A stretch of 33,413 nucleotides of DNA from a virus, in the IMG/VR virus record IMGVR_UViG_3300032325_000284, positions 1 through 33,413 of that record. The stretch is one strand, 5' to 3'. Below are positions 1 through 33,413 of the stretch, in pieces. Position 1 is the stretch's first letter, and the number at the start of each line of letters is the position of its first letter. Position numbers and translations under genes: made by a program. A model generated the notes under the pieces. That model was not told where the DNA came from and searched no databases. It saw nothing but the letters and a program-made list of their open reading frames with translations.

Positions 1-123
1 AGTTCTGATTGTCGCATTTCTCACAAGGGCTTTCCACACGCCAAACATTTCTCGCCCCCTCCACTCTCTTCGCCCTCTGGAATCGTGGCCTCCATCATCT
101 TGCCAATCTCATCCAAGCTGAAC
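1..123. repeat. Terminal direct repeat, left copy (contig closure)
   Basis: Bases 1-123 are identical to 33291-33413. The repeat covers the first codons of the terminase small subunit gene (1-17) and the 3' end of the ParB-domain gene. A short perfect overlap at contig ends is what an assembler leaves on a circular or circularly permuted molecule, so the unique length is 33,290 bp. A true short terminal repeat is possible but less likely, because the repeat runs through coding sequence. Confidence 0.95.
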
Positions 124-506
124 CCGGTAATATCAATGTCGATTTCCCCTGCGTCTAATTCTTCGAGGATGTCTTTGAGTTGTGGCATATCAAATTCACC
201 ACTCAATTTGTTGAGGGCAAGATTCGCCGCTTTTTCTTGTGCATCATCCAGCCACACCGCCCACACATCGACCTCATCTTTTCCAAGTGCCAAATAGCAC
301 TTTAGCCTTTGATGGCCTCCAACGATGTTCCCAGTTTTGGCGTTCCAAGTTATCGGTTGAAGATTCCCAAGTTCGCTCAAAGATTTTGTAAGCCTACCCA
401 ACGCATCCGAAGTGATGGTTCTCGGATTGTATTTTGCTGGCGAAAGTTCGCTAATTTTCTTTGTTACTAAAGAGGGATATTTCATAGGGTCTAAAAAGTT
501 ACGCAA
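21..506 (-). CDS. ParB/Srx-fold domain protein (phage ParB-like)
   Basis: A 161-residue protein from a TTG start at 506; an ATG at 485 gives a 154-residue alternative, and neither has a clear Shine-Dalgarno. Residues 17-100 match the ParB N-terminal fold: the NPR motif at 27-29, then GGHQR at 63-67 followed by a YLALG helix, the nucleotide-binding signature of ParB/Srx proteins. The tail carries a CxxC pair (C154, C157) after an acidic Gly/Glu linker. In phages such proteins sit near packaging or methylase genes and may bind or nick DNA. This one ends 3 bp before the terminase small subunit start across the circle junction, so it is probably co-transcribed with packaging. Its TTG start lies in a repeat-rich control region, which makes autoregulation possible (inference). 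No helix-turn-helix half of a classical partition ParB is visible and there is no ParA gene. Confidence 0.8.
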   Translation of the reverse strand: MRNFLDPMKYPSLVTKKISELSPAKYNPRTITSDALGRLTKSLSELGNLQPITWNAKTGNIVGGHQRLKCYLALGKDEVDVWAVWLDDAQEKAANLALNKLSGEFDMPQLKDILEELDAGEIDIDITGFSLDEIGKMMEATIPEGEESGGGEKCLACGKPL

Positions 507-528
507 GATTGTTTAACAATGTTTAACA
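497..528. promoter_or_regulatory. Repeat cluster at the ParB-gene start
   Basis: Two copies of the 9-mer TGTTTAACA lie at 510-518 and 520-528. The first sits in an 11-base palindrome, TTGTTTAACAA (509-519). Directly next to it, at 497-508, is AGTTACGCAAGA, a two-mismatch relative, in the opposite orientation, of the ACTTGCGTAAGT repeats found at 642-719. The cluster overlaps the TTG start of the ParB-domain gene, the right place for an operator or partition-type binding site. The binding protein is unknown. Confidence 0.5.
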
Positions 529-734
529 CAAAAATTTGCTAGGTTAATTCGTACAGAAAGTCGCCGGTCGGAACCTGTTTTGGGTGTATTTGGCAAAGTA
601 AAAGTTACCTAACTCGTTGATACCACGCACTATTGACCCTATCTTGCGTAAGTACCCTATAATCAACGACCCTACTTGCGTAAGTCGCATTTGTGCCTTG
701 TGTAAAAACTTGCGTAAGTTGCATATCACTTTTG
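529..734. promoter_or_regulatory. Non-coding control region with three spaced near-palindromes
   Basis: This is the longest stretch without a convincing gene. It holds three copies of a 12-bp near-palindrome: TCTTGCGTAAGT at 642-653 and ACTTGCGTAAGT at 674-685 and 708-719. The starts are 32 and 34 bp apart, about three helical turns. A further palindrome, AGTTACCTAACT, lies at 603-614. A 64-codon minus-strand frame (544-738) runs through the repeats and touches the upstream stop by ATGA, but its sequence is mostly repeat-encoded and I do not treat it as a gene. Possible roles are operators for the downstream packaging operon, a terminase/cos recognition region, or a partition site. The position just ahead of ParB and the terminase genes fits any of these. 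Confidence 0.5.
633..663 (+). promoter_or_regulatory. Possible plus-strand promoter within the repeats
   Basis: A TTGACC hexamer (633-638) and a perfect TATAAT (658-663) are separated by 19 bp, two more than optimal. It would fire rightwards, against every gene in the genome, towards the DUF3102-like gene. One near-palindromic repeat (642-653) lies between the hexamers, where a bound protein would block it. No plus-strand gene follows, so at most an antisense RNA would be made. Chance occurrence is quite possible. Confidence 0.25.
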
Positions 735-1208
735 TCATAGCTCTCCCCCTGCCTCCTTATAAGCCTCCACAATGGGGCGGGCTTCCTCAAGGAACTGGGT
801 ACGCTGGGCGGGTGTCCATTGGCTAGGGGTCTTGCGGGCAAGCCATTGGCGTGCCTTGATTATGTAGCTATGCCAAGCTTGCTCGGCCTTGGGATTAGAG
901 GTTTCGATGGGGTCGGGTAGCAAGCCAGTCCATAGGGCTAACTGCTTGAGGCCACCGGGGGTAGGGGCTTGCAGGGATGGCCTTGCCTTTGCCACACGCT
1001 CATACCGCCTAGCTTGCTCACCGTTTATTCCAGCTACCTCTTGGATGGTGTCTAGGTTTAGCCCCTCCACCCTTGCCGATAGGAGCAGATCGCCAGCGTC
1101 TGCCGCCAGTCCGATGGCCTCCCCCATCTGTTGTATGGCATTTTCCTTGGCCTTTTCTAACTGCTTGACTGTCTTTTGTAGCTCCATTCCGATCTGTTTT
1201 TCGCTCAT
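735..1208 (-). CDS. DUF3102-like putative DNA-binding protein
   Basis: A 157-residue protein starting at an ATG (1208) with AAAGGA nine bases upstream. Residues 1-75 are helical: a Lys/Glu/Gln-rich helix, an AGDLLLSAR segment, then a putative helix-turn-helix (DTIQEVAGINGEQARRYERV). This pattern matches the N-terminal part of DUF3102/partition-type proteins as I remember them. The C-terminal half has Trp-rich helices without a motif I know. It is the last gene before the control region and may bind there (inference only). Confidence 0.6.
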   Translation of the reverse strand: MSEKQIGMELQKTVKQLEKAKENAIQQMGEAIGLAADAGDLLLSARVEGLNLDTIQEVAGINGEQARRYERVAKARPSLQAPTPGGLKQLALWTGLLPDPIETSNPKAEQAWHSYIIKARQWLARKTPSQWTPAQRTQFLEEARPIVEAYKEAGGEL

Positions 1209-1226
1209 TTTAGGATGTCCTTTTGG

Positions 1227-1517
1227 TTATGCGTAAGCCTCGGCCAACTCCTCAGCCTCGACCTCTGCGGGTGGTTCTATCTCTCGAAATCTGTGCTGGG
1301 CAAAGCCTCGCTCCGGGTGGGGTGGGGTGGTGCTTAATGGGTTGTTGATGCCCTCCAAATAGACCACCACTTCCCCTACCTCTCCGTTCAAAGCTACCCC
1401 TATGCCTATGCCCCTGACTACATACTGCCTATCCTTGATGGGGAGGGCGTTGTAAAAAGCTAGGATGTCGGGTGGAAATCTATCGTCCACGCACACTACT
1501 TTTGACCCAGTTGTCAC
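1227..1517 (-). CDS. Small conserved phage protein, function unknown
   Basis: A 96-residue protein with the pattern KVVCVDD near the N terminus, FYNALP, a VVYLEGINNP strand, and ERGFAQHRFRE near the C terminus. I recognise this as a small beta-rich protein common in phage early regions; its function is not established. It overlaps the stop of the upstream gene by ATGA (1514-1517), so translation is coupled. The acidic tail (EAEELAEAYA) is unlike a DNA-binding protein. Confidence 0.7.
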   Translation of the reverse strand: MTTGSKVVCVDDRFPPDILAFYNALPIKDRQYVVRGIGIGVALNGEVGEVVVYLEGINNPLSTTPPHPERGFAQHRFREIEPPAEVEAEELAEAYA

Positions 1518-2050
1518 CGTTTTTTTCCTCGCTTTTTAATGCCTTTTTCCCACGCTTCCTTATTCCACTTGGGGCATTCCTCTCGCCTCTTTTTGTGAAC
1601 CCTCAAGGCTCGCTCCTTGTAAATCTGCCTCACCCTTTCAGAGCGTTGGATGCGTAAAACCAGCCCGGTGCGTTGGCTTAACTCCGTAAGGCGAGCCGAA
1701 ATAGCCGCCCTCGTATAAGGTTTCCCAGTCGAGGGGTTGATGTAACGCTTTGCGATTGAGGTTAGGCTGTCTGGGCTTCGGTTGCTGGCTAGGGCTAGTA
1801 GTGCCTCGTCCAAGGTATCGTCCCGCCTATGCCTCAACATCTGGGAATCGCCTTCATGCTTAATGGTCTGCTCCACCACCTCTGCCGTGAGCTTTGCCAG
1901 TTGGTCGAGGTCGATGGCTGGGTTCATCGCCTTCATCTGGGCTAGTCGCTCTTTCACCCGATCTTCCAGCGTGTCGATGTGGTCGGCCATATCGGGCGTG
2001 TAGGATGCCAAGATGCTGTCGGCTGGGTCTTGGCCTTGATGGTGGTTCAT
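1514..2050 (-). CDS. Basic helix-turn-helix protein, likely DNA-binding
   Basis: A 178-residue protein. The N-terminal half is acidic and helical, with a HIDTLEDRVKERLAQM coiled segment. Residues about 93-130 form a plausible helix-turn-helix (SLTSIAKRYINPSTGKPYTR, then AAISARLTELS), and the C terminus is strongly basic. The layout suggests DNA recognition by the central and basic parts. It overlaps both neighbours by ATGA. It could be an early regulator or a small-terminase-like protein, but a good terminase small subunit already exists next to the large subunit. Confidence 0.6.
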   Translation of the reverse strand: MNHHQGQDPADSILASYTPDMADHIDTLEDRVKERLAQMKAMNPAIDLDQLAKLTAEVVEQTIKHEGDSQMLRHRRDDTLDEALLALASNRSPDSLTSIAKRYINPSTGKPYTRAAISARLTELSQRTGLVLRIQRSERVRQIYKERALRVHKKRREECPKWNKEAWEKGIKKRGKKR

Positions 2051-2601
2051 TGGATTTCTACTAATGCTGTCCGTCCCACCCTTGCCAATTCACGCTTTGC
2101 TTGCCGTTCTGTGGCATAGAAAAGGTCGATAACTGGGAGCTTGGTTTTGCCCGATGCCTTCCGTGAAATTACTGCCGTCCCGGTGTCGTGAGCGTGGTAT
2201 GCCTTGCCCTCAATCAATAGGGTCGTTCCGTAGGGGATAATTTTAGGGTCTACTGCACAAGATTTTCCAGAGACTAACCGTTTTCCAGTAGAGCTTTTAT
2301 AGCCAAACTCGTCCTCACCCAACCAGTATGCCGTGATACGAGCCTTGATTGTTTTCTTTGCTACTGGCTTTGGGGTTTCGATCATTATGTTGGCCGCTTG
2401 GCTCGAACATAAGAGCGTGATGGCTAGGATGATAATGGCTTTTTTCATCGTTAAGAAGTGGAGTCGCTCGCACAAATGGCGGTAGCGTCTTGAGGGTGAT
2501 TCGTCCCCTTTAGTTCTTTTCCCTTGATCGTTGTCAATCGGGGTCTTGAGCCTGTCGATCTCGGCCTCAATCTTATTTAATTCCATCTTATTGATTTTCA
2601 T
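2047..2601 (-). CDS. Exported 3D-domain (RlpA/MltA-like barrel) protein
   Basis: A 184-residue frame. Residues 52-70 (MKKAIIILAITLLCSSQAA) look like a signal peptide or anchor. They are preceded by a charged 51-residue N-terminal segment if the ATGA-coupled ATG at 2601 is used; an internal ATG at 2448 would give a conventional 133-residue exported protein but has no clear ribosome binding site. Residues 86-184 match the 3D domain, a double-psi barrel: ITAYW, then AVDPKIIPYGTTLLI (D118), HDTGTA (D139) and VIDLF (D159), the three Asp that name the family. Such domains occur in peptidoglycan-cleaving enzymes. Its place beside an early-region methyltransferase, away from the lysis genes, is odd. 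Confidence 0.7.
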   Translation of the reverse strand: MKINKMELNKIEAEIDRLKTPIDNDQGKRTKGDESPSRRYRHLCERLHFLTMKKAIIILAITLLCSSQAANIMIETPKPVAKKTIKARITAYWLGEDEFGYKSSTGKRLVSGKSCAVDPKIIPYGTTLLIEGKAYHAHDTGTAVISRKASGKTKLPVIDLFYATERQAKRELARVGRTALVEIQ

Positions 2602-3326
2602 AAAAGCTCTCTTATGCCTTTGATGATTTGGTATGCAACTTGCGGGACGATGGCGTTCCCAAGTCCTTTAATTCTGTCCATCCTATTGGGTATCCCATCA
2701 TCGCTTCTACAAATGTAGGGTGTGGACTTCCACCCTTGCCATTCTTTGAGAATTTCTCTGAAAGAACATCCCTCAACGATGTTTTGGGTTCGTTGTTTTT
2801 CCTTTTTGTCGATGGTTTTCTGCCATAGGTTTTGTCGCTTGCCGTTGGAGTTGGCAACAATCCAAATCCGTTCTCTCTTATGGACGGCATCGATGGATAA
2901 AGCTGATATATCAAATACCCTGACTTCATAATCAAAGGCTTCCAAATTAGTAATCGTTTCTTGCAATCCCAAATTGATGATTCCAGCAACATTTTCTCCA
3001 ATAATCCAAGCCGGGTTTGTTTCTTTGATAATCCTAAACATTTCTTGCCAGAGGTAACGGTCATCATCCTTGCCTCTTCGCTTCCCGGCAAAACTGAATG
3101 GCTGACAAGGAAAACCCCCTGTAAGTAAATCGATTCTTTGCCCCCCCCCCCGCAGTTCTCTGATGTCCGTGTGAATTGGGACTTGCGGCCAATGCTTTTT
3201 AAGAACGGCTTGGCAGTATGGTTCGATTTCACAGAATCCAATGGTTTCAAATCCAGCCCATCCAGCGGCAAGAGCGAATCCTCCGATTCCGCTGAACAAG
3301 TCGAGGTGGGTTGGTTTTTCATTCAC
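2598..3326 (-). CDS. DNA cytosine-5 methyltransferase
   Basis: A 242-residue enzyme that would transfer a methyl group from S-adenosylmethionine to C5 of cytosine, probably against host restriction. The C5 motifs appear in order: motif I DLFSGIGGF (9-17), motif IV GGFPCQPFS with catalytic Cys74, motif VI GENV (110-113), motif VIII KRERIW (150-155), and motif X GLGNAIVPQVA (221-231). The target recognition region between VIII and X is only about 65 residues, short for the family. The gene contains a run of 11 G (3141-3151) at codons 59-62, and a second same-strand frame (2612-3322) is open across almost the whole gene. It overlaps neighbours at both ends, ATGA at its stop. No cognate restriction enzyme is present, so it is an orphan enzyme. 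Confidence 0.92.
   Translation of the reverse strand: MNEKPTHLDLFSGIGGFALAAGWAGFETIGFCEIEPYCQAVLKKHWPQVPIHTDIRELRGGGQRIDLLTGGFPCQPFSFAGKRRGKDDDRYLWQEMFRIIKETNPAWIIGENVAGIINLGLQETITNLEAFDYEVRVFDISALSIDAVHKRERIWIVANSNGKRQNLWQKTIDKKEKQRTQNIVEGCSFREILKEWQGWKSTPYICRSDDGIPNRMDRIKGLGNAIVPQVAYQIIKGIRELL
3141..3151. repeat. Homopolymer G11 (minus strand) in the methyltransferase gene
   Basis: Eleven consecutive C on the plus strand, G on the coding strand, fall between motif I and motif IV of the methyltransferase (codons for Arg59-Gly62). A tract of this length is prone to slipped-strand change. Loss of one G would move translation into the +1 frame, which stays open to 2612. It is also a place where a sequencing or assembly error would be likely. 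Confidence 0.85.
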
Positions 3327-3612
3327 ATTTCACCTCCGTCCAATGACATCGCTTGTTTGGTCTTTTGATCTTGCCCCTACCCTCTAAATATCGAAGGTGG
3401 TACTGGATTGCTCCGTGGGTTTTCTTTAGCACTTCTGCAATAGTGCAAGTCGGAATCTCGTTGGTGATAAGTGTGAACACGGCATCTCGAAGCATATCAA
3501 TGGTCGCTTGGTTGCGAGTCGTGGCGTAGAGCTTTTCCAGTTCCTTGCCGGGGTAGCGGTCGGCAAGGATGCCGTTGGCCTTGGCATCTGCGGTTACATA
3601 AGATTCGTTCAT
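3319..3612 (-). CDS. Small winged-helix-like DNA-binding protein
   Basis: A 97-residue protein. Residues about 40-90 read as a winged helix: a helix with a TLITNEIPTCTIAEVLKK segment, a recognition-like helix (GAIQYHLRYLEGRGKIKR), and a basic C-terminal wing. The last codons overlap the start of the methyltransferase, so they are translationally coupled and the protein could control it, like a controller protein (inference). No close family comes to mind. Confidence 0.6.
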   Translation of the reverse strand: MNESYVTADAKANGILADRYPGKELEKLYATTRNQATIDMLRDAVFTLITNEIPTCTIAEVLKKTHGAIQYHLRYLEGRGKIKRPNKRCHWTEVKCE

Positions 3613-3659
3613 TGAGTTTTTAAGCTACTTTGAGTTTAGGTTGAGGCAAGGTTTAGTTT

Positions 3660-3908
3660 TTAGTTGTTGATTGGGTTATTGTTTCCGGGGAATATGTTTC
3701 TTTTAGGTTCGCCACGCATAGGTCTAGACAAGTAACATAGGTCTGCAAACTCCTTCCAATTTTCATTGGTAATCTTGGGATACAATTCACCAATTAGATG
3801 GGCTAGTTTTCTTACAAATAGCCTATCTCTTGTTATTTTGAGGTGTCGAATAACATTTGAGAATGAGGATTGCATTAAATCAATTTCGTCATCTGTAACT
3901 GAGTTCAT
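3660..3908 (-). CDS. Hypothetical protein
   Basis: An 82-residue helical protein, acidic at the N terminus, with a central basic patch (KITRDRLFVRKLAHLI) and an Asn-rich tail. I do not recognise it. It overlaps the stop of the upstream gene by ATGA (3905-3908) and is followed by a 47-bp gap before the winged-helix gene. That coupling is the main evidence that it is real. Confidence 0.55.
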   Translation of the reverse strand: MNSVTDDEIDLMQSSFSNVIRHLKITRDRLFVRKLAHLIGELYPKITNENWKEFADLCYLSRPMRGEPKRNIFPGNNNPINN

Positions 3909-4171
3909 AAATAATACTCCGCAACGCTCTTGCCGCTGTTCGTCTTTATGGTTCGCTTCTGCACATCGTAACCAGCCTTCCGCAAATCACAAACTCGGCT
4001 TGCTAGTCGGAAGCACTTGAACCAATCGAGTGCCTCCAAAGCCGTGAGTGTTCGACCAGATTGCAAGTGGGCTAGGATGCGAGCGTTCTGGTCGTGGCCT
4101 TCGGCTTTTACTGGATGCGTTGTCCTCATAAAAGGCAACTCAAACTGCTCCGCTTCGACTATAGCAATCAT
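3905..4171 (-). CDS. Small helix-turn-helix protein
   Basis: An 88-residue protein. From residue about 28 the pattern QNARILAHLQSGRTLTALEA, a CFRLASRVCDLRKAGYDV segment and a C-terminal strand match the small winged-helix proteins of phage early regions, in which the conserved 'R..DLRKAGY' helix contacts DNA. It is coupled to both neighbours by ATGA overlaps. Its likely role is a regulator or accessory replication factor; its target is unknown. Confidence 0.7.
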   Translation of the reverse strand: MIAIVEAEQFELPFMRTTHPVKAEGHDQNARILAHLQSGRTLTALEALDWFKCFRLASRVCDLRKAGYDVQKRTIKTNSGKSVAEYYL

Positions 4172-4575
4172 CTTGAGCCTCCTTTGGCCTTGCGAACAGC
4201 AAAGTTACGGCTCTTTGCGTTCATTATGGTTGTTCTGTGAACTCCCCAAGCCCTAGCAAGCTCGCTCATCGACATACCGCTATCGAGTTGGTGCTTCCAG
4301 AGCGTCCATCGCTTCTTAACTGTGGAGTATTCACGATTTCGCCTTGCTCCGTCCTTTCCACGGGTCGGAATAAGCTCTTTTGGGATGTCTAGGGGAGTAG
4401 TTACACCCATTACGAGCTTTTCAAGCCCTTTAGAGGCCAATTCTGCTCGATTTTGAGCCATTGTAGAGGTTAGTGTGCTTACCATTTGCTCAAACTCCCT
4501 TAATTTATCCTCGCAGAGCTTAACCCGGTGAATTGTTGCGGCTAAAACCATATCTTGAGGGTAATTCACGGACAC
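4168..4575 (-). CDS. DNA-binding protein with C-terminal helix-turn-helix
   Basis: A 135-residue protein. Residues 15-50 form a coiled-coil-like helix (CEDKLREFEQMVSTLTSTM), the middle is basic, and residues about 105-128 give a clean helix-turn-helix (MSMSELARAWGVHRTTIMNA) followed by basic residues. It lies immediately downstream of the replication initiator, overlapping it by 10 bp. In lambda-type arrangements the next gene would be a helicase loader, but no AAA+ motifs are present, so a regulator or origin-binding cofactor is likelier. Confidence 0.65.
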   Translation of the reverse strand: MSVNYPQDMVLAATIHRVKLCEDKLREFEQMVSTLTSTMAQNRAELASKGLEKLVMGVTTPLDIPKELIPTRGKDGARRNREYSTVKKRWTLWKHQLDSGMSMSELARAWGVHRTTIMNAKSRNFAVRKAKGGSR

Positions 4576-5330
4576 CCCGCCTCTACCCAGTCGCTATGGG
4601 TGTTGAATCCAGCTAATTTATAGGTTGGTGGGGATTCGCACCCCGATTTGATTGGTTTCTTCATTGGTTGGTTGTTTCCTTTTGGTTGTTGGTTGCTTCT
4701 CCGCTGACAGTTTCTTGCACAAGCTCGCCAGTCCTTAACCGATGCCTTGCCTCCGACCTTCCATCCGTTGCTCTGGTAGTAATCAAAAGCTGACTCTGCG
4801 TCCGTCTGCCTCCATCCGATCTCTTTAGCAAAGGCAATCCATTCAGCGAGCGTTGGGCGTAAGCCCTCTCTCTCTTTCTTGTTATCTATCTCACTATTAT
4901 TGTTACTATTACTATTACTATTATTATATACAATAGATGGCTCATCTTTGGTACATAGATGGTTCATAGATGGTACATAGATGGTCGATCTATGGTTCAT
5001 CCTTCGTGCATATCCAGCCGATCTTTCCTCCATCTTCGCCAATCCAGAGGCCACTCCTCCGTGATAGATTGCCCCATCCTTTAGTTCATAAACCCCAGCA
5101 ACCTCAAGCTCTTGCAGTAAAGGCTTGGCATCTTGCCCAACCATTCTGCTGATCTGTTCGGGGGTGGGTATGTGTCCGTTGATGGTTAGCTTGCCGCCGG
5201 CGTTGGCCTTATACATAAGGCACAGCAAGTGAATCCATAGCCCTTTAGAGGCAAGGCTTACCAATGCCAGCTTCTCGTTAGCCAGCCAGCGGTTAGGCTC
5301 AAAGGGAAACCAGAAGGAATCCCGCCTCAT
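4566..5330 (-). CDS. Replication initiator-like protein (DnaD/DUF1376/O-type)
   Basis: A 254-residue protein. The N-terminal 90 residues resemble the winged-helix region of phage replication initiators and DUF1376 proteins: FWFPFEPNRWLANEKLALVS, GLWIHLLCLMYKA, then IPTPEQISRMVG. A low-complexity Asn/Ser stretch (about residues 135-147) links to a C-terminal helical unit (WIAFAKEIGWRQTDAESAFD) ending in a WKVGGKASVKDWRACARN motif typical of initiator C termini. The linker-coding DNA contains iterons followed by an A/T-rich run, as in lambda gene O. The likely job is to bind the origin and recruit host helicase. It is coupled to the upstream gene by a 4-bp overlap. Confidence 0.75.
   Translation of the reverse strand: MRRDSFWFPFEPNRWLANEKLALVSLASKGLWIHLLCLMYKANAGGKLTINGHIPTPEQISRMVGQDAKPLLQELEVAGVYELKDGAIYHGGVASGLAKMEERSAGYARRMNHRSTIYVPSMNHLCTKDEPSIVYNNSNSNSNNNSEIDNKKEREGLRPTLAEWIAFAKEIGWRQTDAESAFDYYQSNGWKVGGKASVKDWRACARNCQRRSNQQPKGNNQPMKKPIKSGCESPPTYKLAGFNTHSDWVEAGCP
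4889..5006. promoter_or_regulatory. Predicted replication origin: 11-bp iterons plus A/T-rich element
   Basis: Inside the initiator gene, three consecutive 11-mers occur: TACATAGATGG (4952-4962), TTCATAGATGG (4963-4973) and TACATAGATGG (4974-4984). Degenerate relatives lie at 4929-4940 (TACAATAGATGG), 4941-4951, 4985-4995 and 4996-5006. The 11-bp period equals one helical turn and is not a multiple of three, so it is unlikely to be selected for protein repeats. Next to it, 4889-4930 is nearly pure A/T with repeated TTACTA units, a candidate unwinding element. The layout parallels the lambda origin within gene O. Confidence 0.7.
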
Positions 5331-5536
5331 TTCTTGGCCTTTTCCATATCTATCTTTTGATACTTCTTGGCTCGTTCCAGTAGTTCTTTAGTGATACGAT
5401 GCGAGTAGTCGAGGTGGCTGATGATGTCCTTGTAGTTCTCCCTCTTGGCGTGGTCGAAGTCCTTAAATAAATCCTTCAGCCTTTTCGATACGATTGCGTG
5501 GAACTCGTCCACAAGTTTCAGTCTTTTAACGCTCAT
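5327..5536 (-). CDS. Hypothetical small helical protein
   Basis: A 69-residue, highly charged, Lys-rich protein predicted to be all helix, with no membrane segment. It overlaps the 50-residue membrane protein gene by ATGA at its start and the initiator gene by 4 bp at its end. No family is recognised. The position directly ahead of the initiator suggests an early role. Confidence 0.6.
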   Translation of the reverse strand: MSVKRLKLVDEFHAIVSKRLKDLFKDFDHAKRENYKDIISHLDYSHRITKELLERAKKYQKIDMEKAKK

Positions 5537-5685
5537 TTCTTTTTAATCCTTTCTAGAATATCTTTTGCTAAATCCCACAATGCTCCGCTGACGAATAGAA
5601 TTAGGAGATAGAGACTCAAGCACCCCAAACCGATGACGAACAAGTCCCACAAAGCTTTCACGATGGACAAAAGGAAAGTTACCAT
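5533..5685 (-). CDS. 50-residue membrane microprotein
   Basis: The ATG at 5685 opens a 50-codon frame ending TGA at 5533. The protein is a short amphipathic start (MVTFLLSIVKALWDLF), a hydrophobic segment (VIGLGCLSLYLLILFVSG), and a basic tail ending ERIKKK. The start overlaps the upstream stop by 7 bp and the stop overlaps the next ATG by ATGA, so both ends fit the operon. The AAAGGA at about 13 bases upstream is somewhat distant. A holin or an anti-host membrane protein is possible; nothing in the sequence decides. Confidence 0.65.
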   Translation of the reverse strand: MVTFLLSIVKALWDLFVIGLGCLSLYLLILFVSGALWDLAKDILERIKKK

Positions 5686-5897
5686 TTGGGTGCTTTCGGC
5701 CAGCTTGCCCAAAGCCGAACATCATTTTCAGAATGCCCCCAGCTTCGTGACACAAACGAGCCATCAACGAAACGACCAACGCAAACCTCACCGCCAATAT
5801 CCATAAGCACTTTTTCATCGCTTTTAGGTTTCTCCTCCATTGTTTTCCATTCAAGCATTGACCATTTCAGGTTTGGAACATCGACATCAACGCTCAT
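5679..5897 (-). CDS. DUF551-like small protein
   Basis: A 72-residue protein with the family layout I associate with DUF551: a Trp followed by KPKSDEKVLM, then a FVDGSFVSRSWGH strand pair, and a C-terminal WASWPKAP in place of the usual 'HWMPLP' ending. Function is unknown; such proteins are common in phage early regions. It overlaps the upstream gene by ATGA (5894-5897). Confidence 0.65.
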   Translation of the reverse strand: MSVDVDVPNLKWSMLEWKTMEEKPKSDEKVLMDIGGEVCVGRFVDGSFVSRSWGHSENDVRLWASWPKAPKW

Positions 5898-6070
5898 CCC
5901 AGCCTCCGCAGGGCTACGACAACCTCATTGAGTATGTCTTGGATGACTTGATCTTCCGTTCCGTCTGCTAGTCGTTGGACGAGTTCGGCACACCGCTCCC
6001 TTTCGAGGGCGGCGGCCTTGCTCATCGCATCGTTGATGATTTCTTGGATTAGTTCAGAATGGGATTTCAT
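5894..6070 (-). CDS. Small Glu/Arg-rich helical protein
   Basis: A 58-residue protein starting at ATG 6070, chosen over a longer frame from 6169 because AAAGGA lies 10 bases upstream and the overlap with the recombination gene is only 17 bp. It has a central ALERERCAELVQ helix, a motif common in accessory phage proteins, and a hydrophobic C-terminal helix. It overlaps the DUF551-like gene by ATGA. The function is unknown. Confidence 0.6.
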   Translation of the reverse strand: MKSHSELIQEIINDAMSKAAALERERCAELVQRLADGTEDQVIQDILNEVVVALRRLG

Positions 6071-6887
6071 CTTCGGGCTTTCCTTTCTGTATCGAGTCGG
6101 CTTCGGCAAGAATCTCTGCGATGATTTCGTTGCGTATGATGTCGTTCTTGTAGGGCTTACCATCTGCACCGGGCTTGAGGTCTTGCTTGCTCAACCACTC
6201 CAAATAATCCAAGCCCTTGTTTCCGAATGCGGCGATCTCGCGAAGGGTCGAGCCTTTGTGCTTGCCAAACTTCAACTCCATATCCCTAGGCTCACCGCCA
6301 TTCGTCTTGACCGCAACTCCGTTGAGCTTGGCCGTGATTTCTGCTAGGTCGGCCTTGCTGATCGAGTCAGACTTAACCGTGTCTAACTTAACTGGCTTTG
6401 GTGCTGGTTCGTATTTGTCCGTATTGATGTCCTCGAACCCGCCGTGAGGAACTTCCTCGGCTGGCGTGGTTGAGAGGCTCTTATCAATCAACACTACGAT
6501 ATGAGCAAAGGCAGAGCGACAAGCCCGACTGATTGCTCTTGTCTGGCACATCGCTCGCTTGGCGTAGGTTGGACGGCTTGCCCACATAGCCTCATCATCA
6601 CCCAAGAACCCCTCGGCACTTGAGATTACTTGGCCGTTGTCCATTCGCTTCACTTCACCGATGCACCGATAGCCGTCCTCAAGACGCTCGACATCTCTTG
6701 CAGAGGCTACGCATCCGTGTGCTACTGCGATTGCTTGCCATCCTTCAACTCGCACATAGTCCTTCTGGCCTATGCGTTGGCAAGTTTCCTTTACGATGGC
6801 TCGACAAGCCCCAGCCACATCAGTCGCTTGGCGAATGTGGGTTGAGACTCCGTTGCCGTTCTGAATTACTAATTGGTTATCACTCAT
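6054..6887 (-). CDS. Recombination/ssDNA-binding-type protein with ExoX-C-like domain and SSB-like tail
   Basis: A 277-residue protein. Residues 20-135 form a conserved phage domain with RVEGWQAIAVAHGCVASARD (46-65), a GEVKRMDNGQVISSAEGF strand pair, and AKRAMCQTRAISRACRSAFA (109-128). I recall this as a putative single-strand annealing or recombination protein. Residues 203-235 (MELKFGKHKGSTLREIA, LDYLEWL) match the small DUF3820/exodeoxyribonuclease X C-terminal module. The last residues, EDEIPF, resemble the acidic tip of SSB proteins that recruits replication and repair partners. Together this suggests a protein that coats or anneals single-stranded DNA. The exact family is uncertain. Confidence 0.65.
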   Translation of the reverse strand: MSDNQLVIQNGNGVSTHIRQATDVAGACRAIVKETCQRIGQKDYVRVEGWQAIAVAHGCVASARDVERLEDGYRCIGEVKRMDNGQVISSAEGFLGDDEAMWASRPTYAKRAMCQTRAISRACRSAFAHIVVLIDKSLSTTPAEEVPHGGFEDINTDKYEPAPKPVKLDTVKSDSISKADLAEITAKLNGVAVKTNGGEPRDMELKFGKHKGSTLREIAAFGNKGLDYLEWLSKQDLKPGADGKPYKNDIIRNEIIAEILAEADSIQKGKPEDEIPF

Positions 6888-7099
6888 TATTTCATTCTCC
6901 TTATTGGTTGTTGGTTGTAGTCGTAGTCTCCCAGCGACTCACGATCTTCTCTGCTTCCTCTGATTGGAAGATTCAAACATCTTGCATCGTGCGTCTGGTC
7001 GTAGAGCGTGTCTGGAATCGGGCCATCAACTCTCGTCACCCATTCTTCTAATGTTTCTCCTTCGAGTCGTTTTGGATACTGCGGAACACAATCACTCAT
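6887..7099 (-). CDS. Hypothetical protein
   Basis: A 70-residue, acidic, Asp/Arg-rich protein without hydrophobic stretches. The only notable pattern is an RLEGETLEEWVTRVDG helix near the N terminus. Start and stop both overlap neighbours: ATGA with the nuclease gene, and TAATG with the recombination gene. No family is recognised. It may be a partner of the nuclease or the recombination protein, an inference from position only. Confidence 0.6.
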   Translation of the reverse strand: MSDCVPQYPKRLEGETLEEWVTRVDGPIPDTLYDQTHDARCLNLPIRGSREDRESLGDYDYNQQPIRRMK

Positions 7100-7416
7100 T
7101 TGGTTATCCTTTCATTTATGGTTTTGATTATCGGGGAAAGCCACTTGGTGCTTATGTCGTGGGAGGGAACTCGGAAAACTAGGATGCCCATTGAGGCGGC
7201 GAGATTGTATTTCTCCATATCGTTCAAGAACCCAGTTGGCCTCGTGTGTCTGCCCCTGCTCCACACCCCGCCCTCTAGCTCAATGGCTATGCCTTCGATG
7301 TGGTAATAGTCGAATCTAAATCTTCTGCCATCAGCAAACTTGTATTCCCTTAACAACCCCCACCCGCCAAGACTCTTCCATAGAATCTCGAACTTGGCTG
7401 ATGGGGTAAGCTTCAT
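7096..7416 (-). CDS. PD-(D/E)XK-type small nuclease
   Basis: A 106-residue protein with a restriction-endonuclease-like core. FRFDYYHIEGIAIELEGG (about residues 33-50) gives the Asp and the E-x-E pair expected for metal binding. It is followed by GRHTRPTGFLNDMEKYNLAA and a GILVFRV strand, the order seen in DUF559/VRR-like nucleases and Holliday-junction-type phage nucleases. It likely processes recombination intermediates together with the adjacent ssDNA protein and the ligase (inference). The usual Lys of the motif is not obvious in the E-x-E strand, so the metal site should be checked against a model. Confidence 0.7.
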   Translation of the reverse strand: MKLTPSAKFEILWKSLGGWGLLREYKFADGRRFRFDYYHIEGIAIELEGGVWSRGRHTRPTGFLNDMEKYNLAASMGILVFRVPSHDISTKWLSPIIKTINERITK

Positions 7417-7417
7417 T

Positions 7418-7657
7418 TTAGTTACGCCCCACCCAGTTCTTTGTTGGTAGAACTAGCTCTGGCTCTTTGGGCTGGTTGCCCTCGGCCACGATCTTGTCCA
7501 AGCGGTCGAGGTCGGCGGCCACGGACAAATAAAATCTGCGTCTCTCGTAGTTCTGCTGGTCGATGTGCTGGGCGATTAGATAAAGCCCTCGGACAATCAC
7601 CAGTCCAACAAAGATAATGATGCCAAAGATCACCAGCGTATCCGTTGTTTCTGCCAA
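7418..7657 (-). CDS. Single-pass membrane protein with cytoplasmic helical tail
   Basis: A 79-residue protein. Residues 8-28 (LVIFGIIIFVGLVIVRGLYLI) form one membrane segment, followed by a charged helical region and a Pro-rich end. It overlaps the ligase gene by 28 bp at its start. No family is recognised. A frame shifted by one base also runs here (7422-7706), but it lacks any pattern and looks like a shadow. Confidence 0.6.
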   Translation of the reverse strand: MAETTDTLVIFGIIIFVGLVIVRGLYLIAQHIDQQNYERRRFYLSVAADLDRLDKIVAEGNQPKEPELVLPTKNWVGRN

Positions 7658-8199
7658 GCAGGGGAGCAGTAGTTTGGGTTAGTGATAAAGGGATACTTGC
7701 CGTCATCCATCGCCTTCATAACAAAGCCTTCCCAGATTACTTCCCCAGCCTTATTGTTCTGAAAGTTCATCTCTTCCCATATTGAATTTATTTTGTGATG
7801 GGCAAGGCTAACAAAGCGGAGGAGCTTGTTCTGTGGCACATCGAAGGTCACGGCTTCGAGGTGTTCAATCTCCTTCATCCTCTCTGCATAAGGCTTGGGG
7901 TTGGCTGGGTCGAAGGCATCCATCACTACGATTGTTCCCTTGCCAGTCTTTGTGCGTTGCCCCATAATCTCGCAATCTACAAACCGAGATTTAATACCAG
8001 CACCAAGGATTCGATCTGCCATTAGCTTGTGATTGGTGGCGAACTTGCCGTGGCGGTTGTAGCCCTGCTGGGTTTCTTGATCGAACCAGCCTCGCCATCC
8101 GTTGAGCTTGCCCTCAATCGAGAACCCATCGGAAAACTCATCGTGGCTCGCTGGTACGGCTGAACCTACTGGCCTTGCTGGGAGGGGGAAGGATGTCAT
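7630..8199 (-). CDS. Minimal ATP-dependent ligase (nucleotidyltransferase domain only)
   Basis: A 189-residue protein carrying the ligase nucleotidyltransferase motifs. Motif I is EGKLNGWRG, with Lys31 the probable AMP-accepting residue (KxNGxR for the usual KxDGxR). A motif III-like FVDCEI lies at 72-77 (D74, E76), a IIIa-like GTIVVMDAF at 87-95, motif IV EGFVMK at 156-161, and a motif V-like WQKQR at 181-185. It ends directly after motif V, so the OB-fold domain found in most DNA ligases is absent. It may be a very small DNA ligase relying on a partner, or an RNA-repair-type adenylyltransferase. The gene starts after a run of eight T with no Shine-Dalgarno. Confidence 0.75.
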   Translation of the reverse strand: MTSFPLPARPVGSAVPASHDEFSDGFSIEGKLNGWRGWFDQETQQGYNRHGKFATNHKLMADRILGAGIKSRFVDCEIMGQRTKTGKGTIVVMDAFDPANPKPYAERMKEIEHLEAVTFDVPQNKLLRFVSLAHHKINSIWEEMNFQNNKAGEVIWEGFVMKAMDDGKYPFITNPNYCSPAWQKQRIRW

Positions 8200-8238
8200 T
8201 GTTTTTTTTGTAGGGATTTCGCTGGGTTATGGCAAGAC

Positions 8239-8325
8239 TTATTTTAGGAGTTGCTCAACTATGAAAAGGGTTGAGCCAGCACCTACGATTAGTCCGACTA
8301 TGTATGCGATTAGGATTTTGTTCAT
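8239..8325 (-). CDS. 28-residue membrane microprotein
   Basis: ATG at 8325, stop TAA at 8239. The peptide is almost entirely one membrane segment (ILIAYIVGLIVGAGSTLFIV) with Lys at both ends. It fills most of the 200-bp space between the ligase gene and the winged-helix gene, directly behind a candidate promoter. Lack of a strong ribosome binding site is the main doubt. Confidence 0.5.
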   Translation of the reverse strand: MNKILIAYIVGLIVGAGSTLFIVEQLLK

Positions 8326-8331
8326 ACGCTC

Positions 8332-8359
8332 AACCTATCACACCTCGACAACTTGTCAA
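8332..8359 (-). promoter_or_regulatory. Candidate promoter with palindromic operator
   Basis: On the minus strand a perfect -35 TTGACA (8354-8359) is followed 16 bp later by TAGGTT (8332-8337), a poor -10. The 11-base palindrome GACAACTTGTC (8347-8357) overlaps the -35, where a repressor could block it. Transcription would begin almost at the 28-residue gene's ATG. This is one of the few larger gaps in the early region. The weak -10 keeps confidence low. Bases 8360-8398 hold an imperfect inverted repeat (GTTTAT...ATAAAC) and nothing else I can name. Confidence 0.35.
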
Positions 8360-8398
8360 GGGTTTATTTACGATTGTTTGTAAGTCCCTATAAACACG

Positions 8399-8662
8399 CT
8401 ACTTGCTAGGGATTATTTTGTAGGCTTTTATCCATCGAAAGTGCTTATCTCCATTTTTGCTTGTGAGAACCACTTGGATTTTACGAACCTCCAATTTCTT
8501 TTTTTCTAGTAGTTCACGAAGGATGCGGTCAATGGAACTAGATTTCCTTCCCATCATTTCCATTATCTCCTCACGAGTGCAAAATCCCTCTGGTCGTGGA
8601 GGGCATTCTTTATTTTGGATGTGTTCTTCGAGAAGTTTCTGCCAAGGATTTTTAGGTTTCAT
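8399..8662 (-). CDS. Small winged-helix protein
   Basis: An 87-residue basic protein. Residues 28-60 read as helix-turn-helix (CTREEIMEMMGRKSSSIDRI then LRELLEKKKLEVRKI), followed by two strands (VVLTSKNGDKHF, RWIKAYKII) that would form the wing. It is probably a DNA-binding regulator of the early genes, and could act on the palindrome just downstream (inference). It starts 2 bp after the phosphoesterase stop. Confidence 0.65.
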   Translation of the reverse strand: MKPKNPWQKLLEEHIQNKECPPRPEGFCTREEIMEMMGRKSSSIDRILRELLEKKKLEVRKIQVVLTSKNGDKHFRWIKAYKIIPSK

Positions 8663-8663
8663 A

Positions 8664-9404
8664 TCAAAAGGATTTTATGTTTGTGGGTAGATGGAATTTG
8701 TTTCCTCGTTGTCTTGCTTGGAAAACATCGTGCGTTTTATCGGGGTGAATCATCCCATACGCCCAGCCGTGTTGCCATCTTAATCTACGCAACTGGCCTC
8801 GGTTGTATTCCGGGGTCTTGTTGCATAGGCATCCGATGTTGTACCCGGTGCGAGGGTCGATGGAGATGCTTCTAAAATAATCGATGGCGTGAGTATGCCC
8901 AAAGATAACATCTCCGTAAGCATCGCTGTGCTGTTTGGCAGAGTGCATAGCGTGGCCGTAGCCGTGTGCGAATGAGAGCGTCCCGCACTTGTAGATACCA
9001 GCCACGGAATCGTAAGGGAACATCCTTCCCCTTGTCTCTTTCATAATGGCCTCGATGTTTTCAATCCCATCGTTGGCGTAGTCCCTTGCTATCCCGCTTC
9101 GAGAGTTACGGCTCAAGTCATATATGCGTTCATCGTGGTTGCCCCTTAAAAAGATTCTCTCATCCCCGAACTTGAAGAACTCCCGAATGAACTCCTCTCC
9201 ACAATCCCAATCTTTTTGAAGGCTCGATGCTTGCTCCTCATCCCCAGCCCCCTTGCGGATTGCTCGGAAGTCCCAGAGGTCACCGATGCAAACGACTAGA
9301 TCGGGCTGGTATTCTTTCGTGAAAGAGAGCAGAGCCTTTACCGAGGGAGCATCTTGTTCGTCGCCGTGGATGTCGCCACAAGCAACGAACTTAATTGGCT
9401 TCAT
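8664..9404 (-). CDS. Calcineurin-like metallophosphoesterase
   Basis: A 246-residue protein with the complete two-metal signature: GDIHG (10-14; D11, H13), GDLWDF (41-46; D42), GNHDE (88-92; N89, H90), His147 in FAHGYGH, and GHTH (169-172). The size fits phage phosphoesterases that act as nucleases or phosphodiesterases, related to the SbcD/Mre11 core, but no SbcC partner is present. It could take part in DNA processing with the ligase and the PD-(D/E)XK nuclease, or remove a nucleotide signal. The activity cannot be fixed from sequence alone. It is coupled to the MazG-like gene by ATGA. Confidence 0.88.
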   Translation of the reverse strand: MKPIKFVACGDIHGDEQDAPSVKALLSFTKEYQPDLVVCIGDLWDFRAIRKGAGDEEQASSLQKDWDCGEEFIREFFKFGDERIFLRGNHDERIYDLSRNSRSGIARDYANDGIENIEAIMKETRGRMFPYDSVAGIYKCGTLSFAHGYGHAMHSAKQHSDAYGDVIFGHTHAIDYFRSISIDPRTGYNIGCLCNKTPEYNRGQLRRLRWQHGWAYGMIHPDKTHDVFQARQRGNKFHLPTNIKSF

Positions 9405-9763
9405 AAAGGGGGTTTGGTTTGTCCAGTTAAAGTTGTGTAAATTAAATTACAACACTCTCTAGCTCTTGGATTTGTCAATGTCTCATCTGTGCATCCATCC
9501 TTCGCTAATTCAAGAACTATGTGCATTTGGGAACGAAGCGTGAGCAGATAGGTTAGCTGGTCGGTTGCCTCTTCGATTGCGTTCTCAACAAGTTTCACCG
9601 ATGGCATCTCCCAAAGTTTTGTCCCGCCGTGTTCCTCAACTCCCCGCTTGTATTTCTTCTCCATAGATTCGACTGCCGCAACTTGCAAAGTCGTTAAATG
9701 GAGTTCGTGCTTTTTGGTAAAATGCTTTTGAGTTATTTTCTCCACGCTCTGTTCGGATGTCAT
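9401..9763 (-). CDS. MazG-like (all-alpha NTP pyrophosphohydrolase-like) protein
   Basis: A 120-residue helical protein. The pattern KYKRGVEEHGGTKLWE (about 37-52) followed by NAIEEATDQLTYLLTL (61-76) corresponds to the phage proteins with a 'KYxxGxxEHGG' loop and an 'EExxDxxxY' helix that I associate with the MazG superfamily, where the acidic residues bind magnesium. Such enzymes hydrolyse nucleoside triphosphates and may adjust nucleotide pools or alarmones. The first acidic pair of canonical MazG is not obvious. It sits 3 bp after the endolysin gene. Confidence 0.6.
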   Translation of the reverse strand: MTSEQSVEKITQKHFTKKHELHLTTLQVAAVESMEKKYKRGVEEHGGTKLWEMPSVKLVENAIEEATDQLTYLLTLRSQMHIVLELAKDGCTDETLTNPRARECCNLIYTTLTGQTKPPL

Positions 9764-9766
9764 CCC

Positions 9767-10273
9767 CTATCTGCTAGACCAAGGGCGTTTGGAGACTAGA
9801 GAAACTTTTTGATTATTCACTTGTTGCTTTTGTGGCGAGACTAATTCCCTCCACCCAGAAATTGTTGCGTCCTCAAGATGAGGTTGCTCCCATTCTAAAT
9901 GCCGTAGCTGGTGTTTTTGTGCAATCTTCTGGCAGATCGAGTAGGTCTGGTCGTCGTCCCAAGATGGGATTAAATCGTTAGTCGGAGTACGAGCAAGGGG
10001 AACATAGTCTATTGCGTGAGAGCCTTTACCTTGGTCAATGTGGAGCGATTGCGGGGGTATCCCACGAGCGTTTGTGACTTTCCTTCCAGCCTTGGTGCGT
10101 CCTTGGGCGTATAGCTCCTCTTGTTCTTGGGGAGTACGCACCGAGCAATAGATCAGAACTGGAATCTTTTTGGACATCAACTCCGAGTACCAAGCCGCCA
10201 CCCTCTTACCAAAACTCGGCTCACACTTTTCGATATGGCTTCTTGACCTCTCCACCGCCTCTCGAATCGTCAT
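9767..10273 (-). CDS. Endolysin: M15-type L,D-/D,D-peptidase
   Basis: A 168-residue zinc peptidase expected to cut peptidoglycan cross-links at lysis. VLIYCSVRTPQEQEELYAQG (39-58) is the conserved substrate-side segment. The zinc site reads SLH (H78), AID (D89), then EWEQPH (E127 as likely catalytic base, H132), the order of VanY/CwlK-type peptidases. The spacing between H78 and D89 is longer than the usual SxHxxGxAxD, with a small insertion. There is no signal peptide, so it needs the adjacent holin. The C-terminal 25 residues are basic and may bind the wall. It is coupled to the lipoprotein gene by ATGA. Confidence 0.85.
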   Translation of the reverse strand: MTIREAVERSRSHIEKCEPSFGKRVAAWYSELMSKKIPVLIYCSVRTPQEQEELYAQGRTKAGRKVTNARGIPPQSLHIDQGKGSHAIDYVPLARTPTNDLIPSWDDDQTYSICQKIAQKHQLRHLEWEQPHLEDATISGWRELVSPQKQQVNNQKVSLVSKRPWSSR

Positions 10274-10548
10274 TGGTCAAGCCTCGACTTGCATCGTTCT
10301 GTTTCCTCCATTGATCGAGATAACGCCTTGAGCGTCTGGGCATACAACTCTCGGTATTCTTGGGGGCTTGCTTTTGATCGGTCGAGTTTGTCCCATCGCA
10401 TAATGAAGTCCGAGATCGAGTCTTGGTGCGGCGTTTGCCCAATGTCGTAAGGGCGGGTGGTTGCACACCCACAAATCAAACTACCTACGATGAATCCAAG
10501 AATCGACTTCCGTATCACGCAGACGGCGTTTGTAAGCGATTTCCTCAT
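10270..10548 (-). CDS. Small lipoprotein, outer-membrane spanin candidate
   Basis: A 92-residue protein with a hydrophobic segment (ILGFIVGSLICGC) ending in a lipobox-like ICGC, then ATTRPYD. The mature part is about 65 residues, charged and helical, with no further membrane segment. It overlaps the upstream membrane gene by 68 bp in another frame, recalling Rz/Rz1. Together with the preceding i-spanin-like protein it probably fuses inner and outer membranes at the end of lysis. The N-terminal stretch before the hydrophobic core is long (about 15 residues), so a later start is possible. Confidence 0.65.
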   Translation of the reverse strand: MRKSLTNAVCVIRKSILGFIVGSLICGCATTRPYDIGQTPHQDSISDFIMRWDKLDRSKASPQEYRELYAQTLKALSRSMEETERCKSRLDQ

Positions 10549-10642
10549 CGTCTCTTTCCTTGCGAGTCTTGGCTCTGTTCTTTGTCCACCAAGCGATGAT
10601 TCCGATTACACCAGCAAGCGAGGCGAGAATGGCCTCCCACAT
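10481..10642 (-). CDS. Small membrane protein, inner-membrane spanin-like
   Basis: A 53-residue protein starting at ATG 10642, 2 bp after the holin stop; the frame is open further upstream, but that part overlaps the holin gene. One N-terminal membrane segment (WEAILASLAGVIGIIAWW) is followed by a highly charged helix (RAKTRKERDDEEIAYKRRLR). This N-in, C-out layout with a charged periplasmic helix fits an i-spanin, though it is short. Its 3' third overlaps the lipoprotein gene. Confidence 0.6.
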   Translation of the reverse strand: MWEAILASLAGVIGIIAWWTKNRAKTRKERDDEEIAYKRRLRDTEVDSWIHRR

Positions 10643-10644
10643 TG

Positions 10645-10815
10645 TTATTTCCGTGAGAACTTCGAGAGGAAATCGACAATCTTTTGGAGCGTGTTCTCCG
10701 GCTCGTCGCCGGGGATCAAAGAGGCAACCGCAATCACGGCAGAGAGGAGGGCAACCAACGCACCCACCCAAGCAAACACATCTTGAGACTGAATAAAGGT
10801 TAAGATTTGTTCCAT
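10645..10815 (-). CDS. Holin candidate, 56 residues
   Basis: ATG at 10815, TAA at 10645. The protein is a short N-terminal helix, a membrane segment (FAWVGALVALLSAVIAVASL), a DEPEN turn, and an amphipathic basic helix ending FLSKFSRK. It heads the lysis block (holin, spanin-like, lipoprotein, endolysin), the usual order. I have seen small proteins of this layout beside phage endolysins; none of their activities is proven here. A CCGGC...GCCGG inverted repeat sits in the coding region. Confidence 0.65.
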   Translation of the reverse strand: MEQILTFIQSQDVFAWVGALVALLSAVIAVASLIPGDEPENTLQKIVDFLSKFSRK

Positions 10816-10839
10816 AAGAAGGGATGGGGTGTCAAGGGG

Positions 10840-11466
10840 CTACAACGGTGCGCCAGTTTGTGTGTTGTATGTGCCGCCATAGGAATAATATTCACTTGCT
10901 GTATAAGTTAATACTATGTTTGGACTTTGGTACGCATCTGCTTGTGAGTATAATGTGCCGCTAATTGAGCCACCGTACCAATTAAAACTCCAAGACCCAA
11001 CAATTTGAAATAGTGTTGGTTTATTTACAGAAAAATCGCCGTAAAAACGAATACCTACACTTACTTCATTTGGATATGAATACACATTCCCAGCCTCTTT
11101 TTGAGCAACAAGATCTCCCTGCATATTAACAAAGAATCTAAAGCTCCCAATAATTCGCTCATCATTCCTTAAAATTCTACCCACCTCAACATTTTGCCTT
11201 ACAAAATCTACAAACCTTCGGCAGACTAAACTTTCCTCTGTTCTTTCCCCATCGCTGTTTGGAATGTCATATTCTGTGCCGTTATAAATTATTTGATCAG
11301 AGTTCAACTGCGCGCTTCCAGATAATGATGCCTTCCATTTTTTAACTCTCCAATAAATGCCCATCATATTTACAAGGCTTCCCTTTAATCCAGACGATAT
11401 GCTTTCCACTTGTTCTATACAATTTGGAAAATACCCGCTTCCTTGTGCAGATAATACTTTACCCAT
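10840..11466 (-). CDS. Tail-tip or receptor-binding candidate, unrecognised
   Basis: A 208-residue protein rich in Ser, Gly, Tyr and Asn with alternating beta-strand patterns, typical of distal tail proteins. Motifs such as SFNWYGGSISGTLYSQADAY and ASEYYSYGGTYNTQTGAP near the C terminus look like exposed loops. It follows the large fibre-like protein and precedes lysis, where receptor-binding or fibre-tip proteins commonly sit. The DNA is visibly more A/T-rich than the neighbouring fibre gene, consistent with recent exchange. No family is recognised. Confidence 0.55.
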   Translation of the reverse strand: MGKVLSAQGSGYFPNCIEQVESISSGLKGSLVNMMGIYWRVKKWKASLSGSAQLNSDQIIYNGTEYDIPNSDGERTEESLVCRRFVDFVRQNVEVGRILRNDERIIGSFRFFVNMQGDLVAQKEAGNVYSYPNEVSVGIRFYGDFSVNKPTLFQIVGSWSFNWYGGSISGTLYSQADAYQSPNIVLTYTASEYYSYGGTYNTQTGAPL

Positions 11467-11495
11467 AAGGATTTCGTTAGGGCATTAGCCCAAGG

Positions 11496-13190
11496 TTAAT
11501 AACCGATGACGGTGACTCTATATGTTGCGGCGGTTTGAATCTTTTGACTCCCAGTTACATTTAACAAATCAATATGAACTTGCCCTGCTGTTACGCAATG
11601 CGAGAAGAATGTTATTCCGTGAGTAATATCAGTCGGTAGTCCTAGCATACAAATATCGTTAGGTTGCGCCCCAACGATTGAGACGGTTGTGCTATTTACA
11701 TCATTTGCGCCAACTGTTACTGGCCCGAAGAATGTTACTGCCGTGAGAGTCCTTGGAGATTGCGGCAACACTCCGTAGGTGGCTCCGCTTGCAATCAGCC
11801 CAACATTAATTAGACCAGAGACGACATTGATATTGGCGGGTTGAGTGATTGGAGTAGAGCCAAAGAAGGCAAGTTTTGAACTTGTGCTAACGCCAATCTT
11901 TGTTCCAGTAGTTGTGCCAACGCCAAGGTTATATCCGTCTGTGATCGTGACGGCTGTTCCAGATAGATCGAGAATGGTCGTTCCAGTTCCGATGGTATTG
12001 TTCTGCCAGTCGAGGAATACTTGGCTACTAGAGTTGTAGAGCTTGCGGTTGGTTGCATCGACATTGGAGGTTGAATCCTCAACAAAGGCGGCGTAGCTCT
12101 CTGCGGCGGTAAGGTACGAGGCTTGGGCGGCGGGAATTGCCGATCCCGTGGTGAGCAAATCGCGTCTAACCGTCACATCGGTTTGGAGAACCGTCTTGGG
12201 TGTCCCATTCTGCGTTAGCTCAACCTCAATCTTGGGCGTGATTGTATCTGAACCAGTTTCGGAAAACAATTCCTCAAGCTCGGCGGTTGCCATCGTTACC
12301 GTAGTCTGCAAGAAGTTACCGAAGATAACTCCGCTTGCGTCGAGCGTTAGGTTGTTTGTAAGAGCCGTGAGGCCAAGGTTACGGACGAAAGAAATAGAAT
12401 AGTTCCCAGCATTGTTGCCTATATCAACGCTAACATTCCCACTACCAATTCCAGTCACGGCACTCAAGGCTTCGGCAAAGCTCACCGAACTTGCCCCGAT
12501 TGGAATGGCCGTGGTTGAGTTAGCACCATAGTTAAGAACAACCGAGCCACCCTCTGCGTCTGACCCGATTGCCAGATCGTAGGTTTCGTTTTTAGTGGTC
12601 GAACCAATTTGGATTCTTGTGAGAGACAAGACCCCGGAAGTAGGAGAGGCCACGAATGTATCTGCAAACACCGCAGGGTTGCGAACCAAACGAACTACTT
12701 GTTGTGCGGCAACCGAGGCTGTTGGGAATCTGCGGGTACTTACAAGAACCGAGCTTGTGGGGAAAAGGGTAAAGGCAGAACCCCCGAAGGACATAGCCGT
12801 GCCAAGACTGGGGGAAGTGATAAGGTAGGCAAAATTTTCATTCCCATAGGTCGTTACGGTAACGCCAGTACCAGCAATTCCAGAAATAGCGGTATAAACT
12901 TGGAGCGGAGTCGCATTGAAAGAGATGGCCGATGATGTAATGCTATTGAGAATAAGCCGAAATTGTCCGTCCGTTGGGTCTCCATCAATCCCACCGATGC
13001 CTAGTTTAATTGAAGAACCAGTTAAATCTAAATCTCGAAGGAATCCCTCGGTGTCTCTCTCTTGCAAGCGAACTCGAAGGTTGTAGGAGTCGTTGCGAGT
13101 AAGGGTGGGGAGCGTCCCATTCCTAGCCGATCCAGCGGCCACTAGGTTTCCATTGGTTGTGTCAATGTAGATATCGAGAGATTGAGCCAT
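11496..13190 (-). CDS. Tail fibre / baseplate-type protein
   Basis: A 564-residue protein. Residues 30-70 (NDSYNLRVRLQERDTEGFLR, then SSIKLGIGG) resemble the BppU-type N-terminal attachment domain. Two copies of a beta module follow at about residues 90-140 and 220-275, with the shared pattern 'A(I/V)(S/T)GI(A/G)(T/S)G(T/N)V' then an 'NxxYxIxF/S...LG' strand. A shaft-like region leads to a C-terminal domain starting near GTKIGVSTSSKLAFFGSTPI (about 435), a fibre-tip pattern I have seen at the ends of phage fibres. It is the largest tail protein after the tape measure region and the best adsorption fibre candidate. Confidence 0.7.
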   Translation of the reverse strand: MAQSLDIYIDTTNGNLVAAGSARNGTLPTLTRNDSYNLRVRLQERDTEGFLRDLDLTGSSIKLGIGGIDGDPTDGQFRLILNSITSSAISFNATPLQVYTAISGIAGTGVTVTTYGNENFAYLITSPSLGTAMSFGGSAFTLFPTSSVLVSTRRFPTASVAAQQVVRLVRNPAVFADTFVASPTSGVLSLTRIQIGSTTKNETYDLAIGSDAEGGSVVLNYGANSTTAIPIGASSVSFAEALSAVTGIGSGNVSVDIGNNAGNYSISFVRNLGLTALTNNLTLDASGVIFGNFLQTTVTMATAELEELFSETGSDTITPKIEVELTQNGTPKTVLQTDVTVRRDLLTTGSAIPAAQASYLTAAESYAAFVEDSTSNVDATNRKLYNSSSQVFLDWQNNTIGTGTTILDLSGTAVTITDGYNLGVGTTTGTKIGVSTSSKLAFFGSTPITQPANINVVSGLINVGLIASGATYGVLPQSPRTLTAVTFFGPVTVGANDVNSTTVSIVGAQPNDICMLGLPTDITHGITFFSHCVTAGQVHIDLLNVTGSQKIQTAATYRVTVIGY

Positions 13191-13213
13191 TTAAGTGTCC
13201 TATTGTGTCAATC

Positions 13214-13459
13214 CTACGCCTTGCCAAGAACCGTGATTGTGCTTGGCGTTCCATTGGAGCATACATTCAACATGACTTCTCTGAATCCACCACCACCAGC
13301 CGCTCCAAAAGAAACTTCAAATCCATTCTCTTTTTCTGATATGGTAATCCCATCACCAGCAAGGGGCTTCGTGCATTCAATCCTTCTTATGAGCTTGTTG
13401 AAAAAAGACTTCGTAAGAATGCTAGTGCCTTGAAGTTCATTTAGTTGGTTCTCTCTCAT
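13214..13459 (-). CDS. Small virion-associated protein candidate
   Basis: An 81-residue protein: an N-terminal helix (LTKSFFNKLIRRIE), a turn, then a beta section with ISEKENGFEVSFGAAGGGGF and a C-terminal strand. Its position between two tail genes and its Gly-rich surface suggest a tail-tip accessory or a fibre-attachment piece. No family is recognised. Confidence 0.5.
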   Translation of the reverse strand: MRENQLNELQGTSILTKSFFNKLIRRIECTKPLAGDGITISEKENGFEVSFGAAGGGGFREVMLNVCSNGTPSTITVLGKA

Positions 13460-13465
13460 AAGGCA

Positions 13466-14125
13466 TTAAACTATTCTGAATAGTCCTTCCTTCTCTATGT
13501 ATGTTGTTCGGGCAATAAGAAATAGTCCCCTTCTTTCACAACTAAATGCCTCTACACAATAGCCAAAATACTGACCAAAAGCACCTCCCCTACGAACTGC
13601 CCCAGCGGGTCTGGGATTTGCTGGCATTTGTGTTCCGTTAATGATTGGTGGCATTTGATTGACCGTACCAAAGCTAATGTTCCCAAGTTTAATGGATGCA
13701 GTAGCATTGATGTTTCCCTTAATAAAATCTGTTTCGCTAACATCGGTTATAAATTCTGCCTCGATGGTTAGTGGCGGCCCATATATACCAGCACCGACTG
13801 TTGGGATTAGTCTTACGATTGCTGGGGGCAATCCAGTTGAAGTAGTTAGGCCCACATAGGTAACAAGCATTTGAGTAATGCCTCCGTCTTGTTCTTCTGT
13901 GGTAACAGATTCCACGACCATTCGTGGGTATGGTTTTGCAGAGGATGAAAAAACAGAATGAAGGGTGTTCTTCTCTGGAACAATCGCATCCCTATTGGAG
14001 GTCTTAATAGCATAAGCCTCTATAATTGTCTCTAGGCCATTAGGTTCCTTGTTGAAGTTTTGCCTCTGCAAAACTTTTGATGTGTTGGTTGCCCCGATTG
14101 AGTTTCCGATAATTACGCTTGCCAT
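13466..14125 (-). CDS. Distal tail protein candidate, unrecognised
   Basis: A 219-residue, beta-rich protein directly after the tape measure gene, the position of the distal tail or tip hub. It includes LVTYVGLTTSTGLPPAIVRL, an aromatic/Pro-rich middle, and a GGAFGQYFGYCVEAFSCERR segment. No domain can be named. No recognisable Dit, Tal or lambda J homologue exists elsewhere, so this protein is the best guess for the tip base (inference). Confidence 0.55.
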   Translation of the reverse strand: MASVIIGNSIGATNTSKVLQRQNFNKEPNGLETIIEAYAIKTSNRDAIVPEKNTLHSVFSSSAKPYPRMVVESVTTEEQDGGITQMLVTYVGLTTSTGLPPAIVRLIPTVGAGIYGPPLTIEAEFITDVSETDFIKGNINATASIKLGNISFGTVNQMPPIINGTQMPANPRPAGAVRRGGAFGQYFGYCVEAFSCERRGLFLIARTTYIEKEGLFRIV

Positions 14126-14126
14126 A

Positions 14127-15542
14127 TTATTTTACCACCGTTCCAGATTTCATCAAATCCACCAGAGCCTTGAGTGCTGTCAGAGTTTCTGCTGATAGTG
14201 AACTTTGTTCTTCACCGAGCTTACCCGATGGAGTAGCCCCGCCCTTTGTGAAAGCCCTCTCCCTTTCAAACTTGCTTGCGGCGGCCTCCCTTGCGAGTTG
14301 CGATGGGTCAACACCACTTATGCCACCTTGGATTCTCTCTGCTAATGAGGGCATCTCGCCAGCGACTTGTTGGGCGGCCAACTTCTCCCTATCCCTCTGG
14401 GTCGGGGCAATTCTCTCTGCTGTCTTAAAGTTTTCTGTTTTAAGTTGTTGCTCCCTTTGCTTCCTTGCGGTATCAAGGGCTTGCCGTCCAGCCGCACTTG
14501 CACCAAGAACTCCACCAGAAACATCGGTAGCTGTTTGTTGAGCCTTCTTCTGTTCCTCCCTAGCCCGATACGCATTACGGACAAGACGCTGAAAAGCCCT
14601 ATCGTCAGCATCGGTATCCATCTTAATCTTTTCATCTGTGTTGTAGCGTTCCTCACGATAGATGCGGTTGTTGTTGTCTATCTTTCTCTGCACTCGCTCT
14701 TGCTCTGTCTTTTTCTCCCTCGCCTCTGCTTGGTCTGCCAGCTTTTGTTCGGCATCAAAAACCATCTTATCGAATTTGATTTGAGATTCAAATCTGTCTT
14801 TAGATTGTTTATCGTAAATTGCATTTCGCCTTCTTATCATCATCTCGGCGGCATCTTCTAGGAACGATGTAGCTGATGACTGATTGGTCATTGATTGTGC
14901 GGTCTTTTGTTTCTTTCTATATTCATCATCGATCTCTCGTAATTTCTTACTTTCATCGTCCAATCCAAAGATAAGTTTTTCGTGAGCATTTTCACTTGCT
15001 ATTCCCTCTGCAAGTTTTGCATCCCTTAATCTTTGTTGTGTTTTGACTAATGCCTTAAGCTCCTCCGTTGCACCAGTCGTATCAGATATAAACTTCTGAA
15101 AGGGACTTCTATTTAGCTCTGCTAATTTATTGTTGATAGAAGCGATGTTCGCATCGACAGAAGCTATTTGGGCGATGGCTTCGGATAGGCTCATCGCTTG
15201 CCCAGCTTTTTCTATATCATCAAAAGACTTCTGGGCGTTTGTTGCTGTCTCCTTCAGCATCTCCCCCATTCGAGTGATTTGGTCTGTAAATAGCTTCACA
15301 GCCCCAATCGCTACCGCACCCATCAAAGACTTGCCAACAACTTGACCAAGGCTTTCAGCCGCCGAAGAAGCCACATCACTTGCATTCCTAGCCTCTGCCA
15401 AATTACGGCTAAAATTCTTAAATACAGCACCAGCTTTTTGACCGCTAACAGAAAGATTGGAAACCTCCTTTTGGACTCCTCGCAGTCCGGTCGTGGCTTT
15501 ACTGCCATCAATCTCGATCTCTCCTTTTAATACAAAAGCCAT
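14127..15542 (-). CDS. Tape measure protein
   Basis: A 471-residue, long helical protein downstream of the frameshifted chaperone genes, the canonical tape measure position. Residues 1-45 have a conserved tape-measure start (IEIDGSKATTGLRGVQKEVS). Residues 75-100 contain a small hydrophobic stretch (LMGAVAIGAVKLF). The rest is coiled coil, strongly charged, with REEQKKAQQ-type heptads. At about 0.15 nm per residue the tail would be near 70 nm, short for a siphovirus. No lytic domain is visible. Confidence 0.85.
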   Translation of the reverse strand: MAFVLKGEIEIDGSKATTGLRGVQKEVSNLSVSGQKAGAVFKNFSRNLAEARNASDVASSAAESLGQVVGKSLMGAVAIGAVKLFTDQITRMGEMLKETATNAQKSFDDIEKAGQAMSLSEAIAQIASVDANIASINNKLAELNRSPFQKFISDTTGATEELKALVKTQQRLRDAKLAEGIASENAHEKLIFGLDDESKKLREIDDEYRKKQKTAQSMTNQSSATSFLEDAAEMMIRRRNAIYDKQSKDRFESQIKFDKMVFDAEQKLADQAEAREKKTEQERVQRKIDNNNRIYREERYNTDEKIKMDTDADDRAFQRLVRNAYRAREEQKKAQQTATDVSGGVLGASAAGRQALDTARKQREQQLKTENFKTAERIAPTQRDREKLAAQQVAGEMPSLAERIQGGISGVDPSQLAREAAASKFERERAFTKGGATPSGKLGEEQSSLSAETLTALKALVDLMKSGTVVK

Positions 15543-15547
15543 ATATA

Positions 15548-16324
15548 TTACCTTGTTCTACTTACCTTGTCAGCAATCTCTTGTTGCTTTTGTGCAATCT
15601 TTATCTTCATATCTGCCTCTTCTGCATTGAGTGCGTCCTGCAAAGACTTTTGGCCTATTTTTGAAACGCCAGCGGCGGCATTAACAAATATGGCTTTTAC
15701 GACATCAGCAGTACCAATAATGTTGTTAATACCAAATCCCATTCCAGCACTTCCCTTAAGCGTTTTGAAGTATTTTAGCAAAACATTATCTGGTTGAATC
15801 GTTTTCCCAATAGTCTTTTTGCTAAAATAATTAAATGCTGGCAACCACCCTGCGGCTATGTATCCAGCAGATGACCTTGCCCGCTTAACAAACTTGTTGT
15901 AAAACTGGCTTGCTGTTCCACCCTTCTTTCCCCTGCCCGGCCCTGCTAATTTGGCTGGGAACTTGTTGTAGAATCCCAATCTCTTCCCTCTAGCAAGCCT
16001 CCAATTTGCAATCTTAAAAGCCTCTTGACTTCCCATATAATTAACAGTTGATTGCTTCTGGGTTGTCTTGCCGCCCTTACTCAACGCAACATATTCGCCC
16101 CTCTTCTTTGTTGTTTTAACATAAGAAGCCGTAACAGTTTCAACTGCCTTCATATCATCGGAAATCTCTTGTGGGTCTGCTTTGTCCGTTAGCTTGCTTG
16201 CCCTTGCACAAATGTTGGCCGCCCTGCGGTTAAGTTCGTTGATTCTGTCTCGGCGTGTTAGGTCTAGGTATAGGTCAATCGTCCTATTAAATTCCCTCAC
16301 ATCTAGCTTAAAGAAATTGCCCAT
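15548..16324 (-). CDS. Tail-associated basic protein, unrecognised
   Basis: A 258-residue, very basic protein between the chaperones and the tape measure. The first 40 residues (EFNRTIDLYLDLTRRDRINE then LNRRAANICARAS) vaguely resemble gp10/gpZ-type neck and tail-completion proteins. The middle is Gly/Lys-rich (GPGRGKKGGTAS), and the end is a charged coiled coil. Lambda has no gene here. It could be a minor tail or completion protein that has moved, or a DNA-contacting component. Confidence in the gene is high and in any role low. Confidence 0.6.
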   Translation of the reverse strand: MGNFFKLDVREFNRTIDLYLDLTRRDRINELNRRAANICARASKLTDKADPQEISDDMKAVETVTASYVKTTKKRGEYVALSKGGKTTQKQSTVNYMGSQEAFKIANWRLARGKRLGFYNKFPAKLAGPGRGKKGGTASQFYNKFVKRARSSAGYIAAGWLPAFNYFSKKTIGKTIQPDNVLLKYFKTLKGSAGMGFGINNIIGTADVVKAIFVNAAAGVSKIGQKSLQDALNAEEADMKIKIAQKQQEIADKVSRTR

Positions 16325-16340
16325 AAGATTCTTCTTTGTG

Positions 16341-16927
16341 TTAAACTAGACCTAATAACCTCTCTAGGCTTGCCCTATCCTCGCCTATTTCTGTAAGCAC
16401 TCGCCTACACTTCACCCCATTTTGCCATAGGTAAGTGTGCGTTGCTTGCGTAATTAAGGCTAAAGGAATGTCCCATAAGATATAGTCTATGCCCCAACCA
16501 GTTCGTTCTGCCAACGAGAACACAAAACTTGCTGTTCCCGCTGGCGTTAGGCGTTTCCCAAGTCGGGCTGGTGCGGGGCTGGGATAACATCAACTTTGCC
16601 CTTCTGGGCTTCGTCTAAAATGTTGGAAACGATGGTCGTGGCTACTTCACGATCTGCCTCTGTCTTTCCTTCGATGTATTCCATTATCTTTTCCCTAAAC
16701 AAGTTCTTGTTCCAAGCCAGTTTGATTGCTTCCTTCTTGTTCTTGGCTAGAAGAATGTGGACATAGATAAATGACCAGATAAAATAGAATGAGGAATCCT
16801 CATCGTCCCTAACTTGCAAAAGGAGCAAGCGAGAGCCTTCCGTGTAGGGTGCTAGTTTCTCGCCCATAAACTCCTTTTCTGGGGATATAAATGCCGAGTT
16901 TAGTTCTTCTTCAAGTGAGATGCTCAT
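16341..16927 (-). CDS. Tail assembly chaperone, -1 frameshift fusion (lambda GT-like)
   Basis: Translation of the 126-residue upstream frame can slip -1 at G GGA AAC (16559-16553) and continue for 70 codons to a stop at 16341, giving about 195 residues. The downstream part starts RLTPAGTASF, contains GWGIDYILWDIPLALITQA, and ends RASLERLLGLV. It has no own good start codon, which supports a fusion. In lambda the GT product links the tape measure to the tail tube during assembly. Its order, tube then chaperones then tape measure, matches, apart from the added 258-residue gene. Confidence 0.85.
16511..16559 (-). promoter_or_regulatory. Programmed -1 ribosomal frameshift signal
   Basis: The heptamer GGGAAAC (16559-16553) is in the X_XXY_YYZ phase of the upstream frame, two codons before its TAA stop. 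Eight bases downstream begins a 12-bp stem: CCAGCGGGAACA (16544-16533) pairs with TGTTCTCGTTGG (16522-16511), with two G-U pairs and a 10-base loop. Slippery site, spacer and stem together form the standard architecture; lambda G/GT uses GGGAAAG. Confidence 0.92.
16547..16927 (-). CDS. Tail assembly chaperone, zero-frame product (lambda G-like)
   Basis: A 126-residue acidic protein (LEEELNSAFISPEKEFMGEK at the N terminus), helical in the middle (FIWSFIYVHILLAKNKKEAI), with a Pro-rich end PAPHQPDLGNA just before the stop. Together with the frameshift extension it has the composition and position of lambda G. It would be the major product, with the fusion made at a few percent (family knowledge). 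It is coupled to the upstream gene by ATGA. Confidence 0.8.
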   Translation of the reverse strand: MSISLEEELNSAFISPEKEFMGEKLAPYTEGSRLLLLQVRDDEDSSFYFIWSFIYVHILLAKNKKEAIKLAWNKNLFREKIMEYIEGKTEADREVATTIVSNILDEAQKGKVDVIPAPHQPDLGNA

Positions 16928-17298
16928 AGATGCTTTAGAATTGCCCTTCTTTGCTCCGAGGTTGCGTTTTCTGATATGAGTAAAGTCTGCCCGCCCCTTT
17001 GTATCACCCGAACTGGAACGGCTCTTTTAAGCAATCCTAGGAAGGTTTCTCGGTTCTCTAGTGCGGCACGGACATAGCGAATAGGGCTTTCTGGGTCGCT
17101 TTTCATTTCTGACCAAGGGCGTTCCATTTCTGCCCTAGCCTCTGCCCCTGCCCCTGCCTCGAACCAGAAGGTAGCCTGAACCTCCCCACTTTCTTTTATA
17201 GTCCTTGTTACCGGGTCAATCGACCTTGGCTTTGCCCCAAACGAAGCAACGGCACTAGCCACTTTTATGTTAGTCGTTCCCCAATAGGCTTCGGTCAT
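16924..17298 (-). CDS. Tail protein of unknown role
   Basis: A 124-residue protein between the tail tube and the chaperone genes. It has a central acidic helix (AGAEARAEMERPWSEM), then AALENRETFLGLLKRAVPVR, and a C-terminal TSEQRRAILKHL helix. I recognise no family. The position suggests an accessory assembly factor or a tail-completion protein. It overlaps the chaperone start by ATGA. Confidence 0.55.
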   Translation of the reverse strand: MTEAYWGTTNIKVASAVASFGAKPRSIDPVTRTIKESGEVQATFWFEAGAGAEARAEMERPWSEMKSDPESPIRYVRAALENRETFLGLLKRAVPVRVIQRGGQTLLISENATSEQRRAILKHL

Positions 17299-17333
17299 AA
17301 GTTTAGGATTTCATTAGAGGATTAGAACCTCTA

Positions 17334-17681
17334 TTAGCTTACGTTCGGATAGCCAGTAGCCGAGATGTCGAGGGTCACAAACGCATCGTTAGACTTGTTT
17401 AGCGTGATGGAGTCGATGCGAGTTGTTCCGAGGGTGGTTGCATTCGCCAAGGCCGCAAGAGCCGCCCCTGCGGTCACATTGTAAGCACCAGTAATAGCAA
17501 CCGAGAGTGAGTAGGAGGTCGTGGCGTTGAAGAATCCAACGGCAACTATATCCCCTTGATTATTTCTAACCTCATTCTTCTCGATATTTCGAGCCTCTGA
17601 AAAGCTCTGAACTAAACCGATACCAGCTTCCGCAACCAAGCCGAAGGAAAGACCAGTCGTGCCAATCGTGACGGCGGGCAT
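17334..17681 (-). CDS. Major tail (tube) protein candidate
   Basis: A 115-residue beta-rich protein. VRNNQGDIVAVGFFNATTSY (38-57) followed by SLSVAITGAYN, an ALAALANATTLG helix, and a final DAFVTLDISATGYPN strand match the small tail-tube fold as I know it from short tube proteins. It sits two genes before the frameshifted chaperones, the standard position. A GAGG motif lies 10 bases before its ATG, and an 11-codon leader frame with a stronger ribosome site overlaps its start. Confidence 0.7.
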   Translation of the reverse strand: MPAVTIGTTGLSFGLVAEAGIGLVQSFSEARNIEKNEVRNNQGDIVAVGFFNATTSYSLSVAITGAYNVTAGAALAALANATTLGTTRIDSITLNKSNDAFVTLDISATGYPNVS

Positions 17682-17716
17682 TAGATTGAAACCTCGTTAG
17701 AAAGTGTGTTTTGCAT
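17681..17716 (-). CDS. 11-residue leader peptide upstream of the tail tube gene
   Basis: AAGGAG four bases before ATG (17716) is among the strongest ribosome sites in the genome. It opens the frame MQNTLSNEVSI, which ends in TAA overlapping the tail-tube ATG as TAATG. Such a leader could deliver terminating ribosomes to the tube start and raise its expression. Chance is possible because the frame is short. Confidence 0.4.
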   Translation of the reverse strand: MQNTLSNEVSI

Positions 17717-17738
17717 AATCTCCTTCGCTTGTGTCAAA

Positions 17739-18014
17739 TTATCGTGGGAACACCCGCACCTTTATGAGTTCCCAGATTGTAGAGAATACCGCCCCAGACA
17801 CTAGGGCAACCAGCCATAGCTTTGTTTTGATGGTATGGGCATCCCTTTCTAGGGTATCTACCTTCGTGTTAATCTTATTTGTCCATTGAGCAAGTTCGCT
17901 AGTGTGACGCTCTAAAACCGAGATTATATTTTGCTGTCTTTCTTCTATTCTTGCGATGGCCTCTCGGACAGTAGATAAACGCTCTTGAAGTTCTGCAACT
18001 TGGTCTGCACTCAT
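17739..18014 (-). CDS. XhlA-like coiled-coil membrane protein
   Basis: A 91-residue protein. Residues 1-65 form a coiled coil (VAELQERLSTVREAIARIEE, then HTSELAQWTNKINTKVDTLE), residues 67-86 one membrane segment (WLVALVSGAVFSTIWELI), and the end is basic. This is the layout of XhlA-type accessory holins. It lies in the tail operon rather than the lysis block, which already has a holin. It may be a second lysis factor, or a membrane-anchored coiled coil with another role. It is coupled to the 51-residue gene by ATGA. Confidence 0.65.
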   Translation of the reverse strand: MSADQVAELQERLSTVREAIARIEERQQNIISVLERHTSELAQWTNKINTKVDTLERDAHTIKTKLWLVALVSGAVFSTIWELIKVRVFPR

Positions 18015-18166
18015 AGCGTAGCTCGCTCCGCACCGGGGGCAATCCTTACCATCCGCTCGCCTTTGTCGTTGTAGAATATCTCTATATAGCCCTCGGCCTC
18101 CAAGAACTTGAGGCTTGCCATAAAGTCCCGCCAGCTAGGAGTCTCTTGATCTTCCGTTGCACTCAT
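18011..18166 (-). CDS. 51-residue small protein
   Basis: ATG at 18166, TGA at 18011, overlapping both neighbours by ATGA. The protein is soluble-looking and acidic: WRDFMASLKFLEAEGYIEIF, then a DKGERMVRI strand. The helix followed by strands recalls a tiny wing-type fold, but no family is recognised. Its evidence is the perfect operon fit. Confidence 0.6.
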   Translation of the reverse strand: MSATEDQETPSWRDFMASLKFLEAEGYIEIFYNDKGERMVRIAPGAERATL

Positions 18167-18288
18167 TCGCTTTTTACTTTGCCAGCATCCTCGGCGGCTT
18201 GCATCATCTCGTAGTTCGGCAGGGCTTTATTGTCCGTGTGCTTTGGTGAACAAGAGCAGAACAATAGGGCTAGGGCTAGGATGGGCAT
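18163..18288 (-). CDS. 41-residue lipoprotein-like microprotein
   Basis: ATG at 18288, TGA at 18163, overlapping the next ATG by ATGA. A short hydrophobic start (MPILALALLFCSCS) with two Cys resembles a lipoprotein signal, followed by a polar 28-residue tail. Its pairing with a membrane coiled-coil protein two genes later recalls a spanin pair, but that function is already covered near the endolysin. The ATG follows a TATAAT-like stretch and lacks a Shine-Dalgarno. Confidence 0.5.
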   Translation of the reverse strand: MPILALALLFCSCSPKHTDNKALPNYEMMQAAEDAGKVKSE

Positions 18289-18325
18289 AATTATATTAGG
18301 TGTTAAATGCTTGAAAAAGGATTGA

Positions 18326-18748
18326 TTATTGAGGGGTGCAAATAAGGCTCATCTTCAATCCCCTTTGCCAAGCCCTTTTAGCCGTTCTAATGGTTGGGGT
18401 TTGCCCGGTGATTCGTGCCGTATAAACCTTTGTATTGACTATATTGTTTTGAATCTTGGTAAAGAGGGGAGGAGTTTCAGAGTAGAAAGCCTCGAAGATC
18501 GAGCAGTATTCAGCGTCAAAATCGGCTTGGCTAACCTTGGCCGCCGTGTCGGAGTAGTCGATTGTAACGGCTACTTCATAAACCCCAGTATAGTTTCCAA
18601 GAACTTGCCCCCCCACCGATGCGGAGATTGTGGCGAATGGGAATAGCTTTGCCCCTATCCGATTGGTCTTATAGACATTCAGACCAGAGATTCCGACAAG
18701 CAAATCCTCTAGTGCATCCTCAACATTGATTTGAACGCTGTTGCTCAT
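18326..18748 (-). CDS. Neck/tail-completion protein, copy B of a tandem pair
   Basis: A 140-residue protein from ATG 18748, chosen because it makes an ATGA overlap with the upstream gene. It aligns along its whole length with the neighbouring 138-residue protein: VEDALEDLLVGISGLNVY matches VENALLNVVSGVTGVNFF, then FDAEYCSIFEAFY matches FDAKFYDILEQLY, and ARITGQTPTIRTAKRAWQRG matches AKVTGDTPAVISQNRTWSRA. This is the position of lambda Z/U-type proteins that close the tail and join it to the head. Which of the two plays which part is unknown. Confidence 0.65.
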   Translation of the reverse strand: MSNSVQINVEDALEDLLVGISGLNVYKTNRIGAKLFPFATISASVGGQVLGNYTGVYEVAVTIDYSDTAAKVSQADFDAEYCSIFEAFYSETPPLFTKIQNNIVNTKVYTARITGQTPTIRTAKRAWQRGLKMSLICTPQ

Positions 18749-19161
18749 TTCTTTGCGGTTGCTGTGATGTCTAGGGTCATAGCCCTTGACCAAGTGCGAT
18801 TCTGGCTTATGACAGCGGGAGTATCCCCAGTAACCTTTGCCACATAAAAAGTTATGTTTGAGTTGGTCGTTAAATAACTAGCAAGGTCTGGCGAGCGATA
18901 GAGTTGTTCTAGGATGTCGTAAAATTTTGCATCAAAGGCGGTTCGTGCGGTTGTGTCTGCCCTTGCCACATAGGTTATCGAGGCGGGCGTTTTGAACACC
19001 CCAGAAAAAGGCACAAGTTCCTCCGACCCAATTTGAGCTTGAACCGTTACGCTCGGCATCGTCCTAGCCGTGCCTCTCTCACTTGTAAAGAAGTTCACCC
19101 CAGTAACACCAGAAACTACATTAAGGAGGGCGTTCTCCACCTCCCTCTCAATCGAGGCCAT
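18745..19161 (-). CDS. Neck/tail-completion protein, copy A of a tandem pair
   Basis: A 138-residue alpha/beta protein, paralogous to the next gene (see that entry). N-terminal helix (REVENALLNVVSGVTG), strands around MPSVTVQAQIG and ASITYVARA, a FDAKFYDILEQLYRS helix, and a final AMTLDITAT strand. This alternation fits tail terminator-like proteins. Its start is coupled to the stopper candidate upstream. Confidence 0.65.
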   Translation of the reverse strand: MASIEREVENALLNVVSGVTGVNFFTSERGTARTMPSVTVQAQIGSEELVPFSGVFKTPASITYVARADTTARTAFDAKFYDILEQLYRSPDLASYLTTNSNITFYVAKVTGDTPAVISQNRTWSRAMTLDITATAKK

Positions 19162-19478
19162 TAGGTCGTAATCTCCGCAAGTTCGATGGTAAAGGAAAGG
19201 CCATCTGTGCTTTGCGAAAATCCTCCGATCATCCGTTCGACACCACTAACTGTGCAGAGCGAGCCGATTACTGGGGCAGAGATTCCAGAAGCTAAAACAA
19301 CTAGGCTTTGCGTCACCCTAAACACCTCACCACCTATCTCCAACTCGCTTGCCGTTGTTAGGTCTGTAACAGAAGCAGAAACAGAGGTAGAACCCAAGCC
19401 AGTTACGGATTGATATAGGTCTTGAATCATATTAGACAAGTCCGTTGCGAAGTAGGAGGTGGGGATACTGCCAGCCAT
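19161..19478 (-). CDS. Head-tail stopper candidate (lambda FII-like)
   Basis: A 105-residue protein: a helix (FATDLSNMIQDLYQSVTG), then beta strands with GGEVFRVTQSLVVL, GSLCTVSGVERMIGG and SFTIELAEI. Size and the strand pattern around 'GSLCTVSG' fit FII-type stoppers, which cap the connector and receive the tail. It is the first structural gene after the glycan cassette. The assignment rests on size, order and fold pattern, so an alternative adaptor role remains open. Confidence 0.5.
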   Translation of the reverse strand: MAGSIPTSYFATDLSNMIQDLYQSVTGLGSTSVSASVTDLTTASELEIGGEVFRVTQSLVVLASGISAPVIGSLCTVSGVERMIGGFSQSTDGLSFTIELAEITT

Positions 19479-19494
19479 AAAACCACCTCTTATG

Positions 19495-20169
19495 TCAATC
19501 CATAGTTATCATACCTTCAAAGCTGAAAATGTTGTCGGTTTCCCATTCATCTTTCTGCGGAAAGAAGCCAGTTTGCTTGTCTCTCCTAGTTGCCGAAGCA
19601 AGGATAATCGGGGTGCTATTGATTGCCCAAAAGTCCGTAGCCCCACGGATTGCCTTTGCCATCTGCTCAACTGATGGGGCGGTGTAGGTGCTTAACCCTT
19701 GAATCTTGATATCATCTGGACATAGCACAAAGAAGTTGTCTTTGCCCATAGTTTGCCTAGCCCTAACAATTAGTTCTAGTGGGTTTCGATAGTAGCCTTG
19801 AGATAGCCCAAATGGGGCAACTAGGTTGTAAGTTTCTGGAAGTCCCTCGGCTAGCTTATCATCTAGCTTATCTAGGACAATGTTGGTCTTGTCTGCGTCC
19901 TTAATCTCTGGATGGCTATATACAAAGTCAGTCCAGCTTCTCTTGCTTTTCCGATAAGCCTCGTACTGGTTCGGCCATACTTCCAAATCAATAACATCCC
20001 CCATCCTATGCCCAGCCTTCACATAGCTAGTCAGTTCAAAAACTCCGTGATATTGGGCGAAGCAATCAAAGAAAACTTCGTGGCCTTGGTCGGCTAAATG
20101 CTTGGCGGCTGGGAGGCAACGAAGCACATCCCCCAACCTCTGCGAGTATTTGATAGTTTTAACACTCAT
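19495..20169 (-). CDS. GT9/GT-B-like glycosyltransferase
   Basis: A 224-residue protein from ATG 20169 (ATG inside the upstream gene's end; a TTG six bases earlier is possible). The start RLGDVLRCLPAAKHLADQGH (about 11-30) is the N-terminal Rossmann signature of heptosyltransferase-type GT9 enzymes. Later VAPFGLSQGYYRNPLE and FWAINSTPIILASA (near 183-196) match the donor-side GT-B motifs. It is shorter than the usual 320-350 residues, mainly by a reduced N-terminal half. It may still be active with a trimmed acceptor domain. It is the last gene of the six-gene glycan cassette. Confidence 0.7.
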   Translation of the reverse strand: MSVKTIKYSQRLGDVLRCLPAAKHLADQGHEVFFDCFAQYHGVFELTSYVKAGHRMGDVIDLEVWPNQYEAYRKSKRSWTDFVYSHPEIKDADKTNIVLDKLDDKLAEGLPETYNLVAPFGLSQGYYRNPLELIVRARQTMGKDNFFVLCPDDIKIQGLSTYTAPSVEQMAKAIRGATDFWAINSTPIILASATRRDKQTGFFPQKDEWETDNIFSFEGMITMD

Positions 20170-20926
20170 CAACAACGCTCTTATCTGTTATGAATGGGAA
20201 ATAATCTCTCAACCGAACTGGGCTTGTGGTTTGTTGGAGCTTCTCCCATCCCTCAACCAGCCCATTATACCCATAGAAATCTTCTTTGAATTGTGCTTGC
20301 TCCTTTGTGGTATAGGCGAAGTGGTCAAAGGTTAGCCCCCAAGTTTCAGTCACGCCCCTTGGAATCATCATCGACTGGACATTGAGTTTGGGGGGTTCGT
20401 GGCTAACAAACTCAACTCCCCTGCCCCACTTCCAAGCCCTCAACCATTCGTACCAATGCGAAGCAAATCCTTCCCTAGTCACAACTTTTTTATTCTGCCC
20501 AACATAATAGTTACAATGGAACTGCATCGCTCGCCCCTCCTCGCATCCCTTGAGATGCCCAAAGATTGCGTCTAGCTGGTCGGCTCTCCATATCTCGTCA
20601 GCATCAATCTGCATCACAACCCCCTTCTCCACCCCTTTCAATGCCTCGCCAATCATCGCCAGCTTGCCGGGGAAAGGCTTTGCTTGCCAATAGACTGAAA
20701 CATTCTCGCCCCTAATGCTTTCAAGGTATTCGTGCGTTCCGTCCACGCTCACAAAGTTCTTGTGATACTTCTCTGGAACTTGCTTGCACCAGCGGGTGCA
20801 TCCCAGAGGCTCGGCCACTCCCTCGACAATCTTCCACTCCCAAGGAATCTTTAGCTTTTGAAACTCTGTTAGATGCCTCTGGATGTAAGGCATCCCATTG
20901 AGGACGATGGTAAAGATCGTCAGCAT
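20159..20926 (-). CDS. GT-A-type glycosyltransferase (GT2-like)
   Basis: A 255-residue protein. TIFTIVLNGMPYIQRHL (3-19) is a GT2-like N terminus, and VVMQIDADEIWRADQLDAIF contains the D-x-D metal and nucleotide-sugar motif (DAD, about 108-110). The Trp/His-rich C-terminal half (FASHWYEWLRAWKWGRG) would form the acceptor side. Transfer of a sugar from a nucleotide-sugar donor is expected; donor and acceptor are not predictable. It overlaps the methyltransferase upstream by 7 bp and the GT9-like gene downstream by 11 bp. Confidence 0.8.
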   Translation of the reverse strand: MLTIFTIVLNGMPYIQRHLTEFQKLKIPWEWKIVEGVAEPLGCTRWCKQVPEKYHKNFVSVDGTHEYLESIRGENVSVYWQAKPFPGKLAMIGEALKGVEKGVVMQIDADEIWRADQLDAIFGHLKGCEEGRAMQFHCNYYVGQNKKVVTREGFASHWYEWLRAWKWGRGVEFVSHEPPKLNVQSMMIPRGVTETWGLTFDHFAYTTKEQAQFKEDFYGYNGLVEGWEKLQQTTSPVRLRDYFPFITDKSVVDEC

Positions 20927-21432
20927 TTCAAGCGACCATAGATAACGCTAATCTCCGCACAAAAAGAAACTGAATCGTGCCGATAGCACTCAAAACCAAT
21001 CGAATCAAACCAATCAATAAACTCTTTTAGCCAAGCGTCTGAATAGTGTAACTCGATGGCAATTTCTTTTAGATTGTGGACATTCCCAATTTGCAGAAGT
21101 TGAGTCTCGTCTCCTTCGATGTCGCACTTAATGTGGGTGATAGAGTTCTCTGTTATCCAAGTATCCATTTGAAATGCGGAGTCTGCCTTTTCGCATAAGA
21201 ACTTTCCTTGCGGGTATTGTTGGGAAAGGGTGTTGATGTCTCCTTGGTTTATGTCCACTCCCATATAAAACTCTGGCTTTTGTGACAGAAAATACTTGGT
21301 TGTTCCGTTGGCCTCTTGCCTTTCTGATTCCGTCCAGAATCCACACCCCAAATCAAGCACCCTACCGCCAGCTACATTGAGATGTTGCCAATGGATTTCG
21401 GGTGATTCCGATGTGATGACTCCTTTAGTCAT
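20920..21432 (-). CDS. FkbM-type SAM-dependent methyltransferase
   Basis: A 170-residue protein. VLDLGCGFWTES (about 25-36) is the SAM-binding motif I, and FYMGVDINQGD supplies the acidic motif II residue. HIKCDIEGDE (near 98-107) matches the FkbM family 'KIDIEG(A/D)E', followed by an IAIELHY strand. FkbM enzymes usually O-methylate sugars or related hydroxyls. Placement among glycosyltransferases suggests methylation of the glycan they build. It is coupled to both neighbours. Confidence 0.8.
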   Translation of the reverse strand: MTKGVITSESPEIHWQHLNVAGGRVLDLGCGFWTESERQEANGTTKYFLSQKPEFYMGVDINQGDINTLSQQYPQGKFLCEKADSAFQMDTWITENSITHIKCDIEGDETQLLQIGNVHNLKEIAIELHYSDAWLKEFIDWFDSIGFECYRHDSVSFCAEISVIYGRLKC

Positions 21433-22037
21433 AGTTCAAATATGGCCGCACCATTACGCACCGACCAATCTTCCCAGAGCAGTTTCCCAAATCCCTTGAG
21501 CTTGTTGTAGTTCGCCAAGTTCTTAATGTCGTTCACATCGTCCAATGCGATGATTGCCTTCTCTGCTAGGAAGGGACGGACGCAACGCAACTCGGCCTCA
21601 CCAGAAAAAGGCGAGCCATCAATCAGCACGAAGTTAAAATCTACATTATGCTCAAAGTGAATGTCCTCGATTGCGTTGGTGCTGTAAGGTTGAGCAAATT
21701 CTACACATTCGTGATACCAGCCGAGAACTTGCTCTAGGGGATATTGATTAAGGGTGGTTTTATTTGTGCCGTAAAACTCCGCTACATCCAACTGGTTCAT
21801 CCATAGTTTCGGGAGGGTTGCAGTTCCCTTGACCGAAACGCCTCCCCTTGCGGATAGGTTCATCGAATGCCTACCGATGCGGTCTGGGTGATTCTCAATG
21901 CTGAATAGCCTTTTTGTCCTAATACATTGAGTCGAGCCATCCCCAGTTCCTCCCCCGATTTCTAGGCCAACATCCAGCCCCTCGCTATATTTTGCAAGGG
22001 CTTTCCCAAATGAATCGTTAATCGTTATCTCTTGCAT
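21429..22037 (-). CDS. SAM-dependent methyltransferase-like protein
   Basis: A 202-residue class I methyltransferase fold: LEIGGGTGDGST (25-36) as motif I, an RLFSIENHPDRIG strand-loop with the acidic residue, and FVLIDGSPFSGEAELRCVRP (near 136-155) followed by AIIALDDVNDI. It resembles the Methyltransf_24-type proteins found in glycan clusters. AGGAG nine bases before ATG supports the start. It is likely the second sugar-modifying methylase of the cassette. Confidence 0.75.
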   Translation of the reverse strand: MQEITINDSFGKALAKYSEGLDVGLEIGGGTGDGSTQCIRTKRLFSIENHPDRIGRHSMNLSARGGVSVKGTATLPKLWMNQLDVAEFYGTNKTTLNQYPLEQVLGWYHECVEFAQPYSTNAIEDIHFEHNVDFNFVLIDGSPFSGEAELRCVRPFLAEKAIIALDDVNDIKNLANYNKLKGFGKLLWEDWSVRNGAAIFEL

Positions 22038-22249
22038 TTCAATTTCTCCTCTAAAGCCTTACGAATCACATAGGCAATCACCGCCTCTTTATCGTGCTTC
22101 AATGCGAGCATCCCAGCTTTGTATAAATCTTTCTCGGCTTTATCATCATAGCTCACATCCACCTCAACCATCGGAGGAACTGGTCGAGCTTCGCCAAAGC
22201 GAATGATTCCAGATTTACGATTGCCAGTTTTGGCTTTTGCGTTTTTCAT
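22025..22249 (-). CDS. Small charged protein within the glycan cassette
   Basis: A 74-residue protein from ATG 22249 (GAAGGG upstream) rather than the longer frame from 22270. A basic N terminus (KNAKAKTGNRKSG) is followed by a Pro/Val stretch (ARPVPPMVEVDVSYDD) and a helix (EAVIAYVIRKALEEKLKCKR). I do not recognise it. It overlaps the large glycosyltransferase gene by 35 bp and the methyltransferase by 13 bp, so it belongs to the cassette. It may be a partner, scaffold or regulator. Confidence 0.55.
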   Translation of the reverse strand: MKNAKAKTGNRKSGIIRFGEARPVPPMVEVDVSYDDKAEKDLYKAGMLALKHDKEAVIAYVIRKALEEKLKCKR

Positions 22250-23870
22250 AGATCGCTTTTCCCTTCTCATAAAATTCTGGCTTGTTGTGGTTCTTTAATT
22301 GTTCGTCTGGTTGCCCGCCAGTAAATAAAGGGTTGTCGTGTTTGAATTGGATATGTCTAGCCTCAACCACGGCTTGTTCTGCATAGGCTCTATCCGTGAA
22401 TTCATTATCCGAATAAATGCCGTCCGACTCTTGGTAGTCGGGGTGGAATAGATGCCCCTGCTTCTTGAGCCTAGATTGCGTCAGGATCGCCATACAGAGG
22501 AGCTTGTCTTGCCGTAGGCCGTCTGATACTGCCAGCACTTTCTCTTGCGTTGTGTCCCCAATAGCATTCGAAATTAGGGCATCCCAATGGCGGGGGGGTG
22601 TCCAATCATCGCTCATTTGAATAATAATATCGCCTTTGGCTATTTTTGCCCCTGCGTTCCAAGCGTTAATCATCCCGCCCGGATTGCACCTAATGGCTTG
22701 GTGGGGGGTGTAATCTGTGGGGTCGTTATGATCGACCATAAACAACCACTCAATTTCTAGGGGCTTCTGGGCTAAAGAAAGCCACATCCACCGCCTCTGC
22801 CAAGCAATCTGTGGTCTGCCCCTTGTTGCGTGAACGATGCTGATCTTGGGGGCTGGTCGCATCTTCTTAATCTTTTCAGCCTCGGCAGTTTCTCCAACGC
22901 ACACCGATGCCGTCTCGTACAAGTCCATCGCTTGCCAGTTGTAGATCGCTTCAACAAGATTCCAATAGTGAGCTTTGGGGCGATGCAGGGTCAGACAAGA
23001 ACGAACTGCCCCATAAGCCTTAATCCAGCTTCCCTTGCCAGACCAATGATTTGCTATATAGAAATAAGCCTCTCGCCTATCGGGTTGTAGGGCTACGGCT
23101 TGCCCAAGATAAGAAAGCCTCTCGTTTTCTGGAACTACCCTACCCAAGTTGCAAAGCACATCGTAGCGAAGCGTGTCCTCTAGCTCTGGGAAGGCCAACG
23201 CTCGCATACTTGAATCAATGCACTTTTCAATCTGCCCAGATAGAAAATACTCTTGGGCTTGGTAGTAAAGGGAGTTGGCGGCTGGGGCAAGCGTGTCGGC
23301 CAAGATGTTCAAGTTCCTCTCCGCACTCCTTGGCTTGTATCCGTGAGGCTTGTGGATTCGGAAAATCTTATCCACGCCAATCGTCTTGTTTGGCTCTTTG
23401 CAAACCAGCATTTCGTGAACTCGGTTCTTCCAGCTACAAGTGCCTTTCTTGGAGATTTCTTCTCGAAGGGGAATGAGGCCAGCGTTGTCCACATTGTACT
23501 TTAACGCCACTAGGTGAGCGTCCTTTTGAATGGCAAGGTCAATAGCCTCCTCGACAACCTTCGCCCCATCCTCTGCCATTACATCGTCAGCATCTACCCA
23601 TAAGCACCACTCGCTTGAGCAAGCCTCAAGAGCCGTGTTCCTTGCCGTGGCAAAATCGTCTATGTGATTCCAATCAGTTCTTTTATTCTTATAATGAACG
23701 ATCTTCGCTCCAAGCCCACTTGCAATTTCCTCGGTCTTATCTGGCGTAGCTGACCCCCTAGAAATACATACAACCATCTCTTTTGCGATGGGGACAAACG
23801 ACTTGAGGCAACGCTCAATATATTCTTCTTCATTACCAGCGATGAGATAGACTGAAATAGGATATTTCAC
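22215..23870 (-). CDS. Two-domain glycosyltransferase with TPR-like linker
   Basis: A 551-residue protein with two GT-A-like units. Unit 1 (1-180): SVYLIAGNEEEYIERCLKSF start and WVDADD (91-96) as D-x-D. Residues about 195-330 are helical repeats of TPR type (YYQAQEYFLSGQIEKCIDSS, YFYIANHWSGKGSWIKAYGA). Unit 2 (342-520): KISIVHATRGRPQIAWQRRW, then NAWNAGAKIAKGDIIIQMSD with SDD at 420-422. The first half resembles tandem-TPR GT2 enzymes of bacterial glycan clusters; the second is a further GT2-like domain. One chain may add two sugars or polymerise. It heads the cassette after a 59-bp gap. Confidence 0.85.
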   Translation of the reverse strand: MKYPISVYLIAGNEEEYIERCLKSFVPIAKEMVVCISRGSATPDKTEEIASGLGAKIVHYKNKRTDWNHIDDFATARNTALEACSSEWCLWVDADDVMAEDGAKVVEEAIDLAIQKDAHLVALKYNVDNAGLIPLREEISKKGTCSWKNRVHEMLVCKEPNKTIGVDKIFRIHKPHGYKPRSAERNLNILADTLAPAANSLYYQAQEYFLSGQIEKCIDSSMRALAFPELEDTLRYDVLCNLGRVVPENERLSYLGQAVALQPDRREAYFYIANHWSGKGSWIKAYGAVRSCLTLHRPKAHYWNLVEAIYNWQAMDLYETASVCVGETAEAEKIKKMRPAPKISIVHATRGRPQIAWQRRWMWLSLAQKPLEIEWLFMVDHNDPTDYTPHQAIRCNPGGMINAWNAGAKIAKGDIIIQMSDDWTPPRHWDALISNAIGDTTQEKVLAVSDGLRQDKLLCMAILTQSRLKKQGHLFHPDYQESDGIYSDNEFTDRAYAEQAVVEARHIQFKHDNPLFTGGQPDEQLKNHNKPEFYEKGKAIYEKRKSQNWQS

Positions 23871-23929
23871 TTGAATAGGATTTCTAACTGCAATAAGGAT
23901 GTCAATTTATCTGGTTTAGTTATTCATTA

Positions 23930-24640
23930 TCAAAAAGGATAAGTCTTGCCAGCCCCAGCGTTGTAGAGGGATGTAATTTCTGCGCCAGATAAGGCTCGAT
24001 TCCAAATTCCAAATTCATCTATATTACCATCGTATTGTAAAGTATTTGGATCTCCTGGAAAATCAAAAACGCTGCCAACTGTGATTAATTGAGACAAAAA
24101 GTCTGCTTCATTAACAAAAGTTCCATCAAGCGATCCGTTTATATAAAAACTTGTTGTTCCAGAATTTCTTGATAGAACTATGTTTGTCCAAGTGTTTAAT
24201 GGAATTGTGGCTGTAGATGTATACGCTATTGCACCCTGCCAAACAATTAAATTTCCCAAAGGATTAAAAACCAAAAGCCAAGGGTATATTGAATCGGCAT
24301 TTCTTAAATCAAAAACTGATCCAGCTAAACCGAATGCTTCAGACCCATAACTTAATGGCTTAATCCATACGGAAGCTGATATATTTGCTGTTCCAACAGT
24401 GAAATTGGTTGAAGTATTATCAAGATATCCACCGCTTGAGGAAATTAAAGCACAACCAGAAATAATCCCTGTTCCAAGCGTTACCCCGCCGTGGCCTGTA
24501 AGCGTAATTCCATTCCCACTTGAATCTAGCCAGCTATTTGTGTTGAGATTCCAGTAGGCTAATAGTCCAGAAAGTAGTGTGGATGGTGCGTCTCTCTTAA
24601 CATTCAATCCACCAATCCGAATACCGCCTTTAATCATCAT
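23930..24640 (-). CDS. LamG (concanavalin-type) lectin-like virion protein
   Basis: A 236-residue protein. After a short N-terminal segment (IKGGIRIGGLNVKRDAP), residues 30-236 form a LamG sandwich: LLAYWNLNTNSWLDSSGNGI at the start, a TANISASVWIKP strand, WTNIVLSRNSGTTSFYINGS, and the diagnostic end 'YDGNIDEFGIWNRALSGAEI' then SLYNAGAGKTYPF. LamG domains bind carbohydrate or decorate phage heads. It lies between capsid genes and the glycan cassette, so it is probably a surface protein of the head. The DNA is more A/T-rich than the capsid genes. Confidence 0.82.
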   Translation of the reverse strand: MMIKGGIRIGGLNVKRDAPSTLLSGLLAYWNLNTNSWLDSSGNGITLTGHGGVTLGTGIISGCALISSSGGYLDNTSTNFTVGTANISASVWIKPLSYGSEAFGLAGSVFDLRNADSIYPWLLVFNPLGNLIVWQGAIAYTSTATIPLNTWTNIVLSRNSGTTSFYINGSLDGTFVNEADFLSQLITVGSVFDFPGDPNTLQYDGNIDEFGIWNRALSGAEITSLYNAGAGKTYPF

Positions 24641-24663
24641 ATAAGGATTTGCCTTACAGACTT

Positions 24664-24960
24664 TTAGTCACCAATGCCAAGAACAATTCCGCTATGAATA
24701 GAGAATGCTGTGCAAGTGCCAGCAAGATAAATCCCTGCATTGATGGTGGAGGCAGAGGCCGCAGTAGCATTAGCAAGGCTTGAAAATCCGGTTACAGAAG
24801 ATGAAATGCTTGCGAACTTTGCATCTGAAACTACATAAATTCCAGCGAACTCATTGGGAGTTGTGATTGCTGTTCCAGTTGTGACCACATACCTTGTGCC
24901 GGGTCGGGCGGCGTGGGAAATCTGGTCGTAATAAGGTTCGGAATTTGTAAGGTCTGCCAT
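24664..24960 (-). CDS. Small virion (decoration-like) protein
   Basis: A 98-residue protein with PYYDQISHAARPGTRYVV, FAGIYVVSDAKFASI, and a C-terminal NAGIYLAGTCTAFSIHSGIV. The last pattern, ending in a 'G.CTAF.(I/L).SG' strand, is shared by small phage proteins encoded after the capsid gene as I remember them. Decoration or head-tail accessory roles are likely. It starts 25 bp after the terminator's U-tract, so expression should be lower than the capsid's. Confidence 0.6.
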   Translation of the reverse strand: MADLTNSEPYYDQISHAARPGTRYVVTTGTAITTPNEFAGIYVVSDAKFASISSSVTGFSSLANATAASASTINAGIYLAGTCTAFSIHSGIVLGIGD

Positions 24961-24984
24961 ATTTTTAATGCCTTTGTGTCAAAG

Positions 24985-25017
24985 AAAAAGGAGGAGCAAG
25001 GTTTCCCCTGCTCCCCC
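24985..25017 (-). terminator. Rho-independent terminator after the major capsid gene
   Basis: On the minus strand GGGGGAGCAGGG (25017-25006) pairs with CCTTGCTCCTCC (25001-24990) over 12 bp with two G-U pairs, closed by a GAAA tetraloop. Five T follow (24989-24985). This is the strongest terminator I see and should reduce, not necessarily stop, transcription into the decoration, LamG and glycan genes. Confidence 0.88.
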
Positions 25018-25046
25018 TTCTTCGGGAGGAAACAACCAACCAATCT

Positions 25047-26009
25047 TTAGCTGTAGGTCGTGGTGATACGGACGGCGGCGTTCGCATCAATGACTTTCTC
25101 CGCTGTGTTCATACGAACACGGAGAACATTGCTACGACGAGCCTCATCACGATAGCTCTCGGAGACGAAACCACCGGGTGCGTCTTCCGACCAGACCAAG
25201 GTGCGACCCAATCCACCAGCGGTGAACTGACCAGTCGAAACATTGGCAACAACGATCTTGGTGTCTGGAACAATGAACGAACCAGAGTAAGGCTTGTTCT
25301 TGTTAGCAGAGTTGATGGCCGCACGACCGATGTAGACTTTATCCACACCGAACGCTTCGGCAATCTGTGCTTCATCGAGCAAGCGACCACCAGTATTCGA
25401 CACAACTCCGTAGAACTGATTTTGTAGGAGGGTGGTACGACGAACCCGCTCGTACACATTGGCCGACATAATCACCGCATTGGCCGCGTATCCGAGCTTG
25501 TTCAATGCGAGCTTGCCAGCCGCAACATCCGCAGGGGCGTTGATGGTTGCCAAGTTAGCTTCGGTGTAGTTAGCCGTGGGGCTTAAATCAGCCGTTGTGA
25601 AGGGAGTCGTTGTTGAGAACAACAAATCAGCCACCCGCTTTTCGTGGGAGAGCTTAACTTGTCGGAGCAAGAACCTCGCTGTTTCGGCTTCGATTTGGAA
25701 GAAGCGGTTAGCATCAGCACGGAATGAATCGTCAAGCAACTCCTCAAGTCCCGTCTCCAAACAATCATACTGATCACTCGTGAATTTTCTTGAAGCCCGT
25801 GCGTATTCAGAACCAGCCGAACGCTTCGCCGCATCGGCATCTAACAGAGCGGCATCAGCCGTCTGCACTTTGAGGTAAGTTCCGCTCTTTGCCGGAACGG
25901 GCAAGAGAGGGAGAACTTCCGCACCGATCAAGCCGATCTCTGCGGGAGATTCGATGAGGGCTTGGTTGATATCAGCACGAATGGTCGTGCCACTAGAAAT
26001 AAAGCTCAT
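25047..26009 (-). CDS. Major capsid protein (HK97 fold)
   Basis: A 320-residue protein with typical coat features: an N-terminal arm (ADINQALIESPAEIGLIGAE), an E-loop-like region with KVQTADAALLDADAAKRSAG, a long spine helix (FFQIEAETARFLLRQVKLSH), and a P/A-domain with AANAVIMSANVYERVRRTTL, FGVDKVYIGRA and a final NVLRVRMNTAEKVIDANAAV. It follows the cement protein, as in lambda D-E order. High expression is implied by the dedicated terminator. There is no clear delta domain, in line with a separate scaffold from the protease gene. Confidence 0.88.
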   Translation of the reverse strand: MSFISSGTTIRADINQALIESPAEIGLIGAEVLPLLPVPAKSGTYLKVQTADAALLDADAAKRSAGSEYARASRKFTSDQYDCLETGLEELLDDSFRADANRFFQIEAETARFLLRQVKLSHEKRVADLLFSTTTPFTTADLSPTANYTEANLATINAPADVAAGKLALNKLGYAANAVIMSANVYERVRRTTLLQNQFYGVVSNTGGRLLDEAQIAEAFGVDKVYIGRAAINSANKNKPYSGSFIVPDTKIVVANVSTGQFTAGGLGRTLVWSEDAPGGFVSESYRDEARRSNVLRVRMNTAEKVIDANAAVRITTTYS

Positions 26010-26046
26010 TTTATATTATTCTTTCTTTTGTTTATTGTTTCGTTGT

Positions 26047-26409
26047 TTAGTACATCGGAATCGCGATTTCGATGACTGCCGATGAACTTGTTGCCGCTTC
26101 GAGAGCGACACCAGCGGTTGCAAGGTTAGCGGCCAGAGTTGTGCAGAGGCCGGTTGCATCGAATTTCAACACATCACCAACTGCCGCAACACCAGAGACG
26201 GTCGCGAAGAAGGTGGGGTGGAACAATTTAACTGCAACAAAACCACCAGCAACGACATCTTCTTGAGTTACGCCGATAGCTTTGGTTGCACCAGTTACCG
26301 CAACATTAACGAAGCCAGCCGTGGTGGTGTCGGGCTGAACGAATCGGTATGCCGAGATAGCATTGGCCGAGCCGAATGTGCGAAAATTACCATCAATTTG
26401 AGTAGACAT
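26047..26409 (-). CDS. Capsid cement/decoration protein (DUF2190-like)
   Basis: A 120-residue beta-rich protein. AYRFVQPDTTTAGFVNVAV, KAIGVTQEDVVAGGFVAVKL (about 43-62) and a GDVLKFDATGLCTTLA segment match DUF2190-type proteins, which form trimeric spikes that stabilise expanded capsids. An AAAGGA sequence 10 bases before ATG marks the start. It lies between protease/scaffold and coat genes. Confidence 0.82.
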   Translation of the reverse strand: MSTQIDGNFRTFGSANAISAYRFVQPDTTTAGFVNVAVTGATKAIGVTQEDVVAGGFVAVKLFHPTFFATVSGVAAVGDVLKFDATGLCTTLAANLATAGVALEAATSSSAVIEIAIPMY

Positions 26410-26427
26410 TTTCTTTTATCCTTTGGT

Positions 26428-26847
26428 TTAGAGTTTGGTAATACCACGAGACAGAGCCTCGCTATATTCCTTGGGGTTAGACAGCATCACGGCTTGCATA
26501 GCCTTGAGCTTTGAAGTGGAGTAGTCGCTATGGGCGGCCACGAGTGCTTCAAAAGTTTTTGGTTCAACCTTCGCAGGGGCTTCGACAACTGGCGAAGCAG
26601 AGATTGGCTTAATACCGAACTCGGTGAGAACTTTCTTTACGACTTCGCTCATCTCTTCCTTGGTGTCCTCTTTTTCAGAAGGCTCAATCTCAACGGAGAC
26701 TTCAGGAGCAGGGGCGGGAGTCTCGGAGGGCTTCTTATCTTCGGCCATCTCCTCTTTTTTCATTTCTTCTTTGGGTTTCATCGAATCTTCAATGGCCGCC
26801 AAGCGAACCTTGATGTCCTCGATATCTTTCGAATAATTGTTTTCCAT
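26428..26847 (-). CDS. Possible nested scaffold protein (Nu3-like internal start)
   Basis: In frame with the protease, an ATG at 26847 begins MENNYSKDIEDIKVRLAAIE and would give 139 residues: a coiled, strongly charged middle and a C-terminal helical domain (FEALVAAHSDYSTSKLKAMQ). AAAGGA stands 10 bases before this ATG, the same arrangement as for the next gene. Lambda Nu3 is made in this way inside gene C. The product is inferred, not shown. Confidence 0.55.
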   Translation of the reverse strand: MENNYSKDIEDIKVRLAAIEDSMKPKEEMKKEEMAEDKKPSETPAPAPEVSVEIEPSEKEDTKEEMSEVVKKVLTEFGIKPISASPVVEAPAKVEPKTFEALVAAHSDYSTSKLKAMQAVMLSNPKEYSEALSRGITKL

Positions 26848-27516
26848 ATTTGTTTTGTCCTTTTTGTCAAGTGGAGATTCCTCCACGGCTTGTTTAACTA
26901 CGGCTGGGATTGTCTTTCCTCCGCTTACATATCCCAGCTTTTCCATAAACTTTACCATTTCTTCAAAGAGGCCATTGGTGGCCGCAGGGGAGGAAACCAA
27001 ATCAGCAGAGGCGATGCTCTGGGGGCGAATGTAATCCTTGCCATTGATGGTCTCGGACTCGTTCACAAAGGCTAGGGAAACGCCAAACTGGTCGGGGGCT
27101 TCCGATGCCATCTCTTTGATAAGTCCGTAGTGGGGCGAGTTGCGGAGCAATCGGAGGTCGGCAACGAGTCTATCCCCTTCAATGCGGGGGTTTCTGGCAA
27201 AGCCCACTACTGCGTCCAATCCGCTTCCGTGGTTCATCTTTACCTTCACGCCATTCTTTGCCTTGCCCATAAGTTTGAGGGCAGTCTCTAGGCTTGTTTT
27301 ATCCACGAAAAGGTCGTGTCCTTTAGCCTCTCCCACCTCCAAAATGCTCACCCCGCCTAGCTCCATTTCCTCCATCTCCTCGTCCCGATAAGTAGAATAG
27401 GCAACCGCCGCCCTTTGTTGTTCGTCTGGAAAGTCGCTAATAGCTTGCTCGTCCCCCATAAAGCGGGAAACAAAGTCTTGCTCGGATTCGTCTGCGGAAG
27501 GTAGGGGTAAAGGCAT
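26428..27516 (-). CDS. Head maturation protease with C-terminal scaffold
   Basis: A 362-residue protein from ATG 27516; the frame is open 63 bases further up, but that part overlaps the portal gene. The N terminus has ESEQDFVSRFMGDEQAISDF (residues 10-29), a phage head motif seen fused to various head proteins. Residues 65-190 form the protease: KMNHGSGLDAVVGFA with candidate His96, a DQFGVSLAF strand with candidate Ser147, and ASADLVSSPAATNG, the order of HK97-type (S78/U35) prohead proteases. The last 140 residues are acidic, Lys/Glu-rich and coiled, typical of scaffold. An internal start at 26847 may make scaffold alone. Confidence 0.8.
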   Translation of the reverse strand: MPLPLPSADESEQDFVSRFMGDEQAISDFPDEQQRAAVAYSTYRDEEMEEMELGGVSILEVGEAKGHDLFVDKTSLETALKLMGKAKNGVKVKMNHGSGLDAVVGFARNPRIEGDRLVADLRLLRNSPHYGLIKEMASEAPDQFGVSLAFVNESETINGKDYIRPQSIASADLVSSPAATNGLFEEMVKFMEKLGYVSGGKTIPAVVKQAVEESPLDKKDKTNMENNYSKDIEDIKVRLAAIEDSMKPKEEMKKEEMAEDKKPSETPAPAPEVSVEIEPSEKEDTKEEMSEVVKKVLTEFGIKPISASPVVEAPAKVEPKTFEALVAAHSDYSTSKLKAMQAVMLSNPKEYSEALSRGITKL

Positions 27517-27532
27517 AAATGCCCAGATTATG

Positions 27533-30328
27533 TCAAAGAAGATCGCCGTCTGCCTTGCGATAGGAGTCTTTGACCTCACCCCCGCCAGCCATCTTGAGAA
27601 ACTTGTTCACCCTAGCCATCGCCCAAGCGTTGCGTGAGTTGGGCTTTCCCCCGGTAATCGTTGGCCTAAAGCTAGTCGAGAACGCACCCGCCCCCCTACG
27701 AAACACTTTCTTCAATGCCCCAAGGGTGGGGGCTTTCCTTGAGGGGTGCTTGTCCTTGAACTCGGCAATCTTGTTCTTCAAAGCCTCCTCGTTCTCGGCT
27801 GAAATCTCTATGTCACCAGCCTTGCTCCTTGTGGATGCCGTGCCTTTGGGGTTCTCCTTCGACCCTTTGATTCGTTCCTTGGGAGGGGCTGGGGTTTGGC
27901 TTACTGGTCTGGCAAGTTCTTCTTTCTTATCGGTAATCGGCCCGCCCACAATCCAAGCGTCACAAGTCCTTTTGGCCGCACACTTAAAATCAAATATCTC
28001 GCAGTAACCAAGATCGCCACCAATAGCCACCTCGTTTGCGTCCTCGCCAATGCCCTTCTTAATGCACCCTAGAACTTTGCTCCTCTGATCGAAGGCCGCA
28101 CAATTACCACAAAGCATTTTCTTGGCCGTGACTACATCGCCTTGGAACTCGTCTGCCTTGGCTTTCCAATAGCCCTCGTTTGGCTCGTTCGGATTGGCGG
28201 GGCCGTAGTTCGCATCGTCCACCGCTGTCTGCCTATTGGCTAGATTGGTTTTGATGTCTTGAGTTGCGATTGGGCAAGAGGCTGGTTCTGCCAATTCCTT
28301 CTTGTCCCTAGCTTCCATTTGCCCAACTACTTTCCTTGCCCAAGCATAGCCAGCATCGCCACCCCATCCGTTCCACGCTTGCCAGCCCTTGCCTTGCTCA
28401 TCCCAAGTTGCACCCTTCTTATCTACTTCGTGTCTATCGAAAAATGCTTTCATTCTGCGAACTGTGTCGGGAGACATCTTGACCCCATTTTGCAAATCCC
28501 TAGCTCTGGCTATGCCTACCGGGGTCATTCCTCGTTGGCTAGATGGTTTCGTCTCCCTGACATTCAAGGCTCGTTTAGCGGCATCTCTAGCCCCTTGTGG
28601 TGGGGTAAAATCAATCCCATCGTATTTTGCCAACTCAATCCCACCCATCATTCCCTCAATCAGCATCTTAATAGATGCGGAGTCTAGCTTTGCTAATGCT
28701 TCTTCAGTATCTTTTTTTTTAACCTCTAGCTCTTCGGAGGATGGGTCAATCGGGTCTTCTGGAATTGGTTTTTGATCACCCCCTATATCCTCGTCACTTT
28801 CTGGGCTGTCTTTTGCTGGGCTATCCTTCGCTGGGATAACTGGATTAACCGAGGGTGCTTCGGGTTTGGTCTGGGTGGGTTTCGGTGGAACAATATCGGA
28901 AATTGTCTCTGGGTCTACTCCGTACTTCTCGGACAAATCCTTAATTAGTTTAGCTTCAATCGCCCTCTGCCTCATAGAGCTTTCAAAATCTTGTCCTCGC
29001 TCGGCATAAATATCGGCGGCGGTTCGGAGGCCAGTCTTAAACTCGGAGATTGCGGAAGCGGATTCTCTGCCCAAATCAATCGAGACATTCGCCCCGAAAT
29101 TGAAAATGCCTCTTGTCGTTCTGCTCCCAACATTCTTCTCAATCAATCCCCTTGCAACCCCATCGGCAATCACGATGTTCTTAATTGGTCGCAAAACTTT
29201 ATCATCTAGTAGCTTCTGGTATCTGCGGAAGGTTCGCCCCGCTTGTTGCATCTCAAGGCGAGCAGTTGGGCCACTCATAGCGGAAGGGTCTACGGCGAAG
29301 CTATAAGGGATTCCAACACCCATACAAATGTTCCTCAAAAGAATCTTGTGGAACTCGGCGAATGCTCCGCTTGGACGGCTCGGCCCATCTGGGAACACGA
29401 TGTCCTCGCCCGGTTCTAGGTAAGAGATTTTGCCAGACTCAATCGCTTCGAGCTTGATTGGGCTTCCGTTGATGTCTTGGTCGTTTGTGAGCGAGGAAAG
29501 ATCAGAGGCATTGTTGTTGTTCCGCTTTATGATTGCACTCTGGCTAGAAGCAACCTTGGCCGACATCTTCTCGAAGCCTACGATTTCGTGAATATCCGTT
29601 GCGTCATTGATGGCTGTATGAAAAGCGGAGATTCCTCGGTATTGGTCAATGCGGAGTGGGTCGAATAAATGGAAGGCTTGGCTTGCGGGAATCGTTACTT
29701 GGTAGGTGTACATATCGCCGATGCTTCGGCTGTAAATGTCGTAAGCCGTGGGCGAGCCAGTCTTTTGATCGATGTGGATTCCACCAATTAACTCCGAGCT
29801 AGTATAAACTTTGAATGGGTCGCCAAGTCTATCACCTTCAATGCCTTGTATTTTTAGATTGCCATCAGAATCTCGGACTAGAACAAAAAGAAAATCGCCA
29901 TCCCGCAACATCGACATCATCGCCACTTGCATAAGTGTTGAGCCAGTATGTCTTGTGGTGATGTCGCATTTATCGAACCACTCTGCCCAATACATCTCTA
30001 CATCTGTATTGACTTCGGGGTTCTCGGTTCTGGCTTGGTAGGAAATGTTTGCGGCGGTATGGCTGGCAAATTTCATTAGGATGGAACGAACAAGGCCAAC
30101 ATTCTCTGCCAAGTCCCTCGCCCTTTTCATCAACTCTACTCGGTCGTAGTTGCTTTGGTAATCTTCCGCACCCGACAACTGGCTCGGCCCCTTGCGTTGC
30201 CTTGAATACTTTACCGCATCATACTCGAAGTTCTTAATCCTTTGACGAGCAACAAGCCTATCAACTGCCCCTTGAGGATTTACAAAGGCAATCGCCTTGT
30301 CGATCAGATTGAGAGAGGCTTTTTTCAC
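27533..30328 (-). CDS. Portal protein with large C-terminal multi-domain extension
   Basis: A 931-residue protein, GTG start at 30328 in a GTGA overlap. Residues 1-475 are a lambda-B-type portal: an N-terminal VKYSRQRKGPSQLSGAEDYQ, DRVELMKRARDLAENVGLVR (62-81), LRDGDFLFVLVR (141-152), and KILLRNICMGVGIPYSFAVD (328-347). A Pro-rich linker (481-530) follows. Residues 575-665 hold a module with RGMTPVGIARARDLQNGVKM and a GKGWQAWNGWGGDAGYAWAR end. Residues 735-795 are a Cys-rich unit (C740, C743, C755, C776, C783, C789) ending KRTCDAWIVGG. Residues 862-931 form a basic domain with TLGALKKVFRRGAGAFSTSF and RNAWAMARVNKFL. I recall the last as DUF5824-like, but the names are tentative. Portals of this type are usually near 500 residues. 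Confidence 0.88.
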   Translation of the reverse strand: MKKASLNLIDKAIAFVNPQGAVDRLVARQRIKNFEYDAVKYSRQRKGPSQLSGAEDYQSNYDRVELMKRARDLAENVGLVRSILMKFASHTAANISYQARTENPEVNTDVEMYWAEWFDKCDITTRHTGSTLMQVAMMSMLRDGDFLFVLVRDSDGNLKIQGIEGDRLGDPFKVYTSSELIGGIHIDQKTGSPTAYDIYSRSIGDMYTYQVTIPASQAFHLFDPLRIDQYRGISAFHTAINDATDIHEIVGFEKMSAKVASSQSAIIKRNNNNASDLSSLTNDQDINGSPIKLEAIESGKISYLEPGEDIVFPDGPSRPSGAFAEFHKILLRNICMGVGIPYSFAVDPSAMSGPTARLEMQQAGRTFRRYQKLLDDKVLRPIKNIVIADGVARGLIEKNVGSRTTRGIFNFGANVSIDLGRESASAISEFKTGLRTAADIYAERGQDFESSMRQRAIEAKLIKDLSEKYGVDPETISDIVPPKPTQTKPEAPSVNPVIPAKDSPAKDSPESDEDIGGDQKPIPEDPIDPSSEELEVKKKDTEEALAKLDSASIKMLIEGMMGGIELAKYDGIDFTPPQGARDAAKRALNVRETKPSSQRGMTPVGIARARDLQNGVKMSPDTVRRMKAFFDRHEVDKKGATWDEQGKGWQAWNGWGGDAGYAWARKVVGQMEARDKKELAEPASCPIATQDIKTNLANRQTAVDDANYGPANPNEPNEGYWKAKADEFQGDVVTAKKMLCGNCAAFDQRSKVLGCIKKGIGEDANEVAIGGDLGYCEIFDFKCAAKRTCDAWIVGGPITDKKEELARPVSQTPAPPKERIKGSKENPKGTASTRSKAGDIEISAENEEALKNKIAEFKDKHPSRKAPTLGALKKVFRRGAGAFSTSFRPTITGGKPNSRNAWAMARVNKFLKMAGGGEVKDSYRKADGDLL

Positions 30329-30561
30329 GAGCCGAAGTTTGCGTAGGTTGTGCGAACCCTAGTACCAGTCGCTTGCTGAATGGCTAGAGTTAGCTCCATA
30401 ATCGTATCTCTCACCTCACCGAGATTCGCTCTTGAAAACGAACGACCAGCTATCGAATAGCTTGAACCCGCCACCGCTATCGCCTCAAGACAAGTGATAT
30501 ACTTATCACGAAGAGAAGTTAAGGTGGCAAGGGGTAGCCCAATGAAATCACCCTTCGCCAT
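30325..30561 (-). CDS. Head-tail connector protein (lambda gpW-like)
   Basis: A 78-residue protein from ATG 30561; a GTG at 30573 would add four residues. LATLTSLRDKYITCLEAIAV, a GSSYSIAGRSFSRANLGEVR hairpin and a following IMELTLAI helix are the gpW pattern: helix, hairpin, helix. gpW sits under the portal and forms the site for tail joining. It lies between terminase and portal as in lambda, with short overlaps on both sides. Confidence 0.82.
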   Translation of the reverse strand: MAKGDFIGLPLATLTSLRDKYITCLEAIAVAGSSYSIAGRSFSRANLGEVRDTIMELTLAIQQATGTRVRTTYANFGS

Positions 30562-32338
30562 TATCAAACTCACTTTCTGTCAAACTTGCGGGGGAGACTT
30601 TCAACCGTCCATATAAGGCCGCACCCACAATGTTCATACACTCGCAATCCATTAAATGATTATGCTTTCCGACTTGCTTCCATACAAGCCTTTCCCTTCC
30701 AGTCATAGGGTTTTTAACCCGCACCTTAACCTCTGCCTCAATATGCACCCTCCAAACATCGGGGGTGTCGAGGGCGATGTAGCCGGGTTCTTTAATTAGG
30801 TTAGATAGGATGTCTTTGATGGATGGGTTCGACCACCGCCAGACTGGGCAGAACTTCCACTTCCACCCCGCCCTCGATTGAACTGCCTTACCGCTGAATG
30901 GGTCGCCATTGGCAATTCGAGCGTAAGGGCGTTGTAGTTTTTGCTCCCCCACAATTTCAGAGAAGCTAGTGCGATCTGAACCGACCAACGCCATCCAGCC
31001 GTTCTTACAACAATTATAATAAACATCTCTGGTTTGATCGCCCGAATCGCAGAAAACGCACTTCGACTCAACGCCAAACTCCTCTGCCTTGGCTTGGATG
31101 TCTCCCCAAGTCTCAAGCCTACCAGCCCACACAAGCCTCGATCTGCCCTCAATGTCCCAAGCCCGAACAACGCACCAAGCGTGGAAGCCCCCCGCCTCTT
31201 GAATATCACAAGCCATAATCAGCTTCTCGTTCACTCTGACCTCGCCCATCTTGTAATCGCCAGCCACAATCTCCATCTTCTCGCTTTCGTGTTCCATCCA
31301 AGGCTCGGCTAGAACTCGGTTCACGAAATCTTGTAGCCCTATGATTCCATTGTGTTTGTCTTGCAGAAACTTCACCGCCAAACTTCCGAAGGATACCCAA
31401 GGGGCATAGAGGCCATTGAGATGATAGGAGCGTCTGGCTGGTTCGCCTTTTAGGTTGGTTGCCCTCCACTCGCCCTCTCGAAGCATCTTGGTTTTCTGTC
31501 CGTCTGTAATCTTTTCTTTGCACCCCTCGCACTCGTAATAGGTCGAGGATTTAACCAGCTTAAAATCATAAACCCCATCCTCAATCTTGGCCGCCTCGTC
31601 CCACTTCACTTGCCCCCAAACTAGCTTCTGCTTATGCCCACAATGAGGACAGGGCACAAAGTAAAAACGCATATCGCCCTTCTGCCATTCACTCCAAATA
31701 ATTGAGTCGGCAGTTGTCGGGGTGCTGGTCGCTATGATGAGATGGTTTGGATAGGTGCTTACTCGTGCCTCTGCTAATTGAACTGGGTTGGCCTCTCGCC
31801 CCGACCCCGCTTGTTCTGGGAACTTGTCCACCTCATCCATACAGAGCAACGCAATCGAGCGACTAGAAAGAGCCGATGGGCTTGTGCCAGCCCACCAGAC
31901 CGAGCATCGTTTGAAGTGTTGCTCTAGGATTTTTATTTTGTCGGTATTGTCTGGCTTTTCTTTTGCTAGGGCTGGGCAATCGTCAATCATTGGCAACCAC
32001 CTAGTTTCTGTGAATGATCTAGCCAAATGCTCGCTAGGCATCACCCACAAGGCAGGGCAAGGTCGCTCCGCTATTCGATACGCTAGGCCAGCTAGAATCG
32101 TTGTGGTCTTGCTTGTTTGTGCCCCCCATACCAGCACCACCCTACGAATTGAATCATCGCCAAAAGCCTCTAGGGGTTCACGGACATAGGGCGTAAGTGT
32201 TGTTGAGTACGCACCGGGTATGTTCGTAACTCTTGCCGAAAGGGTTAGGTTTTTCTCTGCCCATTCTGGGATTGAGAGTTGTTCCCTTGGCTCAAACAAT
32301 AGACGAGCGAAGTTCTTGGCCTCATCAATCTGGTTCAT
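30548..32338 (-). CDS. Terminase large subunit (GpA family)
   Basis: A 596-residue packaging motor and nuclease. The ATPase has GAQTSKTTT (72-80) as Walker A variant, ALLCMDEVDKF (163-173) as Walker B, and ATSTPT (203-208) as coupling motif. A zinc-binding insert holds C230-x2-C233 and C270-x2-C273. The nuclease has ACDIQ (D378), FCDSGDQ (D431) and HLMDCE (D564). This gene layout is the lambda GpA family, which usually acts with a cos-type end. It is coupled to the HNH gene by ATGA. Confidence 0.95.
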   Translation of the reverse strand: MNQIDEAKNFARLLFEPREQLSIPEWAEKNLTLSARVTNIPGAYSTTLTPYVREPLEAFGDDSIRRVVLVWGAQTSKTTTILAGLAYRIAERPCPALWVMPSEHLARSFTETRWLPMIDDCPALAKEKPDNTDKIKILEQHFKRCSVWWAGTSPSALSSRSIALLCMDEVDKFPEQAGSGREANPVQLAEARVSTYPNHLIIATSTPTTADSIIWSEWQKGDMRFYFVPCPHCGHKQKLVWGQVKWDEAAKIEDGVYDFKLVKSSTYYECEGCKEKITDGQKTKMLREGEWRATNLKGEPARRSYHLNGLYAPWVSFGSLAVKFLQDKHNGIIGLQDFVNRVLAEPWMEHESEKMEIVAGDYKMGEVRVNEKLIMACDIQEAGGFHAWCVVRAWDIEGRSRLVWAGRLETWGDIQAKAEEFGVESKCVFCDSGDQTRDVYYNCCKNGWMALVGSDRTSFSEIVGEQKLQRPYARIANGDPFSGKAVQSRAGWKWKFCPVWRWSNPSIKDILSNLIKEPGYIALDTPDVWRVHIEAEVKVRVKNPMTGRERLVWKQVGKHNHLMDCECMNIVGAALYGRLKVSPASLTESEFDNGEG

Positions 32339-32640
32339 CTCTTAACCAGATAATCTTTTGCATACGCCCAAGCTGGGTTCATGTGGATTTGATGATGGCA
32401 CTCAAAGCACACCGCCAAGAAAAACTCTACCTCGTTCAGCCTATCCCCGAACCTTCCTCGCCTATGGTGAACTTGGCTTGCCATCTTGCAACGGCACACT
32501 TGGCAAACTGGGTTGTTGGTTAGAAACTTCTCTCGCACATCTTTATAAACTTCGTTCTGGCCTTTTCTCTTTGCAGATACTCGGCGTAGTTTCCCGCCTC
32601 GCTTGAGTGGGGTTTTTCGTTTAAGTGGAGAGCGTTTCAT
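32335..32640 (-). CDS. HNH endonuclease, terminase-associated
   Basis: A 101-residue protein. The N-terminal 30 residues are very basic (KRSPLKRKTPLKRGGKLRRV). The HNH fold has CQVC and CRCK on the first side, VHHRRG as the catalytic His pair, and CFECHHQIHMNP with the second zinc knuckle. HNH proteins beside terminase assist cos cleavage in HK97-like phages. The gene sits between the two terminase genes and overlaps both neighbours by ATGA. Confidence 0.85.
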   Translation of the reverse strand: MKRSPLKRKTPLKRGGKLRRVSAKRKGQNEVYKDVREKFLTNNPVCQVCRCKMASQVHHRRGRFGDRLNEVEFFLAVCFECHHQIHMNPAWAYAKDYLVKR

Positions 32641-32711
32641 CGGTCAAAGAATGGAAGCACTATGCCAAGGATTGCGATTGCTACTAGCAAAACAATAAAG
32701 CACTCGTTCAT
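32637..32711 (-). CDS. 24-residue membrane microprotein in the packaging operon
   Basis: ATG at 32711, TGA at 32637. The peptide MNECFIVLLVAIAILGIVLP continues FFDR, a single membrane segment. Its ATG overlaps the terminase small subunit stop (ATGA), and its stop overlaps the HNH start (ATGA). The double coupling makes it unlikely to be a chance frame, although it fits no known family. Confidence 0.65.
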   Translation of the reverse strand: MNECFIVLLVAIAILGIVLPFFDR

Positions 32712-33307
32712 TTGAATGCTCCCTCTGCTTTCTGAATGGTAACAAAGATTTGGTCGATGCCCTCTTGAATAGCCCTTTTAGCACATTCTGGGTCGCTAGG
32801 GTTTGCTCTTGCGGCCAAGCTCGAAGGCATAGCGTCCATTAGGTTTCTAATTGCTCCCAGCCATTTGCCGAACACTTCTCGCACCTCGTCCATTCTCACT
32901 AGCACTCTGGTTACTTCCTCGAATCGGGCGTGTTCCATTTCTGCCTCTGCGACTCTTTTTTTTGCTTCGCCCCATCCTTGAACTGCCGATCTCATTGCTA
33001 CTGGGTTTTTGTTTGTCGCCGCCGTAGCTACCAATGAGTAGGCAACTACCTCGGCTTGCTTCGCTCGATTCAATCTGCCAAGCGAGCTTGTCGATTTGTA
33101 TGACTCTGCATCCAATTCCTTCGATGGCTCGGAGAAGTTCGGAGATGGTGCTTGGATTAGCAGTTGCTTTCTTCCTACCCTCTTTTGGTTTGCGATCTTC
33201 CAGCTTTGAGCCTCTGCCTCGCTTGTGAGGGGCATACCCGCCTTTACTAGCTTGTTTATAGCCGCCCCAGATATTCCCCATAGTTTTGCCAGTTCTGATT
33301 GTCGCAT
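32708..33307 (-). CDS. Terminase small subunit (Nu1-like)
   Basis: A 199-residue protein. Residues 1-25 (RQSELAKLWGISGAAINKLV then KAGMPL) form the winged helix-turn-helix with the 'GMPL' turn typical of Nu1-like subunits, which bind the packaging site. Residues 78-135 are a helical oligomerisation part (RLNRAKQAEVVAYSLVATAA, AEMEHARFEEVTRVLVRMDE), and the end binds the large subunit in relatives. Its first 17 bases are repeated at window positions 1-17 by contig closure. A slightly longer shadow frame starts at 33338. Confidence 0.85.
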   Translation of the reverse strand: MRQSELAKLWGISGAAINKLVKAGMPLTSEAEAQSWKIANQKRVGRKQLLIQAPSPNFSEPSKELDAESYKSTSSLGRLNRAKQAEVVAYSLVATAATNKNPVAMRSAVQGWGEAKKRVAEAEMEHARFEEVTRVLVRMDEVREVFGKWLGAIRNLMDAMPSSLAARANPSDPECAKRAIQEGIDQIFVTIQKAEGAFK

Positions 33308-33413
33308 TTCTCACAAGGGCTTTCCACACGCCAAACATTTCTCGCCCCCTCCACTCTCTTCGCCCTCTGGAATCGTGGCCTCCATCATCTTGCCAATCTC
33401 ATCCAAGCTGAAC
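33291..33413. repeat. Terminal direct repeat, right copy (contig closure)
   Basis: This is the second copy of bases 1-123. It contains the start of the terminase small subunit gene and, from 33311 on, the 3' end of the ParB-domain gene again. In the circular genome only one copy exists. Confidence 0.95.

Follow-up and report, generated by a model that had tools for sequence, protein, structure and literature searches.

Background

The closest described counterparts of the locus reported here are the cos sites of phages lambda and 21, which are built as cosQ-cosN-cosB and handled by the gpNu1/gpA terminase. In the available text of PMC4669245, the small terminase subunit (TerS) bound at cosB positions the nicks, the helix-turn-helix (HTH) types of TerS correspond to sites lying on the side of cosN where TerS is encoded, the spacing between cosN and cosB is fixed, and the far (right) half of the overhang varies freely. 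The lambda cosB has the R sites R3, R2 and R1, the first two separated by an IHF site, and cosQ is a short conserved element ahead of cosN that termination requires. Phage N15 needs a single essential R3 near cosN, with a remote rR2 inside terS, and its cohesive ends vary between relatives. HK97 is also a cos phage and has an HNH protein beside its terminase. As far as the accessible part of PMC10370121 goes, the TerS ring of HK97 reads DNA by a substructure at the tunnel exit.

The window studied here, meaning the whole stretch of DNA analysed (33,413 bases), comes from a circularly closed virus record of about 33,290 bp and has an identical 123-bp overlap at both ends, so the window's own ends are not physical genome ends. 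Its main genes all lie on the minus strand. A first-pass annotation had described a repeat-rich control region directly ahead of genes for ParB, TerS and an HNH protein. The repeats are genuine, with every named motif found in place; the three genes do adjoin the region, on the minus strand, and are followed by the large terminase subunit (TerL). We read the region as the cos site of a tailed phage that packages by the cos mechanism and has a large terminase of lambda type, and the tandem repeat array as a separate element, at a probability of roughly 0.9.

Mapping of the genome ends

A search of IMG/VR with ParB as the query gave 132 related places, of which 80 were kept, while the last gene of the right end gave 72 loci. 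Among 51 linear contigs beginning within 136 nt upstream of ParB, 39 start exactly with GGTTCC. From the other side, 28 contigs stop near or before the same point: nine end 9 nt past the GGTTCC start, ten end 10 nt past it, one ends at 12 nt, one after GGTT and seven elsewhere. The common point is thus missed by 12 of the 51 left ends and 9 of the 28 right ends; these counts are of contigs, some of them near duplicates, and not of independent phages. Three complete linear relatives (G012, G013 and G014) start with GGTTCC and have terminal repeats of 10, 9 and 10 nt. Unique ends with short extensions, as in cos-type packaging, are therefore seen both in contig ends and in terminal repeats of 9-10 nt. 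The extensions are presumably single-stranded, and probably of 5' polarity, since the overhang sequence is present on both ends, as after fill-in of 5' ends.

The ends fall inside the interval marked in the first-pass annotation (Table 1). The repeats, for which a single operator set had been one proposal, instead lie on either side of the point where the phage chromosome physically ends, and their supposed equal helical phasing does not hold, as spacings of 32 and 34 bp amount to 3.05 and 3.24 turns at 10.5 bp. TerL has both a GpA ATPase domain and a nuclease domain above cut-off (216.8 bits for PF05876 and 60.5 bits for PF20454), as expected of a lambda-type terminase. The overhang, at 9 or 10 nt and beginning GGTTCC, differs in length and sequence from lambda's 12 nt, and is distinct from the 12-base 5' ends, showing clear identity to lambda's, of the lambda-like phages covered in the accessible text of PMC4669245.

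Table 1. Features of the cos region and adjoining genes in the window
Feature	Position	Strand	Evidence or remark
ParB N-terminal-domain-like protein, first gene of left end	21..485	-	phrog_620 1.3e-41
Left ACTTGCGTAAGT-type copy, inverted, 2 mismatches, just upstream of ParB	497..508	-	
Second TGTTTAACA, additional half-site another 10 bp along	510..518	.	only in the window's TerS type
Dyad arm 2 of the window's TerS type, TGTTTAACA (GTTAAAC on - strand)	520..528	.	class A; TerS association; arm covariation in other classes
Dyad arm 1, ATTAAC	543..548	-	27 nt from 5' nick
Open frame, 64 codons, from the ATGA overlap with the upstream gene across cosN	544..738	-	
cosN, 9-nt probable 5' cohesive end GGTTCCGAC (- strand reading)	567..575	-	contig ends and terminal repeats
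Left chromosome end (start)	575		
Right chromosome end (stop)	567		
cosQ-like element TTAGGTAACTTTTAC (other allele TTAGGAGACTCCTA)	598..612	-	position kept upstream of nick
Palindrome AGTTACCTAACT of the first-pass annotation	603-614		overlaps one allele of the cosQ-like element
ACTTGCGTAAGT-type site TCTTGCGTAAGT, copy nearest cosN on right end	642..653	.	
ACTTGCGTAAGT site	674..685	.	
ACTTGCGTAAGT site	708..719	.	
157-aa gene, last of right end	735..1208	-	no family match
TerL, GpA type	30548..32338	-	PF05876 4.9e-64, PF20454 2.1e-16
HNH endonuclease-like protein	32335..32640	-	phrog_740 2.7e-9
TerS	32708..33307	-	phrog_57 2.8e-11
TerS N-terminal HTH	about 33236-33304	-	HTH helices in predicted model

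Of 50 distinct right flanks, 49 have a TAGGAG/TAGGTA element whose start lies 35 or 36 nt upstream of the nick. From this conserved position we call it cosQ-like, and it may take the place of cosQ. On the gene strand the order would then be the last gene, the ACTTACGCAAGT array, the cosQ-like element, cosN, the cosB dyad, ParB, TerS, HNH and TerL, with the direction of packaging presumed throughout.

TerL has 223 related stretches in IMG/VR, no relative in a genome collection of 84,980 species, and only matches below 60% identity in a phage collection. With no relative of TerL in the genome collection, a strictly lytic life is possible for these phages. Contig ends alone served to fix the genome ends exactly and to locate a packaging signal, although neither an isolate nor a host of the group was found.

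A putative cosB dyad

On the terminase side of cosN, 64 of 65 left ends carry a dyad of the form GTTXYZ-N14-Z'Y'X'AAC at +27 or +28 from the nick; in the remaining one (L148) GGTTCC is absent and the dyad is anchored at +24, so that all 65 left ends are anchored. The two arms covary. Of 11 distinct arm pairs, 10 are complementary at position X, where all four base pairs occur (shuffle mean 2.83; none of 20,000 shuffles reaches 10), and all 11 are complementary at position Y (shuffle mean 7.72, p 0.018). Position Z pairs in 4 of the 11 arm pairs vs a shuffle mean of 3.65, no better than chance. Pairing is 0.85 in register, against 0.15-0.44 when one arm is slid by 1-5. The window's own type, class A, was excluded from the shuffle test because its register differs: it fits the N14 form poorly and needs N15, that is ATTAAC, a 15-nt spacer and then the TGTTTAACA pair.

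We read the dyad as cosB, a putative TerS site. The arm centres lie 20 bp apart, about two turns of the helix, a spacing that would suit a dimer of HTH proteins. In lambda-type cosB the sites on the terS side are recognised by the TerS HTH, and covariation here, between the arms and with the TerS type, points to the same relation. The compact N14 dyad stands in place of R3-IHF-R2-R1: three R sites and an IHF site between R3 and R2 are replaced by one dyad with a 14-15 bp spacer, plus a half-site in class A. The layout resembles N15 in having a single compact TerS site near cosN and cohesive ends that vary between relatives, although the site is here an inverted pair rather than a single R3 with a remote rR2. 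With lambda and 21 it shares a GpA-type TerL, 5' cohesive ends (probable here), a fixed cosN-to-cosB spacing, a variable right half of the overhang, and a correspondence between the HTH type of TerS and the sites next to cosN towards terS (the shared features of spacing, overhang and matching being those of the available part of PMC4669245). Unlike in lambda and 21, a ParB gene lies between cosB and terS, and overhang length is polymorphic. HK97 is similar in that it uses cos and its HNH protein adjoins the terminase, and different in how its TerS reads DNA, an N-terminal HTH being implied here. As a mechanism, TerS would sit with its N-terminal HTH on the dyad, at a distance of 18 nt from the nick in the bottom strand, and the dyad-bound TerS would anchor TerL, which would nick in staggered fashion to leave 5' ends of 9 or 10 nt.

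Overhang length at a constant nick distance

Overhang length follows the position of the dyad in the left ends, with 10-nt overhangs where the dyad is at +28 and 9-nt overhangs where it is at +27. For five of six overhang sequences, all left ends with that prefix agree (groups of 3, 6, 20, 13 and 1); GGTTCCGAG, the remaining sequence, is ambiguous, and one contig with a 12-nt end (L158) was excluded from this comparison. Overhang length therefore equals the dyad offset minus 18, meaning that the distance from the dyad to the bottom nick is constant at 18 while the overhang varies. For the window, an offset of 27 minus 18 gives an overhang of 9. The lambda findings in the accessible text of PMC4669245 agree with a constant nick distance. 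A one-base polymorphism in overhang length at constant dyad-to-nick distance amounts to a natural version of a cosN-cosB spacing experiment.

TerS type tracks dyad type

The 90 nt between cosN and ParB fall into sequence classes. For classes A, B and C (D and E were left out), divergence between classes minus divergence within classes was compared along the locus in 45 distinct loci. The difference is 0.235 in the left end, 0.009-0.066 in ParB (offsets 120-480), and 0.27, 0.22, 0.35, 0.17 and 0.13 in the first part of TerS; it is about 0 in HNH and most of TerL, and up to 0.05 again at offsets 2,700-2,820, where the alignment runs out. Because the class definitions came from the left end, the comparison is informative only in TerS and ParB. 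On these sequences the left end and the TerS N-terminus go together, and the intervening ParB gene does not segregate with them. When every class is included, in 111 loci, many of them overlapping and reducing to 45 distinct combinations, there are 15 TerS helix variants, each found with a single arm pair. The predicted model of TerS has a pTM of 0.38, and a fold search with it gave no match at E <= 0.001.

One of these types resembles KorA of IncP plasmids. The accessible part of PMC2680271 gives the KorA operator as GTTTAGCTAAAC, and that of PMC4889941 gives the base contacts of the KorA helix as T47, R48, G49 and Q53, within the segment GLTRGAVSQ, which was confirmed against an annotated KorA. 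Class D TerS has the helix GLT[K/R]GAISQ, with T47, [K/R]48, G49 and Q53 all matched, and its arms are GTTTAG and CTCAAC, so that the half-site GTTTAG is matched too. The two differ in that KorA half-sites are adjacent while those of the phage dyad are 14 bp apart, and TerS has no sign of the KorA C-terminal domain. Pfam KORA matches are weak (7 of 18 TerS sequences, best 0.0019), and the best score of 18.8 bits is below the cut-off of 26.7. Sequence searches of the PDB with TerS returned no KorA, the best weak match in some of them being a Cro protein, and a plasmid search with the class D HTH gave nothing of note. That matching contact residues meet a matching half-site in an otherwise unrelated protein supports a helix-to-site code, with descent not proven and the shared length short. 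The KorA-like type is a candidate for packaging specificity taken from a repressor, with convergence at least as likely. On exchange of TerS and cosB, a search of the openly licensed PubMed Central text listed no paper besides those cited here.

We offer tentatively, and at less than even odds, a wider picture: the packaging signal and the TerS recognition helix would be swapped, or would evolve, together and in matching form, with the unlinked ParB gene lying between them. A single phage lineage would then contain about a dozen packaging types, one of them with a KorA helix and half-site whose specificity may be borrowed from, or convergent on, a repressor, and the cut site would be crossed by a frame that is kept open but not conserved in sequence (see below). 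The matched helix-and-dyad types, together with the overhang-length polymorphism, are the interesting part of this cos site. The matched types form a naturally occurring catalogue in which 15 TerS helix variants go with 12 dyad arm pairs, vs few (lambda, 21, N15) in the available text of PMC4669245, so that a terminase helix-to-site code becomes testable with purified proteins.

The ACTTGCGTAAGT array

Sites matching ACTTRCGYAAGT with at most one mismatch occur four times in the window, three of them in this region, vs 0.13 expected (none of 100 shuffles reaches 4). In 18 records with a cos site there are 22 such sites in 6,480 bp around cos vs 9 in 656,158 bp elsewhere, an enrichment of about 248-fold; three further records without cos were set aside, and the motif, being taken from the window, favours close relatives. 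Seven of the 18 have no site near cos. The left copy is kept in most TerS classes and missing in L103/L129/L052. For ParB, ATG485 is the more likely start than TTG506, judging from relatives that keep the ATG, and this start would put the left copy just upstream of the gene.

The first-pass annotation's proposal of a cosB/terminase-binding region stands for the region, with genome ends in it and the TGTTTAACA pair forming part of a dyad specific to TerS type; it is not supported for the ACTTGCGTAAGT array. That the array itself is the TerS site is very improbable. Its tandem sites, 67-144 bp from cosN, do resemble the lambda R sites in number and spacing (lambda layout from the accessible part of PMC4669245), but several TerS helix types share one and the same array sequence, and relatives of a single type (arm GTTAAC) differ in their number of sites, with 3, 2, 1, 0 and 0 in L120, L187, L028, L217 and L116. 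The array is moreover absent from G014-G016, where the right end is only 63-68 nt and TerL is 90-95% identical; some other relatives also have short right ends, of only 62-92 nt. A further suggestion, that the repeats are the target of the ParB domain, finds no support, since ParB hardly differs between relatives that have the array and those that lack it: 91-95% identical in G002-G004, which have three sites, and 93% in G013 and 88% in G016, which have no site with at most one mismatch near cos. ParB (154 aa) has a weak N-terminal-domain match in Pfam, with PF02195 below cut-off, and neither sites that follow ParB type nor a DNA-binding domain of ParB's own, the marks of a ParB/parS centromere, were found.

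Most likely the array is a separate protein-binding array, probably one that governs transcription across cos into the packaging genes. We give about an even chance to the reading in which a regulator of the late transcript, running across cos into ParB-TerS-TerL, uses the array together with the left copy as its operators or activator sites. Because the genes run one way, the packaging genes must be reached across cos, and both the enrichment near cos and the copy ahead of ParB in most TerS classes agree with such control; yet a scan of the coding (minus) strand at 400-900, limited to the sigma70 type, found no sigma70-like promoter, some relatives do without the array, and when gene content was compared across 20 relatives, none of the window's genes was missing in exactly those without the array, so that the correlation gave no binder. 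The sites flank cosN on both sides in opposite orientation, and HNH adjoins TerL, as might be expected if the array had an accessory part in packaging and were recognised by a different protein of that module, HNH for example. We consider this rather unlikely, as several relatives with HNH 90-93% identical have no array. Replication iterons are a quite doubtful reading: the repeats are direct and in the same orientation, with a fourth, degenerate TTACACAAG copy seen by eye between the first two on the minus strand, but cumulative GC skew has no extremum at cos (although one-way genes confound skew), and the array is dispensable in relatives. The late-transcript reading is thus the one we prefer for the array.

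Divergent relatives G022 and L204 have many ACTTAC half-sites in the array's place. In another divergent branch (the right ends of L210-L215), A-tracts every 11-12 bp or so, found by eye, replace the array, possibly as curved DNA.

An open frame across cosN

The frame listed in Table 1 spans the cut site, and its counterpart is open through cosN in 38 of 40 distinct right ends with the ATGA overlap (57 regions examined), the exceptions being L159 and L203. For closer analysis 29 of the 40 were chosen, the 11 left out including L159 and L203 with their stops, regions of a length not divisible by three, and short right ends. All 29 chosen regions are open in that frame, vs 0 of 29 and 2 of 29 in the other frames. 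In the 162-nt group, which has at least 109 substitutions, the chance of no stop is 1.75e-3, and when columns are shuffled an average of 8.06 of 18 sequences acquire a stop, so chance is a poor alternative. Protein coding was rejected as the reason for the openness, with pN/pS of 0.93 vs 0.13 in the upstream gene and no codon-position bias. The frame could be translated into a product of no importance, or it could encode a small, fast-changing protein that is expressed from circular DNA alone; either would fit. No paper with phrases for a frame or gene spanning cos, or for overhang length in metagenomic contigs, was found in the CC0/CC BY/CC BY-SA text of PubMed Central.

Other variable segments

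ParB is preceded by other sequence in L107-L110, L139, L143 and L149, apparently an extra gene between cos and ParB, and the distance from cos to TerS in G003 agrees with this. Away from cos, a DNA cytosine-methyltransferase-like gene (2598-3326, minus strand; named by eye) occupies a variable slot, with a full-length match at 96% identity in one of 20 relatives and partial matches in three. A cluster of glycosyltransferase- and methyltransferase-like genes, also named by eye, lies at 19495-23870, and some of its genes are missing in relatives.
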